Of a DNA stretch of 64,000 nt, positions 1 to 64,000 are shown piece after piece. Source of the stretch: Anaerosomatales bacterium. GTDB taxonomy: Bacteria; Actinomycetota; Coriobacteriia; Anaerosomatales; SLCP01. The stretch's first letter is position 1. Every line of letters starts with the position of its first letter. The notes below the pieces were generated by a model. The model worked only from the letters and a program-made list of their open reading frames with translations, made no database searches and was not told the origin of the DNA. The translations under genes and the position numbers were made by a program. The stretch lies in contig JARGFT010000002.1 in NCBI GenBank assembly GCA_029210645.1, positions 104,016 to 168,015 on the forward strand, given 5' to 3'.

Positions 1-108
1 GTCGCCGTAGGCGTGGACGTGACCCTCGTTGGCGCGAGTGATCGCCTCCATCACACGCGGGTGTACTCCGGAATGGTTGTCGGACCCAAAGCTCACGCGG
101 CGCGTCAT
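1..108 (-). CDS. Threonine aldolase family protein (N-terminal fragment)
   Basis: The first 36 codons of a gene that runs off the left edge. The translation begins MTRRVSFGSDNHSGVHP and continues with ANEGHVHAYGD. This is the usual N-terminus of PLP-dependent low-specificity threonine aldolases of the beta-eliminating lyase family, which split threonine into glycine and acetaldehyde. The catalytic lysine lies outside the window. Its ATG overlaps the stop of the upstream PLP gene by four bases (ATGA), so the two are translationally coupled. Another member of the same fold family cannot be excluded from 36 residues. Confidence 0.75.
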   Translation of the reverse strand, partial: MTRRVSFGSDNHSGVHPRVMEAITRANEGHVHAYGD

Positions 109-1196
109 CCGGCGCCTCCCTCCGTCTCGTGCACCGTAGTGACAGCGCCGAAGAGGCTATCGCACTCGGCGACGTACTCCTGCAGTCTGTCCGGCAGTGC
201 GTCAACGGGTCCCGGTGCCGGTTTCGGGCCCGAATGGTACGTGTCCCAGAAGAGTACTTCGCCCTCGGGCAGCGCACCCCTGCGCGCGTCTGAGCGGAAG
301 GCCTGCATCGCCTTGCCCGTGTACGTGGTCTCGAGGGGAAGGCCCGCCTCCCCCGCCACCGCAACCGCCGCCTCCGTCTCCGCGGTCGGAACAGCGTAGC
401 CGGGCTCGTAGAACTCGTCGCGCAACTCGAAGTGCAGGTCCTCGAAGCGCAGGTCCGGGAAGGACGGGTCGAGCGAGCAAAGCAGGGCGATCGTCTCCCC
501 CGCCAGCGAGCGCGCTACCTCCTCGTTGGCGATCTGCGCCGGAGTCACCCGCACCGCGATCACCCTGGTCGCCGCACGTGCGGCCGCGAATCCGATTGCC
601 AGGCCCACCGCGGTGCCGAGAGTGCCGGCTGCAACGTAGACCGAGCCGAACCGCTCCCCCACCTCGAGCGCCGCATTCACGTACCCGGTGGCGCCGAGCG
701 CGTTGGTGCCGCCCATGGGAATCACGAGCGGCTCGATGCCGTCGCGGGCAGTGAGCTCCTGCCGTACCCGGACGGCTTCCCGTAGCCCTTCCCAGCCCTC
801 GACCAGGTGCAGGTGTGTCCCGAGCCCGGCGTGCGCCAGCACCGTCGCAGCGGCGTAGGCGGTCGGAGCCTGGGGAGAGAGCACGATGTGCGGCTCGATG
901 CCGAGCGCGCGTGCGTGCACCGCGGTGGCAAGCGCATGGTTTGAACCATACGCGCCGAAGGTGATGACCGCCGGCCTCTCCTCGGCCAGCGCCTTGCCGA
1001 GGAGGAAGTCGAGCTTGCGGACCTTGTTGCCGCCGTAGACCGGGTTGGTCAGATCGTCGCGCTTGACCCACAGACCGCCGACAACTGCGTCAACACCCTT
1101 GATGGAGAGCCGCTCGAGCGGCGTCGGAAGCTCGGCGATGCCAGCCAGCGGCAGCGCGGCGGTTCCCGGGTAGCGCTCGAAGAGCGGCAGCGTCAT
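105..1196 (-). CDS. PLP-dependent D-cysteine desulfhydrase / ACC deaminase family enzyme
   Basis: 363 residues, normal length for the family. The segment VKRDDLTNPVYGGNKVRKL near residues 45-62 carries the probable PLP-binding lysine (GGNKVRKL), followed by a Gly/Ser/Asn-rich substrate loop FGAYGSNHALA and a later GGTNALG phosphate-binding turn. The family removes sulfide and ammonia from D-cysteine or deaminates 1-aminocyclopropane-1-carboxylate; sequence reading alone does not settle the substrate. The ATG has a good Shine-Dalgarno (GAGGAGG) about 10 bases upstream. The gene precedes and overlaps the threonine aldolase gene, suggesting a small amino-acid catabolic pair. Confidence 0.8.
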   Translation of the reverse strand: MTLPLFERYPGTAALPLAGIAELPTPLERLSIKGVDAVVGGLWVKRDDLTNPVYGGNKVRKLDFLLGKALAEERPAVITFGAYGSNHALATAVHARALGIEPHIVLSPQAPTAYAAATVLAHAGLGTHLHLVEGWEGLREAVRVRQELTARDGIEPLVIPMGGTNALGATGYVNAALEVGERFGSVYVAAGTLGTAVGLAIGFAAARAATRVIAVRVTPAQIANEEVARSLAGETIALLCSLDPSFPDLRFEDLHFELRDEFYEPGYAVPTAETEAAVAVAGEAGLPLETTYTGKAMQAFRSDARRGALPEGEVLFWDTYHSGPKPAPGPVDALPDRLQEYVAECDSLFGAVTTVHETEGGAG

Positions 1197-1253
1197 GAGA
1201 CAAGTCCTCCTCGGCAGACAGGGGCTTCTGTGCCCGGGCTATGGTACCAGGCG

Positions 1254-1925
1254 CTACCCGAAGACCCGAAACACGACAACGAGGTAGTAGGCGGCTACTC
1301 CCATCATCGTCAACCCTGCGACTACGCTGATCGGGCGCTCGTACGTGACCAGGGAGTTGACCATCCAGCGGCTCGACGCGCGACCGACGAGCGAGAACGC
1401 GAGCAGCGGCGACACGATGCCCAGAGTGTAGGCAGCGAACTGGGCGACGTTTGCGACGGCATCGGTGGTGGTCGCCACGCGCGCGAAGAAGGCGGCGATC
1501 AATGCGGGATTGCACGGGATGACGATGGCCCCGAAGAAGAACCCGTAGACAAAGGCGGCCAGGTACGGGTTCGAGATGCGGTTCGGACGCACCTTCCGTT
1601 TGGGCTTCCACCCGACCAGCAACAGGAGTCCCGCGACCAAGATGATGGCGAACGCGATCGGAGAGACGATGCCGATGACCTCGGTGAGGGAGGCCTGGAG
1701 CCAGGTCGTGAAGATGACGCCGACGAGCGCCATGAACGCGATGACGCCAGCGCTCACGAGCACGCCGAAGAGCGCAAGGTAGCGCCTGGAGTCACGCCTT
1801 TCTCCGACCGTGCGGGCGAGGCGCGCAAGGAATGCCGGATACAGCGGTATGACGCAGAGCGCGGTCAGCGGAGTGAGCACTCCGAGCCAGAAGGTGACCG
1901 CGAGATCGCCGATGGACACCATCAT
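1254..1925 (-). CDS. ccdA: CcdA/DsbD-type transmembrane thiol-electron carrier
   Basis: 223 residues with about six hydrophobic helices, the usual size of CcdA. The family takes reducing equivalents from cytoplasmic thioredoxin across the membrane to extracytoplasmic thioredoxin-like proteins, often for cytochrome c maturation. The two redox cysteines sit in TPLTALCVIPLYPAFL near residue 24 and VIPCNPALIAAFF near residue 140, each in a Pro-rich kink. The gene starts 12 bases after the stop of the selenocysteine redoxin, its likely partner. The many cytochromes c encoded further right give it an obvious use. The first motif is more degenerate than in Bacillus CcdA. Confidence 0.85.
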   Translation of the reverse strand: MMVSIGDLAVTFWLGVLTPLTALCVIPLYPAFLARLARTVGERRDSRRYLALFGVLVSAGVIAFMALVGVIFTTWLQASLTEVIGIVSPIAFAIILVAGLLLLVGWKPKRKVRPNRISNPYLAAFVYGFFFGAIVIPCNPALIAAFFARVATTTDAVANVAQFAAYTLGIVSPLLAFSLVGRASSRWMVNSLVTYERPISVVAGLTMMGVAAYYLVVVFRVFG

Positions 1926-1937
1926 GAAGCCCCGTGC

Positions 1938-2546
1938 CTACCGTGCTTCATCGGCCAATGCCTGAAGTTCCTCGGCGGACTTCACTCCCCGCTCGAGCGC
2001 CTCTGCCTCGGTCTGGTCGGTGTTCACGAGTATCTTCGGTGAGAGAGGAGGCGTGATGATGAACGTCCCGTACTCGTCGACCAGTGCCTGCGTGAGGACA
2101 GACGGCGAGATGGCGAAGTAGCCTTCAAAGCCGTTTCTCTCGATATGCTCGCGAACCGCTTCCTCGTTCTCGTTGGCGTCGATATCGAGCGAGACGACGA
2201 TCACGTCATCGGTCTGCTGCACGAGCTTGGTCGTCTCCGACAACTGCCGGCGACAGGTGCTTCACCAGACCGCGAACGATTTGACCAGGACCGGCGTACC
2301 CGCAAAATCCGAGATCCGGAAGGTCTCGCCGGTCTCGACGTCCACGAGTTCGGTGTCCAGCCAGGCGATCGCGGAGGGTTCGACAGGCTCGGCAGGTTCC
2401 TCAGCAGGCTGCTCCGGCTGGCCCGTCTCCGTGGGTTCGGTCACCGGCGGGGGCGGCTCGGCGACATCCTGAGAGCACCCGGCGACAACACCACCGGCGA
2501 GCGCGGCGACCAGACACACGGCGATCATGCGGAGCGTGGGGCGCAT
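1938..2546 (-). CDS. Exported lipoprotein redoxin, probable selenoprotein (UxxC active site)
   Basis: The frame is open from the ATG at 2546 to the stop at 1938 except for one TGA at 2264-2262. Read through, it gives 202 residues: a lipoprotein signal (LAGGVVAGC, lipid-modified Cys24), a Pro/Glu-rich linker, then a TlpA-like thioredoxin fold. The TGA falls exactly at the first redox residue, giving FAVW-U-STC-RRQL, so Sec95 and Cys98 form a UxxC pair where homologues have CxxC. A hairpin follows the TGA at SECIS distance. The domain continues past it with DDVIVVSLDID and a later ITPPLSPKILV segment. CcdA follows 12 bases downstream. A nonsense mutation is the alternative. Confidence 0.8.
2227..2264 (-). 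promoter_or_regulatory. Candidate bacterial SECIS element after in-frame UGA
   Basis: The UGA codon occupies 2264-2262. Twenty nucleotides later a stem GUCG-GAGA-CGAC (2241-2230) forms. It is extended by two U-A pairs across one bulged C (2243-2242 with 2228-2227). The apical loop starts with G about 24 nucleotides after UGA, inside the range known for bacterial SECIS elements. The stem is short, so structure alone is suggestive; the position at the UxxC codon is the stronger argument. Confidence 0.55.
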
Positions 2547-2622
2547 GGGCGACCGCCCGAGTCTACGGTGCGAGGACCTGTCAGTAGGGTTCCCGAAAAG
2601 CGCGCATCGCCAACAGCGGCCG

Positions 2623-5022
2623 CTACTCGTAAGCGATTGCGTCGCGCACGCTGACCTGCGCCGCACGGAAGGCGGGCAGCATGCTCGCGCCCACCGCTAT
2701 CAGGGTCACCGCGCCAAGCCAGATGCCCACGCCTGCCCATGAGTACTCGAAGGTCAACGGGAGCCCCATCGCCGCCTCCAGCATGTCGAGCAGAACAGAA
2801 CTCATCGGATACGAGATCAGCGCGCCGAGCCCCCAGGCAATGAGCGCGATGACCACGCCTTCCGTCACGAAGATCTGGTAGATCGAGCCGTGCGAGGCAC
2901 CGATCGCCCGCATCACTCCGATCTCACGCGTACTCTCGAGTACGTTGATCGTCATCGTGCCGGTCAGACCGATCACACCCACGACCGAGAGGATCACCCC
3001 CATGATGGCGAGGAAGGTCACCAAGATCCCGAGCTGGCTGGCGACCTGATCGCGCTGCTCGCTCTGCGTCTGGGTGAACGCGACCGGAACGGACCGCTCC
3101 TCGAGCCTCTGCTCCACCAGACGTGCGACCCGCATCTGCTCGGCCGCCTCGGAGGTCGGCGTTCGGACCTGGAGCCGGGTGACCGCTCCGGTCCCTCCGG
3201 CCAGCGAGTCGAGGTAACCGGAGGGCGTGAACGCAACGGGCCCCATAAGCCCCGCCGTCACGACACCGACCACCTCGAAGTCACGCTCCTCGCCGAGCAG
3301 GTTGAACGTCGCGTTCGTACCGACCGCGAGCTCAGGCTCGCTCTTGACTACATCGGAGTTCAGGACGATCGCCGATGCGTCCGTCGGCTCCAGCCACCGG
3401 CCTGCGGTGACGCGCGGGGCGACGAAGTCCGATTCCGGTTGTACGCCGATGATGTCGATGCCGTCGGACTCGCTTCCGTCGGCACGCGAAAGCACCGCGC
3501 GGTACTCGGGCATGCTCGAGACCGCCACCACCCCCTCGACTCGCGATGCGATGCGATCGACCGTCTCGGCACTCTGGGGCAGCGCGAAGTAGAACTGCGC
3601 GTCGAAGCGCCACATGTCGACCTCGTCGACGGTGGCGAGTATCGACGTCCGCACGCTCATCACCGACATGACCACCGCCGAGGCGAGCGTCAGCGTGATA
3701 AGCGTGAGGGCGAGGCGCCCCTTGCGCAGGAACGTGTTACGCAGCGAGAGCGCGACCGGCCGCGGAAGGCCGCGGAGCAGCCCGAGCGCGCGGTCGATCA
3801 GCCCGTGACCGAAGGACGTCCCAGACATGCCGGTCGCGTTCAGCGCCTTCACCACGCTGATACGCGTCCCCGCACGGACCGGAACGATCGCCGCAAGGAG
3901 CGGAACGGCGATGCCGACCGCGACTCCGAGCGCTACGACGTAGGCCGGCGGCGCATAAGACGTCACCCGGAAGTTGAGCAGGTCTGCGGCGAAGCCCGTG
4001 AACCAGCGGCCCGCAGCCGCTCCGGCAGGCATGCCGACGACCACCGCAAACAGCCCGTACACGGTCACCATCACCAGGTACATCCAGGTGACCTGGTCGG
4101 CCCGTCCCCCGATGGCCTTCATGATGCCGACCTGACTGACCTGCTGCGACATGATCGCCTGCACCGTCGTCACCACGAGGAACCCGGAGAGGAACAGGCT
4201 CAGGACTCCCAGCGCGAGCAGCAGGAGAGAGACCCCTCGGAAGATGTCGCCGAGGAAGTGGCTGCCCGGCTCGGGCACGCTCGTCCTCATCACGCGCACG
4301 CCACGCGAGATCAAGACGTCGTCGCGGATGCTCATGGCGAGCCGGCTCGCCTCGGCCTGGGTGGGCTCACCCTCGGCCACTGCCAGGATGGTGCTGAAGT
4401 AGTCGGGCTCGTCGAGCATACGGAGCGTCTCCATCGACACGTAGCCCGTGGGGCCTGCGACGAAGTGTGCCGGAAACGCATTGATGTCGTGAACCAGCCC
4501 GACCACATTGAGGGTGGCGCGCGTGCCGCTCGCGGTTTCGACCGTGATGACGTCCCCCGGCTCGTACTCCGACATCATATTCACCGAGCGCTCGAGCAGG
4601 ACCTCGCCGGCACCGGGAGGCCAGGAGCGCCCAGCCTCGAGCGTGGTCCTCTCTATACGCGCGGCGGCGATGTTCGCCACTGCGTGGACCTGAAGGGTGT
4701 CCCAGCCGGCCGAGAGTACCCCGCGGGGCTGCTCCCCGCCGGTGAAGCGGACCGGAAAAGTCCTTCGGCCCTCCGCCATGCGCACGCCCTCGACGCGCTC
4801 GACCGCACGCACGACCGAGGAGTCTGCTGCGTCGACCTCGAAGGTGATGGTGGGTGCCATCGACTCGGCATACACCGACTCGAACTCGCGCAACAGGATG
4901 CCCCGCCCGCCCATGACCACCGTGATCGCGAAGATGCCCACCGCGATCGAGAGCACCACAAGCAGTGTCCGAAACCGGTGCCCCGTGAGATCGCGCCAGA
5001 CCTTGCGCCAGCGGGGGCTCAC
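2623..5022 (-). CDS. ABC transporter permease, FtsX/MacB-like, two-repeat type
   Basis: 799 residues, GTG start. The architecture is an N-terminal helix (TLLVVLSIAVGIFAITVV), a large extracytoplasmic domain, a block of three helices near residues 270-370 (FtsX unit), then a second copy: helix, extracytoplasmic domain and three C-terminal helices. This is the long LolC/E- or YknZ-like layout of permeases that extrude lipoproteins, peptides or antimicrobials, or act mechanically on envelope proteins. It starts one base after the stop of its ATPase, so the two form one exporter. The substrate cannot be told. The redoxin gene begins 76 bases downstream. Confidence 0.85.
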   Translation of the reverse strand: MSPRWRKVWRDLTGHRFRTLLVVLSIAVGIFAITVVMGGRGILLREFESVYAESMAPTITFEVDAADSSVVRAVERVEGVRMAEGRRTFPVRFTGGEQPRGVLSAGWDTLQVHAVANIAAARIERTTLEAGRSWPPGAGEVLLERSVNMMSEYEPGDVITVETASGTRATLNVVGLVHDINAFPAHFVAGPTGYVSMETLRMLDEPDYFSTILAVAEGEPTQAEASRLAMSIRDDVLISRGVRVMRTSVPEPGSHFLGDIFRGVSLLLLALGVLSLFLSGFLVVTTVQAIMSQQVSQVGIMKAIGGRADQVTWMYLVMVTVYGLFAVVVGMPAGAAAGRWFTGFAADLLNFRVTSYAPPAYVVALGVAVGIAVPLLAAIVPVRAGTRISVVKALNATGMSGTSFGHGLIDRALGLLRGLPRPVALSLRNTFLRKGRLALTLITLTLASAVVMSVMSVRTSILATVDEVDMWRFDAQFYFALPQSAETVDRIASRVEGVVAVSSMPEYRAVLSRADGSESDGIDIIGVQPESDFVAPRVTAGRWLEPTDASAIVLNSDVVKSEPELAVGTNATFNLLGEERDFEVVGVVTAGLMGPVAFTPSGYLDSLAGGTGAVTRLQVRTPTSEAAEQMRVARLVEQRLEERSVPVAFTQTQSEQRDQVASQLGILVTFLAIMGVILSVVGVIGLTGTMTINVLESTREIGVMRAIGASHGSIYQIFVTEGVVIALIAWGLGALISYPMSSVLLDMLEAAMGLPLTFEYSWAGVGIWLGAVTLIAVGASMLPAFRAAQVSVRDAIAYE

Positions 5023-5023
5023 G

Positions 5024-5758
5024 TCAGATGCCCCGCCGCTCGGTCCGCGGCCGGTGGACCGTCTCCTCGACGATCTCGCCGTCGCTCACAACGAGCGCAC
5101 GTCTCACGCGCGCGGCGATGTCGCTGTCGTGCGTGACCATGACGATCGTCTTGTGGGCGTCGACGAGCTCCTCGAACAGGCGGAAGACCGCGTCGGCGGT
5201 CTTGGAATCCAGGTTGCCGGTAGGCTCGTCGGCAGCGAGGATCGGTGGGTCGTTGGCGAGTGCCCGGGCGATCGCCACGCGCTGCTGCTGGCCGCCCGAG
5301 AGCGCGGAGGGAAGCTTGAATGCCTGGTCGGCCATCTCGACCTGCTCGAGCAGGTGCATCGCCCGCTCGGGTCGCTCGGCGGATGCGTACATGTTGCAGA
5401 AGTCCATCGGCAGCATCACGTTCTCGATCACCGTCAGCGTGGGGAGCAGCTGGAAGAACTGGAACACCACGCCGATCGTGCGCCCCCGCCACATGGCGAG
5501 CTGGTTTTCGTTGAGCGCGTGGACGGGTGTGCCGCCCACGTTGACCTCGCCCTCGGTGGGGTGGTCTATGCCGGTGATCATGTTGATGAGCGTGGTCTTG
5601 CCCGAGCCGGACTTGCCCACGAGCCCGACGAACTCCCCGCTCCTGACGGTCAGATCGACGCCTTTGAGCGCCGTGAACGGCACCTCGCCGGTGTCGTAGA
5701 CCTTGACGACACCGCGCAGGTCGATGACAGCATCTGAAATGTCAGCGGGCGTGGGCAC
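5024..5758 (-). CDS. ABC transporter ATP-binding protein, LolD/MacB type
   Basis: 244 residues. Walker A is GKSGSGKTT near residue 48. The signature is [15 protein letters not shown]. Walker B is [15 protein letters not shown], where PTGNLD is characteristic of the MacB/LolD/FtsE branch that pairs with FtsX-like permeases. The switch histidine is in MVTHD. GTG start with an upstream GGGAGGG. It energises the adjacent permease and lies 24 bases after the exported small-domain protein, in the same run of minus-strand genes. Confidence 0.9.
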
Positions 5759-5782
5759 GGTCGCGGTCCCTCCCGGAATCCG

Positions 5783-6325
5783 TCAGAGCATTCGCCGTTC
5801 GCGGCGCTGGCGATGCGCCTGCCACAGGATGAGCGCCACGAGCAGTCCAGCGGCCCCCACCGCGCCCTTCCACGGCCTGACGGGATTGTCTCGAGGACCA
5901 CCAGGCTGGATCACATCGAGCGACGCGGCGTGAACGTCGAACTCTCCACCATGGGTGTCGCAGGCCACGTTGACGACACCGGTGACGCGTATGGTGTCGC
6001 CGGTCATCTGGTAACCGCCAAACACCTCGACGACCTCGGACAGCTCGTCGGGAACCCAGATCCCGAAAGCGCTGCCGTCGTAGAGGATGTTGACCCATGA
6101 GCCTCCTCCGTGCGCCCGGAGGCGCTCCCCGATAGCCTCACCCTGGGTGACGATCACCGAGCCGTCCAGAGCGCGGTCTATCTCTATCACGTCCGCAGGC
6201 GTCATCACGCCGGCAGGCACGTTCGCAACGGCAGGCGCCGCTGCGAACAGCAGCGCCGCAGCGGCCAGTAGTGCAGCGGCGAGCACTCGAGTGTCCCTGC
6301 GCATATGGCGCCCCGAGGCCCTCAT
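5783..6325 (-). CDS. Exported membrane-anchored protein, possible OB-fold domain
   Basis: 180 residues from the ATG at 6325, which overlaps the trkH stop (ATGA) and has GGGGGAGG upstream. There is a signal peptide (LAAALLAAAALLFAAAPAVA), a compact extracytoplasmic domain of beta-strands (GYQMTGDTIRVTGVVNVAC, then EFDVHAASLDVIQPG) resembling small OB-fold exported proteins, and a C-terminal helix (GAVGAAGLLVALILW) with a basic cytoplasmic tail. It sits between a potassium channel gene and an ABC exporter, so it may be an accessory envelope protein of either. Function unknown; the OB-fold assignment is by strand pattern only. Confidence 0.7.
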   Translation of the reverse strand: MRASGRHMRRDTRVLAAALLAAAALLFAAAPAVANVPAGVMTPADVIEIDRALDGSVIVTQGEAIGERLRAHGGGSWVNILYDGSAFGIWVPDELSEVVEVFGGYQMTGDTIRVTGVVNVACDTHGGEFDVHAASLDVIQPGGPRDNPVRPWKGAVGAAGLLVALILWQAHRQRRERRML

Positions 6326-7842
6326 GCTGCTCGCCTCCCCCGCTGTGGCCTGACGGCGAGGATCAGCTGAGCGACGAGTACCAGCACCGCGATGAACTCC
6401 AGTCGTCCGGCCCACATCTGGACGATGTACACGATCTTCAGGCCTGCGGGCATCGAAGCGGATGTGATCCCCGTCGAGAGTCCCACGTTGGCGGTTGCGG
6501 AGATCGACTCGAACAAGGCGCTGCCCGCATCGTGGCCGTACGCCGCACCGATAAGAGCACCCGTCACGTAGGTAACGATGTAGAGAATGAAGACCGTCGC
6601 AGCCGCAGCGCCGATCTCGGGGGTAAGGAAGCGCTCCCCCATGTGATGATACCGGGCCCGCATGAAGGCGCTCTTGGGCGCCAATGCCTCTTTGACCTGC
6701 TGGATAACCGACCGCCCGATGAGTCCGAGGCGCAGGGCCTTGATTCCTCCCGCCGTGGAGGAAACCGCCCCACCAGCAGCCATCGCTATCAGGACGGCGA
6801 CGAAGGCAGGACCGCCGAAGTCTGTGAGCCACTGGGAGCTGAAGATGGTCTGGTGACCGGTCCCCGTGTGCGCTGAGAGAATGTGATACGCCCCCTTTCT
6901 CACGGCAGCAAACGGGCCGTTGAACGCACGGGTTGCGGAAAGCCCTATCGCCGTCAGTACCGAGAGAGCAAGGATGTTGAAGGCCAGCACTCGCACTTCG
7001 AGGTTGCGCCAGAGCTCGCTCCGGTTGCCCTTCCAGACGTGGGCATGCAGGTTGAAGTTCAACGTCCCGGCAACCATCAGGAACACGCTCACTGCCTCGA
7101 ACAAGAAGCTGTGGTAGTACATCGCGTTTAGCGACTGAGGCCCGAAGCCTCCCGTGTCGTAGGCCGCCACGGCGATCCAGAAAGCGTGCAGGATCCCCCG
7201 CGACGGGTCCATGCCGAGGTAGAGCATGACACCGAAGAGCGCGACCGTCCCGAGCACGACGTAGACGGCCGTGACGTACCAGATGAACCGCACGGTGTGC
7301 AGCACGTTGGGCAGGATGCGCTCGTCACGCCCTTCGGCGAGGTAGAGCGAGAACGCCCCGCCGCGCAAGCCTACCGCCAGTGACAATGCCGCAACGATGA
7401 TGCCCTGGCCGCCGATGAGATGGGTCAGGTGGCGCCACATATTGTGTGCGTTCGCCATGTGGTCAAGGTCAACCACCACAGTCAGTCCCGACGTGGTCAA
7501 TCCCGACAGCGCATCGAACAGGGCGTCAAGGTACGTGGCGTAATTCGCCGACAATGCCAGTGGCACTGCCGCTGCCATCGAGGCGGCAAGCCACCCGAAC
7601 GCGGTGATTGCCAACGCATGCATGTGGTTGACGTTCTCAGGTCGCGTGTAGACGTTCACCAGCAACGTGCCGACCGCACAGACGACGCCCATACCCGCCA
7701 GGAAGTCGAGTGCCGCGTCGTACTCGCCGTAGAGCACGCCGGTCAGAAACGGGACAACCATGATAAGTCCCATGCCGACGATGAACATCCCGACGTAGTG
7801 GATGATGAGTCTCAGATCGTCGAAGCGGAGCTTCAGCCACAT
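6322..7842 (-). CDS. trkH: TrkH/KtrB-family potassium uptake channel subunit
   Basis: 506 residues of repeated M1-P-M2 units. All four selectivity-filter loops are visible: GLTTSGLTV, YDTGGFGPQ, HTGTGHQT and NVGLSTGI, each with the filter glycine that replaces the GYG of true K+ channels. TrkH imports potassium with a peripheral nucleotide-binding TrkA/KtrA gate. No trkA gene is in the window, so the gate is encoded elsewhere. Upstream lies a 60-residue membrane peptide gene and downstream, overlapping, the exported small-domain protein. The start has GGAACGG upstream. Confidence 0.9.
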   Translation of the reverse strand: MWLKLRFDDLRLIIHYVGMFIVGMGLIMVVPFLTGVLYGEYDAALDFLAGMGVVCAVGTLLVNVYTRPENVNHMHALAITAFGWLAASMAAAVPLALSANYATYLDALFDALSGLTTSGLTVVVDLDHMANAHNMWRHLTHLIGGQGIIVAALSLAVGLRGGAFSLYLAEGRDERILPNVLHTVRFIWYVTAVYVVLGTVALFGVMLYLGMDPSRGILHAFWIAVAAYDTGGFGPQSLNAMYYHSFLFEAVSVFLMVAGTLNFNLHAHVWKGNRSELWRNLEVRVLAFNILALSVLTAIGLSATRAFNGPFAAVRKGAYHILSAHTGTGHQTIFSSQWLTDFGGPAFVAVLIAMAAGGAVSSTAGGIKALRLGLIGRSVIQQVKEALAPKSAFMRARYHHMGERFLTPEIGAAAATVFILYIVTYVTGALIGAAYGHDAGSALFESISATANVGLSTGITSASMPAGLKIVYIVQMWAGRLEFIAVLVLVAQLILAVRPQRGRRAA

Positions 7843-7852
7843 GATCCGTTCC

Positions 7853-8035
7853 TCACAGAACGCGAACGAGGACGGCCATCGTGAGGAAGACGGTGGCGAT
7901 GAACAGACCGATCGCCAGGATCTCGACGATCAGTCCGCTTCTCCAGTATCGAAACGGGCTCTGAAGCCTGTGGGGGCGCATTGCCAGCTTTCCGCAGCCA
8001 GGGGGCGGCACCAGGTCGGTCACGATCCAACGCAT
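7853..8035 (-). CDS. Small single-helix membrane protein upstream of trkH
   Basis: 60 residues: a short basic N-terminal part and one strongly hydrophobic C-terminal helix (VEILAIGLFIATVFLTMAVL). It ends 10 bases before trkH and is co-oriented, so it may be an accessory peptide of the channel. No convincing Shine-Dalgarno precedes the ATG, and no family is recognised. An overlapping frame is also open but has no membrane pattern. Confidence 0.4.
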   Translation of the reverse strand: MRWIVTDLVPPPGCGKLAMRPHRLQSPFRYWRSGLIVEILAIGLFIATVFLTMAVLVRVL

Positions 8036-8113
8036 CTCAGCATAGTCCCGCTGCTGAGAGGGTACAAGCGTCCGGAGGGAACCCGGCGCAGGTCCGTACC
8101 CGTTTCAGCACAG

Positions 8114-8311
8114 CTACGAACCGGTGAGTGAACGCAGGATCTGCTCGATCACGGTCTCAGGCTCGGCGATGATGCCTGTCAGCACGAGCGTCACGACGCC
8201 ACAGGCCAACAGTCCTGCCGCAGCCAGGAGCACGAGGGCGATCGTGCGCCGCTTCGTCCGGGATGGTGACTCCACCGGCGGTGCTACCGGCCGTTCGGTA
8301 TCACGCTGCAT
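8114..8311 (-). CDS. Small single-helix membrane protein, unknown
   Basis: 65 residues from the ATG at 8311 (GAGGGG upstream). A Pro/basic N-terminus (PSRTKRRT) is followed by one helix (IALVLLAAAGLLACGVVTLVL) and a short tail. No recognised family. A longer in-frame start at 8428 exists, but its extra residues are Cys/Ala/Arg-rich and look non-coding. It precedes the trkH run in the same orientation. Confidence 0.45.
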   Translation of the reverse strand: MQRDTERPVAPPVESPSRTKRRTIALVLLAAAGLLACGVVTLVLTGIIAEPETVIEQILRSLTGS

Positions 8312-8411
8312 GCTCACGCCCCTCGCGTCTGCCCGTCCCTCTGTGCAGCATACTCCTCCGGCCGCATGAGCTGCCGGGGGTGTCGCCAGACACCCGGGTC
8401 TCGAAGCGCGG

Positions 8412-8762
8412 GTGCAACCGGTCGGCATGCCGATGGGCGTCTACATCACCGATCCTCAGAGCGTTCCGGAGTCCGAGGCGCTCTGGGAAGTGTGGGCACT
8501 GGTCGCGGGTGATCCTGCCGGGGAGGGGCCCGACGAGAAAGGGCTCGGCATCAAGAAGCTTCCGGCGATGACGGTAGCGTCCGTGATCCATCGCGGACCG
8601 TACGAGTCGGTCGCCACCACGTACAACGCGCTCGCGCAGTGGGTCGCCGAGCAGGGGTGCGTCATCGCAGGGCCTCCGCGCGAGGCGTACCTTGACGACC
8701 CCGCAACCCCGGCTCCCGATGACTACCTCACCGAGATCCAGTTCCCCGTGCAGAGGGCGTAG
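8412..8762 (+). CDS. GyrI-like (AraC effector-binding) domain protein, probably N-terminally truncated
   Basis: 116 residues. The second half of a GyrI-like small-molecule binding domain is clear: LPAMTVASVIHRGPYES, then YNALAQWVAEQG and GPPREAYLDDP ending TEIQFPV. These are the hallmark strands and the GPPxExY/DP motif of the SHS2-type fold. Full domains are near 155 residues, and about 45 N-terminal residues are missing. The frame is closed by a TGA about 50 bases upstream. It is therefore either a remnant or a minimal half-domain. It is the only plus-strand gene between two minus-strand blocks. Confidence 0.55.
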   Translation: MQPVGMPMGVYITDPQSVPESEALWEVWALVAGDPAGEGPDEKGLGIKKLPAMTVASVIHRGPYESVATTYNALAQWVAEQGCVIAGPPREAYLDDPATPAPDDYLTEIQFPVQRA

Positions 8763-8778
8763 CGAGGCCGCCAGCGCC

Positions 8779-9771
8779 CTACTTCTCCGACACGCCTGCC
8801 GGCGCCTTGTGACACGTGGCGCAGAAGACGGGCTGGTGGCAGTCGAGGCATGACGCCACGCCCACGGTGCGCGCCTCGTCGTAGTGCTGCTCGATCCACG
8901 GCCCGAGCGCAGGGTCGTACCCCTCGTGATGGCACGCGGCGCAGGAGTCCGGCTCTCGGGCGTGACACCGGAAGCACACTTCATGGTCTGCCTCGACGGC
9001 CGCGCCGTGGCTGACCGGACCAGCGAGCCACCCCTCCGGATGCGGCATCTCGACACCGTGGCAGCCGGTGCACGACTCCTGCTCGTGACACAGGGAGCAG
9101 AGGTCCGGATCGGCGAGGGCCGAGAACCCGTGATCGCGCATCCACGGTGCCTCGAGATGCGACGGAGGCCGCAAGTCGAAGTCGGCCGGATGACACGTCT
9201 CGCACGCGTCCGGAGCCTCGGGATACTCGGCCGTCCCGTGGCAGTCGTAACACTTGGTCATGAGCGAGAGCGGGCGGCCCAGCTCCGCATCCGGGTGTGC
9301 CGTATAGACATGACACGCGACGCACGATTCGGCGCGCCTGGCGTGCTCGGGGTGGTCGATGAGGATCCGGAAGCCCGAGGTGGCCTTGCGGTCGGGGGTG
9401 TGGCACTGCAGGCAGATCTCGTCGGGCATCGGCGAGGTGCGCCCGATGGCGCTCGGGTCGTTCGGCTCCCCGAGGCGGCCGGAGAGGTGGCGCCAGGTGT
9501 CCCGGGTGAGCAGGCGCACCCGCTCGACAGCCCTGAGCTGCTGCCCGTGCCACTCGCGCGGAGTCTCGTGGCAGGTCACACACTTGACGCCGGTATGCGC
9601 CGACTGCGACCACGACTCGTGGCTGGGGCCCATCTCGTGACACGAGCCACAGAACGCCGGCGAGGACGTCACGAACCCGGCCAGCACGAGGAGCGCGATG
9701 GCGCCGGCGACCACCGCTAGCGTGATTCTGAGCCGCCTGCGCGGCGTGCGTGCCTGCGTCTGCCCGGCCAC
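8779..9771 (-). CDS. Membrane-anchored dodecahaem cytochrome c (NapC/NrfH-like N-terminus)
   Basis: 330 residues from the GTG at 9771, chosen because GAGAGAGGGG lies at correct spacing; a longer GTG at 9858 has no ribosome-binding site. One N-terminal helix (ITLAVVAGAIALLVLAGFV) is followed at once by CGSCH-EM, as in NapC/NrfH quinol dehydrogenases. Twelve CxxCH motifs are present: CGSCH, CVTCH, CLQCH, CVACH, CYDCH, CETCH, CSLCH, CTGCH, CFRCH, CAACH, CLDCH and CATCH. The helix should hold it on the outer face of the membrane as an electron relay. It is divergent from the main cytochrome operon and separated from it by an IS. Confidence 0.85.
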   Translation of the reverse strand: MAGQTQARTPRRRLRITLAVVAGAIALLVLAGFVTSSPAFCGSCHEMGPSHESWSQSAHTGVKCVTCHETPREWHGQQLRAVERVRLLTRDTWRHLSGRLGEPNDPSAIGRTSPMPDEICLQCHTPDRKATSGFRILIDHPEHARRAESCVACHVYTAHPDAELGRPLSLMTKCYDCHGTAEYPEAPDACETCHPADFDLRPPSHLEAPWMRDHGFSALADPDLCSLCHEQESCTGCHGVEMPHPEGWLAGPVSHGAAVEADHEVCFRCHAREPDSCAACHHEGYDPALGPWIEQHYDEARTVGVASCLDCHQPVFCATCHKAPAGVSEK

Positions 9772-9902
9772 CCAATCCCCTCTCTCACGAACACGAGACA
9801 CGTCGTCGTTACCATATGATACCTGGGCGGGTCCGGAGTCCACTTGGAGAGGCTGCACGCGTCGTCGACGCAGCGAGTGCGCGTCGCGGATGATGTTTCA
9901 GC

Positions 9903-9926
9903 GGAGAAGCATCTCAAACTGAGACA
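9903..9926. repeat. Left terminal inverted repeat of the IS
   Basis: Matches the complement of 11242-11267 at about 18 of 24 positions, with the shared core GAAGCATC-Y-CAAACT and a distal GACAT. It marks the end downstream of the transposase. Confidence 0.7.
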
Positions 9927-9953
9927 TCAGGCCGCCTCGGCGAACCGTGATCC

Positions 9954-11174
9954 CTAGTGATCGTTCCACGTCCTGTTGTAGCGCAGAACCTTGAGCTTGA
10001 CCATGCCTTGGGCGCCGGGCTTGAGCCAGCTCATGCCCCGCAGTTTGAACCTTCGCGAGATCAGGATGTCGACGGCCTTTTCCACACATCCCGATCCGAA
10101 CAGATCGGTCCTGGTGTAGTTCTCGATCCCGAGTGCGTTGCTGCGAATGTAGAAGAGCAGCTTGCGCCAGATCTCGTCTCGCTCGGGGGCTGGTGCGGCC
10201 CCCTTGAGCACACGCAGTGCGCCGAACGGGTCCCCGTCCAGGCAGCAAGCGATCGCTTCGTCACGCACCGGCGCTTCCCACTCTTAAGGGAAGACTTGGC
10301 GGATCCGGTGCTTCAAGTGGTAGAGATCGAGCACGTAGACCGCATCGGGGAACAGGTCTTTCGCCATCCGTCTGATCCAGCCTGCCCCGTCGCCGATCAG
10401 GATCGTCCTGCCCGCCGAGAGCATGCCTTGTTCCATCGCCATCGCGCTCATGCGCTGGCCGAACACCTCGGCGGTCTCGATGCCCGCATAAGCCACACGG
10501 TCGACGAGCTCCACACGGCCCTTTGACACCTCTGCCTTGAGTCCGTAGACGACCCCGCACTTGGCCTCGAAGTCGTATCCGGTGGCCCGGTCGGGCACGA
10601 ATCCGCCGTGTACGGCGACCACGAGTGTATCGGAGCGATCGCGCGCGGCGAGCTCGTCGGGTTGCACGCCGTTGACGTAGAGCTCTCGGGTCGTCTCGGC
10701 TATCGGCGCATCGATCCGGGCAGCCTCGGCTTTGGCCAAGCGCTGCAGCGTCCCGTGCGATATCTCGCCTGCGGTCAGGTGTGAGAGCGTCTCGGCGCTT
10801 CTCTGATAGCCGATCATCGTCGCTAGGAACAGACCCCGCTCGACGAGCGCCAGTGAGTGGCGGCCTTTCGGCAGGACGCCGGCCAGTGGACGCACCGTGT
10901 GTCCGCAGCCGCAGCCCCAGGTCCGCACAGGGACACGGACAGGACCGCACAGAAGACCGATCGTGCGCTTCGAGGTCTTGGCCACAGTCAACGTCTCCCC
11001 GCACTCGGGACACGTCCGCGATCCGATCCTTGCCGCCTCGACTTGGGCCAGTGCCGCCACCGCGGCCTGCCGGTGCGCCTCTCTCACGGCGTCTTCGAGA
11101 CCCTTGTCCACCAGAGCGGTCGTGAGGTCTCTCAGCTCGAACTCCACCACGCCAAGGTCGATTCGGACTATCAT
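9954..11174 (-). pseudogene. ISLre2/UPF0236-like transposase interrupted by TAA
   Basis: One reading frame of 406 codons with a single TAA at 10286-10284. The N-terminal part has a zinc-knuckle-like CPECG with a following CGCGH. The DDE-type core shows VVAVHGGFVPDRATGYD and GDGAGWIRRMAKDLFPDAVY followed by VLDLYHLKHRIRQVFP. The frame then continues after the stop with EWEAPVRDEAIA to a normal C-terminus (RYNRTWNDH). The stop could derive from AAA or AAG (Lys) by one change. The start has AGGAGGAG at good spacing. The two halves could in principle be made separately, but loss of function is simpler. Confidence 0.8.
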
Positions 11175-11241
11175 CGTCTCGGACTCCTCCTTCGGTAGGT
11201 TTCAGCGACTTCACTGAAGAAGGAGTCCACCTATTCAGTCA

Positions 11242-11267
11242 ATGTCCTAGTTTGGGATGCTTCCCCC
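11242..11267. repeat. Right terminal inverted repeat of the IS
   Basis: Partner of the repeat at 9903-9926, located about 70 bases upstream of the transposase start. The exact outer end within the C-run (11263-11267) is uncertain. Confidence 0.7.
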
Positions 11268-11299
11268 GGGTACGCGTGATATTGCCACATCCTAGTGAG

Positions 11300-11508
11300 T
11301 CAAGTATCTTAAAACGTCAATTGCCGGTTCGCTTGCTGGCAAGGGGCTCGTAGGGTCTCGCCTGAGCGACCACGTCAGCGCTGGTCGCCGGGAAGTGCTT
11401 TCCGGTGCTCCCCGGCTCGTGCAGCGCCGATTCGCTCGATGCTTGCCCGGGTCCAGCATCGGCTGCACGGTTGTTGTGGAAGGTGGTGTCTGCGCCATAG
11501 ACGCTTCG
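11300..11508 (+). other. Non-coding, hairpin-rich leader before the main cytochrome operon
   Basis: Between the IS end and the first operon gene there is no convincing ORF. Perfect arms GCGACCA/TGGTCGC pair at 11366-11388. A longer imperfect stem pairs GTGCAGC.. at 11419 with ..GGCTGCAC ending at 11468, enclosing GATGCT/AGCATC. This suggests a structured 5' leader, but it does not match a riboswitch class I can name. The real start of the following gene could also lie inside it. Confidence 0.35.
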
Positions 11509-12210
11509 ATGTGTGAACGGCCCACGGTTGTCCAGAAGCACGGTGACCGGCTGCCGAGGGTTCTTTCGACGGTCGCACGCACGCTGCCGGCGATCGTAGG
11601 CATCCTCCTGGTCGTGCTACTCGCCATGTCGCCCGGCATCGCATATGCAGGCAAGCCTGGCACCGGCGAACCGCTCTTCTACCCGTGCAGCGCCTGTCAC
11701 CCGACCGACGGCTCCGCAGAGGGGCTCCCGAACGACTTCACCGGCCACCGCATCAAACTCCAGGGCCACGACGTGCTCGGCGAGGGCGACCAGGCCTGTC
11801 TCGTGTGTCACGACGAAGCCTCGAAGGATCCAGGCAAGCTCAAGCTCATCGATGGCAGCCTCGTCGACGTCACCGGCGACGTTGCTCTGGTCTGTTACCG
11901 CTGCCACTCCGCCGTCTATAACGAGTGGAAGGCCGGTGCCCACGGGCGGCCGACGGGCAAGTGCACATCGTCAGGGTGCCACGACCCGCACACCCCCCAG
12001 TACATCTTTGGCAGCGCTCTGCTGCCCTTCGTCGGCATGGGCTTCACGGCACAGGTGCGGTCGGAGACCGCAACCTTCACACCCCTTGCCGCTCCTCCGC
12101 TCAATCATCCCATCGAGACGCCCCCATGGTTGCGGACGCTTACCGGCCTTGCGGTTGTCGGGGTCGGGGGGCTCGCGGGTTCGCTGATACGAGGAAGGTC
12201 GAGACGATGA
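11509..12210 (+). CDS. Exported tetrahaem cytochrome c with C-terminal membrane anchor
   Basis: 233 residues from the ATG at 11509. The upstream in-frame region reads as leader, and the exact start is uncertain because no good ribosome-binding site is seen. A signal helix (TLPAIVGILLVVLLAMSPGIAYA) is followed by CSACH, CLVCH and CYRCH plus a Cx4CH site (CTSSGCH). A C-terminal helix (LTGLAVVGVGGLAGSLI) with an Arg-rich tail anchors it. It overlaps the FeS gene by ATGA. First gene of the operon; it is a candidate electron exit or entry subunit for the FeS/NrfD module. Confidence 0.75.
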   Translation: MCERPTVVQKHGDRLPRVLSTVARTLPAIVGILLVVLLAMSPGIAYAGKPGTGEPLFYPCSACHPTDGSAEGLPNDFTGHRIKLQGHDVLGEGDQACLVCHDEASKDPGKLKLIDGSLVDVTGDVALVCYRCHSAVYNEWKAGAHGRPTGKCTSSGCHDPHTPQYIFGSALLPFVGMGFTAQVRSETATFTPLAAPPLNHPIETPPWLRTLTGLAVVGVGGLAGSLIRGRSRR

Positions 12211-13124
12211 GTAGCCATGACGACATTCGGTCCGGCGTGAGCCGCCCGGATCCCGCGGGCGTGCACGGCGGCGTGACGCTGACCCGGCGCAACTTCCTAC
12301 GCGGACTCGGCGCCACCGCGGGCGTGATGGCCGCAGGTGTGATTCCGGCCGCACTGACTACCGCGCCCCGCGCGGTAGCCGCGGGTGAAGAGAGCGGCGA
12401 TCACGGCGACGATCCGCTCGCGCACTTCAAGGGCGACCAGGCCTTGAACTATCCGGGTCGTCCCGTATCCTACGCCGAACCTGCCGGTCCCGAGCAGTGG
12501 GCGATGGTGATCGATCTCCAGGCATGCATCGGCTGCCGACGATGCGTCTACGCCTGCGTGAAAGAGAACAACATCGGGCGCACCTCGGGCTTCACCTACA
12601 TCAACATCCTTGAGATGGAGAAGGGCTTCGTGGAGCTCGAGAGCTCAAAGCTCGACTACGTCGACGCCGGCGACCCGAACCGGTTCTACATGCCGGTTCA
12701 GTGCATGCACTGTGGCAACCCATCGTGCGTGCAGGGCTGCCCGGTCAAGGCGACGTGGAAGGAGCCCGACGGCATCGTGGTCGTCGACTACGACAAGTGC
12801 ATCTGTTGCAAGAACTGCCTGGTGACCTGCCCCTACGAGGCGCGACATGTGAACTGGGTGGCGCCACAGGTCCCCGAGAACGAGGTCAACCCGAAGGTCC
12901 CGCTGGAGGAGAAGGCCGGCGTCGTCGAGAAATGCACCTTCTGCATCCACCGAACGCGTCAAGGCATGACCACGAAGTGCGTGGAGGTGTGTCCCGTGGG
13001 TGCGCGCAAGTTCGGCGACCTCAACGACCCGGAGAGCGACGTGTCGATCTTGCTCGCAACACGACGCGTGTTCCGGCTCAAAGAGGAGCTCGGCAATAGC
13101 CCGCGCATCTGGTATGTGGGGTGA
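12207..13124 (+). CDS. Tat-exported ferredoxin-like subunit with four FeS clusters (DsrO/HybA/NrfC-like)
   Basis: 305 residues. A twin-arginine signal (TRRNFLRGLGATAGVMAAG) shows it is folded with its cofactors before export. Four Cys clusters follow: CIGCRRCVYAC, CMHCGNPSCVQGC, CICCKNCLVTC and CTFCIHRT..CVEVC. This is the pattern of four-[4Fe-4S] subunits that sit next to NrfD/PsrC membrane proteins and pass electrons between quinol and periplasmic-side redox partners. It begins in the stop of the preceding cytochrome gene and ends six bases before the NrfD gene. Confidence 0.9.
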   Translation: MSSHDDIRSGVSRPDPAGVHGGVTLTRRNFLRGLGATAGVMAAGVIPAALTTAPRAVAAGEESGDHGDDPLAHFKGDQALNYPGRPVSYAEPAGPEQWAMVIDLQACIGCRRCVYACVKENNIGRTSGFTYINILEMEKGFVELESSKLDYVDAGDPNRFYMPVQCMHCGNPSCVQGCPVKATWKEPDGIVVVDYDKCICCKNCLVTCPYEARHVNWVAPQVPENEVNPKVPLEEKAGVVEKCTFCIHRTRQGMTTKCVEVCPVGARKFGDLNDPESDVSILLATRRVFRLKEELGNSPRIWYVG

Positions 13125-13130
13125 GGTGAC

Positions 13131-14444
13131 GTGAGCGAGATCGCCACCACCACACCAGAGACCGCAGCAGAACCGCGCCCCGGCATCAAGCGCTTCATCA
13201 ACGTCGACTTCAACGTCGGCGCGCTCAAGAACGCCGGCCCCCGGTATTGGACCTTCATCGGCCTGCTCGCCATTCCGGTAACCATGTTTCTGGTCGCACT
13301 GGGCGTCCTGATCACCCGCAGCGGTGCCGTCGTGGCGATGCGCGACACCAATCCGTGGGGACTCTGGTTCATCTTCTACATGTACTACGTCGGCCTTTCA
13401 GCGGGCGGACTCGCCGTGTACGCGAGCGTGCACCTCTTCGGTGCCGAACAGTTCCGGCCGCTCGCTCGCTTCGCTGTGCTTCAAGCGGGTGTGCTCGTCA
13501 TGTGTGCGCTACTCGGAATCGCGAGTGAGATCCCCGGACCCGCGGCAGACCTCGGGCGCATGCTCTGGTTCCTGCGGACCCCCAACTTCACCTCGCCATT
13601 CGTATACACGGGTAGCGCCGCGGCGATCTACATGCTCATCTGCTTCTTCGACCTGTGGGTGATGACGAGCGGCACGGGTGGCCATAAGCTTGCGTTCCGC
13701 ATGACGCTCATCGCACTGCCATTCGCAGTCTACCTGCACACGACGACCGCGTTCGTACTGTCCATGAACAAGGGCCGGGAGCTGTGGCACACGGCGGTCA
13801 TGGTGCCTATCTTCTTGACCTCGGCCACGGCGTCAGGCGTCGCGCTACTCATGATCTTCGCGTACATCCTGCAAGCCACCAAGCAGTACCGGTTCAAGCC
13901 GAGCATGTTCCGGAGTCTGTCGACGTTCCTGGCGACGGTCATCATCATCGACATCTTCCTGCTCCTCGTCGAGATTCTGGTCGTCTACTGGCCAACCTCC
14001 GTGATGCCCGGTCACGTTATTCGTATGAACGACTTCGTCACGCTCGGAGGCCGCTACGCGGTGGTCTTCCTGCCGGTGCTGATCCTCGGCATCACGGCGT
14101 TCACACTGCTCGCAAGGCGCTCGACGAGACATCTGCCGGCCGTGCAACTCACTGCGGCGGTACTCTACGTCTTTGCCATCTTCCTCAAGCGCTACTCGCT
14201 TGACGTGATGGGCTTCTCCTATACCACCCTCTTCCAGAACACGGGCATCTACATACCCAGCCTGGTCGAGTGGCTCATGGGTATCGGCATCATGTGCTTC
14301 GGCATCATGTTCGTCGCCATTGCCATCAAGGTGCTGCCGATGGAAGAACCTGAAGAGGAGCACAACCAGGCCGAACACCACGGCTCTCAGGCGACTAGCG
14401 TCGATTCCCAGCCCGAACCCACGATCGAGGGGGGGGTGGCCTAG
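13131..14444 (+). CDS. nrfD: NrfD/PsrC-family integral membrane quinone oxidoreductase subunit
   Basis: 437 residues, GTG start, about 9-10 transmembrane helices. Conserved NrfD features are the FYMYYVGLSAGGLAVYAS segment of helix 2 and the SEIPGPAADLGR loop that follows helix 3. The family binds menaquinone or menaquinol and pairs with the FeS subunit encoded just upstream, as in Nrf, Psr, Qrc and Dsr complexes. The C-terminal 40 residues are acidic and cytoplasmic or flexible. The downstream multihaem gene begins immediately after the stop, so this gene is the membrane core of the locus. Confidence 0.85.
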   Translation: MSEIATTTPETAAEPRPGIKRFINVDFNVGALKNAGPRYWTFIGLLAIPVTMFLVALGVLITRSGAVVAMRDTNPWGLWFIFYMYYVGLSAGGLAVYASVHLFGAEQFRPLARFAVLQAGVLVMCALLGIASEIPGPAADLGRMLWFLRTPNFTSPFVYTGSAAAIYMLICFFDLWVMTSGTGGHKLAFRMTLIALPFAVYLHTTTAFVLSMNKGRELWHTAVMVPIFLTSATASGVALLMIFAYILQATKQYRFKPSMFRSLSTFLATVIIIDIFLLLVEILVVYWPTSVMPGHVIRMNDFVTLGGRYAVVFLPVLILGITAFTLLARRSTRHLPAVQLTAAVLYVFAIFLKRYSLDVMGFSYTTLFQNTGIYIPSLVEWLMGIGIMCFGIMFVAIAIKVLPMEEPEEEHNQAEHHGSQATSVDSQPEPTIEGGVA

Positions 14445-15461
14445 ATGCCGGGCCGCATCAAGTCAGCTCTCGGCCACCTCGTGCACCCCGATCGGCGCGT
14501 GAAGACCATCATCGGCGCAGTGCTGATCCTCCTCGCGATGGCAATCGCCATACCGCTCCTCCTGATGTCGCGTCCCACCTACTTCGCCGAACGTCTCGGC
14601 TACGAGGAGATGTACGATACCCTCGCAGAGTCGACCCACGCGGGACTAAGGTGCGCCGACTGCCACCGACGCGACAGCGGTGCGTTGCTCGACGCTGCGG
14701 CGGCGACTGGCGAGTTCTACCGCTCCTTCTTCGTCGAACCGGGTGCCCCGCTCTACCTCGAGATGCGGCCGCCGACGCGGGAGGCATGCGTCGCCTGCCA
14801 CGAGACCGACTGGTTCCACGACTCCGAGCGCATCACCCGTGTCCCCCATCCGGCACATCTCGCGGTGCGTCGCGAGTTGCGCGACTGCGTTGGGTGTCAC
14901 AAGTGGACTGCGCATCAGGAGGAGGAACTCGTCAACCACCAGACGATGCCTTTCAGCGGCGTCTGCGCCTCCTACGGTTGCCATGTGGGCTGGAACCAAC
15001 CGGACACATGCGTGAACTGCCATCACTCACTCGAAGAGGAGAGGGGCTCGTTCGCGAAGGCGCATCCCGATATCGTGCTCGCAAGCGGAGACAACGGCTG
15101 CCTCGAGTCGTGCCACGACATCAAGCAGTGTCAGCAGTGTCACACCACAGGTGTGTCCCCTGACTTCGGCCCGGTGAACATCGAGTCCGAGCTCAAGGAG
15201 ATCGAGGCGCGACACGTACAGTCCAGCTGGTCCGTGCAGCACGGCACGATAGCCCTGCAGGACCAGGGCAAGTGCATGCGGTGTCACGTGTCGACCGGTG
15301 AGTGCAACAGCTGTCACGAGCGTAGGCCGGACTCGCACGGACCGGGCGACACCTGGATCGGCCAGCACAAGAACGTCGATGCCGAGGAACCCCGTTGCAT
15401 CACGTGTCACGACACGGCGTGGTGCGAGGATTGCCACCGGCAGTTCAAGGAGATGCGCTAG
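14445..15461 (+). CDS. Membrane-anchored multihaem cytochrome c (up to 11 haems)
   Basis: 338 residues, ATG directly after the previous stop. One N-terminal helix (TIIGAVLILLAMAIAIPLLL) is followed by nine CxxCH motifs: CADCH, CVACH, CVGCH, CVNCH, CQQCH, CMRCH, CNSCH, CITCH and CEDCH. Two variant sites, CASYGCH (Cx4CH) and CLESCH (Cx3CH), would bring the total to eleven if they are haem-loaded. Several distal His that could serve as sixth ligands are scattered between motifs. It belongs to the NrfD operon and probably extends electron transfer away from the membrane. Confidence 0.85.
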   Translation: MPGRIKSALGHLVHPDRRVKTIIGAVLILLAMAIAIPLLLMSRPTYFAERLGYEEMYDTLAESTHAGLRCADCHRRDSGALLDAAAATGEFYRSFFVEPGAPLYLEMRPPTREACVACHETDWFHDSERITRVPHPAHLAVRRELRDCVGCHKWTAHQEEELVNHQTMPFSGVCASYGCHVGWNQPDTCVNCHHSLEEERGSFAKAHPDIVLASGDNGCLESCHDIKQCQQCHTTGVSPDFGPVNIESELKEIEARHVQSSWSVQHGTIALQDQGKCMRCHVSTGECNSCHERRPDSHGPGDTWIGQHKNVDAEEPRCITCHDTAWCEDCHRQFKEMR

Positions 15462-16313
15462 GTGGACCCGGACGACAGGCTTCCGCCTGAGAACGCCCCG
15501 GGCGGCGAGACAACGGGCACGCCTGGGTGGTGGCGCCCGAAATACCTCTGGTACGCGCTGGCGATCATCGTCGTCGTCGCCCTTGCCCTGCCTGCCGTGT
15601 CTACGCTGCAACCGGGCTACTACCAGCGCTATCCCGATCTTCGCGAACCCATGGACGAGTGGCGCACGTCGACCCACGCGCGTATGACGTGCGCCAGCTG
15701 TCACATCGAACCGGGCGTCGGCGGCTTCGTGCGCTTCGCCGTCAGCTCCATCCCCGCGTTCTACTCCCAGATCGTGCGAGGGCCCTCCGACAGCAACCTC
15801 CTCGGGGCTCCCTCGACTGCGGCGTGCATGAGGTGCCACACGACCTATCGCTCCGTTTCGCCCGACGGCGATCTCTTGATCCCGCATGCGGCGCACGTCG
15901 AGGTGCTGGGGGTCGACTGCATGGTCTGCCACGAGCAGCTCGTACACCACGAGAGCCCGCTCGGCATCAACCGGCCGAGCATGACGGGGTGCTTCGACAA
16001 CTGCCATGACGGCGTGAGTGCCTCGCAGGAGTGCGCGGAGTGTCACCTGCGCAAGAACGTTCCGGACAGCCACCAGCAGGACGACTGGCTCGAAGTCCAT
16101 CAGGCGGAAAGCGAGAAGGTCGACTGTGGCGAGTGCCACGGATGGACACCGGACTACTGCGACCAGTGTCACAAGGAACGCCCGCGGACGCACGAGGGCA
16201 ACTGGAAGACCCTGCACGCACCACGTGCCGCTGAGAACAGCCAGGGCTGTTTCTTCTGTCACGACGAGGCGTACTGCAACGAATGCCACTACGGGATCAC
16301 CCGTCCGGAGTAG
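15462..16313 (+). CDS. Membrane-anchored multihaem cytochrome c (8-9 haems), tandem paralogue A
   Basis: 283 residues, GTG immediately after the preceding TAG. N-terminal helix (YALAIIVVVALALPAVSTL), then CASCH, CMRCH, CMVCH, a Cx3CH variant CFDNCH, CAECH, CGECH, CDQCH, CFFCH and CNECH. The middle region (SPDGDLLIPHAAHVEVLGV) aligns with the next gene (SPSGDLNIPHRAHVEVLEM), and haem spacing is shared, so the two arose by tandem duplication. No ribosome-binding site is visible apart from coupling to the upstream gene. Confidence 0.85.
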   Translation: MDPDDRLPPENAPGGETTGTPGWWRPKYLWYALAIIVVVALALPAVSTLQPGYYQRYPDLREPMDEWRTSTHARMTCASCHIEPGVGGFVRFAVSSIPAFYSQIVRGPSDSNLLGAPSTAACMRCHTTYRSVSPDGDLLIPHAAHVEVLGVDCMVCHEQLVHHESPLGINRPSMTGCFDNCHDGVSASQECAECHLRKNVPDSHQQDDWLEVHQAESEKVDCGECHGWTPDYCDQCHKERPRTHEGNWKTLHAPRAAENSQGCFFCHDEAYCNECHYGITRPE

Positions 16314-16333
16314 AACCGCCGAAGGGAGGGACG

Positions 16334-17218
16334 ATGACCGAACCGATGCCCGATACGCAGCCGAAGCGCACGCTCGGTGGTCGCGTACGCGACCTCGTGA
16401 GCGACATACGCGGGCGCAGCCTGCTCGTGCGCCTCGCTATCGCGGCGGGCCTGGTCTTCGTGTTCGTGCTCGTTCCCGCCTTCATCGCCACGCGACCCGA
16501 TTTCACGCAGCGCTATGCGAACCTGCAGGCCGAGCACGACACGTGGGAGACATCGGTCCATGCACAGGTCGTCTGCCAGCGCTGTCACGTGCCCCCGGAT
16601 CTCGTTTCCCGGGCGCGGTACGGGATCCGGATGACCGGCGAGTTCTACCTGCAGCTGCTACCGATCGCGCGAGAGCCCGACATTATGGCGATCCCGGGTG
16701 ATGCAGCATGCGAGAGCTGCCACATCGACCTTCGCGCCGTCTCGCCATCCGGCGACCTCAACATCCCGCACAGGGCGCACGTCGAGGTGCTCGAGATGGC
16801 CTGCGTCGACTGCCACTCGTATCTCGTGCACGAGACGAACCCCCAGGGCAACCAGGCTCCGACGATGGCCGGGTGCCTCGAGTGCCACGACGGGGTGAAA
16901 GCGAAGGGCGACTGCGAGGCGTGTCATAACGAGAAGGCGGCGCCCGATAGCCACAAGGCCGCCGAGTGGACGATCGTCCACTCGGAGCGACAGGAAGACG
17001 AGGACTGCGTGAGCTGTCACGGCTGGACCGAGAACTGGTGCAGTCAGTGCCACACTCTTCGACCGGGCTCGCATACGATTGACTGGCGCGCAACACACCG
17101 CACGGCAGTGGAGATCCGTCGGAACTGCGAGACCTGTCACGAAGGCGTGTTCTGCGAGGAGTGCCACGGCGAGTTGCCGCAACTCAACTACGACCCGACC
17201 GTCATTCTGGTGGAGTAA
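16334..17218 (+). CDS. Membrane-anchored nonahaem cytochrome c, tandem paralogue B
   Basis: 294 residues from the ATG at 16334, preceded by GGGAGGG. N-terminal helix (LAIAAGLVFVFVLVPAFIA), then nine CxxCH motifs: CQRCH, CESCH, CVDCH, CLECH, CEACH, CVSCH, CSQCH, CETCH and CEECH. At the position of the CLECH motif the upstream paralogue has a Cx3CH site, so this copy keeps the canonical form. It lies between paralogue A and a shorter five-site relative, all with the same helix-then-haems topology. Confidence 0.87.
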   Translation: MTEPMPDTQPKRTLGGRVRDLVSDIRGRSLLVRLAIAAGLVFVFVLVPAFIATRPDFTQRYANLQAEHDTWETSVHAQVVCQRCHVPPDLVSRARYGIRMTGEFYLQLLPIAREPDIMAIPGDAACESCHIDLRAVSPSGDLNIPHRAHVEVLEMACVDCHSYLVHETNPQGNQAPTMAGCLECHDGVKAKGDCEACHNEKAAPDSHKAAEWTIVHSERQEDEDCVSCHGWTENWCSQCHTLRPGSHTIDWRATHRTAVEIRRNCETCHEGVFCEECHGELPQLNYDPTVILVE

Positions 17219-17227
17219 GCTCTCGAT

Positions 17228-17830
17228 ATGGACGAGCCGACCCCTGCCGGGCAAGTTGACGGCCAGAAGCGCTCCCTGCCGAAGCGAACCCTGCTCATCG
17301 TTCTGGCAGTAGTGGTGGCGATCGTGGCCGTGATTCCGCTGGTGGTCGCCTTCACCCCGAGAATCAACGCGCTGTGGCCATACGGGCGCCCCTATTACGA
17401 GAGCTGGGCACGTGACCGCCACCGCGCCACCGCCTCCACCTGCCTTCACTGCCACCTCGAGCCCGGCCTGCGCGGCATCGTCACCTACCCGATGACCTTC
17501 TGGGGCGGGCTGCTCAGTGATGCCTCGGGAGACGCGCTGGGGCTGCCGTCGACAGCGTTCCCGAGCGACCGGGCGTGCATGAGATCGGGCTGCCACACCA
17601 CCAATCGCCTCACTTCTCCCTCGGGTGATCTGCGAGTCGACCACGGTGCGCACGCCGAGGAAGGCATCCGCTGCATCACGTGCCATCCCGGTGCGGGGCA
17701 CGACGGAGCTGACGGCCGGTACATGCGACCTCCGATGGAGGCGTGCGCCGAGTGCCACCAGGACGAGATGGGCGACTGCCGCTACTGTCACGTCGGCAGA
17801 TCGCTCCCGACAGAACCGGGCACGCCGTGA
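17228..17830 (+). CDS. Membrane-anchored small multihaem cytochrome c (4-5 haems)
   Basis: 200 residues. N-terminal helix (TLLIVLAVVVAIVAVIPLVV), then CLHCH, a Cx4CH variant CMRSGCH, CITCH, CAECH and CRYCH. The segment SPSGDLRVDHGAHAEEG matches the shared core of the two preceding paralogues, so it looks like a shortened member of the same expansion, lacking the distal haem cluster. Its stop overlaps the GTG of the response regulator gene. Confidence 0.82.
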   Translation: MDEPTPAGQVDGQKRSLPKRTLLIVLAVVVAIVAVIPLVVAFTPRINALWPYGRPYYESWARDRHRATASTCLHCHLEPGLRGIVTYPMTFWGGLLSDASGDALGLPSTAFPSDRACMRSGCHTTNRLTSPSGDLRVDHGAHAEEGIRCITCHPGAGHDGADGRYMRPPMEACAECHQDEMGDCRYCHVGRSLPTEPGTP

Positions 17831-18504
17831 AACGCATCCTGGTCGTCGACGATGAGGAGTCCATCCTCAAAGTCGTGTCCTACGCGCTCTCCCAGGCCGG
17901 CTACGAGGTCCACACCGCAAGTGACGCGGCCGGTGCCGAGATGATGTTCGAGGAGATACGCCCTGACCTCGTCGTGCTCGACCTCATGTTGCCCGGCAAG
18001 TCCGGTCTCGACGTTGCGCGCGACCTGCGCACCCACTCCGACACCCCGATCCTGATGCTGTCGGCCCGTGGCGACGAGGTCGACCGCGTGCTCGGTCTGG
18101 AGTTCGGTGCCGACGACTACGTCACCAAGCCGTTCTCCCCGCGCGAGCTGGTCAGCCGCGTGAAAGCGATCCTGCGGCGGACGGAGGGTTCCCACGAGAA
18201 GGCGCTCATCCGAGTGGGCGAGCTCGAGATCGACACGCGGGCCCGCCAGGTGAAGCTCTCCGGCGTGCCGATCCACCTCACGAGCTCGGAGTACGGGATC
18301 CTCCTCCACCTCGCCCGGGAACCCGGCACCGCGTACTCGCGTCAGGCGATCCTCTCGGCGCTCTGGGACGAGTCGCCCGTAGGTGACGAGCGCGCCGTCG
18401 ATGTCCACATCCACAACATCCGTGAGAAGCTCGAGGCCGACCCGAAGAACCCTTCCTGCATCCTTACTGTTCGAGGATACGGGTACCGTCTGAGGGAGCC
18501 GTAA
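17827..18504 (+). CDS. OmpR/PhoB-family response regulator
   Basis: 225 residues, GTG start overlapping the cytochrome stop. The receiver domain (residues 1-120) has the acidic pair in VVDDEES, phospho-acceptor Asp in LVVLDLMLPGKSG, the Ser switch in MLSARG and the conserved Lys in YVTKPFSPRE. A winged-helix DNA-binding domain follows, ending with the typical HIHNIREKLE and TVRGYGYRL. Coupled to the sensor kinase gene four bases downstream. Position in the operon suggests that it controls this electron-transfer locus. Confidence 0.93.
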   Translation: MKRILVVDDEESILKVVSYALSQAGYEVHTASDAAGAEMMFEEIRPDLVVLDLMLPGKSGLDVARDLRTHSDTPILMLSARGDEVDRVLGLEFGADDYVTKPFSPRELVSRVKAILRRTEGSHEKALIRVGELEIDTRARQVKLSGVPIHLTSSEYGILLHLAREPGTAYSRQAILSALWDESPVGDERAVDVHIHNIREKLEADPKNPSCILTVRGYGYRLREP

Positions 18505-18508
18505 GGCG

Positions 18509-20269
18509 ATGCCCCGGCGCAAGGCGTCGATCAGGTTCTGGCAGACCGCGCTCTTTGTGGTCGTCATCGTGGTCGCCATGCTCATCCTGTCCGGGTCGCT
18601 CTCGGCGGGTCTGCAGGTCACGCTCACCGAGATGGGCAAGGCCAACGAGGTGCGCAACGCCTCGGCACTCGCACGCAGGCTCGAGCCCGACTTCCCGGTG
18701 ACTCCCGAGAGCCGTGAGCACATGCGCTCGGTACTCGTCGAGTACCGGAGCATCTACGGCGCGGGCATCTGGGTCTACGACCGCAGTCGCACGCTCATCG
18801 AGTCCTCATACGACGTGGCTCCGCCGGATGCCGCGCTTGAGACCGCGCGGGACACCGCGCTCAACGAGAACGCCCCCCATGCGGACATGGATCTGCGACC
18901 GAACGGCTGGGTCATCGCCGGCAGAGCCGTACTCGACGCATCCGGATTCAGAGAGGGGGTAGTCGTCACCGCGAGCTCGGTACACGACTCGCTGCGCATC
19001 CTCGATGCAGTCCGTGACCGCCTCTGGGTCACCTTCTGGATCTCGCTGGTCGTAGCCGGCCTGCTCGGCTTCGGGTTCGCCGACCTCATACGGCGGCGCA
19101 TCGACGGGATGCTCGGGGCAGCCGCTGCGATCGCGGAGGGTGACTTCGAGCAACGGGTGCCCACCGGGCTGATCCCCGACGAGGTCCAGGACCTTGCACT
19201 CTCGTACAACCGCATGGCGGTCAAACTCGGTGAGGCGTTCGGCGCAATCGAGGAGAGCCACCGACAGATCGCGGCCGTGGTCAATTCGATGACCGAAGGA
19301 GTTGTCGCCTTCGACTCGGCGGGCACGATCAGGGTCGTCAACCCCGAAGCCGCGCACCTGTTGGACCTCGGCGAGCGTGACGTACTCGGGCTGTCTGCGG
19401 ACGCGGTCGTGAGCGCCGAGGACGTGCTCGACGTGGTCCGAGCGGGGCTCGGGGGGCAGAGCGTTGCCCGCATCGTGCAGCTCGACCAGCTCACCGTGTT
19501 GCTGAACTGCACAACCCTGTTCGGTGCCGAGGACGAGGTCGATGGAGCGGTGCTCCTCCTGTCCGACGTGACAGAGCAGCGCCGCATCGAGGCCGCGCAG
19601 CGCCGGTTCGTCGCCGATGCGAGCCACGAGATGCGCACGCCGATCGCCGCACTCAAGGGGATGCTCGAGTTGTTGGCCGACGGGGCGAAGGAGGACCCCG
19701 AGGTGCGCAACGACTTCATCGCGACGATGCAGATCGAGACCGACCGGCTCGGCCGGCTCGTGATGGACCTGCTGACGCTCGCACAACTCGACGCCGGGAG
19801 CCTGAAACTCGCGCAGGAACCGCAGTGGGTGACCGATCTGCTCGGCGATGTAGCGCGGGTGATGCATACGCTGGCCGAGCAGGCCGAGGTGACCCTCGCG
19901 GTGGAACCGCCCGGTGAAGACGTGCAGGTGCTTGCCGACCGCGACCGCGTGGTGCAGGTACTGTTGAGCTTCACCGACAACGCGCTGAAGCACTCGGCGG
20001 CCGGTGCGGCCGTGCACCTGCGCGCACGGCGGACGGGCGATCGCGTGACGCTCGAGGTCGCCGACGAGGGTCCAGGAATCGCAACCGATCAGCTCGCGCG
20101 GGTCTTCGAGCGCTTCTACCGCGCGGATGCCGCTCGGCCGGGCAAGGGAGGCACCGGACTCGGGCTCGCGATCGCGAAGGAGATCGTGGAAGCCCACGGC
20201 TCGCACATCGAGGTCCACTCCGTTCCGGGCGAGGGGACGGCGTTCGGTTTCGAACTGCCGATCGCGTAG
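18509..20269 (+). CDS. Transmembrane sensor histidine kinase (HAMP-PAS-HisKA-HATPase)
   Basis: 586 residues. A first helix near residue 15 and a second near 175 (WISLVVAGLLGFGFADLI) bracket an extracytoplasmic sensor of about 130 residues. A HAMP linker, a PAS domain (NSMTEGVVAFDSAGTIRVV) and the phospho-acceptor His in DASHEMRTPIAALKG follow. The ATPase domain has the N box (FTDNALKHS), G1 (DEGPGI) and G2 (GTGLGLAIAKEI). It pairs with the regulator just upstream. The signal is unknown; redox state or an extracellular electron acceptor is a reasonable inference from context. Confidence 0.92.
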   Translation: MPRRKASIRFWQTALFVVVIVVAMLILSGSLSAGLQVTLTEMGKANEVRNASALARRLEPDFPVTPESREHMRSVLVEYRSIYGAGIWVYDRSRTLIESSYDVAPPDAALETARDTALNENAPHADMDLRPNGWVIAGRAVLDASGFREGVVVTASSVHDSLRILDAVRDRLWVTFWISLVVAGLLGFGFADLIRRRIDGMLGAAAAIAEGDFEQRVPTGLIPDEVQDLALSYNRMAVKLGEAFGAIEESHRQIAAVVNSMTEGVVAFDSAGTIRVVNPEAAHLLDLGERDVLGLSADAVVSAEDVLDVVRAGLGGQSVARIVQLDQLTVLLNCTTLFGAEDEVDGAVLLLSDVTEQRRIEAAQRRFVADASHEMRTPIAALKGMLELLADGAKEDPEVRNDFIATMQIETDRLGRLVMDLLTLAQLDAGSLKLAQEPQWVTDLLGDVARVMHTLAEQAEVTLAVEPPGEDVQVLADRDRVVQVLLSFTDNALKHSAAGAAVHLRARRTGDRVTLEVADEGPGIATDQLARVFERFYRADAARPGKGGTGLGLAIAKEIVEAHGSHIEVHSVPGEGTAFGFELPIA

Positions 20270-20416
20270 GGCGTGCCCCCACCTGGCGGTCGGGGACGCT
20301 CACACAACCCTAACAAGACCGCAACCGTGCCCGAACCCGCCGACTGCCGTGCGCGGACATACTCTCCCTAGGTTCACCAAGCCATCTTGGCCCGAATCAC
20401 TTGGAGGTAGAAGATC

Positions 20417-20986
20417 ATGTCCATCATCCTGGCGGGGGCACTCATACTCGTTGGACTCGTCGGTGCGGCGCTCGCAATCGTGGCGGTACCTGCGCTGTTC
20501 GGCGCTATGGCCTACGACCTGGTGACTTCACGCGAGGTCTCCGTGGCCAAGGTGGCCGATACCCGGCTTCGCATCGCGACCAAGCGCACCGTCGCCCGTG
20601 GATTCGTCATCGGCGGCGGTCTCTTCTGGTCGGTGGCGAGCTTCGCCGGACTGTACGTCTTCCAGGAGAGCGGCCTGCAGTACGCGCTCATGGCGGCCTT
20701 CATCCCGCTCGTCGCGATCGCGGCGACGCTGATCATCGGCTGGTACTACGAGCGCCTGGTAGCCGCACTTCTCGTCCTCACATCGATGGGTATCGTAGCC
20801 TGGGGTGTTATCTACCAGTTCGAAGCGGGCGTCTGGGGCATCATGACAGTCTTCCTGATCGGCCCGCTGCTGACCGCAGCCACACTGTTCTGGCTGGCCC
20901 GCAGGGACCAGGACGCGCTGGAGCTCGCGCTCTCGCTGCAGCCCGAGTTCTCTCAGGTCGCGGTGGCACAGAGCAGCAGCAACTAG
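20417..20986 (+). CDS. Integral membrane protein, unknown
   Basis: 189 residues with five or six hydrophobic helices, beginning with a long one (IILAGALILVGLVGAALAIVAVPALFGAM). A clear ribosome-binding site (CTTGGAGG) precedes the ATG. No polar catalytic motif, cysteine pair or transporter signature is visible, and I do not recognise the family. It is a single-gene unit between the kinase gene and a bidirectional terminator. The 147 bases upstream hold only a CCAAG/CTTGG hairpin. Confidence 0.7.
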   Translation: MSIILAGALILVGLVGAALAIVAVPALFGAMAYDLVTSREVSVAKVADTRLRIATKRTVARGFVIGGGLFWSVASFAGLYVFQESGLQYALMAAFIPLVAIAATLIIGWYYERLVAALLVLTSMGIVAWGVIYQFEAGVWGIMTVFLIGPLLTAATLFWLARRDQDALELALSLQPEFSQVAVAQSSSN

Positions 20987-21014
20987 GACTCCGCGCACGA
21001 CAGAGGGACGAACC

Positions 21015-21040
21015 GAGGGGCCGGCGAATGCCGGCTCCTC
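21015..21040. terminator. Bidirectional terminator between convergent genes
   Basis: Perfect 11-base-pair stem (one G-U) of GAGGGGCCGGC with GCCGGCTCCTC around a GAAT loop, placed between the membrane protein gene (ends 20986) and rsgA (ends 21070), which converge. Confidence 0.8.
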
Positions 21041-21069
21041 GTCATGTCCGTAGGAGTCGGGGTACCTGC

Positions 21070-22194
21070 CTAGCGTCCGTGCTCCTTGTGGTACCGCTTG
21101 ATCTCGCGGCTGAGCAGCCGGTCCGCCCTCGACCTCTCCGCGCGCGCCCGCGCGTCCTGCTTCTCGACAAGCCGATCGAGCTCCTCCTTGAGCCGCAGGT
21201 AGCTCTCGAGTCGCCGCTCGGGAATCTCCCCCGCCTCCACTGCCACGAGCACGGCGCACCCGGGCTCACGGGAGTGCGTGCAGTCGGCGAACCGACACCC
21301 GGCCGCCAGCTCCTCGATGTCGGGAAACGCCGAGGCCATCCCCTCCTCGGCATCCCAGAGCGCAAGCGCGCGCATGCCGGGCGTGTCGATGAGGATCCCG
21401 CCCTCGGGCAGGAAGAACATCTCGCGCGCAACCGTGGTGTGGCGACCCTTGCCGTCCGTCTCGCGCACCTCGGCAGTCGCCTGAACGTCGGCACCGACGA
21501 GGGCGTTGAGCAGTGTCGACTTGCCCACGCCTGACGCCCCGAAGAAGGCGACTGTCTGGTCCGCCTCGATGGCGTCATGCAGTTCGTGCACACCCTGCCC
21601 GGTCACCGCGCTGGTGAGGTGGATGTCGACGCCGAGCGCGACGGCTGCCACTTCGTCTCGCAGCGCCTCGGCATCGGGGCAAAGGTCGACCTTGGTGAGC
21701 ACGACCGCGGGCACCGCACCACTCTCCCATGCGAGCACGAGCTCCCGCTCCAGACGCGAGAGGTTGGGGCCGTTGGGCGCGAGCGCCTGGACGACGAAGA
21801 CCGTATCGATGTTGGCCGCCATCACCTGGCCGATCGCCTGCTCGCCAGGGTCTTTGCGCGTGAACGCCGACTTCCGGGGCAGGATGGCCTCGACGATCGT
21901 GACATCGTGCCCCTCCGGGCGGGCGAGCGCCACCCAGTCGCCGACCGCGATGGGACCGTCAGCCGTTTCTCGAAGGTGGGCGGCAGGCTCGGCCCGCACC
22001 GGGCCCTCCTCGGTAAGCACGAGCGGCAACCCGCGATCGACCCGGCTCACCCTGCCGGGCACGAAGCCCTTCTCGGCAAGCGGCGCGAAGACCGCTTGGA
22101 AGCGCTCGGTGAAGCCGAGGGTCGCGAGGTTGCGCGGCAGTTCACCGCGATCCGCGTCCCCGGGGACGTCTCGGTGTGTGGTGTCTGTGGGCAC
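21070..22194 (-). CDS. rsgA: Ribosome small-subunit-dependent GTPase A
   Basis: 374 residues. An N-terminal OB-fold is followed by a circularly permuted GTPase: the G4 motif (LTKVD) and G5-like region precede the P-loop GASGVGKSTLLNAL, with the switch (GKGRHTT) and DTPGM after it. A C-terminal zinc knuckle CRFADCTHSREPGC closes the domain, and a basic tail follows. RsgA helps late 30S ribosomal subunit maturation and senses GTP. It stands alone between a terminator and the met genes. Confidence 0.95.
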   Translation of the reverse strand: MPTDTTHRDVPGDADRGELPRNLATLGFTERFQAVFAPLAEKGFVPGRVSRVDRGLPLVLTEEGPVRAEPAAHLRETADGPIAVGDWVALARPEGHDVTIVEAILPRKSAFTRKDPGEQAIGQVMAANIDTVFVVQALAPNGPNLSRLERELVLAWESGAVPAVVLTKVDLCPDAEALRDEVAAVALGVDIHLTSAVTGQGVHELHDAIEADQTVAFFGASGVGKSTLLNALVGADVQATAEVRETDGKGRHTTVAREMFFLPEGGILIDTPGMRALALWDAEEGMASAFPDIEELAAGCRFADCTHSREPGCAVLVAVEAGEIPERRLESYLRLKEELDRLVEKQDARARAERSRADRLLSREIKRYHKEHGR

Positions 22195-22233
22195 ATCGAA
22201 TAGGATACCCCGCCGGAAGCAGGAACGTGCGCC

Positions 22234-22866
22234 CTACGCGCCCCTGACGTGCGCCCGCCTCACGAGCGCGACCGCCGTGTCAGCGAGCAGGTTCGGCCAG
22301 AGGTGGACTCGCCGGATCTGGCCGGCCCACTCCCGGGTGACGAGCGAGACCTCGCGCTCGATCGCGCCGCCGTTGGTCGCCACGAAGTCCCTGAAGTCCG
22401 TGACGGTCGTGTGGTGGATGTTGGGCGTGTCGTACCAGCTGAACGGGATGGAACGCGATACGGGCATCCGACCGCGGAGAGCGAGATAGCCGCGCACCCG
22501 CCAGTGGCCGAAGTTCGGGAAGGTCACCACGCCGCGCTGCCCCACCCGCAGCATCTCGCCGAGGACGAACGCCGGGCGCCGCACGACCTGCAGGGTCTGT
22601 GAGAGCACCACGTAGTCGAAGGAACCGTCGGCGTAGCCGGTGAGGCCCGCGTCGAGGTCGGCCTGCACCACGGACAGGCCACGGCCCAGCGCGCTGGCGA
22701 TATCCTCCGGACTCAGGTCGATCCCGCGGACGGTGCACCCCTTCTCATCACGCAGGTGCGCCATGAGCGACCCGTCGCCGCAGCCCAGGTCGAGTACCCG
22801 GCTCCCCGCCGGGACCAACTCCGTGACGAGCCTCAGGTCCGCGCGCAGCAGGTCCGCCATAGTCAT
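22234..22866 (-). CDS. metW: MetW methyltransferase-like partner of homoserine acetyltransferase
   Basis: 210 residues, class I methyltransferase fold. The SAM-binding motif is VLDLGCGDGSL near residue 24, followed by VRGIDLS. The later PNFGHWRVRGYLALRGRMP and WYDTPNIHHTT are strong MetW signatures. MetW forms a complex with MetX in many bacteria and supports methionine synthesis. Its start overlaps the metX stop (ATGA), the usual coupling for this pair. Confidence 0.93.
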   Translation of the reverse strand: MTMADLLRADLRLVTELVPAGSRVLDLGCGDGSLMAHLRDEKGCTVRGIDLSPEDIASALGRGLSVVQADLDAGLTGYADGSFDYVVLSQTLQVVRRPAFVLGEMLRVGQRGVVTFPNFGHWRVRGYLALRGRMPVSRSIPFSWYDTPNIHHTTVTDFRDFVATNGGAIEREVSLVTREWAGQIRRVHLWPNLLADTAVALVRRAHVRGA

Positions 22867-24035
22867 CGGAGTTCACCTCCCACCGGTGCGACGTCTTGCC
22901 CGGCACGCTCCCGCTCCTCGCTCACGATACGCGCGAGGAACGGCTCGAGATACTGCCGCTGCTGCTCGGCCTCGAGCAGGAAAGCATCGTGGCCGTACGG
23001 GCTTGGGACCTCGGCGAACGACACCTCGGCGTCTGCAGCCTTAAGCGCATCGACGAGTTCGCGCGCCTGGTAGGTCGGGAAGAGCCAGTCACTCGAGAAC
23101 GAGAGCACCAGGAAACGGGAGCGTAAGCCGGCCAGCGCCTCGGCCAGCGTGGCGTGGCCGGAGGAGAGATCGAAGTAGTCCATCGCCTTGGTCATGTAGA
23201 GGTAGGTGTTCGCATCGAAGCGCTCGACGAACTTTCGCCCCTGGTACGCGAGGTAGCTCTCCACCTCGAACTCGGTCACGAACTCGAAGGCGTGCTCGGC
23301 CCGCTCGCGCAGCCGCCGGCCGAACTTCTCGCGCATCGAGTCGTCGGACAGGTACGTGATGTGCCCGATCATCCGTGCGACCGCCAGCCCGTGGCGGGGC
23401 TGTCCCTGCTCGTAGTAGTCGCCCTCCATGAACGCCGAATCGCCGAGGATCGCCGTGCGGCCGACCTCGTTGAACGCGATGGACTGCGCCGCCAGGCGCC
23501 AGGTGGTCGCGATGGCCGCCACCGAGGCGACCCGGTCGGGATACCGCCGGGCCCACGCCAGTGCCTGCATGCCACCCATCGAACCGCCGGCCACGCACCC
23601 AAGCCGCCCGATGCCGAGGTGGTCGAGGAGCGCGGCCTGCGCATCCACCATGTCCTCGACAGTCACGAGCGGGAAGCGCAGGCCGTAGGGCGCGTTGGTC
23701 CCCGGATCGGCAGAGCCCGGGCCGGTGGTACCCGAACAGCCGCCGAGCACGTTGCTGCAGATGACGAAGTACTTCTCGGTGTCGATCGCCTTGCCCGGCC
23801 CGACCACCGGGTCCCACCACCCGGGACGCTCCTCGCCGAATCGGTCGGGCCCCGCCGCGACGTGCGCGTCACCCGAGAGCGCATGGCACACGAGGATCGC
23901 GTTAGCGCGCTCCGCATCGAGCTCGCCGAACGTCTCGTAGGCGATCTGGACGTGCTCGAGCCGGCGGCTCGACACAAGGTCGAGACCGCCGGCCAGTTCG
24001 AACACGTGCGGACCGGGGGCCGTCACCGGGCTCAC
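22863..24035 (-). CDS. metX: Homoserine O-acetyltransferase
   Basis: 390 residues, GTG start overlapping the metY stop. An alpha/beta hydrolase with nucleophile elbow GGSMGGMQALAWARRYPD, an early VCHALSGDAHV oxyanion segment, and late LVLSFSSDWLFP (Asp) and SPYGHDAFLLE (His) completing the triad. It transfers acetyl from acetyl-CoA to homoserine for direct sulfhydrylation. Some family members use succinyl-CoA; the specificity was not tested here. Middle gene of a metY-metX-metW operon. Confidence 0.94.
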   Translation of the reverse strand: MSPVTAPGPHVFELAGGLDLVSSRRLEHVQIAYETFGELDAERANAILVCHALSGDAHVAAGPDRFGEERPGWWDPVVGPGKAIDTEKYFVICSNVLGGCSGTTGPGSADPGTNAPYGLRFPLVTVEDMVDAQAALLDHLGIGRLGCVAGGSMGGMQALAWARRYPDRVASVAAIATTWRLAAQSIAFNEVGRTAILGDSAFMEGDYYEQGQPRHGLAVARMIGHITYLSDDSMREKFGRRLRERAEHAFEFVTEFEVESYLAYQGRKFVERFDANTYLYMTKAMDYFDLSSGHATLAEALAGLRSRFLVLSFSSDWLFPTYQARELVDALKAADAEVSFAEVPSPYGHDAFLLEAEQQRQYLEPFLARIVSEERERAGQDVAPVGGELR

Positions 24036-25333
24036 ACCAGCCCCAGCGCCTGGTCGAGATCGGCGATGATGTCGTCGATGTCCTCGACCCCCACGGAGAC
24101 CCGCACGAACTCCTCGGAGATGCCGGCACGCTTCAGCTCCTCGGCGCTGAGCTGGCTGTGCGTGGTCGACGCCGGGTGGATGATGAGCGACTTTGCGTCC
24201 CCGACGTTGGCGACGTGGCTGAGCAGCTTAACGCTGTCGATCAGCGTGCGGCCGGCCTGCTTGCCGCCCTTTACGCCGAAGACCACCACGCCGCCATAGC
24301 CGTTGGCCAGGTAGCGGTCCGCGTTGGCCTTCGTGGGGTGATCGTCCAGTCCCGGATAGGTCACCCACTCGACCTTGGGGTGCTCGGCGAGGTGGCGCGC
24401 GACCGCAAGGGCGTTGTCGGAGTGGCGCTGCACCCGCAGCGAGAGCGTCTCGACGCCGAGCAGGAACTGCTGCGCGTTGAAGGGCGAGAGCGACGTGCCG
24501 AGGTCGCGCAGGAGGTTGACGCGCGCCCGGATGGCGAAGGCTACGTTGCCAAGCCCGGGGAAGTCGCCGAACACGTCCCAGAACTTCAGGCCGTGGTAGC
24601 TCTCGTCCGGCTCGGTGTAGTACGGATGGCGTCCCCCGCCCCAGTCAAAGGTGCCGGCGTCCACCAGCACGCCGCCGATGCTGGTGCCGTGTCCGCCGAG
24701 CCACTTGGTGAGCGACTCCACCACGACAGCGGCACCGTGCTCGACGGGCCGGCAGAGATACGGAGTCGCAAACGTGTTGTCGACGAACAGCGGGATGTTG
24801 AGAGAGCGGCCTGCCTCGGCAAGTCCGGCAAGGTCCGGCACGTCGAGCCGCGGATTGCCGATGGTCTCGACGAACCACGCCTTGGTGGTGCTATCCGAGG
24901 CCGCGGCGAAGCCCTCGGTATCGGTGGTCTCCACGAAGCGCACCTCGATCCCGAGGCGCCTGAACGTGTGCAGGAAGATGTTCCAGGTGCCGCCGTAGAG
25001 AGACGTCGACGAAACGATCGAGTCGCCCGAGCCGGCTACGTTGAGCAGGCCGAGGACCTCTGCTGCGTGTCCGGACGACACTGCGAGCGCCGCGCTGCCA
25101 CCGTGCAGGCCGGCGATGCGCTGCTCGAGCACGTCGTTGGTGGGGTTCATGATGCGGGAGTAGATGTTGCCGAACTCGCGCAGGCCGAAGAGGTCGGCGG
25201 CGTGGTCGGTGTCGCGGAAATTGTACGCGACGGTCTGATAGATCGGCACTGCGCGGGAGCCGGTGGTGGGGTCGGGCTTGGCGCCGCCGTGAATGGCGAC
25301 GGTGTCGAATCGGGGTGCGACATGCTCGCTCAT
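24032..25333 (-). CDS. metY: O-acetylhomoserine sulfhydrylase
   Basis: 433 residues, Cys/Met metabolism PLP fold. The Schiff-base lysine is in VESLTKWLGGHGTS, preceded by LFVDNTFATPYLC. The N-terminal GFDT-type start is here FDTVAIHGGAKPDP with AVPIYQTVAYNF. MetY makes homocysteine directly from O-acetylhomoserine and sulfide, which suits a sulfidic anaerobe. First enzyme gene of the operon. It lies 49 bases downstream of a short ORF packed with Met codons, which is the likely attenuation leader. Confidence 0.95.
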   Translation of the reverse strand: MSEHVAPRFDTVAIHGGAKPDPTTGSRAVPIYQTVAYNFRDTDHAADLFGLREFGNIYSRIMNPTNDVLEQRIAGLHGGSAALAVSSGHAAEVLGLLNVAGSGDSIVSSTSLYGGTWNIFLHTFRRLGIEVRFVETTDTEGFAAASDSTTKAWFVETIGNPRLDVPDLAGLAEAGRSLNIPLFVDNTFATPYLCRPVEHGAAVVVESLTKWLGGHGTSIGGVLVDAGTFDWGGGRHPYYTEPDESYHGLKFWDVFGDFPGLGNVAFAIRARVNLLRDLGTSLSPFNAQQFLLGVETLSLRVQRHSDNALAVARHLAEHPKVEWVTYPGLDDHPTKANADRYLANGYGGVVVFGVKGGKQAGRTLIDSVKLLSHVANVGDAKSLIIHPASTTHSQLSAEELKRAGISEEFVRVSVGVEDIDDIIADLDQALGLV

Positions 25334-25382
25334 GATTCTCTCGCTTTCCGTGTCGTGACACTTAAGGATAGATGTACCCGAC

Positions 25383-25493
25383 CTACGCGACGGCCGGGTG
25401 GCCGAGGCGCCCGGAACCCTCGCATGCGCGAGAAGACCCGGGCTGGGTCATCATCATGTCCATCATCATCACGAACGCGGTAAAGCGGACCAT
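25383..25493 (-). CDS. Methionine-rich leader peptide of the metYXW operon
   Basis: 36 codons beginning MVRFTAFVMMMDMMMTQPG, so six of seven consecutive codons (9-15) are ATG. The stop is at 25385-25383, 49 bases before metY. AGGAGG lies about 16 bases before the ATG, a long spacing. Such a run of codons for the pathway's own product is the hallmark of ribosome-mediated attenuation (as in trp, his and leu leaders). Stalling at the Met run when charged Met-tRNA is scarce would change folding downstream. I see no SAM riboswitch in this leader. The length and sequence make chance unlikely. Confidence 0.75.
   Translation of the reverse strand: MVRFTAFVMMMDMMMTQPGSSRACEGSGRLGHPAVA
25391..25442 (-). 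promoter_or_regulatory. Hairpins of the metYXW attenuation region
   Basis: Two hairpins follow the Met run on the minus strand. One has outer arms CCCGG/CCGGG and inner CTCGC-GCAT-GCGAG (25442-25410). The second is CGGCC-ACCC-GGCCG (25404-25391), overlapping the end of the leader ORF. A ribosome stalled at codons 9-15 would sit directly before the first. There is no U-tract, so control may act on metY translation or through Rho rather than an intrinsic terminator. Confidence 0.45.
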
Positions 25494-25705
25494 GGTAGCT
25501 GCTGTCGCACCTCCTCTCGCTGAACCGGGGCGGCCCCCGCCGAGTCTCTCAGCGCTGCCGCCTGCCAGGTAGTGCCGACCATAGTGGACTGCGTCGCCCG
25601 CGCCCGTCAAGCCCGGTACCCGCACCGAAACGGTGCGCTTCCTGCGCGCCTCGGCGCTGCTATACACTCTGCAGGTACCACCGAGCCACTCGAAGGGAGC
25701 GTCAC

Positions 25706-26290
25706 GTGAAGAAGCGCCTCGGTCCGTCGGACCGGCTCTATCCAATGCCCTGCCCCCTCGTGGTCGGCGGCACGGCCGGAGAGAGCGACCTGCTCGCGGT
25801 GGCGTGGATCGGCATCGCAGCCGGCACGCCGCCGAGCGTGTCGATGGCGCTTCGCGATTCCCGTCGCACCCTCGAGCTAATACGCGAGTCCGGGGAGTTC
25901 ACCGTGAACATCCCGCCGGTGAGCATGGCGCCCGAGGTCGACTACTGCGGCATCACCAGCGGTCGGACCACGGACAAGTGGGCAGCCACCGGACTGACCC
26001 CGGAGCCGGGTGCGGTAGTCGCGACCCCGATCGTCGCCGAGTGCCCGTACAACATGGAGTGCCGCGTCACCGCGATGCACGACATCGGTCACTACACGCT
26101 CGTGGTCGGCGAGGTCGTCGAGACGCACGCCGACGAGCATGTGCTCGACGAGAGCGGCGAGAAGGTGGACGTCGGCCTCCTCGATCCGCTCGTCTACATC
26201 GCCGGTTCGCGTGAGTACCGCGGCCTGGGTCCGGTGGTGGCCCAGGCGTTCTCGGTCGGCCGGACGGTCGGGCCGGAGGTTGCCGAGTGA
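25706..26290 (+). CDS. Flavin reductase-like FMN-binding protein (flavoredoxin family)
   Basis: 194 residues, GTG start with AAGGGAG upstream. The split-barrel FMN fold is indicated by the N-terminal YPMPCPLVVGGT, the VAWIGIAAGTPPSVSMALRDSR strand-turn that binds the phosphate, and FTVNIPPVSMAPEVDYCG. Family members reduce flavins or act as electron carriers in anaerobes. It overlaps the GNAT gene by GTGA. Divergent from the met operon, sharing its 370-base upstream region. Confidence 0.82.
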   Translation: MKKRLGPSDRLYPMPCPLVVGGTAGESDLLAVAWIGIAAGTPPSVSMALRDSRRTLELIRESGEFTVNIPPVSMAPEVDYCGITSGRTTDKWAATGLTPEPGAVVATPIVAECPYNMECRVTAMHDIGHYTLVVGEVVETHADEHVLDESGEKVDVGLLDPLVYIAGSREYRGLGPVVAQAFSVGRTVGPEVAE

Positions 26291-26790
26291 GCGAGCCCGC
26301 CTTCTCGATTCGCGACGCCGCACCCGTCGACGCGCCTACCATCGCCGACCTCACACGCAGGGCGTTCGCGGAGCAAGCGGCACTCTATGCGGACGACACG
26401 CTCCCGCCGCTTTCCGACACCGCCGAGACGGTGCTCGATGCGATGGGGCGCGGCACCGTGCTCGTCGCGGAGGACACCGAGGGTTCGGTCATCGGCTCGG
26501 TGCGCGGAGAGACGCGCGGCGAGTCCTGCCTCGTAGGACGCCTGGTGGTCGAGCCCGCACTGCAGGGTCTGGGCATCGGGCGCGCGCTCGCCTGCGCACT
26601 CGAGGAGCGGTTTCCCTCGGCGGACTGCTTCAGGATCTTCACCGGTCATCGCAGCGCACCCGCGCTGCACCTTTACGAATCTCTCGGCTACGTGCGTACG
26701 CGCACCGAGTACGTACACGAGCGCCTCTCACTGGTCTTCCTCGCCAAGGAACGGGGCGCCCCGGAGGGAAGGACGGTCCACTCGGGTTAG
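26287..26790 (+). CDS. GNAT-family N-acetyltransferase
   Basis: 167 residues. The acetyl-CoA-binding motif A is RLVVEPALQGLGIGRALACALEE (Q/RxxGxG/A), with motif B in ALHLYESLGYVRTRTEYV near the C-terminus. Substrate unknown. Its GTG lies in the stop of the flavin reductase gene, so the two are co-expressed. Confidence 0.85.
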   Translation: MSEPAFSIRDAAPVDAPTIADLTRRAFAEQAALYADDTLPPLSDTAETVLDAMGRGTVLVAEDTEGSVIGSVRGETRGESCLVGRLVVEPALQGLGIGRALACALEERFPSADCFRIFTGHRSAPALHLYESLGYVRTRTEYVHERLSLVFLAKERGAPEGRTVHSG

Positions 26791-26848
26791 TGAGAACGAT
26801 CGTTCCAATTAACCCGAGGCGCGTGCTCCTCCCTCTGGTGAACTCCAT

Positions 26849-26873
26849 AATCCTGACTATTATTATCAGGATT
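26849..26873. repeat. Inverted repeat upstream of the DUF438/hemerythrin gene
   Basis: Perfect eight-base arms AATCCTGA and TCAGGATT separated by nine A/T-rich bases, in an otherwise GC-rich region. It abuts the FNR-type box by one base. It could be a second operator or a weak terminator after the GNAT gene; there is no clean T-run on the plus strand after the stem. Confidence 0.55.
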
Positions 26874-26886
26874 TGACCTGCGTCAA
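26873..26886. promoter_or_regulatory. FNR/CRP-family operator (TTGAC-N4-GTCAA)
   Basis: The palindrome TTGACctgcGTCAA has the exact geometry of FNR/Dnr-type boxes (TTGAT-N4-ATCAA) with C/G in place of T/A. It lies 83 bases before the ATG of the hemerythrin gene, where such a regulator would act on the promoter. The family senses oxygen, NO or redox state, which fits the predicted gene function. Confidence 0.6.
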
Positions 26887-26968
26887 GTCATCGCACCTGT
26901 CGGGTGGGGTACACAACGCATAGCGGCGATCCCCGTCCGGGCCGCGGATCATCGAGAGGAGTCCTTCC

Positions 26969-28426
26969 ATGCAGATCGCTCGCGAGACCAAGGTCCACGA
27001 CCTCCTTGAGACCTATCCGTACCTGCTCGACTTCCTGGCAGACCTCAAGCCCGAGTTCGCCAAGTTGCGAAACCCGGTGCTGCGCAACACCGTCGCGCGA
27101 GTCGCATCGCTGGCTACCGTGGCGGAGATGGGCGAGATGGACGCCGGCGATTTGCTCGATGCGGTGACGGACGAGATCGCGCGCCACGAGATCCACGCCG
27201 CAGACGCGGCTGTCGCGATCGGCGCCAGCCCCGCCGACCCGGTCACCCGTGCCGCTCGCCAGGAGCAGCTCAAGGGAATCATCGGCAAACTGCACGACGG
27301 CGCCAACGTCGCCGACGTCAAGGCGGAATTCGACGCGCTCACCGCCGAGATCGACGCAGTAGAGATCGCCGCCATGGAACAGGCGCTGATTGCCGACGGG
27401 ATGCCGGTCGAGGAGGTCCAGCGCCTGTGCGACGTGCACGTCAGTATCTTCAAGGACGCGCTCGAGAGCCAGCCCGCCGAGGCGGAGGCTCCGCTACCGG
27501 AGGGTCATCCCGTCGAGACCTACCGCCGTGAGAACCTGGCTCTCGGAGAGGTCATCAACGCCGTGCGCTGCGCCGTCGAAGAGCTCGCAGCCGACGACGA
27601 GTCGGACCGGCAGGCAGCACTCGAGGCCGCCCGCGCCGCGCTCGAGCGCCTTTCGCTCCTCGATGTCCACTACCTGCGCAAGGAGAACCAACTCTTCCCG
27701 CTGCTCGAGTCGCACGGCATCGAGGGCCCGACGAAGGTGATGTGGGCGCTGGACGACGACATCCGGGCACGCATCAAGCAGCTGCGAGCCGCCGCCGAGC
27801 GGGGCGACGCGGGGTACCTCGCGAGTGACGTTCCTGAAGTCCTCGGCATGGTGGAGGACATGGTCTACAAGGAGGAGAAGATCCTCTTCCCGGCCGCGCT
27901 CGGAGCACTCTCTGAGTCCGAGTGGGAGTCGATGGCCGCCGGTGAGGCGGAGATCGGGTTTGCGTGGATCGAGTCCCCCGCGACTGCGGTGGCAGTAGAC
28001 GCACCGGCCGCGGTGAGCGAGGCGGGCCTGCACCCTCTCACCACCGGCGCGCTGACGCTCGAGCAGATCGATCTGATGGTGCGGGCGCTTCCCTTCGATG
28101 TCAGCTTCGTCGACGAGCACGACCGCGTGCGCTTCTACTCTGAGGGCGAGCGGGTCTTCCCCCGCAGCCCCGCCGCGATCGGGCGCGAGGTGCGCAACTG
28201 CCACCCGCCCAAGAGCGTGGACAAGGTCGAGCAGATCCTCTCTGAGTTCAAAGCGGGCACCAAGGACGTCGCCGAGTTCTGGATCGAGATGGGTGGGCGC
28301 TTCATCCACATCCGCTACTTCGCAATGCGTGATGCAAGTGGTGCGTACCGCGGCTGCCTCGAGGTCGTCCAGGACGCGACGCACGTCCGCTCGCTGGAGG
28401 GGCAGCGAAGGCTGGTGGAGTGGTAG
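26969..28426 (+). CDS. DUF438 protein: DUF1858-like, hemerythrin and PAS domains
   Basis: 485 residues. The N-terminal segment (VHDLLETYPYLLDFLADLKPEFAK) is DUF1858-like, followed by a helical DUF438 region near 80-150. A hemerythrin-type HHE bundle comes near 180-320, with His/Glu motifs (GHPVETYRREN, DVHYLRKENQLFP, EDMVYKEEKILFP) for a di-iron site. The C-terminal PAS domain spans 360-480 (FVDEHDRVRFYS, RSPAAIGREVRNCHPPKS). Relatives of this family deal with oxygen, NO or iron-sulfur damage. The FNR-type box upstream supports such a role. GAGAGGAG is the ribosome-binding site. Confidence 0.88.
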   Translation: MQIARETKVHDLLETYPYLLDFLADLKPEFAKLRNPVLRNTVARVASLATVAEMGEMDAGDLLDAVTDEIARHEIHAADAAVAIGASPADPVTRAARQEQLKGIIGKLHDGANVADVKAEFDALTAEIDAVEIAAMEQALIADGMPVEEVQRLCDVHVSIFKDALESQPAEAEAPLPEGHPVETYRRENLALGEVINAVRCAVEELAADDESDRQAALEAARAALERLSLLDVHYLRKENQLFPLLESHGIEGPTKVMWALDDDIRARIKQLRAAAERGDAGYLASDVPEVLGMVEDMVYKEEKILFPAALGALSESEWESMAAGEAEIGFAWIESPATAVAVDAPAAVSEAGLHPLTTGALTLEQIDLMVRALPFDVSFVDEHDRVRFYSEGERVFPRSPAAIGREVRNCHPPKSVDKVEQILSEFKAGTKDVAEFWIEMGGRFIHIRYFAMRDASGAYRGCLEVVQDATHVRSLEGQRRLVEW

Positions 28427-28477
28427 ACGGCCGGCGGCCGCTCGGCGCACACGGCTTCTGCGGTGGCCCCGCAGCCG

Positions 28478-29638
28478 CTACCCCTTGATCACCCCGATAG
28501 GCGTCAGACGGGTGAGCGGCTCGACGAGGTCGCTCTGATAGCGCATGACATCTTCGATGTCCTTGTACGCCGCTGGAGCCTCCTCGGCCAGATCGTGTTT
28601 CTTGGCCTTGAACAACCGCACGCCGGCCTCCTCCAGCTCGCGCATCACCTGCTCTCGCGGGAAGGCGCGCATGGCGGCCTTGCGACCCATCACCCTACCC
28701 GCACCGTGGCTGCACGAGAGGAACGACTCGGGGTTCGCGAGCCCCCGGCAGACGTAGGAGGCGGTCCCCATCGAGCCCGGCACGAGCACCGTGCCCTCGG
28801 CGCGGACCGCGCCCTTGCGGTGCATGATGACCTGCTCGCCGAGGTGTTCCTCGACCGCGGCGTAGTTATGATGCACGTCGACATCGACCGTGGGGTTGAC
28901 CCCGGGGAATCGACGCTCGATGGCCCTGCGCACCGTCTCCGCCATCAGCCGGCGATTCTCCCGGGCGAACCTGAGGCAGAAGTCCATCGCCTCCAGGTAC
29001 TCCGCGCCCGCTTGGGAGTCGACCGCCAGGTGCGCAAGCCCCCACTCAGGCGGGACGGTCGAATCGCCCGCGCGGTTCTCGGCCTTGGCCACAATGTCGT
29101 AGTGCTCGGCCATCTGCTTACCGAGGTTGCGGCTGCCCGAGTGCACCATCATCCACGCCACGCCGTCAGGATCGACCTGCGCCTCGATGAAGTGGTTGCC
29201 CCCTCCGAGCGTCCCGACCTGACGGACCGCCTTGTCGATCTCGGCTCGCAGCGGCCCGATGTCGGGGACGTCATCGAAAAGCGACGTACGGTCGGCCTGG
29301 CTCGCCTTGTGCCACTCGAACCCGGTGGGAGTCGAGCGCTGGACGTCGTTGAGGACCGTATCCCGTCCCGGAGCGAACTCGGCAAGCGGGATGTTCGTAC
29401 ACCACGCACGCACCCCGCACCCGATATCCAAACCTACCGCATGCGGGATGACCTGACCGCGTGCGGCCAGGACGCCGCCGATGGGCATCCCGTAACCCAC
29501 GTGCGCATCGGGCATGAGCGCGACGTGGCTGAACGCGAACGGCAGGCGGGCAAGATTGCCCGCCTGCGCCAGCGCGCCCTCATCGATGTCGGCACCCCAC
29601 ACCTTGATGGGGACGCCGTCGGTCTCGATCTGGTACAC
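28478..29638 (-). CDS. rtcB: RtcB-type RNA ligase
   Basis: 386 residues from the GTG at 29638 (GTGAGGCAAGG upstream); a longer frame back to 29773 is open but Gly/Arg-rich and unlike the family. RtcB signatures are LMPDAHVGYGMPIGGVL, VGLDIGCGVRAW (metal Cys), LGGGNHFIE (metal His), VHSGSRNLGK, and late SCSHGAGRVMGR with the guanylylated histidine. It joins 2',3'-cyclic phosphate or 3'-phosphate RNA ends to 5'-OH ends using GTP and Mn2+. No archease gene is next to it. The GerW-like gene is just upstream. Confidence 0.93.
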   Translation of the reverse strand: MYQIETDGVPIKVWGADIDEGALAQAGNLARLPFAFSHVALMPDAHVGYGMPIGGVLAARGQVIPHAVGLDIGCGVRAWCTNIPLAEFAPGRDTVLNDVQRSTPTGFEWHKASQADRTSLFDDVPDIGPLRAEIDKAVRQVGTLGGGNHFIEAQVDPDGVAWMMVHSGSRNLGKQMAEHYDIVAKAENRAGDSTVPPEWGLAHLAVDSQAGAEYLEAMDFCLRFARENRRLMAETVRRAIERRFPGVNPTVDVDVHHNYAAVEEHLGEQVIMHRKGAVRAEGTVLVPGSMGTASYVCRGLANPESFLSCSHGAGRVMGRKAAMRAFPREQVMRELEEAGVRLFKAKKHDLAEEAPAAYKDIEDVMRYQSDLVEPLTRLTPIGVIKG

Positions 29639-29667
29639 CCTTGCCTCACCGCCCGGCGGGGCGGCCC

Positions 29668-30096
29668 CTACCGACGCAGAGCCCGCCCGAGGGCGAACAG
29701 CACCGCGACTGCTGCACCCGCCACCGCACCGATAACCGCGAGGCGGTTCATGTCGATGGTGGGATTCCACCACACGCCCTCAGGCGTGACCTCGATGACC
29801 CCGACCGGCTCGGCGCTGATCATATAGCCCAGTCCCATCCCGGAACCGTATCCCTGGTCGACGGCGCCCTCTTCGCATCCGGGCGGGCACTCCGGCGTGC
29901 ACTCGTGGACAGCAGACGTCCCGCCGCCGCCACCGAATCCCCCGCCACCCCTGTGATTCACGCGGGCAACCGGGATGACAGCACGGTCGCCGGAGATGAC
30001 GGTCTCACCGAACACCGTACGGGCGTCGGCGGACTCGCCGATCTGCTTGAGCAACTTGCGAAAATCCTTCGTGTCCATCTCAACTTCATCGCTCAT
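29668..30096 (-). CDS. GerW/YtfJ-family protein
   Basis: 142 residues. The core VFGETVISGDRAVIPVARVNH followed by a Gly-rich loop and GMGLGYMISAEPVGVIEVTPEG is the GerW (sporulation YtfJ) pattern. A Cys-rich insert (CTPECPPGC) lies in the Gly-rich loop and could bind metal, an unusual addition. A C-terminal helix (AVIGAVAGAAVAVLFALG) would anchor it. In spore formers the family affects germination; here, in an apparently non-sporulating context, its role is unknown. Confidence 0.78.
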   Translation of the reverse strand: MSDEVEMDTKDFRKLLKQIGESADARTVFGETVISGDRAVIPVARVNHRGGGGFGGGGGTSAVHECTPECPPGCEEGAVDQGYGSGMGLGYMISAEPVGVIEVTPEGVWWNPTIDMNRLAVIGAVAGAAVAVLFALGRALRR

Positions 30097-30136
30097 TGTC
30101 GGGCGCCTCCTCGGCGTTGAGGTCGCACACTATGCG

Positions 30137-30162
30137 GACACCCTGGATATACCCAGGGTGTC
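30137..30162. terminator. Hairpin after the response-regulator operon
   Basis: Ten-base-pair stem GACACCCTGG / CCAGGGTGTC with an ATATAC loop. On the minus strand it follows the last receiver gene (ends 30201) and precedes the GerW gene. No strong T-run. Confidence 0.6.
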
Positions 30163-30200
30163 ACGTAGCGCAGGGCCGAAGTGTGATATCGAAGCGGTGT

Positions 30201-30671
30201 CTAGCTCGTTTCCCGCTTCCGATGCATGATCTCGACCATAGTGCGCAACTTGCCGACCTGCCGCGAGCGGTGGTGTGCGAGCTCGGCACGCTTCTTCGGG
30301 TCGAGCATCGCCTCGACGTAGTCCCCGAGCTCCTTCACATCGAAGGGCTTGGTCATGTACTCGACGTCCTTGAGTTCCTCGAGCGTGTCGAGCTGACTGT
30401 CGAGGTCTCCGATTGCCGAGAGGAAGACGATCGGTATCTTTGCCGTCTTCGGGTTGGCCGCCAGGCGACGGGCCACCTCACGGCCGTCCATCCTCGGCAT
30501 CATGATGTCGAGGACTATGAGGTCGGGTTTCTCTAGTGCGACCTTGTCGAGCGCGTCCTGGCCGTCGTGCGCCGTGGCCACCTCGAAGCCCTTGGCTGTC
30601 AGTGCCGCCGACACCAACCGGACGATCGACGGCTCGTCATCGACCGCGAGAATCTTCCGCGTCATCCGCAC
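30201..30671 (-). CDS. Single-domain response regulator (CheY-like) with basic tail
   Basis: 156 residues. The receiver domain (1-120) has VDDEPS, phospho-acceptor Asp in LIVLDIMMPRMDGREV, VFLSA and TKPFDVKEL. The remaining 35 residues are a helical, basic tail (DPKKRAELAHHRSRQVGKL) without a recognisable output domain. Last gene of a kinase-receiver-receiver run, so it probably relays the signal to a protein partner. Confidence 0.88.
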   Translation of the reverse strand: MRMTRKILAVDDEPSIVRLVSAALTAKGFEVATAHDGQDALDKVALEKPDLIVLDIMMPRMDGREVARRLAANPKTAKIPIVFLSAIGDLDSQLDTLEELKDVEYMTKPFDVKELGDYVEAMLDPKKRAELAHHRSRQVGKLRTMVEIMHRKRETS

Positions 30672-30680
30672 GCACCTCTC

Positions 30681-31052
30681 TCACTCTTCTCCGACAAGGA
30701 TGGAGTTCACGGTCTCCGCGAGATCGCGCGGCGTGAACGGCTTGCATATGTACTGCAGGGCCCCGCGTCGCAGCCCTTCTTCCTGCTCGTAGTGCTGGCT
30801 CTTGGCCGAGAGCATCACGACGGGTATGTCACACGTCTTCGGGTCTGCCTTGAGCCGGTCGAGCGCGTCGTAACCGGTCATCACCGGCATCATCACGTCC
30901 ATGAGGATGAGGTCGGGCTTCTCCTCGGCCGCCACCTTCAAGCCCGCGACTCCATCGGTCGCCTGGAAGACCTCGTGCCCCTTGCGCTCGAGAGAGAACG
31001 AGACGAGCTTGAGGATGTGCGGCTCGTCGTCGACGACGAGGATACGGCCCAC
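30681..31052 (-). CDS. Single-domain response regulator (CheY-like)
   Basis: 123 residues, receiver domain only: VVDDEPHI, LILMDVMMPVMTGYD (phospho-acceptor Asp), VMLSAK and ICKPFTPRDL. It begins one base after the stop of the hybrid kinase gene, which makes it a likely phosphotransfer partner. With the next gene it forms a pair of stand-alone receivers. Confidence 0.9.
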   Translation of the reverse strand: MGRILVVDDEPHILKLVSFSLERKGHEVFQATDGVAGLKVAAEEKPDLILMDVMMPVMTGYDALDRLKADPKTCDIPVVMLSAKSQHYEQEEGLRRGALQYICKPFTPRDLAETVNSILVGEE

Positions 31053-31053
31053 C

Positions 31054-32892
31054 TCACACCTCCTCTGTCAGGAACTGCTCGATCCGCTCGACAAGGTCCT
31101 CGACGGCGAACGGCTTGCGCAGCTGCTCGGCGGCGAGTTCCAGCAGATCGGTTCGCTCGCGGTCGATACGGTGTGCGGTCATCACTACGATCGGGATGTC
31201 CTTGGTCTCCTCGGAACTCTTGACCTCCTGTATGACCTGATACCCGTCCATCACCGGCATCATCAGGTCGAGGAGGATGAGATCGGGTTTGTGCTCCTCG
31301 ATCGCGGCCATCGCCTCCCGGCCGTCGTATGCGGCGATGGTCGAGAAGCCCTTTGCGCGCAGCGTGTTGCTCATCGCACCGACGATCGAGCGATCGTCGT
31401 CGACGACGAGCACGAGCGGGGCCTCCTGACCGCCGACCAGGTCATCGACGATTCGCGTGAGCCGCGCCTGGTCGATCGGCTTCTCCAGGTAGTTCGCCGC
31501 GCCGAGGCGAAGGCTCCTGCCCTCGTCGCACACCACCGAAAGCACAACCACCGGGATGTCGCAGGTCCGGGAGTCGTCCTTCAGCCGGTGGAGCAGCTCG
31601 AAGCCGTCATCCTCCTCGAGCATGACGTCCAGCGTGATCGCGCGCGGCTGCAGCCGCAAGGCCTTCTCGTGCGCCTCCGTCGCGGAGTGCGCGTACTCGA
31701 CATCGTAGCCCCGCTTGCACAGGTAGGTGCTGATGAGCTCGCACGTACTCGGGTCGTGGTCGACGACCAGCACGAGCCCGCCCGCCGACTCGAGAGGACC
31801 TTCGAGTTCTGGCTTGCGAACGATCTCGCATGACGCCATCGGGAGCGAGAACCAGAACGTCGAGCCCTCGCCCGCCTCGCTCTCACATCCCACGTCGCCG
31901 CCGAGAAGTTCCACGACGCTCTTGCAGATCGAAAGTCCGAGCCCCGTTCCCCCGATGTCACGGGTGAGCGATGAGTCGACCCGGTAGAACTTGGTGAAGA
32001 GCTTCTCCTGGTCCTCAGCCGAGATGCCGATGCCCGTGTCGTGCACCGAGACCACGACCTCCTCGCCGTCCTGCCGTGCCCGAATCGTGACAGAACCCCC
32101 GCCCGGCGAGTACTTGATGGCGTTGCTCACGAGATTCATCAGCACCTGACCGATACGGTCGCGATCGCCCGCCGCACGCGGGAGCGGGTCCTCTGCCACC
32201 CACGTCAGCTCGATCTCGGAGTTCTTGGCGACCGCGCGGAACGTGTCCACGACGCCCTGGACGATCTCGTTCATCTCCAGTGGTTCGACGCGCAGATGTA
32301 CTCGCCCCGATTCGATGCGTGAGATGTCGAGAATGTCGTTGATGAGCGACACGAGCCGGTTGGAGTTCTCCTGCACGATGCCGAGGAACTCGCGCTGCAT
32401 CTCGTTGATCTCGCCGGCGTCCTCATCGAGGATGAGGTCGACGTAGCCCTTGATCGAGGTCAGTGGCGTGCGGAGCTCGTGCGAGACCATCGAGACGAAC
32501 TCGTTCTTCATCACGGCAGCCTCGCGCTCGGCAGTGATGTCGTGGATGCTGATGACCTGGCCCGCCGGCTCGCCGTCGTGCCCGGTGATGCGGTTCATGC
32601 GCACCATCAGGACCCGATGCTCCGGCTCGGAGCGCGCCACCTCCACGGCCACACCGTTCTCGAACGGCTCGTCCAGGCCGAGAAGCGCCTGCGGATCGAC
32701 CTCTCGTCCGAGCAGATCGTCCACGGCGTGCCCCAGTAGCTCCGCTGCGGCCGGATTGACGAGCTCCACGCATCCGAGCGCGTCGATCACGATCAGGCCG
32801 TCCGCAGTCGCCGCAAGTATCGCCTGGATGCGCTCGCACTGGTCACCGTGCGACTCGAAGCTCATCGACGAGTGGAGACCGTTCTCCGGCAT
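31054..32892 (-). CDS. Cytoplasmic hybrid histidine kinase with PAS and two receiver domains
   Basis: 612 residues with no membrane helix. PAS domain near 20-125 (ATADGLIVIDALGCVELVN). HisKA with phospho-acceptor His in SMVSHELRTPLTSIKGYVD. HATPase motifs LVSNAIKYS, DTGIGIS and GGTGLGLSICKS. Receiver 1 (VLVVDHDPST .. ITLDVMLEEDDG) has a slightly degenerate acidic pocket. Receiver 2 (VLVVDDDRS .. LILLDLMMPVMDG, MTAHR, RKPF) is canonical. Two more receivers are encoded downstream, so a four-receiver phosphorelay is possible. Input unknown. Confidence 0.92.
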   Translation of the reverse strand: MPENGLHSSMSFESHGDQCERIQAILAATADGLIVIDALGCVELVNPAAAELLGHAVDDLLGREVDPQALLGLDEPFENGVAVEVARSEPEHRVLMVRMNRITGHDGEPAGQVISIHDITAEREAAVMKNEFVSMVSHELRTPLTSIKGYVDLILDEDAGEINEMQREFLGIVQENSNRLVSLINDILDISRIESGRVHLRVEPLEMNEIVQGVVDTFRAVAKNSEIELTWVAEDPLPRAAGDRDRIGQVLMNLVSNAIKYSPGGGSVTIRARQDGEEVVVSVHDTGIGISAEDQEKLFTKFYRVDSSLTRDIGGTGLGLSICKSVVELLGGDVGCESEAGEGSTFWFSLPMASCEIVRKPELEGPLESAGGLVLVVDHDPSTCELISTYLCKRGYDVEYAHSATEAHEKALRLQPRAITLDVMLEEDDGFELLHRLKDDSRTCDIPVVVLSVVCDEGRSLRLGAANYLEKPIDQARLTRIVDDLVGGQEAPLVLVVDDDRSIVGAMSNTLRAKGFSTIAAYDGREAMAAIEEHKPDLILLDLMMPVMDGYQVIQEVKSSEETKDIPIVVMTAHRIDRERTDLLELAAEQLRKPFAVEDLVERIEQFLTEEV

Positions 32893-32954
32893 GACGAACC
32901 CCCGATACGGCAGAAACCGACATCTACCGGGTTGTTCGACAGTGATACTGCCGC

Positions 32955-32974
32955 CCCTGCCTCACGGGGCAGGG
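32955..32974. terminator. Hairpin between the broken transporter and the hybrid kinase
   Basis: Seven-base-pair stem CCCTGCC / GGCAGGG in the 107-base gap. On the minus strand it would end transcripts from the transporter pseudogene. No T-run. Confidence 0.45.
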
Positions 32975-32999
32975 CAAACCGCGGACGGTCGCCGCCAGG

Positions 33000-34277
33000 C
33001 TACGCGGCGTCGCGCAGTGGCTTGTGCTCCACGACAGTGGCCATCTTCGGAGCCGGCGGCCTGGTGATGAGGCTCAGTCCCGCTGCGAACACGCACAGCA
33101 CCGCCGCGACCGCATAGGCAGTGGCGTACGATCCGGTGGTGTCCACGATGGTCCCGGCGCTCATCGAGCCGAACACTCCTCCCACACCCCATGCGGTGAA
33201 CACGAGCCCGTAGTTCACGCCGAGGTGTTTCGTGCCGAAGAAGCCTGCGGTGGTCGAGGGGAAGAGCGAGAGGTTCGCCCCGTAGCAGAAGCCGACAAAC
33301 GCCGCGGCGACGGCGAGTGTGACCGGCGAGACGGCGCGCGGCAGGAGCAACATCAGCCCGGCCTGGAAGGCGAAGACGACGAACATCGTCTTGAGCCCGC
33401 CGATGCGGTCGGACACGATGCCGGCCACGATCCGTCCGGCAGCGTTGCCGATCGCGAGCACAGCTACCAGTACGAAACCGAGTTCGATGCCGGAGAGCTG
33501 GGCTGCGGCGATCTTGGCCATGTGCCCGATGATCATGAGCCCGGCAAACGCCGAGCACGCTTACATCAGCCAGAGCAGCACGAACTGGCGGGTCCGGACC
33601 ATCTCGCGCCAGTCATAATCATGCGAGACCGGAGCGGCCGGAGTGTCCGCGCCGCCGGCGACCGCCGCGATCTGCGCGGGCGCTGTGGGCGCGAAGCCCT
33701 CGGGCGGATCGGTGAGCAGCTGCGCAAGCCCGATCGTGATGACAAGGAACGACCCGCCCAGCGCGAAGAAGGTCGTGTTCACGCCGATACCGCCGAGCAG
33801 CGCCGAGGTGACCGGCGCGATGTAGACGCTCGCCAGGCCGAAGCCGCTCACCACCAGCCCGGTGATGAGGCCCTTGCGCTCCGGCGGGAACCACTTCACG
33901 GCAGCTGGCGTGGCCGCCGCGTAACCCAGGCCGATGCCCGCGCCCGCGAGCACGCCGAAGCCGAAGACCACGAGCGGCAGCTGGCCGGGACCGGCCAGGC
34001 CCGCGACGATCAACCCGAGCCCGGTGAGAGCACCGCCAAGCGTTGCCACGACCCTCGGCCCGAAGCAGTCCTGAGCCCGGCCGGCGAACACCATCGTGAG
34101 CGCGAAGACTCCCACCGCGACGGCGTAAGGTAGACTCGCCGCGCCGGCGCTCCATCCCCACTCGGCGGTCAGCGTCTTGGCGATGACGCTCCAGGAGTAG
34201 AGCACTCCGAGCGCGAGGTTGATGCCGAGCCCGGCAAGCGTGACTATCCAGCCACGCGTGGCGGCGCTGCGATCCAT
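33000..34277 (-). pseudogene. MFS transporter, oxalate/formate antiporter-like, interrupted by TAA
   Basis: One frame of 425 codons with a single TAA at 33563-33561, giving open segments of 238 and 186 codons. The N-terminal half has LGINLALGVLYSWSVIAKTL and a typical A-type loop. The stop follows FVLLWLM and is followed in frame by ACSAFAGLMIIGHMAKIA, where relatives of the OFA family have a Tyr (LWLMYACGAFAGLM), so TAC-to-TAA is the simplest event. The rest of the C-terminal half is intact and ends at a normal TAG. Either a recent nonsense mutation or a sequencing error. Confidence 0.8.
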
Positions 34278-34373
34278 AACGGTCGTCCCTCCCGTTTGGG
34301 TCGTGGGTGTCGATGATGCCGAGCAGGCGCCCCCCGTGGGCCTCCGGCATTCCTGACGCCAGAGTATAACGCA

Positions 34374-34401
34374 CGAAGCCGGGCACGATGGCCCGGCTTC
34401 G
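34374..34401. terminator. Terminator downstream of hsp20
   Basis: Perfect 11-base-pair stem CGAAGCCGGGC / GCCCGGCTTCG with an ACGATG loop, 26 bases after the hsp20 stop on the minus strand. Confidence 0.7.
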
Positions 34402-34426
34402 CATCAGAGAGGGACTGAAGCGCTGA

Positions 34427-34882
34427 CTACTTCTTGCCGACGCTCACCTTGGTGGTCTTGGGCTTGGCGGCCTCGAGCGCCTTGGGGACGTGCACCTCGA
34501 GGATGCCGTCGTTGTACTCGGCACTGATCGAGCCGGGGTCCACGCCCTCGGGCAGGACCATCGAACGCTCGAACGAGCCGTAGCTCGACTCACGGATGAG
34601 CCAGCCCTCGCCCTCGCGCTCCTCCTCGGCCTTCCGCTCGCCCCTGATGGTGAGCAGGCCGTCCGTGACCTCGATCTCGACCTCATCGGGATCGATCCCG
34701 GGCAGCTCGGCATGGACGACGATGTCGTCGCCCTTGCTCTTCACGTCGATCTTGGGCATCCACGCCACGGCAGCGGCACTCTCGCCACGTCCCTCGGCGC
34801 TCCCCATACGCGTGAAGATGCGGTCCATATCCCGCTGCATGCGCAGCATCTCTCCGAATGGATCCCAACGCATGATCGCCAT
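34427..34882 (-). CDS. Small heat-shock protein, Hsp20/alpha-crystallin family
   Basis: 151 residues from the ATG at 34882, chosen for the GGAGGTGATG ribosome-binding site; the open frame to 35002 adds unrelated residues. N-terminal MRWDPFGEMLRMQRDMDRIF, alpha-crystallin domain with DVKSKGDDIVVHAELPGIDP, TIRGERK and the hallmark GVDPGSISAEYNDGILEVHVPK. It prevents aggregation of unfolded proteins. Near, but not within, the dnaK-clpB cluster; no HspR-like repeat was found just upstream. Confidence 0.93.
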   Translation of the reverse strand: MAIMRWDPFGEMLRMQRDMDRIFTRMGSAEGRGESAAAVAWMPKIDVKSKGDDIVVHAELPGIDPDEVEIEVTDGLLTIRGERKAEEEREGEGWLIRESSYGSFERSMVLPEGVDPGSISAEYNDGILEVHVPKALEAAKPKTTKVSVGKK

Positions 34883-34973
34883 GGTGACATCACCTCCGTT
34901 GTTCCGGCGCGGCACCGACATGGCGAGCGGCACCGCGCAAGCAACCAAACGACTATCTGAATCGGGCACGACG

Positions 34974-35335
34974 CTACTCCTGGGCTGCGTCCATCTCGGC
35001 AAGCATCGCCCTCAGGAGCGGGAGTATCGCCGGGACGCTTGTTCTCACGGCCAGCACCACTACGTCCTCATTGAGGCCGAAGTAGTTGTGCACGATCTTG
35101 TCTCGCATCCCCGCGATCCGCTTCCACGGGATGTGCGAGTGCCGCGCAACCCATTCCTCGGGAACGTGCTCCGACGCTTCGCCGAGGATCATCAGGTTGT
35201 AAGCACGCCTCCGCGAACAGGACGCTCCGGATCCAGCAAAGCATCGTCGGACACTCCATCGGCAAACAGGATGATCCGCTCGCAGGCCTCGACCATGTCC
35301 TGCACGTGAGACCCGATGTCACGTTCCCCAGACAC
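34974..35335 (-). pseudogene. HEPN-domain (DUF86, HepT-like) toxin gene with frameshift
   Basis: The N-terminal part from the GTG at 35335 reads SGERDIGSHVQDMVEACERI and continues to about 35196. The C-terminal part reads AYNLMILGEASEHVPEEW and PWKRIAGMRDKIVHNYFG in a frame shifted by one base. The HEPN RNase signature RDKIVH (Rx4H) is intact, but the join near 35195-35215 is out of frame, so the intact protein is not made. It overlaps the end of the partner antitoxin gene, the normal order for MNT/HEPN pairs. A sequencing indel is possible. Confidence 0.75.
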
Positions 35336-35888
35336 GGACACGCTCCTTGTCCACGTACGGCTGGACCCGCGGACGCAGGGATGCAAACGAGCCCGCATCG
35401 GCCTTGCGCCCGAGAATCCGCGTCAGGTACTCCTCCGACCCGAACACCGTTTCCAGGGTGGGCTCGGCGACCTCGACGATGAGATCGATGTCGCTCTCTG
35501 CCGTCTGCTCACCACGGGCGAAAGAGCCGAACACGTCGATGCGCGTCACTCCGTAGCGTTCCTCGAGCTCATCCGCGTGTGCCCTGATGCGAGCGACGAT
35601 CTCGCCGAGATCTCGCACGGGTGTGACCGCAGGTGTATCCGGCGCTTCGGCGGTGGCCGCCCCGTAGCCTGCGGGCGTCTCGGCAGCCAGCAGCGGCTCC
35701 CCCGCCACGCCCAGTACATCGGCGACCCGCTGGAGCCGTGAGAGCGACACGCAACCGTACCGCTCACGTTCCCAGCGGGCGATCTGCTGCTGGTGGACGC
35801 CGAGCATGGCTGCCAGCTCGCGCTGCGTGAGGCCCTGTGCCGTACGGGCGGCAACCAGAGCCTCCCCGATGTCCCGAAGCTGTGTCAT
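35319..35888 (-). CDS. XRE-type HTH fused to MNT-family nucleotidyltransferase (antitoxin)
   Basis: 189 residues. The N-terminal helix-turn-helix spans about 5-60 (GLTQRELAAMLGVHQQQIARW). The C-terminal minimal nucleotidyltransferase has FGSFARGEQTAESDIDLIVEV, the GSxxRG..SDxDL catalytic pattern. MNT proteins AMPylate and silence the HEPN toxin. The fused HTH suggests direct DNA autoregulation, supported by direct repeats over the promoter. The ATG sits a few bases after a -10 box and has no ribosome-binding site, so a leaderless transcript is likely. Confidence 0.85.
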   Translation of the reverse strand: MTQLRDIGEALVAARTAQGLTQRELAAMLGVHQQQIARWERERYGCVSLSRLQRVADVLGVAGEPLLAAETPAGYGAATAEAPDTPAVTPVRDLGEIVARIRAHADELEERYGVTRIDVFGSFARGEQTAESDIDLIVEVAEPTLETVFGSEEYLTRILGRKADAGSFASLRPRVQPYVDKERVRVWGT

Positions 35889-35894
35889 GCCCCG

Positions 35895-35928
35895 ATTCTA
35901 CAACTATTCTGTTGTCACTACAACTATT
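35895..35928 (-). promoter_or_regulatory. Promoter with direct-repeat operators of the MNT/HEPN pair
   Basis: On the minus strand TTGTAG (35923-35918), a 17-base spacer and TAGAAT (35900-35895) form a promoter ending six bases before the ATG at 35888. The plus-strand 11-mer CTACAACTATT occurs twice, at 35898-35908 and 35918-35928, exactly two helical turns apart and overlapping both promoter boxes. It is AT-rich compared with its surroundings. This is a likely binding site for the HTH domain of the antitoxin. Confidence 0.65.
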
Positions 35929-35960
35929 TCGATGTCATGTCCGAGCCATGAGCATGATTC

Positions 35961-38549
35961 CTACCCGACCTCTATCTCGCCGCCCTCACCAACATCGACA
36001 GTCACGGTCGAGCCCTCCCCGACCGTCCCTTCGATGAGCGCCTTGGCCACGCGGTCGACGACTTCACGCTGGATGACGCGCTTGAGCGGCCGCGCGCCGA
36101 ATACCGGATCGAAGCCGTCGAGCGCGATGCGCTCTGTCGCTGCGGACGCGATCTCGAGCGTGACCGAGCGCTCGGCCAGTCGCTCGCGCACCTTGGCGAG
36201 CTGGATGTCCACGATCTTGGCGATGTCTTCCATCGAGAGCGAGTGGAAGAGCACGATGTCGTCGATGCGGTTGAGGAACTCGGGACGGAATGTCTGCCGG
36301 AGCGCCTCCTCGACCGCGGTCTTCATGGTGGCCTCGTCGGTGCCGGCCCGCGCGAACTCCTGGATGAACTGGGAGCCGACGTTGCTCGTCATGATGATGA
36401 TCGTGTTCTTGAAGCTCACCACGCGGCCCTGGCCGTCGGTGAGCCGCCCGTCGTCGAGCACCTGCAGCAGCACGTTGAAGACGTCCGGGTGTGCCTTCTC
36501 GATCTCGTCGAAGAGGAGCACGCTGTAGGGCCTGCGCCGCACTGCCTCGGTGAGCTGGCCGCCCTCCTCGTAGCCCACGTAGCCCGGAGGGGCGCCGATG
36601 AGCCGCTGGACGCTGAACTTCTCCATGTACTCGCTCATGTCGATGCGCACCATCGAGCGCTCGTCGTCGAAGAGGAACTCGGCGAGCGCCCGGGCAAGCT
36701 CGGTCTTGCCCACGCCGGTCGGGCCCATGAAGATGAACGAGCCGATGGGCCGGTCGGGGTCGGAAAGCCCGGAACGGGAGCGTCGAATGGCCGCCGAGAC
36801 GGCGGTGACCGCCTCGTCCTGACCCACCACGCGTTCGTGCAGCATCTCCTCGAGGTGGACGAGCTTGGCCATCTCGCCCTCCATGAGCTTGCTCACCGGG
36901 ACCCCGGTCCACGCAGCCACGACCTGGGCGATCTCCTCCTCGGTGACCTCCTCTTTCAGCATCGCGGCACCGGCCTGCAGGTTGCGCAACCGCTCGTCGG
37001 CCTCTGCCAGCGCGCGCTCGAGCTCGGGGATGCGGCCGTAGCGGATCTCGGCGGCGCGCTGCAGGTCGCCCTCGCGCTCGGCACGCTCGGACTCATACTT
37101 CGCCTCGTCGAGCTCTGCCTTGTAGCGTTGCACGTCGGTGATGACGGTCTTCTCGCTGTCCCAGCGGGCCTTCAGGCCCGAAAGCTTCTCGTTGAGCTCG
37201 GCCATCTCGCCGCGCAGCGTCTCGAGTCGTTCGGCGCTCGCCGCGTCGGTCTCCTTCTGCAGCGCCGCCTCCTCGATCTGGAGCTGGCGCAGCTGCCGGT
37301 CGAGCGCGTCGATCTCGGTAGGTGAGGAGTCCAGCTCGATGCGAAGCCGTGAGGCCGCCTCGTCGATGAGGTCGATCGCCTTGTCCGGCAGGAAGCGGTC
37401 GGTGATGTAGCGGTCGGAGAGCGTGGCGGCGGCCACGATGGCGCTGTCGGTGATGCGCACGCCGTGGTGGACCCCGTACTTCTCTTTGAGGCCGCGCAGG
37501 ATGGCGATCGTGTCCTCGAGTGTCGGCTCGCCCACGAACACCGGCTGGAAGCGCCGCTCGAGCGCGGCGTCCTTCTCGATGTGCTTGCGGTACTCATCGA
37601 GCGTGGTGGCACCGATGGCATGCAGCTCGCCACGGGCGAGCGCGGGCTTGAGCATGTTACTCGCATCCATCGAGCCCTCTGCGGCACCGGCGCCCACGAG
37701 CGTGTGGAGTTCGTCGATGAAGAGCACGAGCCGCCCCTCGGCCTGCTCGATCTCGCGCAGCACGGCCTTCAGACGGTCCTCGAACTCGCCACGGTACTTC
37801 GCGCCGGCAACCATCGCGCCGAGGTCGAGCGCGACGACGTCCTTGTCGCGCAGGCTGCTCGGCACGTCGCCGTCGACGATGCGCTGTGCGAGCCCTTCGA
37901 CGATTGCGGTCTTGCCGGTGCCTGGCTCGCCGATGAGCACGGGGTTGTTCTTCGTGCGACGCGAGAGCACCTGGATTACGCGGCGGATCTCCTCGGTCCG
38001 GCCGATGACCGGGTCGAGCTTGCCCTCGCGCGCCGCATCGGTGAGATTGCGGCTGAACCGCTCGAGCGCCTGGAACTGCGCCTCGGGGTTCTGGTCGGTG
38101 ACACGCGCGCCGGCGCGCAGCTCTTCGAGCGCTTCGAGCAGCCGCTCCTCTGTGACGCCCGCGCCCTGCAGCAAACGGCCGGCCTCGCCGGAATCGGTGG
38201 CGAGCGCGAGCAACAGGTGCTCGGTCGATACGTACGCGTCTTTGAGCTTCTCGGCCTGCTTGAACGCGTCGGAGAGCACGCTGGAAAGCCTCGGCCCCAC
38301 GCCTGCCTGGCCGACGCCGGCGCCCGAGACTTTGGGCGCCCGCTCGATACCGGCCGTCACCTGCGACTCGAGCGCGTCGGCATCGGCGCCCACCTTCTGC
38401 ACGATGGGCCGCACGATGCCCTCGGCTGCGTCGAGCAGCGTCTTGAGCAGGTGCTCGGGTTCTATGACCTGCGAGGAGGCATCGTCGGCTACGCCTTGCG
38501 CGGCCTGCAGCGCCTCCTGCGCCTTCACTGTCAGCTTGTCGAGTCTCAT
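35961..38549 (-). CDS. clpB: ATP-dependent disaggregase ClpB
   Basis: 862 residues, full length. N-terminal Clp_N repeats, first AAA+ domain with [16 protein letters not shown] (Walker A) and [12 protein letters not shown], a long coiled-coil M-domain near 400-530, then the second AAA+ domain with [14 protein letters not shown] and [15 protein letters not shown]. ClpB works with DnaK to dissolve aggregates. There is no ClpP-binding loop feature. It is encoded 13 bases after a small membrane-protein gene, in the same run as hspR. Confidence 0.97.
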
Positions 38550-38562
38550 CGTCTCCTACCTC

Positions 38563-38676
38563 TCAGCCCCCGAACAGCTGAATGAGTGCCGGGGCCACGC
38601 GCGCGAGCCCGAACGCCACCAACACGATCAGCGCCGCGGCGATCCACCACCCTCTCTGTCGGGCCAGGTGTGCCAC
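38563..38676 (-). CDS. Small membrane protein between hspR and clpB
   Basis: 37 residues from a GTG at 38676 that shares one base with the hspR stop (TAGTG) and has GGAGGGG upstream. Basic N-terminus ([10 protein letters not shown]), one helix ([20 protein letters not shown]) and a short tail. I do not know it from other heat-shock operons. The good ribosome-binding site and tight packing argue that it is translated. Confidence 0.6.
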
Positions 38677-39071
38677 TATCCCCTCCGTGCAAGCGTGCCG
38701 CGTTGTACCATCACGATGCCCGCGCACTCTGCCCGGGCTGCCTGAGCCATCCGGACGTGCATGTCCTCGGCATGGCGGCGCAGCCGATCGGTCTCGCGGC
38801 GTAGCCTCTCGACCTCCCGCTCGAGCTCGAGGATACGCTCCACACCGGAGAGGTTGATGCCCTCGACCTGTGTGAGCTGCTGGATCAGACGCAGCTGCTC
38901 GATGTCGGCCTCGGAGTACAGGCGCGTGTTACCTGCCGAACGCTGCGGCGAGACGAGCCGCCTGCGCTCGTAGATCCGAAGCGTCTGCGGATGCATCCCG
39001 GCAAGCTCCGCGGCCACACTGATCATGTAGAGCGGCCGTTGCCTGTCATGCTTGTGCTGTCTGCCGGCCAC
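38676..39071 (-). CDS. hspR: Heat-shock repressor HspR (MerR family)
   Basis: 131 residues. The MerR-type helix-turn-helix with wing reads [20 protein letters not shown] followed by [16 protein letters not shown], the characteristic HspR core. A coiled coil follows ([19 protein letters not shown]). HspR binds HAIR operators with DnaK as co-repressor and controls its own operon. Its place between dnaJ and clpB is the standard actinobacterial order. Confidence 0.95.
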
Positions 39072-39091
39072 CCGTGCCTCCTTCCGTGTGC

Positions 39092-40231
39092 CTATCCGAT
39101 GTGAGCGCGCAGATCGTCCTCACGCGCCGAGGCGAATCGCTTGAGCAGTTCCTTCTGTTCCGCACTCAGCTTCTCGGGAACGACGACCTTCGTGCGCACC
39201 TTCAGATCACCGTGACCCTTGCCTTTGAGGCGGGGCGCACCCTTCCCGCTGATCCGGCGTACCGTGCCGTCCTGGGTACCGGGCGCGACCTTGAGCTTGA
39301 CCTTGCCGCCGCCGGGCACGGGGATGGTCACCTCCGTGCCGAGCGCCGCCTCGGCTATCGAGATCGGCAGCTCCATCACAACGTCCGCTCCGTCCCGCGT
39401 GAAGTACGGGTGCGACCGGATGTGCGTGACCACGTACAGGTCGCCCGCGGGTGCGCCACCCTGACCGGGCTCGCCCTTGCCCTTGAAGCGCAGCTTCCCT
39501 CCGTCGGTCACACCCGGGGGTACGTTCACCGTCACCGGCTTGACGCGTACCACGCGACCCTTGCCCTTGCACGTGGTGCATGGATTCTCGACGATCGTTC
39601 CGCTCCCGCCGCAGCGCGGACACTCCCGCGAGATGCCGAAGAGTCCCTGGCCCTGGCTCACATGACCCGAGCCACCGCACGTGGGGCATGTGGTCGGCGA
39701 GGTGCCCGGTTTGGCACCGGAGCCCTTGCACGTCGTGCATGATTCGGCGCGCTGCACGTCCACCTTGGTCGAGACGCCCGCGAGCGCCTCGTCGAAATCC
39801 AGCGTGAGGTCGTACGTGAGGTCGCGGCCACGCTGGGCCTGCTTCCCGCGGGTCCGGGTCGCCCCGCCCGCGCGCGAGCCTCCACCGCCGAACATGCTCC
39901 CGAACACGTCTCCGAGGTCCCCGAGATCGCCGAGGTTCACCTCGTAGTGGAACCCTCCGCCACCACCCGGCGGCCATCCCGCGCCGCCCGGAGCGCCTGC
40001 GCCCGGCGGCACGTTCCCACCGAAGTACTGACCGTACTGGTCGTACTGGGCGCGCTTCTCGGTGTCGGAGAGGACCTCGTAGGCCTCGTTGAGCTCCTTG
40101 AACTTCTCCTCAGAGCCGCCCGCGTCGGGGTGATGCTTGCGCGCGAGGCGCCGGAACGCCTTCTTGATCTCGTCGGCCGAGGCGTCCTTCTTCACACCGA
40201 GTATGTCGTAGTAGTTCTTGGTAGCGGGCAT
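39092..40231 (-). CDS. dnaJ: Chaperone DnaJ
   Basis: 379 residues from the ATG at 40231; a GTG at 40243 overlapping the grpE stop is the alternative. J-domain with HPD ([10 protein letters not shown]), a Gly-rich region, then four zinc-finger motifs: [24 protein letters not shown] and CTTCKGKG. C-terminal substrate-binding domains follow. It stimulates DnaK ATPase and delivers substrates. The G/F region is unusually Gly-Pro-rich. Confidence 0.96.
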
Positions 40232-40239
40232 CGCTCGGC

Positions 40240-40806
40240 TCACTCCTCAGGCTCGGGGCCTCCGGTTGAGACGATGACCATCGCCGAGCGGATGATGCGC
40301 CCGTGCATCTCGTAACCCTTCTGGTAGACCTCGACCACGGTTCCGTCGGGCACCTCCGGGTCCTCCCTCTGGCCGACCGCCTGGTGCTTGAGCGCATCGA
40401 ACGGCTCGCCAAAGGGATCGACCTGCTCCACGCCCTCCTTGCCGAGCACGTCGAGCAGCTGGCCGAGTACCATCTCCACTCCGGAGAGCAGGTCGCCCTG
40501 GTCTCCGCCTGCGGTCACGTGGTCGATCGCACGCTCGAGGTTGTCGACGACCGGCAACAGGTGCCCCACGATCCGCTCTCCGGCGCGCTTGACGGCGTCG
40601 GCGTGGTCGCGTGCCATGCGCTTGCGGAAGTTGTCGAAATCCGCCTGGGCCCGCTGAGCGGTCTCGAGGTTGCGCGCCGCTTCCTCGCGCGCCTCCTCGA
40701 GCTCCGCCATCAGCTGGTCACCGCGCATCTGGAGCTCGGGACCGAGATCGCTCTCGAGCTCGGGGTCCAACCGGACCTCGGGATTGTCGCGCGGCTCTTT
40801 GCGCAT
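40240..40806 (-). CDS. grpE: Nucleotide exchange factor GrpE
   Basis: 188 residues. A long N-terminal coiled coil ([19 protein letters not shown]) leads to the core [12 protein letters not shown] and the beta-rich head [20 protein letters not shown], with the closing [17 protein letters not shown]. It releases ADP from DnaK and often acts as a thermosensor. Two bases separate it from the dnaK stop. Confidence 0.96.
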
Positions 40807-40808
40807 GA

Positions 40809-42719
<1,911 letters not shown>

Positions 42720-42803
42720 GTGCTGATCTCCTTTCATGAACAGGCGCCCCTGACGGAGCGCTTGTTGTCTGCGTTGGTACCGCCACCCGACGGCACCTTA
42801 CGG

Positions 42804-42832
42804 ATGCTAGAATCTAAGTCGTGCGTTGTCAA
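42804..42832 (-). promoter_or_regulatory. Promoter of the dnaK operon, with possible HspR operator
   Basis: On the minus strand TTGACA (42832-42827), exactly 17 bases, then TAGCAT (42809-42804): a near-consensus housekeeping promoter 85 bases before dnaK. An imperfect HAIR-like sequence overlaps the -35 box: CTTGACA, seven bases, then ACTTAGA, compared with CTTGAGT-N7-ACTCAAG. The match is about 9 of 14, so HspR binding here is plausible but not proven. Confidence 0.6.
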
Positions 42833-43003
42833 GTTTTCTGCGAGCACAAAGAGTATACCCGTGAGTGCTCGTGGAGAAACCCGGACGCCCACATCCGAGC
42901 CGGAGTCCGCTCACACCTTTACACGGTGCCCGACGCTCGCTAAGGTACGGCAGAGCCGAGGGCTCTCAGGCCCCGAACGACCGCACCTGAGCAAGGAGGA
43001 CCG

Positions 43004-43192
43004 ATGCCCCGACCTGTCATCGTGGAGGACGAGTGTTCCGCCTGCGGAATCTGTGTCGACGCGTGTCCGGAAGGCGTGCTCGAACTCGTCGGAGACGTGG
43101 CCGAGCCGGTCAATGACGAGGACTGCACTGCCTGTGCCGCGTGCATGGAGGAGTGTCCGATGGGCGCGATCACCGAGATCGAAGACGCCTAG
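43004..43192 (+). CDS. Small 2[4Fe-4S] ferredoxin
   Basis: 62 residues, ATG with AGGAGG upstream. Two canonical cluster motifs, CSACGICVDACP and CTACAACMEECP, in an acidic protein of clostridial-ferredoxin size. A low-potential electron carrier of the cytoplasm. Transcribed alone, divergent from dnaK, with a 284-base shared upstream region that otherwise holds only promoter sequence. Confidence 0.95.
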   Translation: MPRPVIVEDECSACGICVDACPEGVLELVGDVAEPVNDEDCTACAACMEECPMGAITEIEDA

Positions 43193-43213
43193 CACTCGGC
43201 GCGCTCTTGGCGT

Positions 43214-43780
43214 CTACAGCGTCGGCGGCCTGACCTGGATCGCGTGCATCTGTCGCCACACGCGGCGCTTCAGGCGCGGATCGGCAAGCGAGGTCTCGAG
43301 CCCTTCGAGTGCCACGAACGCGCGACCGTTGGCGTGGACCGCCGTACCGTAAGCCGGCTGTCCCAGGTCGAACACGGCAGCGACCTCGGTGGCCGCCATC
43401 GCGTCCAGCGCGACCACCACCGTGGGATCCACCGCCTCGATCTGCATCCTGAGCCGCTCTCGCAGCAGGCTCGCATCGATGCCTGCTTCCGGGCGCGCCA
43501 CAGTCGCGAACACCGAGGCCGGGTCGAACCCGAGCGCTTCGAGCGCCTTGCGCATCGCCACGCCGTCCGGGCCCGAGAGGGCCGGCCCGCCCGAAACCTC
43601 GGCAGGCCCCGGCTCACCCTTCACCAGCACGACCTCGGCGAAGACGTCACCGCTCCAGGGCACGCCGTCGATGCCCGGCGCCAGACGGTCGGCAGCGGCA
43701 AGCTCGGCGTGCGCCTTGGCGGAGTACGTCTGCTCCAGCTTCGACGCTTCGTTCTCGGGGGCTTGAGGCTGCCCGGTCAT
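43214..43780 (-). CDS. Uracil-DNA-glycosylase-like domain protein, function uncertain
   Basis: 188 residues from the ATG at 43780, overlapping the epimerase stop region by ATGA. The order of segments is that of family 4 or 5 UDG folds: VVLVKGEPGPAEV, then GPDGVAMRKALEALGFDPASVF, then MQIEAVDPTVVVALDAMAA and a late GRAFVALEG. The catalytic and FeS-ligand cysteines of family 4 enzymes are not evident, and the GxPxx-type active-site loop is degenerate, so it may not excise uracil. Translationally coupled to the sugar epimerase gene. Confidence 0.5.
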   Translation of the reverse strand: MTGQPQAPENEASKLEQTYSAKAHAELAAADRLAPGIDGVPWSGDVFAEVVLVKGEPGPAEVSGGPALSGPDGVAMRKALEALGFDPASVFATVARPEAGIDASLLRERLRMQIEAVDPTVVVALDAMAATEVAAVFDLGQPAYGTAVHANGRAFVALEGLETSLADPRLKRRVWRQMHAIQVRPPTL

Positions 43781-44712
43781 GAACGCGCAAACCACCGGAA
43801 GGTCGGGCCAAGGCCCGCGTCGAGCGGGACCACCGAGTGCCAGCCGAACGTCTCGTAGGCCTTCCCGGGGTCCAGCGAGCTGCGCATGACATCCCCCGCG
43901 CGCTCCGTCCCACTCTCGTAGGGCGCGTAGAAGCCCGCGACCTGACGCATCGCGTTGGCAAGCCCGTTGATGCTCACCTCGTCGCCCGTCGAGATGTTGT
44001 ACGCAGAACCGCTGGGCACGCCGTCGGCGAGTCTGCCTTCGAACTCGAGTGCCGATATGATCGCGGCGACCACGTCGGCGACGTAGATGAAGTCACGTGT
44101 CTGCTCGCCGGATCCATGGATGACTGGCACCCTGTCCGCTGCGAGTTCGGAACAGAAGATCGCCACCACGCCACCCTCGCCATGGGAGTCCTGCCGGGGT
44201 CCGTACACGTTGGAGAAGCGAAACGAGGCGTAGTCCACTCCCCTGGTGCCCAGCTGTTCGGCCAGCGCCGCCTCGGCGGCGAGCTTCGACGATCCGTAAG
44301 GGTTGACGGGAACCGTCGGCGAACTCTCCTTCAGCGGAATCTCGGTCGGCTCCCCGTAGACGGCCGCCGAGGAGGCCGAGATGACCCGTCGCGCTCCGGC
44401 CGCCGCTGCCGCAGCTGCGACACGGCTCGTCCCGTCGACGTTTAACGCCCAGTCCCGTACCGGGTCGACGATCGAGCGCGGCACGCTCGACTGCGCGGCA
44501 AGGTGGACCACCGCGTCGGGCGTGAACTCGGCCAAGGCGGCAGGCAGCAGCTCGTCGAGGATGTCCATCGTCCGGTTCCACGCCGCCGGATGAAGGTTCT
44601 CCGCGTGACCGGTGGACAGGTCGTCTATCACCCCCACCTCATGCGAGCCGACGAGGGCGTGGACAAGGTTTGAGCCGATGAAGCCCGCTCCGCCGGTGAC
44701 AAGTACGCGCAT
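43777..44712 (-). CDS. NAD-dependent epimerase/dehydratase (GalE-like)
   Basis: 311 residues, extended SDR. The NAD-binding motif is VTGGAGFIGSNLVHAL at the N-terminus. The catalytic triad appears as Ser in SASSAAVYGEP and YxxxK in NPYGSSKLAAE. FRFSNVYGPRQ is typical of UDP-glucose or UDP-N-acetylglucosamine 4-epimerases. It probably supplies a nucleotide sugar for surface polysaccharide or protein glycosylation, fitting the sortase gene 11 bases downstream of its start side. Confidence 0.88.
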   Translation of the reverse strand: MRVLVTGGAGFIGSNLVHALVGSHEVGVIDDLSTGHAENLHPAAWNRTMDILDELLPAALAEFTPDAVVHLAAQSSVPRSIVDPVRDWALNVDGTSRVAAAAAAAGARRVISASSAAVYGEPTEIPLKESSPTVPVNPYGSSKLAAEAALAEQLGTRGVDYASFRFSNVYGPRQDSHGEGGVVAIFCSELAADRVPVIHGSGEQTRDFIYVADVVAAIISALEFEGRLADGVPSGSAYNISTGDEVSINGLANAMRQVAGFYAPYESGTERAGDVMRSSLDPGKAYETFGWHSVVPLDAGLGPTFRWFARS

Positions 44713-44723
44713 ACGTAGACCTC

Positions 44724-45443
44724 CTACGGTGTTGGAGTCCCGGGGGTGTCCTCGAGACGCTGCATCTCACTCAGTTCTGCACGGACGATGAGGCGATAGG
44801 CGGCACTGTAGGGCGGGTGACACGCCGAGAGCGTGAGACTCGGCACGTCGGTCGTGCGCATCACCTCGACCTGGTCAGGCGTGACGGTGAACTTCTCGGT
44901 GACCTCATAGGTGTAGCGGCGGTACGGCGAGAGGAAGTGGATGATGTCACCGGGCTCAAGGTCATCGAGGCGGCGGAAGGGCGCTCCGTACGTGGTCCGG
45001 TGCCCCGCGATGCCGACGTTGCCCGTCTCTCCCGGAAGATCGGTGTAGGTAATCCACCCGGGGCCCTTCTTCAGCTCATCACGTCCGGTGCCGAGGACCA
45101 CGACCGCGTCGAGGTCCATGCCCTCGATCACGATCCTGCCGAAGACGTCGCCCTTGTCAAGACCAGCCCAGTAGGCGACGTCGTCGTCTCTCCACGTCTC
45201 CCAGCCGGTCAGCTCCGGGTCGGGCTCGTCGAGCAGCCGATCGGGAGAAGGGGCTCCCATCGAGCCGAGATCGGCGATCTGGGCTCGAAGCGCACCCTGC
45301 TCGCGTCCCGTCACGAAGTCGGTCACGAAGTAGTAGCTCACGAGGCCCAGCGCGACCCCGATGAAGATGTTTCCGAGCGCGTGCAGCGCGACCCGCGATG
45401 CGGGCCGCCGCTCGATTGCGGCGGTCTCAGCCGTGGATGTCAC
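44724..45443 (-). CDS. Sortase (class D/E-like)
   Basis: 239 residues from the GTG at 45443 (GGAAGG about 11 bases upstream); the frame is open further but the extra residues are Cys/Arg-rich and implausible. One N-terminal helix (LGNIFIGVALGLVSYYFVTDF), then the sortase barrel with catalytic His in GIAGHRTTYGAPF, Cys in LTLSACHPPY and Arg in YRLIVRAEL. It cleaves between Thr and Gly of LPxTG-type signals and links the protein to the cell wall. The LPFTG protein encoded 1.1 kb away is an evident substrate. Confidence 0.9.
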   Translation of the reverse strand: MTSTAETAAIERRPASRVALHALGNIFIGVALGLVSYYFVTDFVTGREQGALRAQIADLGSMGAPSPDRLLDEPDPELTGWETWRDDDVAYWAGLDKGDVFGRIVIEGMDLDAVVVLGTGRDELKKGPGWITYTDLPGETGNVGIAGHRTTYGAPFRRLDDLEPGDIIHFLSPYRRYTYEVTEKFTVTPDQVEVMRTTDVPSLTLSACHPPYSAAYRLIVRAELSEMQRLEDTPGTPTP

Positions 45444-45525
45444 GAGTCGCACCGCCTTCCGGTCGCAGTCAGCTGCCAGGCCGCAACGAGTGTGACGGCC
45501 GTTACAGAACACTCTAAGGCTAAGC

Positions 45526-45560
45526 ACGTTTCTTGCCGATATATCCGGTGTAAGAAACGT
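45526..45560. repeat. Long inverted repeat between sortase and riboswitch
   Basis: Perfect nine-base arms ACGTTTCTT (45526-45534) and AAGAAACGT (45552-45560), with a 17-base centre containing CCG-ATATAT-C-CGG. It lies in the divergent region 5' of both the sortase gene and the riboswitch, so it may be an operator or the shared promoter zone. It is AT-rich relative to its surroundings. Confidence 0.6.
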
Positions 45561-45587
45561 TGAAAGCCGCACATCTCCGCAGACTCC

Positions 45588-45690
45588 CCGCTCAAGGCAC
45601 AGCACGCCGAAAGACGTGCTTCGCAAAGTCACGGGTCTACCGGAGGGCACGCTCGCCCTCCCACGACAGCCGGACCGCCGGGTACGAGAT
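45588..45690 (+). promoter_or_regulatory. Cyclic di-GMP-I riboswitch (GEMM RNA)
   Basis: The conserved core is unmistakable: CGCAAAGTCACGGGTCTA at 45622-45639 against the GEMM consensus CGCAAAGCCACGGGYCU. It is preceded by AAGGCA and a stem GCACG/CGUGC capped by a C-GAAA-G tetraloop. It is followed by a second stem GGAGGGC/GCCCUCC (45642-45661) and the receptor-side ACGACAGCCGG (45664 on). All are in the correct order and spacing for the two-helix fold with a tetraloop/receptor contact. The ligand is c-di-GMP, or c-AMP-GMP in variant forms. It precedes the metallopeptidase gene. Confidence 0.8.
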
Positions 45691-45705
45691 CTGGTCGAAC
45701 CTGCT

Positions 45706-45749
45706 ATCGGCCCGATCCCACCCATGCCAGACGGGAGGGACGGGCCGAT
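45706..45749 (+). promoter_or_regulatory. Hairpin between riboswitch and metallopeptidase gene (expression platform)
   Basis: Stem ATCGGCCCG/CGGGCCGAT (9 pairs), one bulged base, then TCCC/GGGA, closing a 17-base loop. There is no U-tract after it, so it may work on Rho access or translation rather than as an intrinsic terminator. The ribosome-binding site (AAGGGG) begins 20 bases downstream. Confidence 0.5.
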
Positions 45750-45782
45750 GTGCGCACCAGGCTCGCAAGGGGTGTCCGGCAC

Positions 45783-46472
45783 ATGAACGCACGGATCAAG
45801 AGGACCACCAGCGCGATGCGGTTCGCCGCGTTGCTGCTCACCGTAGCTCTTCTTGTGGGAGCTGCTCCCGCAACGGCCTCGACCACCGAGATACGCTCGC
45901 TCGAGGTCAGTGCCAGGTTCGCATCGTCGCTCGAACCGGATGCCACACCCGTTACCCCAGCACAGAAGACCGGCGCCGACGTTGCCGTGTCCGAGTCCCG
46001 CGCCGGGTATACCACGCCGCTCGCAAAGGCCAAGGCACCGCTGCCCAAGCCGGTCGCAAAGCCGGCACCGGCACCCGCGCGCAGGTCTGCGGGCAGCAGC
46101 ACCGCAAAGACCAGCAGCACCCCCGCGAGCTCGAGCGCCCCCAAACCTGCTTCGAACGCCTCCGCACCCGCTCCCAAACCGGCTGCGTCAAGCGGGAACA
46201 CGCTCTCTCAGGCGCGCAGCATTCTCGCGTCGCGGATCGCGACCTACCCGATCCTCCGCGGTGCGACGGTGGAGGTCGGCGACACCAAGGGCAACCCCCA
46301 GGCCATCTGCTACTACAAGTCGGGGCGCATCATCATCAACCCGAACCACACCGTCAGTGTCGAGCGGATCATCAACCACGAGATCTGGCACATCATCGAC
46401 TGGCGCGACAACGGCCAGATCAACTGGGGCGAGAGCGTGCCCCCGAGCAACGCCGCGGACTTCCGCGGGTAA
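45783..46472 (+). CDS. Secreted putative zinc metallopeptidase (HExxH) under c-di-GMP control
   Basis: 229 residues from the ATG at 45783. Signal peptide (FAALLLTVALLVGAAPATA), a low-complexity Pro/Ala/Ser/Lys linker near 75-140, and a C-terminal domain with INPNHTVSVERIINHEIWH: HEIWH is an HExxH zinc site, followed by IIDWRDNGQINWGE, which could give the third ligand. The protein ends soon after (SNAADFRG), so the catalytic domain is compact, about 85 residues. The riboswitch upstream makes it c-di-GMP-responsive. By analogy with C. difficile PPEP-1 it may release the neighbouring LPFTG protein; that target is inference. Confidence 0.75.
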   Translation: MNARIKRTTSAMRFAALLLTVALLVGAAPATASTTEIRSLEVSARFASSLEPDATPVTPAQKTGADVAVSESRAGYTTPLAKAKAPLPKPVAKPAPAPARRSAGSSTAKTSSTPASSSAPKPASNASAPAPKPAASSGNTLSQARSILASRIATYPILRGATVEVGDTKGNPQAICYYKSGRIIINPNHTVSVERIINHEIWHIIDWRDNGQINWGESVPPSNAADFRG

Positions 46473-46518
46473 GGACAACGTTTGCGGTGAGGCCGGAGCT
46501 CGCCGTGTACGTGACAGA

Positions 46519-46546
46519 GCCCCGGCGGGGATAACCCCGCCGGGGC
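46519..46546. terminator. Bidirectional terminator between metallopeptidase and LPFTG genes
   Basis: Perfect 12-base-pair stem GCCCCGGCGGGG / CCCCGCCGGGGC with an ATAA loop between the two convergent genes. An almost identical hairpin (one A-C mismatch) occurs at 50252-50279 in the upstream copy of the adhesin transcription unit. Confidence 0.85.
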
Positions 46547-46560
46547 ACCTCATCGTCTAC

Positions 46561-46589
46561 ACCCGTACGGCGGTAGCCGGAGTACGGGT
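46561..46589 (-). repeat. 3' hairpin element of the LPFTG gene, copy A
   Basis: Arms ACCCGTAC/GTACGGGT enclose the loop GGCGGTAGCCGGA, directly behind the LPFTG stop codon. Copy B at 50294-50324 has different arms (AGTCCGCA/TGCGGACT) but nearly the same loop: compensatory change with a conserved loop, which indicates selection on RNA structure. Confidence 0.6.
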
Positions 46590-49500
46590 TAGGCGGCTTT
46601 GCGAGAGCGCCGCCGCAGAGTCAGGCCAGCAGCAGCTGCAGCGCCGGCGAGAGCAAGCAGGCCGAGAATGTCTGCACCCGTGAAGGGCAGGAACGGCTCC
46701 TCCTCGACTTCCACTCTCCACGTGCTTCGATCGTTATCGGGATTGTCGTCGTCGGGATGGGTCACCACGACGACGTTGTCGAGGTAGGTGGTCCCATCAG
46801 GCATGTTCTCAGAAACGAGCATCTTGTAGGTGATGGTCCGGGAGGCGCCAGCGGCAAGCGGCTCGGCGAAGGTCCAGGTGATCTGACCGTTGGAGACCAC
46901 ACCGCCGGCAGCATCGACCACGGCAAGGTAGCGCTGATCGAACGTGTCCTCGACCACGTAGTCGGAGGCCGCGGCGCTACCGTAGTTGGTGATGACGATC
47001 GTGTAGGTGATGGTATCTCCTGGGTCGGCCTTCGTGCGGTCTGCCGACTTCTTCACCCCGAGATCCGGGAAGCCCAGGAACTCGTCGATGTCCACGAACG
47101 CCTCGTCCGTATCGGACACGGGCTCGCCGACCGGCGGAGTGCCGGTCGCGACCACGACGTTGGCGATCGGCATGTTGATGACTGCCGTTCTCGTGAATGT
47201 CTGGGACTCGCCAGGAGCAAGCTCATCAATCGTGGCTATGATACCGAGGTGGTCATCGTCGATAAGGACTGAGGTCAGGGGCACGTTGCCGGTGTTCGTG
47301 ACGACGAAGGTGTAGGTCACTTCGTCACCTGCGAGCACGAGCGAGGAGCTCACTGACTTCTCGATGTCGATGCCAGGTGCCGAGCCGAAGTAGCTCGAGT
47401 CGTCGGAGTCCTCGACGACGTCATCACCCGTCGGCGGGTTGCCGACCGCAGTGCCGACGTTCTCGTACTCGCCCTCCACAGCGATTCCCTCGTGCTCGAG
47501 CGTGTCGCTCTCGCCCGACGCCAGGACGTCGATGGTGCCGATCGGGCCTTCGATGTCGTCGGTGACAACGATGTCGGTGATCGTAACGTTGCCGGTATTG
47601 GTCACCTGATAGCTCCAGGTGATCGGTGCGCCGACAGGGATGTACTCACCGTCGGCTCCGTTCGTGAGCTTGACGATGTCGATGACCGGGTTTTGCGGCA
47701 GGTAGACCGTCTCGTCGTCCTCATCGGTCACCGGTGCTTCGCCAGGGCCGTAGCCGGTGACGAGCGCCTCGTTGTAGAACTCCCCGGCGTCGATGTCTGC
47801 CTGGGTGAGGTAGTACACGCCGGTAAAGGTCGTGGCGTCGGTGCCTCCGACGGCCAGCATCAGCAGCGGGCCACCCGAGACGATGACATCGCCGACCAGG
47901 TCGGTGACGTCGACGTTGTAAAGGGTCACGTTGCCGGTGTTGGCCACGGTGAACGTGTAGTTGACCGGCTCGCCCACATCGGCGAACCCGTCAGCGTCGC
48001 TGTCGACCCACGTGCCGGACTTGGTCAGCTCGATAGCGGCCGACTGGCCGAGCAGGACCGTCTCGTCGTCGGTGTCAGAGACCGGCTCGCCTGCCGGGTC
48101 CTGCGCGTCGACGGTGGCCAGGTTGTAGACCTCGCCGGCGTCGATGTCGTCTTGGGTCAGGACGTAGGTCGCGGTGAACGTCATGTCGTCATAGGCGCCG
48201 ACCGCAAGGGATGCGAGCGGGCCGCCGGCAACGGTCACGAGCGGGTCTGAGACCATCACGTCATAAAGCGTGACGTTGCCGGTGTTTTCCACCTTGAAGG
48301 TGTAGCTGATCGTCTCGCCGACCTGCGCGATGCCGTCAGCGTTCTCGTCTTCAAAGATGCCCGACTTCGTGAGCTCGATGACCGGGTTTTGGACCGCGGT
48401 AACGGTCTGGTCGTCTTCGTTGGACGCGACCTGCTCGCCATCGAAGTAGCCGAAGCCCTGTGCGGTGTTGGTGACGCTGCCGGCGTCGAGGTCTTGCTGC
48501 GTGATGGTGTAGGTGGCGGTGAAGGTCGTGAACTCGCCGGGCGCCAGGGAGGCCGCGTTGGGCATGTCCTCGCTCACCGTGGCCTTGTCGTCGGTCACCG
48601 TGAACGGGCCGGTAAGCGTCACGTTGCCGGTGTTGGTCAGCGTGTAGGTGTAGGTGATCTCGTCGCCGACCGTGTCGTAGGTCGCAGGGCTGGCCTGCTT
48701 GACGAGGGTGAGCTCGGGCATGGCCTGGAAGTTGCCGACCTCAACTGAGGTCGTGCCTCCCGCGGTAACGATCACCTGCATCGGCAGGTCGGTTGTGTTC
48801 GTCCAACCGTCCTTCAGCGTCTCGTTGAGCTGATAGGTTGCGTCCGGAAGCGGACCGAACATAAATGACCCATCTGCAGCCGACGTAGCTGTGAGATGAA
48901 GCGGGAAGCCGCTCGGACCGTTCGTGAGCGTGAACTCCCAGCCCATGAGCCCCGGCTCGCCGAGATCCCGTTCGCTGTTGCCGTTCAAGTCGTTGTACTT
49001 GATGCCAGCGATGTAGCCTGAAGGCTTGGGCGGAATCGGGATCGGAACCGTCTGGGCGCCCGTCGGTGCCTCGATGCGCATCGAGGCGCTCGAGCCCGGG
49101 TAGGAGCCAGCACCGTCACGGGCGGGCATCTGCTGGTTCCACCAGGCCGTGTACGCCAGATGTGCCTGGTAGTAGACGATCGCGTGGTATCCCGGAGGTA
49201 CGATGACCGCACCGGCCGGGAACTCGCTCATCAAGAACGAGGCGGAGCCGTAATCGCCCGGGGGCACCGGCGCGTCCTGAAGGCTCGGTGTGACCGGAGA
49301 GCCTACGGGATCGGGACCGTCGCCCTTGACCGGTGCAGCAGTCTGATACTGCACGCGCCACTCGCGGGTCATATCGACAGCGATCGCATTCTTATTGCTG
49401 TCGTAGTGGTCGTACTTGAGCGAGAAGGCACCGAACACGTACGGCTCGGTCCCCGTGCTGTTGTCGATAGTGAACCGGTACGGGACCCAGTCGCCCTCGG

Positions 49501-49942
49501 CATAGTCCTTACCGATGTTGCCGTTCGACCAACCGAGCTGGTTGGAGCTGGCATTGTAGCCCTCGAGGTTCACCTTGATATTGTCCGTGGAAGGTACGAC
49601 CTCTTCGCCCGAAACCGCAGCTGGCGCCATCATCGGCGCGCTTGCCCCGGGGGCTTCGATCTCCTCAACGGGCGCAGCCTCTTCCTCCTCAGCTGCAACC
49701 GGCACTACTTCTTCGGGGGCAGCATCACCCTCTAGAGGCTCATCAGCCGGAGCAACAGCCCCCGACGATTCCTCGCTCTCCTCCGGCACCATCACACTCG
49801 CGATGGCTTCCGGATTACCCTCCTCGGCAAATGACGCGGGTACCGCACCTGCGATACCCGTGAACATCACGACGACAACCAGCGTGAGGTACGTCGTGAA
49901 AAGCCGGGAGAGCAGTGGCCTACGCCGTAGCGTTCGTGCCAT
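46589..49942 (-). CDS. Large LPFTG-anchored surface protein with DUF11-type repeats (adhesin-like)
   Basis: 1117 residues from the ATG at 49942 (AGGGG nine bases upstream; an in-frame ATG at 49951 is too close). Signal peptide, a Glu/Ala/Pro-rich spacer, an N-terminal ligand-like domain near 120-310, an SdrD-type B domain (GIKYNDLNGNSERDLGEPGL), then six repeats built on VTYTFVVTNTGNV (DUF11/DUF7507). The wall-sorting signal is LPFTG, a helix (DILGLLALAGAAAAAGLTL) and RRRSRK. Repeats contain acidic Ca-binding-like loops (SDTDDET). A stalk-type adhesin or pilin-like protein for the adjacent sortase. Its leader carries a c-di-GMP-II-like aptamer. PP-containing sites (GNPPTG, GTPPVG) lie between repeats. 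Confidence 0.88.
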   Translation of the reverse strand: MARTLRRRPLLSRLFTTYLTLVVVVMFTGIAGAVPASFAEEGNPEAIASVMVPEESEESSGAVAPADEPLEGDAAPEEVVPVAAEEEEAAPVEEIEAPGASAPMMAPAAVSGEEVVPSTDNIKVNLEGYNASSNQLGWSNGNIGKDYAEGDWVPYRFTIDNSTGTEPYVFGAFSLKYDHYDSNKNAIAVDMTREWRVQYQTAAPVKGDGPDPVGSPVTPSLQDAPVPPGDYGSASFLMSEFPAGAVIVPPGYHAIVYYQAHLAYTAWWNQQMPARDGAGSYPGSSASMRIEAPTGAQTVPIPIPPKPSGYIAGIKYNDLNGNSERDLGEPGLMGWEFTLTNGPSGFPLHLTATSAADGSFMFGPLPDATYQLNETLKDGWTNTTDLPMQVIVTAGGTTSVEVGNFQAMPELTLVKQASPATYDTVGDEITYTYTLTNTGNVTLTGPFTVTDDKATVSEDMPNAASLAPGEFTTFTATYTITQQDLDAGSVTNTAQGFGYFDGEQVASNEDDQTVTAVQNPVIELTKSGIFEDENADGIAQVGETISYTFKVENTGNVTLYDVMVSDPLVTVAGGPLASLAVGAYDDMTFTATYVLTQDDIDAGEVYNLATVDAQDPAGEPVSDTDDETVLLGQSAAIELTKSGTWVDSDADGFADVGEPVNYTFTVANTGNVTLYNVDVTDLVGDVIVSGGPLLMLAVGGTDATTFTGVYYLTQADIDAGEFYNEALVTGYGPGEAPVTDEDDETVYLPQNPVIDIVKLTNGADGEYIPVGAPITWSYQVTNTGNVTITDIVVTDDIEGPIGTIDVLASGESDTLEHEGIAVEGEYENVGTAVGNPPTGDDVVEDSDDSSYFGSAPGIDIEKSVSSSLVLAGDEVTYTFVVTNTGNVPLTSVLIDDDHLGIIATIDELAPGESQTFTRTAVINMPIANVVVATGTPPVGEPVSDTDEAFVDIDEFLGFPDLGVKKSADRTKADPGDTITYTIVITNYGSAAASDYVVEDTFDQRYLAVVDAAGGVVSNGQITWTFAEPLAAGASRTITYKMLVSENMPDGTTYLDNVVVVTHPDDDNPDNDRSTWRVEVEEEPFLPFTGADILGLLALAGAAAAAGLTLRRRSRKAA

Positions 49943-50000
49943 GTCGCTCATCCCCTCATCTTCCGGACGCCCAAACCCTCGTGGGACCGGTCGATGAGAG

Positions 50001-50035
50001 AAAACAAAGACCGGCTCGTCTGTGACGGGCCGGTC
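50001..50035 (-). terminator. Intrinsic terminator overlapping the c-di-GMP-II-like aptamer
   Basis: On the minus strand GACCGGC-C-CGTC, ACAG loop region, ACG-A-GCCGGTC, then TTTGTTTT: a good stem with a U-tract, 59 bases before the LPFTG start. Its 5' arm (GACCGGCC) is also the 3' strand of the aptamer core, so aptamer folding and terminator folding exclude each other. Confidence 0.75.
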
Positions 50036-50112
50036 TCACCACTGGCTCCCCGTCGACGTATCGGTGACCGAACGCGTGTCGACGGATCTATACCTCCCGA
50101 AAGGCGCCCGAC
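50028..50112 (-). promoter_or_regulatory. c-di-GMP-II-like riboswitch upstream of the LPFTG gene (copy A)
   Basis: The 3' core on the minus strand is GAGCCAGTGGTGAGACCGGC, compared with the c-di-GMP-II signature GAGUUAGURGUGCAACCGRC. P2 is CCGTCGAC/GTCGACGG (50085-50078 with 50057-50050). The enclosed loop carries GGTCACC, whose TCACC can pair with GGTGA of the core (50067-50063 with 50040-50036), giving the pseudoknot. The upstream strand GGGAGGTATAGAT can pair with GGCCC to close P1. The terminator at 50001-50035 uses the same 3' strand, so ligand binding should permit transcription (ON switch). The class was assigned by eye. Confidence 0.65.
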
Positions 50113-50171
50113 GCATAGTCGGACCCACGTATGAGTTTGTGAATGGACGTCATGTCCGGCTACCTAACGTA

Positions 50172-50228
50172 ACTATACCCGCTCTGAGGGGCTCCTCAGG
50201 CATGAAACCGGTCATCCATAGGTATGAG
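50172..50228 (-). promoter_or_regulatory. Promoter region of the LPFTG transcription unit (copy A)
   Basis: GGGTATAGT places a -10-like TATAGT at 50177-50172. Forty-odd bases upstream lies the block CTCATACCTATGGATGA (50228-50212). Both blocks recur at almost the same spacing before aptamer copy B, so they are probably functional (activator site or upstream element plus -10). Confidence 0.55.
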
Positions 50229-50251
50229 CGAGGTAGGAATGATGTGACAGA

Positions 50252-50324
50252 GCCCCGACGGGGAGAACCCCGCCGGGGCCCCTCATCGCACCAAGTCCGC
50301 AGGGCGGTAGCCGGAGTGCGGACT
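50252..50324 (-). repeat. Terminator plus 3' hairpin element, copy B
   Basis: Minus-strand order: hairpin AGTCCGCA/TGCGGACT with loop GGCGGTAGCCGG (50324-50294), then a terminator-like stem GCCCCGGCGGGG/CCCCGTCGGGGC (50279-50252). It repeats, in order and spacing, the two elements at the 3' end of the LPFTG gene (46589-46519). It appears to be the end of a former or alternative transcription unit located upstream. Confidence 0.65.
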
Positions 50325-50644
50325 GGGCGATCCTGTTGGCCGGCCGGATGGCCTGATGAGAGCCGCCGGGTCCGGCATCGGCCGTAGCGACATGACACCA
50401 CTCGCACGTCGCGACCGCAATACTGCATGTGGGCTCACGCGGACCTCAGCGCCACGTTCCCGCCCGCATCGACCAAACTGCCCGTGTGAATGGAGCGTGG
50501 TTCTGCGAACGATGCGGCCGGAAGAAAGGCCAGTTCAGCAAGCATGCCGAAACGCAGAGTACTTTGGTCAGCCCCCCTACCGCACACCGAGTCAGGCAAG
50601 CCGGCGTCGAATCGGCCTTTTACCGCAACAGCCGGCTTGTCCCC
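50325..50644. other. Apparent remnant of a second adhesin-type unit, no supported gene
   Basis: Between aptamer copy B and 3' element copy B there are about 320 bases with no ORF that has a ribosome-binding site and plausible composition. A nine-base inverted repeat CAAGCCGGC/GCCGGCTTG lies at about 50596-50640. The LPFTG coding sequence is not recognisable here. Either the gene was deleted or the unit makes a short RNA. Confidence 0.45.
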
Positions 50645-50645
50645 C

Positions 50646-50740
50646 GAGGGCCGGTCTCACCATTGGCTCCCCGCCGGTGTCCCGGTGACCGACACAATCC
50701 GGCGGATCGATGCCTCCCCTAAGCAACCGCATAGCCGCGG
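50646..50740 (-). promoter_or_regulatory. c-di-GMP-II-like riboswitch, copy B
   Basis: Same motif order as copy A: GGGAGGCATCGATCCG, P2 CCGCCGG/CCGGCGG by a different sequence (50705-50699 with 50677-50671), loop CGGTCACCG, and 3' core GAGCCAATGGTGAGACCGGC. P2 in A and B differs at several positions yet pairs fully in both, which supports the structure. No clear terminator with a U-tract follows this copy. Confidence 0.6.
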
Positions 50741-50753
50741 CGTCTTCCACGAG

Positions 50754-50809
50754 AATATACCCGCGATGCGGACAGCGGCGCGCGAATCCTCATCATCCAT
50801 CGGTATGAG
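50754..50809 (-). promoter_or_regulatory. Promoter region of copy B unit
   Basis: Minus strand: CTCATACCGATGGATGA (50809-50793), then GGGTATATT with TATATT at 50759-50754. Spacing between the two blocks differs by only one base from copy A. It sits just after the lon stop, so it drives transcription independent of lon. Confidence 0.55.
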
Positions 50810-50847
50810 AGTGTCCGCAGCCCGATACACCGGTCGGCGGCCTTTGC

Positions 50848-53211
50848 TCAGGTCTTGCGCTTCTTCATGGTCGGGCGACACGACTTGACCAGGGCGTTCA
50901 TGAGGACCTCGTCCATGGTGGCGACCGGGATGATCTTGAGCTCCTCGCGCACGTGCCCGGGCATGAGTTCCAGGTCGCGCACGTTCTCCTTCGGGATGAG
51001 GACCGTCCTGAGTCCCGCGCGGTGAGCGGCGAGCAGCTTCTCCTTCAGGCCGCCGATGGGCAGGACCCGGCCCCTCAAGGTGATCTCGCCGGTCATCGCG
51101 ATGTCGCGGCGCACCGGGCAGCCAGTGAGCACCGAGGCAAGGGCAGTGGCCATCGTGATTCCCGCCGAGGGCCCGTCCTTGGGAATGGCAGCTGCAGGCA
51201 CGTGGATGTGCATGTCGAACTTGTCGGCGAAGTCCGGTTCGATCTCGAGCTCGGTGGTGCGGGTCCGGATGTAGGACACCGCCGCTTGCGCCGACTCCTT
51301 CATCACGTCGCCGAGGTGACCGGTGAGCGTGAGACCGCCCTTGCCCGGCATCTTGGTGGCCTCGATGGTGATGACGTCACCGCCGGCCTCGGTCCACACG
51401 AGGCCGGTTGCGGCTCCAACCTCGTCTTTCTCCTCGGCCAGGCCGAACGAGAACTTCGGCGGCCCCAGATACTTGTGTAGCGTGCGTCCGGTGACCCTCG
51501 TCTTGCTCTTCTTCCCTTCGACGACCTTGCGGGCAACCTGCCTGCAGACCATCGCGATCGTGCGCTCGAGGTTGCGGACCCCCGCTTCGCGCGTGTACCG
51601 GCGGACCATCTCGCTGAGCGCGGAGCCATCGAACTCGAGCTTGCCCCTGGTCAGCCCGTGTTCCTTCAGCTGCTTGGGGATGAGGTACTGCTCGGCTATG
51701 TGCACCTTCTCTTCCTCGGTGTATCCGGGGAAGTGGATGACCTCCATACGGTCGCGCAGCGCCGGCGGGATCGGATCGAGAAGGTTTGCCGTGGTTATGA
51801 ACATCACATTGGACAAATCGAACGGTGCCTCCAGGTAGTGGTCCTGGAAGGCGAAGTTCTGCTCGGGATCGAGAACCTCGAGGAGGGCCGACGTCGGGTC
51901 GCCCCGGAAGTCCATGCCGACCTTGTCGACCTCGTCCATCATGAAGACCGGGTTGTTGGTGCCCGCCTGACTGATCGACTGGATGATGCGGCCAGGCAGT
52001 GCGCCCACGTACGTGCGCCGGTGGCCGCGGATCTCGGCCTCATCGCGAACCCCGCCGAGCGACATGCGGATGAACTCGCGGCCGAGCGAACGCGCGATCG
52101 ACTTGCCGATCGATGTCTTGCCGACACCGGGCGGTCCCACAAAGCACAGGATCGGCCCGCGCATCCGGTCGGTGAGCTTGTGGACTGCCAGGTACTCCAG
52201 CACGCGCTCCTTGACCTTCTCGAGCCCGTAGTGGTCCTCGTCAAGGATCTGCTGGGCCTCGACGAGGTCGAGCTTCTCCTCGGACTCGGCGTTCCACGGC
52301 AGGCCGATCAGCCAGTCCAGATACGTACGGATCACGCTCGTCTCAGCGGCGGCAGGCGGCATCTTCTCGAGGCGCCCGAGCTCCTTGAGCGCCTTTCCCT
52401 CGACCGGCTCGGGCATCGCCGCCTCGGCGATCTTCTCCTTGTACTCGTCGACCTCGGCCTGGACCTCGTCGAGGTGACCGAGCTCCTGCTGGATGGCCTT
52501 GAGCTGCTCGCGCAGGAAGTACTCCCGCTGCGTCTTGGTCATCTGGTCCTTCACGCGATTCTGGATCTTGGAGCCCAGTTCGAGCAGCTCGATCTCCTTG
52601 CGCAGGAACGTGCTCGCGCGCTCGAGGCGCGCGAAGGGCGCGATCGCCTCGAGTATCTCCTGTTTCTCCTCAACCCTCAGGTTGAGGTGGAAGGCTATGA
52701 AGTCAGCGAGCCGCCCGGGCTCCTCGATCGCAGCCGCCGCCATCTGCACTTCCTGCGGGATGGGCTTGCCGAGTTCCGATGCCCGGCCGAAGTCGTGGAC
52801 GAGTGCTCGCATGAGCGCCTCGGTCTCCATGTCGACCTCTTCGGACTCCTCGATCGGCTCGATGCGTACGAGGTAGTACGGGTCGGTCTGCACGAACTCG
52901 ACGATGCGCATCCGCTGCTGGCCCTCGACGAGCGCCTTGGCGGTGCCGTCGGGCAGCTTGAGTTCCTGCATGATGGAGGCCACGCACCCGATCTCGTAGA
53001 TGTCGTCCGGCCCCGGGTCCTGGGTCTCGGCATGCTTCTGCGTGACGAGCGCCACCAGATGCCCCTCGCGCATCGACTCCTCGAGTGCATTGATCGAGCG
53101 CTCGCGACCCACGAACAGCGGCACGACCAGGTTCGGGAAGAGTATGAGGTCCCTGAGTGGAATCAGGGGCAGCACATCGGGTATGGCACGAACGTCGCTT
53201 TGCTGAGACAT
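50848..53211 (-). CDS. lon: ATP-dependent protease Lon
   Basis: 787 residues, full length. N-terminal LON substrate-binding domain ([19 protein letters not shown]), long coiled coil, AAA+ domain with [15 protein letters not shown] and later Walker B region ([11 protein letters not shown]), and the protease domain with catalytic Ser in [14 protein letters not shown] and Lys in [13 protein letters not shown]. It degrades misfolded and regulatory proteins. Divergent from the next gene; an eight-base inverted repeat lies between them. Confidence 0.97.
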
Positions 53212-53282
53212 CGCGGCGTGGTTCCTTTCGTCGTCTCCGTGCGATAATCATTCTGCCCTAATCTTCTGCACCATACACGACA

Positions 53283-53309
53283 CACCTACCCTCTCATCGC
53301 AGGTAGGTG
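53283..53309. repeat. Inverted repeat in the lon/secreted-protein divergent region
   Basis: Perfect arms CACCTACC and GGTAGGTG around 11 bases, 25 bases before the GTG of the plus-strand gene and about 70 bases upstream of lon. Candidate operator or 5'-UTR hairpin. Confidence 0.45.
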
Positions 53310-53334
53310 CCGATACCGGACCGTTGGAGCGCAC

Positions 53335-55392
53335 GTGAAGCCCACCGAACACCGGCCGGAGTGGCCCATCGGCCGCAGGGCCGTGACCATCATCCTGTCC
53401 GCCTGCCTCGTCGCCGGCATCGCGTTGCCATACCCGGGAGCATCGGCTGCACCCACGGCAGAACTGGCGCCCCTCAACATGCAACCGGACGGCGTCACCG
53501 TGGACACCGGACCGCTCTCGGTTCCGGCGGATGGCTCGTTCCGGATCGGCGTGGACGTCGATGTCCCCGAGCCGACCTCCTACCTCGAGGTTCGCTTGCA
53601 GATCCACCGGCCCACCGGACGCCTGCTGTTCCAGCGGACCGAGATCCGGAGCGATGTCGAGACCGGCACGGTGGATGTCGAGTTCGGTCGCGAGCTGGCC
53701 GACCTGGGACTGCGACCCGACGCGTACCCCTACGAGATCAGGGTGCGTATGCAGGCCGACGAGGTCATAGAAAGAGTCGCGACCGGGTTCCTCCTGGTGC
53801 ACGAGCCCGATCCCGGGGTCACCCCGGTCGCCCTTGCGGTTCGCATCTCCTCGACCCCGCGGTTCGACCCGCAAGGCCATCTCGTGACCGATCCCGCGCG
53901 CTCCACGGCCGCACTCGAACAAGCCGAGGCGTTGGCGCGAGCGGTACTCGACGACCCTTCGCTGCGTCTCACTCTGGCGATCGCACCCGTCACCCTCGAC
54001 GAGTGGTCCCGGATCTCCCAGGGCTTCCTGCTCGCCGAGACCGAAGAGGGCCTCGTCGAGGTGGCCGCCGACGAACCCGGTCCGGCCAGGTACGCCGCTG
54101 CACTCGACGCACTGCGCGAGGCGCTGGCGACCGGTCGTCTCGAACTCCTCGACGTGCCCTACGCCGACCCCGACATCGCCGCGCTCGCGGCCACCGACCG
54201 CCTCGGGGACCTTGCCGCGCACTACTCACTGGGGCTCTCCACGTACCTTGCAGCGCTGGAGACCTCGCCTTCGGCAGGCACCGCGGTCTCGAACGACGAG
54301 CTTCCCGCTGCAGCGCTGGACGTGCTTGGAGAGCGTGGCATCCAGTTCGCGCTGATCGCTCCCCGGGACGATCAGACGACAGGCGCGACCACCGAGCTGG
54401 CCTCCGAGCAGACCGCCGGGGGCCTGTACCGCATCGAGGGATCACGAGTGCGCGCGCTCGTGCTCCACCCCGAAGTCTGCGAGGCGCTCGAACAGGGAGC
54501 CGCCTCGGCAGGTACGCTGCTCTCATTCCGCCACGCGATCTCCGAGAACGCAGCAATGCCGATCGTCACCCTCACCGACCTCGGCCCGGGGCGCTCCGGA
54601 TCGATCGAATCGGTCATCGAGCTTGCGGGGTTCCTCAGCGGGGCCGAGTGGGCGCGAGTGACAACCGCGTCGGAAGCCGTCGGCATCCCGGGGCAGCGGA
54701 CGTACGCTCCCCCCGAGTCGATCGAGATGACTCCGACACCACCGGCTGCGTACTGGAGCGAGGTCGCCGAGGCCAGGCGCTACGCGTCCGCGCTCGAGTA
54801 CGCAGCCGGGCCGAGCGACCCTGACGCGCGCGTGGCTGTGGAGGCTTCGCTCGTCGCCCAGAGTTCGAGATGGGCAGGCGCGGACGGGCGCTGGAGCATG
54901 GCCGACCGCGGGCGCGCATTCGCCTCCACGGCGCAGCGGCTCTCCAGTGGCGTGCTCGATCAGATTGCCCTCACCGCAACGGACGTGACCCTCGCCGGTC
55001 CGAAGGGCGACGTGCCCATCAGCATCGAGAACGGGTCGACCAAGGACCTGACGGTAGAACTGAGGATGCACGCAGACGACATGCAGATCGCCGGCGATGG
55101 ACAACAGATCATCGTCCTGCGGCCGCAGGAGAACTTCCACACGGTCGCCGTCGACTTGCGCTCCGCGCTTGCCGACAGACTCGTTACCGAAGTGTGGGCC
55201 GGTGAGGTGATGCTGGCCTCGAGCAGCAGCGTCGTGCGCGCTTCGTATCTCGACCGCCTTGCGGTGGTCGGTGGTGTCATCGTCATTCTCCTCGGCCTGC
55301 TTCTCTTTATCAGAAGACGCGTTCGTGCGGCCGATGCTGATAAGATGCCCAAGGAAGCTCATGAGGGGCCCGAAGAGGGAACGACGCCGTGA
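53335..55392 (+). CDS. Large secreted protein with C-terminal membrane anchor, unknown function
   Basis: 685 residues, GTG with GGAG upstream. Signal peptide (IILSACLVAGIALPYPGASA), an N-terminal beta domain near 60-150 (FRIGVDVDVPEPTSYLEVRL), a central alpha/beta region near 165-480 with LDVPYADPDIAALA and LGERGIQFAL that looks barrel-like (polysaccharide deacetylase or glycosidase fold possible), a second beta domain and a C-terminal helix (LAVVGGVIVILLGLLLFI) with a basic then acidic tail. The layout recalls large DUF6049-type actinobacterial envelope proteins. Catalytic residues were not identified. It overlaps the next gene by GTGA. Confidence 0.7.
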   Translation: MKPTEHRPEWPIGRRAVTIILSACLVAGIALPYPGASAAPTAELAPLNMQPDGVTVDTGPLSVPADGSFRIGVDVDVPEPTSYLEVRLQIHRPTGRLLFQRTEIRSDVETGTVDVEFGRELADLGLRPDAYPYEIRVRMQADEVIERVATGFLLVHEPDPGVTPVALAVRISSTPRFDPQGHLVTDPARSTAALEQAEALARAVLDDPSLRLTLAIAPVTLDEWSRISQGFLLAETEEGLVEVAADEPGPARYAAALDALREALATGRLELLDVPYADPDIAALAATDRLGDLAAHYSLGLSTYLAALETSPSAGTAVSNDELPAAALDVLGERGIQFALIAPRDDQTTGATTELASEQTAGGLYRIEGSRVRALVLHPEVCEALEQGAASAGTLLSFRHAISENAAMPIVTLTDLGPGRSGSIESVIELAGFLSGAEWARVTTASEAVGIPGQRTYAPPESIEMTPTPPAAYWSEVAEARRYASALEYAAGPSDPDARVAVEASLVAQSSRWAGADGRWSMADRGRAFASTAQRLSSGVLDQIALTATDVTLAGPKGDVPISIENGSTKDLTVELRMHADDMQIAGDGQQIIVLRPQENFHTVAVDLRSALADRLVTEVWAGEVMLASSSSVVRASYLDRLAVVGGVIVILLGLLLFIRRRVRAADADKMPKEAHEGPEEGTTP

Positions 55393-55748
55393 AGAAGATC
55401 CTCATCATCGCACTTGTAGTGGCGCTCGCCGTGACCTTCGTCCACGATCTGGGTGCGTACGTGAGCACACGGCGAGCGGTCGTCGAAGCTGCGCGCGATG
55501 CCGCTGACGTGGCTGCGGGACTCGCTTCGAGTGGACGCGACGCAGCTGCACGCGCCGCCGCGGACAAGGCGCTCGAGCGGGCTGTCACCGTCTACCTGTA
55601 CAACCAGGATGAAACGCGAGTCGAGGTCTGGGCGAAGAAGGAGCTCGAGGGTACGTGGGTCTACCAGCCTGTCACGGGGTTGATCGAGGGCAGACCCGCC
55701 GAGCAACCGCCCGTGCTCGAGTACTACGCATCAACACCGATCCGGTAA
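55389..55748 (+). CDS. Small exported/membrane protein, TadE-like N-terminus
   Basis: 119 residues, GTG in the stop of the preceding gene. One N-terminal helix (ILIIALVVALAVTFVHDLGAYV) followed by an Ala-rich helix with RRAVVEAARDAADVAAGLA, as in TadE/TadG minor pseudopilin-like proteins, then a small beta domain. It may be anchored and face outward with the large secreted protein encoded upstream. The assignment rests on the helix pattern only. Confidence 0.55.
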   Translation: MKKILIIALVVALAVTFVHDLGAYVSTRRAVVEAARDAADVAAGLASSGRDAAARAAADKALERAVTVYLYNQDETRVEVWAKKELEGTWVYQPVTGLIEGRPAEQPPVLEYYASTPIR

Positions 55749-55770
55749 GAGACTGGAGATCCGCCTGCTG

Positions 55771-56889
55771 ATGAAGACCATCGTGATCGATACAAACGTG
55801 CTCCTTGCGGATCCGCAGTCTCTGCTGGCGTTCCCGGATTCGGAGGTTGTGATTCCGGAGACCGTCCTCGGCGAGTTGGACAAGCTTAAGACCTCGCGCG
55901 TCGATCCGGACCTCCGTTTCAGAGGACGTGAGGTCTCCCGGATTCTCTTCGAACTGTCCGAGCAGGGAAGTCTCATCGGCGGCGTCGACCTGCCGGACGG
56001 CGGGCGGCTGCGCGTCGTCCCGCTCGACTCCGACGTGCCCATGCCCGAGGGACTCACCACGCGCAACGCTGACGACCGCATCCTGGCCGTGGCGTTCCAG
56101 CTGTGCCACTCGGGTGGCTGCACCGACGGTCTGACCATGGTGACCAACGACCTGAACATGCTGCTCAAGGCGCAAACCTACGGTCTGGAGGTCGAGCGCT
56201 ACGCCGACGGGCCCGACGGGGGCTTCGCGAAGCGCTACATCATCAGGCCCTTCCAGCGCTACCGGGTGCCCCTGGGGATCCTCGGGACCTCGCTTGCCGT
56301 CTTCGCAGCGATCATCGTTCTCGTGATCTGGGGCCCGGGGGCCCGCGACTCGGCTCCGTCGGCGGTGCCGGTTGAGTTCCGCGACCAGCTCCCGGCCGCA
56401 CAGCAGCGGATTCTCGACTACCTCACCATCCTGGAGAGGGACGAGGCCAACCTCGATACCCGCCTCTCGCTCGCAAACCTCTACTACGAACTGCGTCTGA
56501 GCACCGGGGACATCCGATACTCATCGCTCGCGGTAAGGCACTATGAGCGATACCTGGAGCTTCGGCCCGAGTCGTCAGACGTGCGCGCCGACCTCGCCGC
56601 CTCGTACTTCTACGGGGGCCAGACCGATCGCGCGATCCAGGAGGCAGCGCGCATCCTCGAACAGGATGCCGAACACGTGCAGGCGACGTTCAATCTCGGC
56701 GTCTTCTACTGGCGGGGACGACAGGACTTCGCGGCCGCGGCCACGCAGTTCGCCAGGGTGATCGAACTGACGGCGAACGGGGACGAGCAGGCGCAGTCCG
56801 TCAACCGCGAAGCGACCGCTGCACTCGAACAGGTGCGCCAGGAGGCCGCGGACGCAGGCCAGCCACTTCCCGAAGGAGGGACCTTCTAG
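55771..56889 (+). CDS. PIN domain - transmembrane helix - TPR fusion protein
   Basis: 372 residues. Residues 1-150 form a PIN nuclease domain of the PhoH-associated type: VIDTNVLL (Asp), PETVLGELDKLK (Glu), RNADDRILAVA (Asp) and VTNDLNMLLKA (Asp), so the acidic site is complete. A basic stretch and one helix (LGILGTSLAVFAAIIVLVIW) follow at about 165-187. The C-terminal 180 residues contain TPR-like repeats (RLSLANLYYELRL, ADLAASYFYGGQTDRAIQEA, NLGVFYWRGRQDFAAAATQF). With PIN inside, the TPR part would lie outside. A membrane-tethered RNase of this type is unusual. It ends one base before trxB. Confidence 0.8.
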   Translation: MKTIVIDTNVLLADPQSLLAFPDSEVVIPETVLGELDKLKTSRVDPDLRFRGREVSRILFELSEQGSLIGGVDLPDGGRLRVVPLDSDVPMPEGLTTRNADDRILAVAFQLCHSGGCTDGLTMVTNDLNMLLKAQTYGLEVERYADGPDGGFAKRYIIRPFQRYRVPLGILGTSLAVFAAIIVLVIWGPGARDSAPSAVPVEFRDQLPAAQQRILDYLTILERDEANLDTRLSLANLYYELRLSTGDIRYSSLAVRHYERYLELRPESSDVRADLAASYFYGGQTDRAIQEAARILEQDAEHVQATFNLGVFYWRGRQDFAAAATQFARVIELTANGDEQAQSVNREATAALEQVRQEAADAGQPLPEGGTF

Positions 56890-56890
56890 C

Positions 56891-57829
56891 ATGCGGACCA
56901 TCGACATCGCGATCGTCGGTGCGGGGCCGGCTGGGCTGACCGCCGCGCTCTACGCCTCCCGGGCCAGGGCGAGCACCGTGGTCTTCGAGCGCGGAATCCC
57001 CGGCGGCCAGATCGTCACCACCGACTGGATCGAGAACTATCCCGGCTTCCCGAAGGGGCTCTCAGGTCAGGAGCTCGGTGACCTGATGCTCGCGCAGGCC
57101 GAGGAGTTCGGCGCCGAGGTCAAGCCGTTCACGAACATCACATCGATCCGGCCCGAAGACCTCGACTTCGTCGTAACGACCGAGGACGGCGAGGAGTACC
57201 TGGCGCGCGCGGTCATCATCGCGACGGGCGCGATCCCGAAGAAGCTCGGCGTTCCGGGTGAGGCCGAGTACACGGGCCGCGGCGTTTCGTGGTGCGCCAC
57301 ATGCGATGGAGCGCTCTACAAAGACAAGACGGTGTGCGTTGTCGGCGGTGGAGACGCAGCTGTCGAGGAAGCGCTCTTCCTCACCAAGTTCGCAGCCAGG
57401 GTCCACATCATCCACCGCCGCGACGAGCTGCGCGCGACCAAGTGCATCCAGGAGCGGTGCTTCGAGAACGAGAAGATCGAGATGCAGTGGAGCCGGGTTG
57501 TCTCGGCGATCGAAGGCGACGGCTCGAAGGTGACCGGCGCGCTGCTCCACTCCACGTCGGGGGCGGACGATCTGCTGCTGCCCGTCGACGGTGTCTTCAT
57601 CTTCGTAGGCGTCGATCCGGTCAACGAGGTCGGGCAGGAACTTGTCGACCTGAACGAGAACGGGTACATCAAGATAGATCACGACGGTCGCACGTCGTGG
57701 CCGGGGCTCTACGCGGCCGGTGATGTCACCGACTCAGACCTCAAACAGGTCATCACCGCGGCCGCCAAGGGCGCCTCGGCAGCGTTCGAGGCACTGCGCT
57801 TCATCGATGAGAAGGTCTGCGCCGTCTAG
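56891..57829 (+). CDS. trxB: Thioredoxin-disulfide reductase
   Basis: 312 residues. FAD-binding GAGPAGLTAALYASRA at the N-terminus, the redox pair in SWCATCDGAL near residue 135, the NAD(P)-binding VVGGGDAAVEEALFL, and the C-terminal FAD motif GLYAAGDVTDSD. It reduces thioredoxin with NADPH. It is followed by trxA, its substrate. Through CcdA this couple could also feed the exported selenocysteine redoxin encoded at the left of the window. Confidence 0.96.
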   Translation: MRTIDIAIVGAGPAGLTAALYASRARASTVVFERGIPGGQIVTTDWIENYPGFPKGLSGQELGDLMLAQAEEFGAEVKPFTNITSIRPEDLDFVVTTEDGEEYLARAVIIATGAIPKKLGVPGEAEYTGRGVSWCATCDGALYKDKTVCVVGGGDAAVEEALFLTKFAARVHIIHRRDELRATKCIQERCFENEKIEMQWSRVVSAIEGDGSKVTGALLHSTSGADDLLLPVDGVFIFVGVDPVNEVGQELVDLNENGYIKIDHDGRTSWPGLYAAGDVTDSDLKQVITAAAKGASAAFEALRFIDEKVCAV

Positions 57830-57853
57830 GCGCACCACGGAAGGAGACAAAGG

Positions 57854-58183
57854 ATGAGCGATGCGTTGATCCAGGTCACTGATGCCGGATTCGAGAACGA
57901 CGTTGTCAAGTCGGACAAGCCGGTCGTGCTCGACTTCTGGGCGCCGTGGTGCGGTCCGTGCCGCATGATGGAACCCGTGTTGAAGGAGCTTGCCGAGGAG
58001 TACGGCGACAAGATCGTGGTCGGCAAGCTCAACGTCGACGAGAACCCTGCGACTGCGCAGAAGTACGAGATCCTCTCGATCCCCACGCTGCTGATCTTCA
58101 GCGGGGGCGAGGTGGCCAAGAAGCTGGTCGGCGCGATGCCCAAGAAGCGTCTCGTCGAAGAGCTCGCCCCCTGGGTCGGTTAG
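57854..58183 (+). CDS. trxA: Thioredoxin
   Basis: 109 residues, ATG with GGAAGGAG upstream. Active site FWAPWCGPCRMMEP, conserved cis-Pro in SIPTLLIFSGGE, and the usual VVGKLNVDENP. General cytoplasmic disulfide reductase, co-transcribed with trxB. Confidence 0.97.
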   Translation: MSDALIQVTDAGFENDVVKSDKPVVLDFWAPWCGPCRMMEPVLKELAEEYGDKIVVGKLNVDENPATAQKYEILSIPTLLIFSGGEVAKKLVGAMPKKRLVEELAPWVG

Positions 58184-58196
58184 TCTGCCTGAACCC

Positions 58197-58228
58197 GACC
58201 GGCTGCCACGCATCATCGGCGGCCGGTC
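58197..58228. terminator. Hairpin after trxA
   Basis: Eleven pairs (one G-U) between GACCGGCTGCC and GGCGGCCGGTC with a ten-base loop, 14 bases after the trxA stop. The following plus-strand sequence is pyrimidine-rich but lacks a clear T-run. Confidence 0.55.
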
Positions 58229-58308
58229 GCAGCTCTTCCCCTCATATACCGAAGGCGAGGTAGATCCCTATCTGTGAGACCGGCGTCCATACCGGACAAC
58301 TCAAACTG

Positions 58309-58515
58309 ATGATCGCGCAGGTCGACGACTCGCTGGCGATGGCCCAGCAGTGGCTGGAGCAGATCCATCACCTGGCGGACCATGCCGAGGAGGCCGACGG
58401 CAGCGCTCTAGTCGCGCAGGCGACCGTTCTGCTGGGCGAGGCACGCGCCAAGCTGCAGTCATCGACCGAGCTCATCGGCAACGGGCCCGGCAAGGCCAGC
58501 GTCGAGCGCGTCTAG
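58309..58515 (+). CDS. Small helical protein, unknown
   Basis: 68 residues, mostly one or two amphipathic helices (LAMAQQWLEQIHHLADHAEE and LVAQATVLLGEARAKLQSS). No family recognised and no clear ribosome-binding site. The coding probability rests on composition and the position in a gap between trxA and the convergent cbiO-type gene, whose stop lies one base beyond this stop. Confidence 0.45.
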   Translation: MIAQVDDSLAMAQQWLEQIHHLADHAEEADGSALVAQATVLLGEARAKLQSSTELIGNGPGKASVERV

Positions 58516-58516
58516 T

Positions 58517-59284
58517 CTAGTCGCGTCCGCTGTTCAGCCGGGAGCACACCGGGCATCCCTGCATGCCGAGAGGTCGTTCCAGGCCGCTCCTTTCGAGCAG
58601 GGCGGCATCTGCGAACACCTCGGCGGTGGGGCCGTCAGCCGTGATCGTCCCGCCGCTCATCACGATCGTGCGCTCGCACAGCGCCACGGCCATGTCCAGG
58701 TCGTGTGTTGCGATGATTTTCGTGTGCTCGAAGGTGGCGAGCAGCTCGATGAGCCGGCGCCGGGCGCGCGGATCGAGCTCCGAGGAGGGCTCGTCCATCA
58801 CGAGTGCGCTCGGGCACATCGCAAGAACGGTGGCGATCGCCACGGCCCGCTTCTCACCACCGGAGAGCCGGTGCGGCGGACGCTCTTTTAGGTGCGACGC
58901 ACCCACGCGTTCGAGCGCGTCATCGACCCGGGCCGTCACTTCCTCGGGTGGCAGCCCCAGATTCATCGGACCGAACCCGACGTCCTCGGCGACGCTCGGC
59001 ATGAAGAGCTGGTCGTCCGGGTCCTGGAACACCATCCCGACCGACCTGCGTATGTCGTGCAGCGTCGTCCTGGTGACCGGCACGTCGCCGATCCGCACGC
59101 TCCCCCCGGAGGGGACGAGGAAGCCCATCAGGTGCATGAGCAGGGTCGACTTGCCGGCCCCGTTCGCGCCCACCAGTGCGATTGACTCGCCGTGCCCCAC
59201 GAAGAACGACACTCCCGAGAGCGCAGCGGTGCCGTCCGGATACCGGAAGGACACGTCCCTGACTTCGATGGTGTGGTGACTCAC
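58517..59284 (-). CDS. nikO: Nickel/cobalt ECF transporter ATPase (CbiO/NikO)
   Basis: 255 residues from the GTG at 59284, which overlaps the CbiQ-type stop by GTGA. Walker A GANGAGKSTLLMHLMG, Q-loop VFQDPDDQLFMPSVAEDVGFGP (the DDQLF motif is typical of ECF ATPases), signature LSGGEKRAVAIA and Walker B ALVMDEPSSELDP. A C-terminal CPVC pair (MQGCPVCSR) is an unusual addition that might bind metal. Energises metal uptake with NikQ and NikM. Confidence 0.92.
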   Translation of the reverse strand: MSHHTIEVRDVSFRYPDGTAALSGVSFFVGHGESIALVGANGAGKSTLLMHLMGFLVPSGGSVRIGDVPVTRTTLHDIRRSVGMVFQDPDDQLFMPSVAEDVGFGPMNLGLPPEEVTARVDDALERVGASHLKERPPHRLSGGEKRAVAIATVLAMCPSALVMDEPSSELDPRARRRLIELLATFEHTKIIATHDLDMAVALCERTIVMSGGTITADGPTAEVFADAALLERSGLERPLGMQGCPVCSRLNSGRD

Positions 59285-60093
59285 CTGATCGCCCCCATCA
59301 CGATCGCGCCGAGCGTCATCGGCACGTTCACCAGACGGAACACGACGAACGCAGCGGACCAGCCGAGTACGAAAACCGCATCCCGGACCCCGAAGTGAAG
59401 GGAGGTCGCGAGCCGCACCTCCCCGTCGAAGGCGCGTGCAAGCATCGCCTGGTAGATGCGTTGGGCGCGCGCGTAGGTTCGAAGCAGCAGCTGGCCGAGG
59501 ATCTGAACGTAGACACCGATCCCCATGCCCCGCCTGCCGAACGATCTGAGCGCGCTCGCTCTGGCCATGCGCATCGTCTCTCCGCCGAGCACGAAGATGT
59601 AGCGGTAGAGCAGGAGGAGCTGGGTGACCAGGACGTCGGGCAGGCCCATCCGTCGCAGACCAAGACAGACACCGGAGAAGCTCGTCGTGGCAATGAGCAC
59701 GAGAGCGGCGATCGTCGTGAGGAAGAATCGCGCGAGTATGGAAGCGTACGAGACCCATCCGCCGGAGATGCCGAGTGCACCGACCTGGATGATGACCTCC
59801 CGGTCGAGGAGCGGGTTGAAGATGCCCACGAACACGGCGAACGGCGCAACGGCCAGCAGCTTGCGGAGGAGGAAGCCTGCAGGTAGGTCGGCGACTGCGA
59901 TCAGCGCGACCGGGAAGATGACGAACGGGATCATCGGCACGAGGTCGTAGGAACCGAACGAAACGACGCACACCAGGAACACCAGTGTCGTGAAGACCTT
60001 CGCGCGGGGGTCGAGCCGGTGCACGGGGGTGTCGTTGTAGGACAGGCGATCGAGTCGGCCGAGATCGTAGAGGCCCTCCTCCAACATCGACAT
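59281..60093 (-). CDS. nikQ: Nickel/cobalt ECF transporter T component (CbiQ/NikQ)
   Basis: 270 residues from the ATG at 60093 (GGGAG upstream); a start at 60162 would overlap nikR. Five to six helices and the two coupling motifs of ECF T subunits: ARASALRSFGRR (Ala-Arg-x variant) and AMLARAFDGEV (ARG-like). HRLDPRAKVFTTLVFLVCVV is the usual N-terminus. It links the ATPase to the S component NikM, which is encoded divergently. Confidence 0.9.
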   Translation of the reverse strand: MSMLEEGLYDLGRLDRLSYNDTPVHRLDPRAKVFTTLVFLVCVVSFGSYDLVPMIPFVIFPVALIAVADLPAGFLLRKLLAVAPFAVFVGIFNPLLDREVIIQVGALGISGGWVSYASILARFFLTTIAALVLIATTSFSGVCLGLRRMGLPDVLVTQLLLLYRYIFVLGGETMRMARASALRSFGRRGMGIGVYVQILGQLLLRTYARAQRIYQAMLARAFDGEVRLATSLHFGVRDAVFVLGWSAAFVVFRLVNVPMTLGAIVMGAIR

Positions 60094-60109
60094 CGGGTCA
60101 TCAGCTCCC

Positions 60110-60529
60110 TCAGACGAGGTCCTGGCCGGTGGTGGTCGCCACGAACTTGCCGTGTTTGACACCTTTCGTGCCGATCAGCTCGGATGCGATCCGGCCTATC
60201 GCGGGTGGCGCACCCCGCAGGACAAGGACTTCGAGGCAGTGGTCGTGGTCGAGGTGCACGTGAAGGGTTGAGACGATCTCGTGATGGTGGGTGTGCTGCT
60301 GGGTCGTGAGGCGCTCCGCAAGATCGGACGCGTGGTGATCGTAGACGAGCGTGACGGTGCCGACCGCCTCCCCCTCGCCCGACATCCACTGCTCCTCGAC
60401 CAGTGACGCGCGCATGAGGTCGCGGACCGCCTCGGAGCGGTTGACGTAGCCCTTCTCGGCGATGAGCTCGTCGAAGCGGTCGAGCAGGCGTTCGTCGGCA
60501 GAGACGCCGAAGCGGACGACTCCGGACAC
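60110..60529 (-). CDS. nikR: Nickel-responsive regulator NikR
   Basis: 139 residues from the GTG at 60529 (GGGAGGTA upstream). N-terminal ribbon-helix-helix ([19 protein letters not shown]), then the ACT-like metal domain with [20 protein letters not shown], which holds the His-His-His-Cys square-planar nickel site, and VLVLRG. It represses nickel uptake when nickel is plentiful. Its location between the T-component gene and the divergent nikM fits direct control of both units. Confidence 0.93.
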
Positions 60530-60669
60530 GATGTACCTCCCTCGTATCGACCCGGTGCCACCCACCGCGCTGGTCGTGACACGCCGCGTATGACCCTGGA
60601 GCACTTCGTGTGAATGGCCCCGGAAGTGTTGACTCCGGTGCCCCCGGTGCATACCTTCGAAGACACATA

Positions 60670-60698
60670 GTAGCACGCCTCCTTGAATGGTAGCACGC
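60670..60698. promoter_or_regulatory. Direct repeats in the nikR-nikM divergent region
   Basis: GTAGCACGC occurs at 60670-60678 and 60690-60698, 20 bases (two turns) apart, 60 bases before the nikM ATG. It may be an operator of NikR or another regulator. The sequence does not resemble the E. coli NikR palindrome GTATGA-N16-TCATAC. Confidence 0.4.
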
Positions 60699-60757
60699 GC
60701 AGAGTGTGGAGCCTGCATTCGTCCGAGGTCGATCCGCAAGCCGGGAGGTACCCCGTC

Positions 60758-61807
60758 ATGCACATGTCCGACGCACTCATGACCCCGGCGGTCGGCGGCG
60801 TCATGTGGGGTGCGACCGCGGTCGCGACCGTATACTGCGCCAAGAAGGTCCGCGAGGACCTCGACGAGAGCAAGATCCCGCTGATGGGTGTGGCGGGCGC
60901 GTTCGTCTTCGCCGCTCAGATGCTCAACTTCTCGATACCCGGTACCGGCTCGAGCGGGCACATCGGTGGAGGACTACTGCTGGCCGCTCTCCTCGGCCCC
61001 TACGCGGCCTTTCTCGTCATCGCATCCGTACTGGGAGTACAGGCGCTCTTCTTCGCGGACGGGGGTCTCCTCGCGCTCGGCGCGAACATCTTCAACCTTG
61101 GGTTCTTCCCGGCGTTCATCGCGTTTCCCCTCGCCTACCGCAGGATCGTGGGCGACGCTCCGACGCGCTCGCGAATCGTGACCGGCAGCATCACTGCCGC
61201 CGTTTTCGGCTTGCTCCTTGGAGCCCTGGGAGTTGTCCTGCAGACGACGACTTCAGGCATCGCGGAACTCCCCTTCGCCGCGTTCGCGGCTCTGATGCTG
61301 CCGATCCACCTCGCGATCGGGGTGGTCGAAGGACTCGTCACCGCCGGCGTCGTCCTCTTCGTCTACCAGGCGCAGCCAGAGATCCTCGCACGCTCCGCGA
61401 ACGGCCGCACCCTGTCAGGACTGCGGATGAGACCGGTGGTGGTCGGGCTTATCGTCGCGGCGCTCGTCTCGGGAGGCGCGTTCGCCTGGTTCGCATCCCC
61501 CGATCCCGACGGGCTGGAGTGGGCGATCGAAGGCATCGCGGGTACCGATGAGATCAAGGGGGCGAGCGCGGGGACGCACGAGCGCGCGGGTGCGTTGCAG
61601 GAGCGCCTGAGCTTCCTGCCCAACTACGGCTTCCACGAGGGAGACGCGGGGGCTGTCGCCGGTGGCGAAGGTGAATCCGGGCCACTCGTCGACCTCGGGA
61701 CCACCGTCGCAGGAATCGTCGGGGCGGTCATCACGCTGGGAGCGGTGGCACTGATCGGGGTCGTCCTCAGGCGCCGCTCCGCCTCGAAGACGGCCGGTAA
61801 CTCGTAG
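60758..61807 (+). CDS. nikM: Nickel/cobalt ECF transporter S component, NikM with fused NikN/PDGLE-type tail
   Basis: 349 residues from the ATG at 60758 (GGGAGG upstream). The N-terminus [14 protein letters not shown] has the essential second-position His that, with a following His (GSSGHIGGG), forms the CbiM/NikM metal site. About seven helices span 5-215. After a second-domain helix comes [12 protein letters not shown], the PDGLE motif of CbiN/NikN-like subunits, a linker and a final helix ([21 protein letters not shown]). So M and N functions are fused. Nickel is favoured over cobalt because of nikR and hypF nearby. Confidence 0.92.
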
Positions 61808-61860
61808 AGCAGCCACGGCTTGGGCAGGACTGGACCGCGCTGCGCTGTTACAATGCCGGT

Positions 61861-62526
61861 GTGACGAAACACCAGCATAACAAGGGCAAGCCCCCTGCAT
61901 CCCGTGACACTGGCACGATGGACGCGGCTCCGACGTACTTCGAGTGCCCGCAGTGCGGCTTCCTCTCCGCGGACCCGTCGTTCGGCACCGGCGAGACACC
62001 ATGCCCCTACTGCGGAGCAGCGGGTGACTCGCGCCGCGTCTTCCCGACGGAACGCTTGCGCCGCCTCGATTCCCGGATTCGCCGGTACCACAGCGAGGAC
62101 GAGTCCGAGATCGTCGTCATCCTGGTTGCCGCATTCCTCGAGGCGATCCTGGAGGACATCATCGACCGCATACTCACGGCGCGCGGCGCGGACCTCAGCG
62201 TGCGCGAGGTCGTGCTCGACGGGCAGCGGGCGATCGGTGGCCGCATCGGCCGGCTCTTCCCGCACCTCACCGGCGAGCAGTTCGAGGAAGCCGCCGCCGA
62301 ACTCGGTTACGAGCGTTTCCCTGCGCGTTGGCGCGAGGTGCGTACAGCGCGCAACGCCTTCATCCACGACTCGCCGTTCAACGGGCCCCAGGAGACGATC
62401 GACGCCGAGATGGCGAAGCAGTCGATGGACCTCCTCGACCAGGCGTACCAGCTCTTCGTGCTGATCAACAACCGCTTCGTCGCGAGCACCGAGTCGCCGC
62501 GATGCGAGCCGGCCGACGGCCTGTGA
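61861..62526 (+). CDS. Zinc-ribbon protein with HEPN-like helical domain
   Basis: 221 residues, GTG start. An N-terminal zinc ribbon (ECPQCGFL .. CPYCGAAG) with two CPxCG knuckles precedes a mostly helical domain. Near residue 160 it has REVRTARNAFIHDSPF, an Rx4H signature like HEPN RNases or RNA-binding HEPN proteins, and the surrounding helices fit. Not near a toxin-antitoxin or CRISPR locus; it lies just before hypF. Function unknown; the HEPN call is by motif. Confidence 0.6.
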   Translation: MTKHQHNKGKPPASRDTGTMDAAPTYFECPQCGFLSADPSFGTGETPCPYCGAAGDSRRVFPTERLRRLDSRIRRYHSEDESEIVVILVAAFLEAILEDIIDRILTARGADLSVREVVLDGQRAIGGRIGRLFPHLTGEQFEEAAAELGYERFPARWREVRTARNAFIHDSPFNGPQETIDAEMAKQSMDLLDQAYQLFVLINNRFVASTESPRCEPADGL

Positions 62527-62536
62527 GCACGGAGAC

Positions 62537-64000
62537 GTGAAGGCCCTCTCCCTGCACATCACCGGTATCGTCCAGGGCGTCGGCTTCCGCCCGTTCGTCT
62601 ACAACCTCGCGAACTCCTCCGGACTCGAGGGGTGGGTGCTCAACTCCTCGGAAGGCGTGTTCTGTCTTGTGCAGGGTGACGCGCCGGTGGTGGACGGCTT
62701 CCCCGAAGCGGTGCGCTCCGGCGCCCCTCCCATGTCGCTCATCGAGGCGATAGTCGCCGAGGAGGTCGAGCCCGAGGCGCTCTCCGGCTTCTCGATACGC
62801 GAGTCGGCCGAGATCGATGGGGCCATGACCCTCGTCTCGCCCGACATCGCCACGTGCGCCGCGTGCACAGACGAGCTCTTCGACCCGACCGACCGCCGTC
62901 ACGGCTACCCCTTCATCAACTGCACCAACTGCGGTCCCCGCTTCACCATCATCGACGACGTGCCCTACGACCGTCCCTCGACGGCCATGCGCGAGTTCGA
63001 GATGTGCCCGCAGTGTGCGGCCGAGTACGCAGACCCCTCCGACCGGCGCTTCCACGCACAACCAGACGCGTGCTTCGTGTGCGGTCCGCGGCTCTATCTC
63101 CAGCTCGGCCCCGACACGTCCCCGCCCGCGGGGCTGCCCGCAGACGCGGGATACGACGGCGAGCGCATCGCGCGTCGCCACCGCGACGAAACGCTCGAAC
63201 GGACCCGGAGTGAGGCGATCCTGGACGCCACCGCGTCGCTCCTGCTCGAGGGGCACATCGTCGCACTGAAGGGCCTCGGCGGCTTCCACCTCGCATGCGA
63301 CGCCACGAACGAGAACACCGTCGACCTCCTGCGCCAACGCAAGCAACGGTGGGGCAAGCCCCTGGCGATCATGGTGGCCACGCTCGAGGACGCCGAGGCG
63401 CTCTGCAGCCTCACGCCTGCGGAGCGTTCGCTGCTCTCGGGAACCGCTCGCCCCATCGTCCTCGCGCGCAGACGCGACTCCGAGCAGCTCGCGTCCTCAG
63501 TCGCCGGTGACCTCCCCGACCTCGGCATCATGCTGCCCTACACACCGCTGCATCACCTGCTGCTGGCCGCCGTGGGACGCCCGCTCGTGATGACCTCGGG
63601 CAACCTCTCCGACGAGCCCATCGCGACCGGCAACACAGAAGCGCTCGAACGGCTCTCCCCTGTCGCCGACGCCTTCCTTGCCCACGACCGCGATATCCGC
63701 TCGCGCTACGACGACTCGGTCGTGCGAGAGATAGCCGGGTTCACACAACCTGTCCGTCGCGCGCGCGGATACGCTCCCCATCCGATCGCGCTTCCCTTCG
63801 AGACCGACGTCGACATCCTCGCAGTCGGCCCGGAGCAGAAGAACACCTTCGCCCTGCTGACCAAGGGCTACGCGTTTGTCTCGCAGCACATCGGCGATAT
63901 GAACAACGCGCTCACGCTCGAGCACTTCCACGCGACGCGCGAACTCTACGAGCGGCTCTTCCGGGTACACCCGACTCTGATCGCTCACGATCTGCACCCG
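62537..64000 (+). CDS. hypF: Carbamoyltransferase HypF (N-terminal 488 codons, truncated by window)
   Basis: GTG at 62537; the frame is open to the last base. Acylphosphatase domain (ITGIVQGVGFRPFVYNLA), two HypF zinc fingers (CAACTDELFDP .. CTNCGPRFT and CPQCAAEYADP .. CFVCGPRL), a YrdC-like domain with ALKGLGGFHLACDA, PLAIMVA, MLPYTPLHHLLL and MTSGNLSDEP, and the start of the Kae1-like domain (AVGPEQKNTFALLTKG). HypF activates carbamoyl phosphate for the CN ligands of [NiFe] hydrogenase. It implies that a hydrogenase is encoded nearby. Confidence 0.96.
   Translation, partial: MKALSLHITGIVQGVGFRPFVYNLANSSGLEGWVLNSSEGVFCLVQGDAPVVDGFPEAVRSGAPPMSLIEAIVAEEVEPEALSGFSIRESAEIDGAMTLVSPDIATCAACTDELFDPTDRRHGYPFINCTNCGPRFTIIDDVPYDRPSTAMREFEMCPQCAAEYADPSDRRFHAQPDACFVCGPRLYLQLGPDTSPPAGLPADAGYDGERIARRHRDETLERTRSEAILDATASLLLEGHIVALKGLGGFHLACDATNENTVDLLRQRKQRWGKPLAIMVATLEDAEALCSLTPAERSLLSGTARPIVLARRRDSEQLASSVAGDLPDLGIMLPYTPLHHLLLAAVGRPLVMTSGNLSDEPIATGNTEALERLSPVADAFLAHDRDIRSRYDDSVVREIAGFTQPVRRARGYAPHPIALPFETDVDILAVGPEQKNTFALLTKGYAFVSQHIGDMNNALTLEHFHATRELYERLFRVHPTLIAHDLHP

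Follow-up and report, generated by a model that had tools for sequence, protein, structure and literature searches.

A predicted selenocysteine-containing redoxin lipoprotein encoded beside ccdA in Anaerosomatales, with DUF3179 proteins as candidate partners

Within the 64,000 nucleotide stretch of an Anaerosomatales bacterium genome analysed here (the window; C22:104016-168015 of a 1.98 Mb source assembly), the reading frame of an exported redoxin contains a TGA codon, which raises the questions of whether this codon is read as selenocysteine (Sec, U) and what such a protein would do outside the membrane. An earlier note, made from the letters of the window, had placed a probable selenoprotein at 1938-2546; these coordinates are correct, while the strand, left unstated in that note, is the minus strand (2546..1938), and translation of the plus strand across the interval is meaningless. 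When TGA is read as Sec, the gene specifies 202 residues (MRPTLRMIAVCLVAALAGGVVAGC...AVWUSTCRRQ...ITPPLSPKILV...DEAR*) and ends at a TAG stop codon (1940-1938). The product begins with a signal peptide carrying a lipobox (VVAG-C24; 2475..2546). The only in-frame TGA is codon 95 (2264-2262), at the first position of the UxxC motif in AVWUSTC, and Cys98, the C of U-S-T-C, is encoded by TGT (2253..2255) and forms an invariant alignment column. Minus-strand translation thus confirms a single TGA at the place of the first active-site Cys, with the frame intact on both sides. The prediction that gene calling would split the gene also holds, with the open reading frame (ORF) listing under the standard code breaking it into 2666..2262 and 2243..1938.

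An orthologue is present in 12/69 Anaerosomatales genomes, with exactly one internal TGA in each of the twelve. A thirteenth TGA-bearing orthologue is encoded in a MAG labelled Bacillota (L043; VGTO01000003.1). This Sec redoxin is of the Anaerosomatales type and the accompanying ccdA is 81 % identical to that of the window; L043 is probably a mislabelled MAG or a contaminant contig. The TGA falls in the same alignment column in 13/13 Sec-form orthologues, while 72 Cys-form orthologues recovered by a scan of GTDB contigs carry TGC or TGT in this column (72/72), so that the alignment with Cys homologues, proposed earlier as a check, places Cys exactly at the TGA. Two patterns were used in the scan, one of them with a Cys codon, and Sec forms outside the order are thus under-sampled. 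The Cys forms are mostly archaeal (Woesearchaeota, Pacearchaeota, Methanosarcinaceae and haloarchaea), with further representatives in Chloroflexi, Spirochaetes and a few others. None of the close relatives found has another stop codon or a deletion at this position, a pattern which the earlier note had named as contrary to its claim, and none has Cys either. The Sec forms group on one side of a branch with support of 99/98 in a tree whose root is not known; a single change from Cys to Sec appears likely, a direction that we infer from this unrooted tree. Differences at third codon positions are about twice as frequent as at first and second positions, before and after the TGA alike, which points to purifying selection continuing 3' of the codon. 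Three TGA codons in the window have a coding base pattern on both flanks, and that of the redoxin alone lies inside a domain. The TGAs at 13122 (+) and 30683 (-) were rejected as Sec codons, as they mark gene-gene junctions between an Fe-S protein and NrfD and between two response regulators, respectively. Because it occupies one column in all thirteen orthologues and is flanked on both sides by the third-position excess, the redoxin TGA represents more than chance.

The selA, selB, selC and selD genes, whose presence had been suggested as a test, all occur in the source genome, in one cluster (about C22:78744-83864) ~20 kb before the window. Their scores are 600 bits for selA (cut-off 268), 391 bits for selB (cut-off 242), 72.1 bits for selC (tRNA-Sec; cut-off 47) and 353 bits for selD (cut-off 125). 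The SelD of the source genome (L017:10836-11865, -) itself has a TGA at its catalytic site (SSKAGUAAKWG), and a mechanical ORF call begins selD after this Sec codon. Across the order, selB exceeds the cut-off in 51/69 genomes, including 9/12 genomes with the Sec redoxin; among the three redoxin genomes where it is missing, G034 has a tRNA-Sec, and the other two assemblies are 65 % and 85 % complete. The other three members of the source genus (G058, G059 and G060) have no detectable redoxin, despite selB scores over the cut-off in at least G059 and G060; gene loss or gaps in the assemblies may account for this.

A SECIS-like hairpin with a G-starting loop had also been noted at a suitable distance from the TGA. 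The distance stands and the loop does not: the best hairpin (2255..2232; GUC-G-CCGGC-AGUU-GUCGG-A-GAC with a flanking U-G pair) comprises 9 bp with one G.A mismatch and an apical loop AGUU (2245-2242), in which G is second, 16 nt past the TGA. Its energy (-12.2 kcal/mol in a 40-nt fold) is not unusual against dinucleotide shuffles (z = -1.1), and a 60-nt fold after the TGA adopts another structure (z = -0.4). Published bSECIS constraints comprise a loop of 3-9 nt with G in the first two positions, a stem of 4-16 bp, a distance of 16-37 nt after the UGA and an MFE of at most -7.5 kcal/mol (PMC13188914), and the hairpin lies within all of these values, with its spacing at the lower limit. In a best-hairpin search, the same loop and spacing occur in 8/13 orthologues, while another form is best in 5/13. 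Over a nine-sequence alignment, 90.1 % of cells are paired, compared with 35-75 % for slid versions, and compensatory changes are present, as a suggested covariance test might reveal: pair 18/25 is seen as C-G, G-U and U-A, and pair 16/27 as C-G and G-C. In the former, the third position of an Arg codon is paired with the first position of a codon that specifies Ser, Ala, Thr or Val depending on the orthologue, and because this partner codon varies, the covariation is not explained by the protein. Overall, the apparent covariation is modest. In L029 a different hairpin occurs, with an energy not distinct from shuffles and a loop (GGUCU) that presumably resembles the E. coli fdhF loop. Under synonymous-codon shuffling the hairpin is only marginally more stable, with the Sec forms leaning to structure (2/13 at p < 0.05); the Sec-versus-Cys contrast in this test is confounded by G+C content and was not relied on. 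The case for this putative SECIS element rests on comparison of orthologues rather than on energy.

Conservation of the TGA, its replacement by Cys in homologues, the presence of the Sec machinery and the hairpin together support the selenoprotein proposed earlier, and on this sequence evidence the redoxin gene almost certainly encodes one. A reading in which translation truly ends at the TGA, or in which the TGA stems from a sequencing error, so that the locus is a broken pseudogene or a pair of small proteins, would agree with table 11, where TGA is a stop, and with the two listed frames. This reading is effectively refuted, and extremely improbable: the same TGA recurs in 13 orthologues drawn from many assemblies, selection by codon position is intact past it, Cys occupies its column elsewhere, the genome has full Sec machinery, and the second frame would begin within the catalytic helix.

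The protein matches the Pfam Redoxin domain (34.5 bits; cut-off 26.6), as well as AhpC-TSA and Thioredoxin. In the AF2 model (pLDDT 89.6) the active site is situated on the helix after strand 86-91, with this helix (96-111) starting directly after U95, and P170 lies immediately ahead of strand 171-174, as expected for a cis-proline. The best Foldseek matches are ResA, M. tuberculosis DsbF and pneumococcal Etrx1/2, with E-values of 1.4e-9 to 3.7e-9 to ResA-type structures. The lipobox residue C24 is shared by all aligned orthologues, and this motif suggests that the redoxin is a lipoprotein. The NCBIfam cut-offs are far from reached (TlpA 29.3 vs 230, ResA 26.5 vs 170 and DsbE 19 vs 123 bits), and the redoxin is therefore a relative, not a member, of the TlpA, ResA and DsbE equivalogs. 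The earlier description as TlpA-like is thus apt for fold and sequence class (Redoxin/AhpC-TSA, with a ResA-like structure) and fails for equivalog membership. The WAxxUGC_long model NF041054, with a cut-off of 300 bits, gives a score of 25.7, the motif here being AVWUSTC and not WAxxUGC.

The ccdA gene (1254..1925, -), recognised as an ORF with a weak match to DsbD-type membrane electron transporters, begins 12 nt downstream of the redoxin on the same strand. The coupling of the two genes, observed previously in the window, extends to 76/80 loci across bacteria and archaea; of the four remaining loci, two break off immediately past the redoxin. The only clearly recurrent further neighbour family is DUF3179 (13/42 scanned neighbours). 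In a dedicated search, DUF3179 was found near the redoxin in 47/72 Cys loci, and in 34 Cys loci its start lies no more than 1.5 kb downstream of the redoxin, which places it next to ccdA. DUF3179 (PF11376) is a listed selenoprotein family with a UxxC/T motif (PMC13188914), and its near-invariant motif in these loci is TYCPLCGSG. In four Chloroflexi loci (L053, L056, L059 and L074) a DUF3179 with YUPLC is encoded directly after ccdA, together with a Cys redoxin, while the source genome encodes an unlinked DUF3179 lipoprotein (C42:7094-7783; about 5765-6889 of L162) that reads FUPLCGS. Elsewhere in the order the DUF3179 gene has TGA in G060, G061 and G062 and Cys in G053 and G057. The family occurs in 4/12 redoxin genomes versus 2/57 others of the order (Fisher p = 0.007). 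In a fold search, no PDB structure matched DUF3179 with an E-value below 0.02. A search for VKOR found none, and a plasmid search gave no match. A small exported protein without a Pfam match is encoded at about 5783-6300 (-) of the window (ANVPAGVMTPADVIEIDRALDGSVIV...), from which the redoxin is separated by an ABC transporter (MacB/FtsX type); in L023 the gene for a similar protein immediately precedes that of the redoxin, as it does in a different frame in L024.

In the proposed mechanism, SelB would insert Sec at the UGA, aided by the hairpin that follows it. Cytosolic thioredoxin would supply electrons, which CcdA, the product of the next gene, would carry across the membrane to reduce the U95-C98 selenenylsulfide of the redoxin, and the reduced redoxin would in turn reduce extracytoplasmic proteins. 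Among candidate partners the DUF3179 lipoprotein, which has a CPLC or UPLC motif of its own, ranks first. It is very probable that the redoxin is an exported, lipid-anchored UxxC selenoprotein that reduces extracytoplasmic proteins, with DUF3179 as the best candidate among these, and a position on the outer face of the membrane, fed by CcdA, can be held with equally high confidence. The direction of electron flow is presumed by analogy with CcdA/DsbD biology and the pneumococcal CcdA-Etrx pathway. Whether DUF3179 is a client of the redoxin in the source organism is a closer call, at somewhat under an even chance. DUF3179 cannot be the sole client, because it is absent from 8/12 Sec-redoxin genomes and unlinked in the source genome. 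A relay of two selenoproteins outside the membrane, from CcdA to the Sec redoxin (USTC) and on to the Sec DUF3179 lipoprotein (UPLC), is proposed more tentatively still.

Two other roles compete with a DUF3179 client. The redoxin may instead serve general extracytoplasmic thiol repair, acting in the manner of Etrx on methionine sulfoxide reductases or on many oxidised proteins. Its gene pair resembles etrx2-ccdA2 and the fold is similar (PMC3914529); furthermore, MsrB is encoded in the source genome and one MsrB adjoins a Cys-form locus. However, MsrB is unlinked in the source genome, and a single Msr was counted among the scanned neighbours, against the thirteen DUF3179 proteins, so that this role appears rather improbable. 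Slightly less probable again is that the Sec redoxin is a reductant of the ResA/CcmG type, dedicated to cytochrome c maturation (system II), and no more than similar to a general redoxin. CcdA and ResA are the classic pair of this system, the nearest solved structures are those of ResA, and ResB is present in the source genome. Anaerosomatales also carry many multiheme cytochromes (PMC9686372). ResB, however, is far more widespread in the order (60/69 genomes) than the redoxin (12/69); the 98 % complete G061 encodes the redoxin but lacks ResB, and no ResB gene was seen adjoining the redoxin. Many of the Cys homologues belong to DPANN archaea and haloarchaea, and the low NCBIfam ResA score also opposes this role. 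As the redoxin shows neither linkage to ResB nor a matching distribution, cytochrome c maturation is a weaker rival to a DUF3179 client, and as the only role it was rejected.

UxxC selenoproteins of the redoxin and TlpA type are a known kind, and a prokaryotic selenoprotein catalogue lists a "Redoxin family protein" (PF08534, UxxC) (PMC13188914, Table 1). In the open-access literature, nothing specific was found on Coriobacteriia selenoproteins or on a CcdA-linked redoxin selenoprotein. Three things appear new: the Sec subfamily of Anaerosomatales, which scores below the cut-off of every NCBIfam model and was set against the catalogue entry by description only; the archaeal Cys family of the redoxin; and the module of redoxin, CcdA and DUF3179, in which one partner or both have Sec. 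The earlier note, borne out on the selenoprotein and its coupling to ccdA, had missed DUF3179 as a partner as well as the Cys family in archaea. A Sec enzyme of a widespread subsurface and sediment lineage has thus been overlooked, as gene callers split its gene and no NCBIfam model covers the subfamily. Since one catalytic position holds Sec in some members and Cys in others, apparently through a single Cys/Sec switch, the redoxin family lends itself to a clean natural comparison of the two residues. For DUF3179, a selenoprotein family of unknown function, the association with a CcdA-redoxin electron supply gives a concrete functional lead. If the relay is true, the module would be a thiol-driven extracytoplasmic enzyme system of archaea and bacteria, in which Sec would have been adopted separately in the carrier (Anaerosomatales), the client (Chloroflexi) or both (source genome).

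Among known systems, the catalogue redoxin (representative HEU0032618.1), compared by description only, shares the Pfam domain and UxxC motif, and its entry is without the ccdA pairing. The UGC-containing TlpA selenoprotein (NF041054) is likewise a ResA/TlpA-like selenoprotein, with UGC in place of UxxC. DUF3179 selenoproteins also have Sec in a UxxC motif and also occur in the source genome, but have a beta-rich fold without PDB match and are not redoxins. ResA, TlpA and CcmG (DsbE) share the fold, membrane anchoring, helix-start active site and cis-proline position, whereas they have Cys where Sec occurs here, and the redoxin forms a distinct subfamily in which no link to cytochrome c biogenesis was seen. 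A close parallel in gene organisation is the pneumococcal pathway from CcdA via Etrx1/Etrx2 to SpMsrAB2, which has been shown experimentally and also pairs an exported thioredoxin-fold lipoprotein with ccdA (PMC3914529); the redoxin locus shows this arrangement, with an invariant lipobox Cys and ccdA alongside. In that system electrons pass from cytosolic thioredoxin through CcdA and the lipoprotein to a surface client encoded alongside or elsewhere, a route that we infer for the redoxin. Etrx uses Cys and has a methionine sulfoxide reductase as client, while the redoxin uses Sec and has DUF3179 as its recurrent neighbour.

Follow-up and report, generated by a model that had tools for sequence, protein, structure and literature searches.

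A candidate methionine-sensing leader peptide and ribosome-mediated attenuator upstream of metYXW in Anaerosomatales

The question raised by this locus is whether a short open reading frame rich in methionine codons, lying directly upstream of metYXW, controls these genes by leader-peptide attenuation. The control of methionine genes is usually attributed to SAM riboswitches, T-boxes or MetJ, which leaves methionine as a gap among the amino acids sensed by leader peptides. The locus lies in a stretch of 64,000 nt from an Anaerosomatales bacterium, referred to here as the window, and its features are collected in Table 1. Based on comparative sequence analysis, we put at roughly 0.8 the probability that the ORF encodes a methionine-sensing leader peptide and that the leader is a ribosome-mediated attenuator of metYXW.

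Table 1. Features of the metYXW locus and other predicted regulatory elements in the window
Feature	Position	Strand	Basis
Palindrome CGCACCGtttCGGTGCG, candidate operator just upstream of the -35 box	25621..25637	minus	perfect palindrome
Candidate promoter: TTGACG (25610-25605), 18 nt, CACTAT (25586-25581)	25581..25610	minus	by eye, spacing in relatives
GGAGG Shine-Dalgarno sequence of the leader ORF	25510..25514	minus	16 nt from the leader ATG
Leader ORF, 36 codons, MVRFTAFVMMMDMMMTQPGSSRACEGSGRLGHPAVA*	25383..25493	minus	frame open in 36/36 leaders
Met run MMMDMMM, putative control codons	25449..25469	minus	uniqueness scans and column conservation
Hairpin H1, 5' arm GCCCGGGTC	25409..25443	minus	fold z-scores, alignment pairs, frozen synonymous sites
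Hairpin H2, enclosing the stop codon of the leader	25376..25399	minus	local fold
GGGTACATCTATCC, possible pairing partner of GATGATGACCC at the end of the Met run	25366..25379	minus	suggestive
metY, O-acetylhomoserine sulfhydrylase	24032..25333	minus	NCBIfam TIGR01326 over cut-off
metX, homoserine O-acetyltransferase	22863..24035	minus	NCBIfam NF001209 over cut-off
metW	22234..22866	minus	TIGR02081 and PF07021 over cut-offs
c-di-GMP riboswitch, class I	45586-45682	plus	over Rfam cut-off
c-di-GMP riboswitch, class II-GAG	50019-50106	minus	over Rfam cut-off
c-di-GMP riboswitch, class II-GAG	50640-50726	minus	over Rfam cut-off

A preliminary description had reported a 36-codon ORF with MMMDMMM shortly before metYXW, and its coordinates, minus strand and length are all correct. 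The ORF begins with an ATG at 25493 and ends with a TAG at 25385-25383, which leaves 49 nt between the stop and the metY ATG (25333). The run itself reads ATG ATG ATG GAC ATG ATG ATG (25469-25449). When up to one mismatch is allowed, ATGATGATGNNNATGATGATG matches at a single place in the window, and 100 dinucleotide shuffles contain no match. In the whole genome (1.98 Mb) it has a single exact match, and every other match carries two mismatches. The start codon had also been described as lying far from its Shine-Dalgarno sequence. This is indeed the case, and the long spacing, 14-17 nt, is shared by all 36 leaders compared below (in L006 it was read by eye, the script having picked a later purine stretch there).

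The leader is conserved throughout the order. The pattern ATGATGACCNNGCCCGGGTC, with up to two mismatches, was run on 69 Anaerosomatales genomes and the matches were compared by eye with the places of metY. A leader lies directly upstream of the gene in all 34 genomes that have the metY 5' end. These are 33 with full-length metY and one (G037) in which metY is cut by the contig end; G105, G135 and G147, with partial or distant metY matches only, were left out. In two of the 34 genomes metY is present twice and both copies are preceded by a leader, so that the alignment consists of 36 leaders, which come from related genomes and are not independent sequences. Exact matches of the pattern adjoin metY in 28 of 28 cases by the same comparison, and near matches with one mismatch each occur away from metY in L143 (G019) and L153 (G047). 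The frame is open across the 36 leaders, and changes in length come in threes. Met is present at run codons 3 and 6 in 36/36 leaders, at codon 4 in 34/35, at codon 5 in 32/36, at codon 1 in 31/35 and at codon 2 in 26/36, in agreement with the conservation of the Met run upstream of metY that the preliminary description had called for. Within the order, constraint on the codons of the run is inseparable from constraint on the RNA, because ATG has no synonym. Beyond the run the synonymous sites are frozen (ACC 35/35, CCC 35/36, GGG 35/36, and a later GGG 34/34), since these codons build the 5' arm of hairpin H1.

The same comparison bears on the idea that the 36-aa peptide functions as a microprotein in its own right, perhaps one that binds metal or sits in the membrane, and lies before metY by chance. 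Its Met-rich stretch and a Cys conserved in 28/35 leaders are compatible with such a role. However, the C-terminal part is variable, and L020 and L021 lack it. The frozen silent sites and the restriction of exact pattern matches to positions beside metY also speak against a microprotein, and no NCBIfam or Pfam model matches the peptide. We consider this explanation very improbable.

Hairpins had been reported after the run and overlapping the end of the ORF, and both parts of this description are borne out, with one hairpin (H1) located 3' of the run and another (H2) around the stop codon. H1 has the form GCCCGGGTC...GAYYCGGGC and a mean z of -4.5 against dinucleotide shuffles over the 36 leaders. 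It comprises 14 pairs, and 86.1% of the alignment cells for these pairs can form them, compared to 20-53.5% for slid versions. Four pairs have changed on both sides, almost all of them in the inner helix. In every one of the 36 aligned leaders, H1 opens with a base pair 8 nt downstream of the A of the final Met codon. H2 is less well defined: a fold with at least four pairs encloses the stop in 30/36 leaders, with a mean z of -1.5, slightly above shuffle stability. RNAalifold, applied to 32/36 leaders with the four that have atypical stop positions left out, returned six pairs of H1 only and none of H2, owing to poor alignment around the stop. The conserved ORF, its Met codons, the hairpin and their geometry are direct observations.

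Other pairings were also considered. The end of the Met run can pair with GGGNATC behind H2 with a mean z of -2.4, or -1.0 when the GGG is held fixed (35/36 leaders), and pairing of the Met run with the whole spacer gives a z of -0.7 against dinucleotide shuffles (32 leaders). These values give a hint of pairing between the end of the run and GGGNATC after H2, or the whole spacer. A trp-type alternative hairpin, formed by arm 2 and the next segment, was rejected, its mean z of 0.06 over 36 leaders being no better than chance.

Translation of the leader, stalling and the direction of control are proposed as follows. Ribosomes translating the leader would reach the six Met codons and, if elongator Met-tRNA were in short supply, would wait there. 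Because H1 begins only after the 8-nt interval, it would stay paired just ahead of a ribosome held at any of these codons, and a ribosome passing the run would melt it. Intact H1 would then represent a 'starved, genes on' state, and melted H1, together with translation to the stop inside H2, an 'off' state. When the A site holds the final Met codon, H1 would begin at about +12, adjoining the helicase of the ribosome, which Takyar and colleagues reportedly placed at +11 in 2005.

Ribosomes could also be stalled by the peptide itself, as in the nascent-peptide arrest exemplified by CGS1 and TnaC. In that case MMMDMMMTxPGS in the exit tunnel would sense Met or SAM and stall the ribosome, and hunger for the codon would be unneeded. 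The residues T-x-P-G-S that follow the run are conserved in at least 32/36 leaders, except at the position between T and P, as might be expected of an arrest sequence. However, these positions are frozen at silent sites as well, which a peptide does not require, and the peptide of L021 ends at PGS. In addition, the peptides of other families described below differ, and only the place of the Met codon before the helix is kept. Nascent-peptide arrest seems unlikely on these grounds, and waiting at Met codons is the preferred reading.

The sensing could alternatively be carried out by a SAM riboswitch or a T-box, with the ORF as a by-product. Orthologues of metY elsewhere often have a SAM-I aptamer (RF00162) in the locus: it was found in 6/19 scanned metY loci outside the class, mostly more than 1 kb from metY, and in 6/20 scanned metY loci from other phyla. 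The preliminary description had named a SAM riboswitch in this leader as an observation that would speak against it, and no SAM riboswitch or T-box is matched by Rfam in the window leader. A search at E up to 10 returned only weak matches to unrelated families there. Rfam families were likewise absent from the related leaders in 20 loci scanned of 35, and at E up to 1 seven loci gave two chance matches, both unrelated. A SAM-I riboswitch also differs in kind from the window leader, since it senses SAM by an aptamer and independently of translation. This explanation is the least probable of those considered here, and the leader peptide remains the preferred sensor. The sole SAM-I-like aptamer of the organism's own genome (L001 1501-1633) scores 43.7 bits, just under the cut-off of 44.4; a hairpin and a T run separate it from a metK-like gene. 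U-tract terminators are therefore available to the organism, and metY is without one.

No intrinsic U-tract terminator was found in 25250-25720 by a consensus scan, and the sequence there contains no T run. It is the sequence that establishes this absence, as the scanner misses the interrupted stem of the terminator in L171, one of the loci of a second type described below. Scan negatives in L131 and L171 carry no weight, since in L131 the scanner probably runs the stem on into the T run and in L171 it meets the interruption. That no transcription terminator is visible in the window leader would suit translational attenuation, in which translation of the leader opens or closes the metY ribosome-binding site. 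Masking of the metY Shine-Dalgarno sequence was nevertheless rejected, because the computed accessibility of the start region is the same in all states (means of 0.50 stalled, 0.51 at the stop, 0.52 free and 0.51 with H1 melted, in the 32/36 leaders that remain when four with atypical stops are left out). Translational attenuation is accordingly rated as quite unlikely. Given the absence of a U-tract, premature termination in Anaerosomatales would have to be either Rho-dependent or hairpin-driven. Rho is encoded in the genome, and the spacer between the leader and metY is mildly C-rich (C 0.31 vs G 0.21), which makes a weak case for Rho. We give Rho-dependent termination as the outlet in this order slightly less than an even chance.

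What is found at the locus corresponds to leader-peptide attenuation in its main traits, namely a Met-rich ORF with a start signal, conserved codons and frame, and a helix directly after them. Like the trp, his, leu, ilv, thr and phe attenuators, it would comprise a translated short ORF ahead of a biosynthetic operon, in which repeated codons specify the amino acid that the operon makes and hairpins come immediately afterwards. It differs from these in that Met would be sensed and in that neither an alternative antiterminator (2:3) pairing nor a U-tract intrinsic terminator, both of them marks of the trp type, was found in the window leader or its order. The attenuation by methionine proposed in the preliminary description thus holds as a mode of sensing but not as a proven termination switch.

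In a survey of Actinobacteria, leader peptides are described for Trp, Leu/Ilv and Cys, and conserved RNA structures are reported to be absent upstream of methionine operons (Seliverstov et al. 2005, PMC1262725). The cys leaders of Mycobacterium, Propionibacterium and Bifidobacterium covered there resemble the window leader in having a run of control codons, a sulfur operon and no intrinsic terminator, and Rho was proposed for the actinobacterial cys operon leaders (PMC1262725). In contrast to the window leader, their Cys runs lie near the stop, and that survey gives them no conserved hairpins (PMC1262725).

The preliminary description had placed methionine genes mostly under other controls. 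A Met leader does have a precedent: one called metL has already been predicted before metNIQ in a reannotation of Streptomyces lividans (PMC8079986). It was the only published Met leader found in the open-licence literature, from which subscription journals are mostly missing. Like the window leader, metL is a predicted Met-containing leader of a methionine operon with no typical terminator; it differs from the window leader in being leaderless, in belonging to a transport operon, and in mixing Met and Cys (MCRRMCAF) with no long run (PMC8079986). The possibility that the window leader is a homologue of metL was rejected, as the operon is different, the window leader has a Shine-Dalgarno sequence and the sequences are unrelated by eye. 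A search of eight large actinobacterial genomes identified relatives of metL by sequence match in seven (L205-L211). In the relative from L210 one Met of the tail is replaced by Leu and the Cys codons remain. Judging from this example, Cys may be as important as Met in metL-type leaders. What appears to be new at metY is the application of a known sensing mode to methionine, with a fixed geometry and, within the order, no intrinsic terminator.

A Met codon shortly before a helix is also found in other families of Coriobacteriia. The sample consists of 40 metY loci from these families, taken as the best matches from outside Anaerosomatales for which upstream DNA is present. The leaders found there are of varied sequence, and by eye many of them start where the transcript appears to start (MKKKHVYNALICMGLFMRKPEVA*, MERTQTYQPIPGRQMP*, MARGFNTQMRCMMAGRMMCSRAF...); several short ones, such as GRQMP*, have a single internal Met codon. 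An ORF in which a helix of at least 7 bp follows a Met codon at a distance of 6-9 nt is present in 16/40 loci, compared to 0-4/40 in six shuffled sets; one of the 16, L117, is probably due to chance. Seven further loci (L095, L098, L104, L108, L109, L115 and L131) are similar by eye and fall below the helix threshold, and in the remaining 17/40 neither the scan nor inspection by eye revealed a leader of this kind. With the distance narrowed to 7-8 nt and the helix threshold unchanged, Met is found in 15/40 loci, against a mean of 0.83 and a maximum of 3 in 30 shuffled sets. When all amino acids are scanned in this way, Leu and Arg reach 7 each, both within the shuffled range, and Cys reaches 5 against 1.6. 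Met alone is far above the shuffled expectation, although the counts are overstated, as genomes within a family are not independent. As a separate observation, L022 and L050 share the stretch CCCGGGCGAATGCAG upstream of metY. The L022 copy comes after the hairpin of a YRMMMP* leader, ~350 nt before metY, and beyond it is a long structured stretch that ends in seven Ts.

A metY search of 246 genomes from the phylum provided 29 further upstream regions outside the class. Five of these (L167, L168, L171, L173 and L174, from three families) contain a different Met leader, of which VKIMCCMAMPPHLGAGG and VKIMCCMAMPPHLGAGGMLM* are examples, and the other 24 have no Met leader of this second type. The second-type leaders are unrelated to that of Anaerosomatales. 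In contrast to the window leader, these loci show the marks of the trp type. A hairpin and then a T run, with energies of -18.9 to -25.7, form a U-tract terminator in 5/5, and in 4/5 the codons after the run, CCACCTGG, are complementary to CCAGGTGG in the 5' part of the terminator; the leader RNA and the terminator therefore exclude each other. By eye, the distance from the last ATG to the start of the helix is 8 nt in L168, L171 and L173, and 9 nt in L174. The off-switch of these loci looks like an intrinsic terminator against which the leader codons are able to pair. In the L167 type, starvation would leave the leader arm within reach of the terminator, and plentiful Met would lead to its removal, a direction of response that would have the usual sign for a biosynthetic operon. 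The sensing half in the window's order would be the same.

These comparisons allow a broader proposal, which we advance tentatively and with the odds somewhat against it as a whole. Met leaders would be a standard control of metY in Coriobacteriia and would have had several origins within Actinomycetota. In each, 7-9 nt would separate the final Met codon from the helix that switches, and a ribosome starved of Met would thereby halt right at that helix. The outlet in Anaerosomatales would operate without an intrinsic terminator, by a three-way fold of the Met run, H1 and H2 acting on Rho or polymerase, and would be of a kind not described so far. A Met leader is fixed across the order, the same spacing recurs in the class and an unrelated form occurs elsewhere in the phylum, and the 8-nt rule offers a simple key with which to search for further leaders. 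Met starts every protein, and initiation also needs it. A Met sensor of this type must thus tell hunger in elongation from failing initiation, which poses a sharp and testable question.

The region upstream of the leader is a divergent promoter region, because the neighbouring flavin-reductase-like gene (PF01613) sits on the plus strand. A consensus promoter scan did not reach its threshold at the candidate promoter listed in Table 1, from which the leader RNA would start near 25574. The palindrome CGCACCGtttCGGTGCG, 10 nt before the TTGACG box, resembles an activator site, and by eye the arrangement of a GGTGCG half-site, N10 and then TTGACG/TGGACR keeps its spacing in many relatives. This is the sole exact copy of the palindrome in the genome, and therefore no regulon can be drawn from it. 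Taken together, the leader and the palindrome probably place the metYXW operon under two controls.

Elsewhere in the window, both class II-GAG c-di-GMP riboswitches are located upstream of, and on the same strand as, a gene for a repetitive surface-type protein of 1120 aa (46589-49951, minus strand). The class I c-di-GMP riboswitch precedes an ORF of 240 aa (45750-46472, plus strand).
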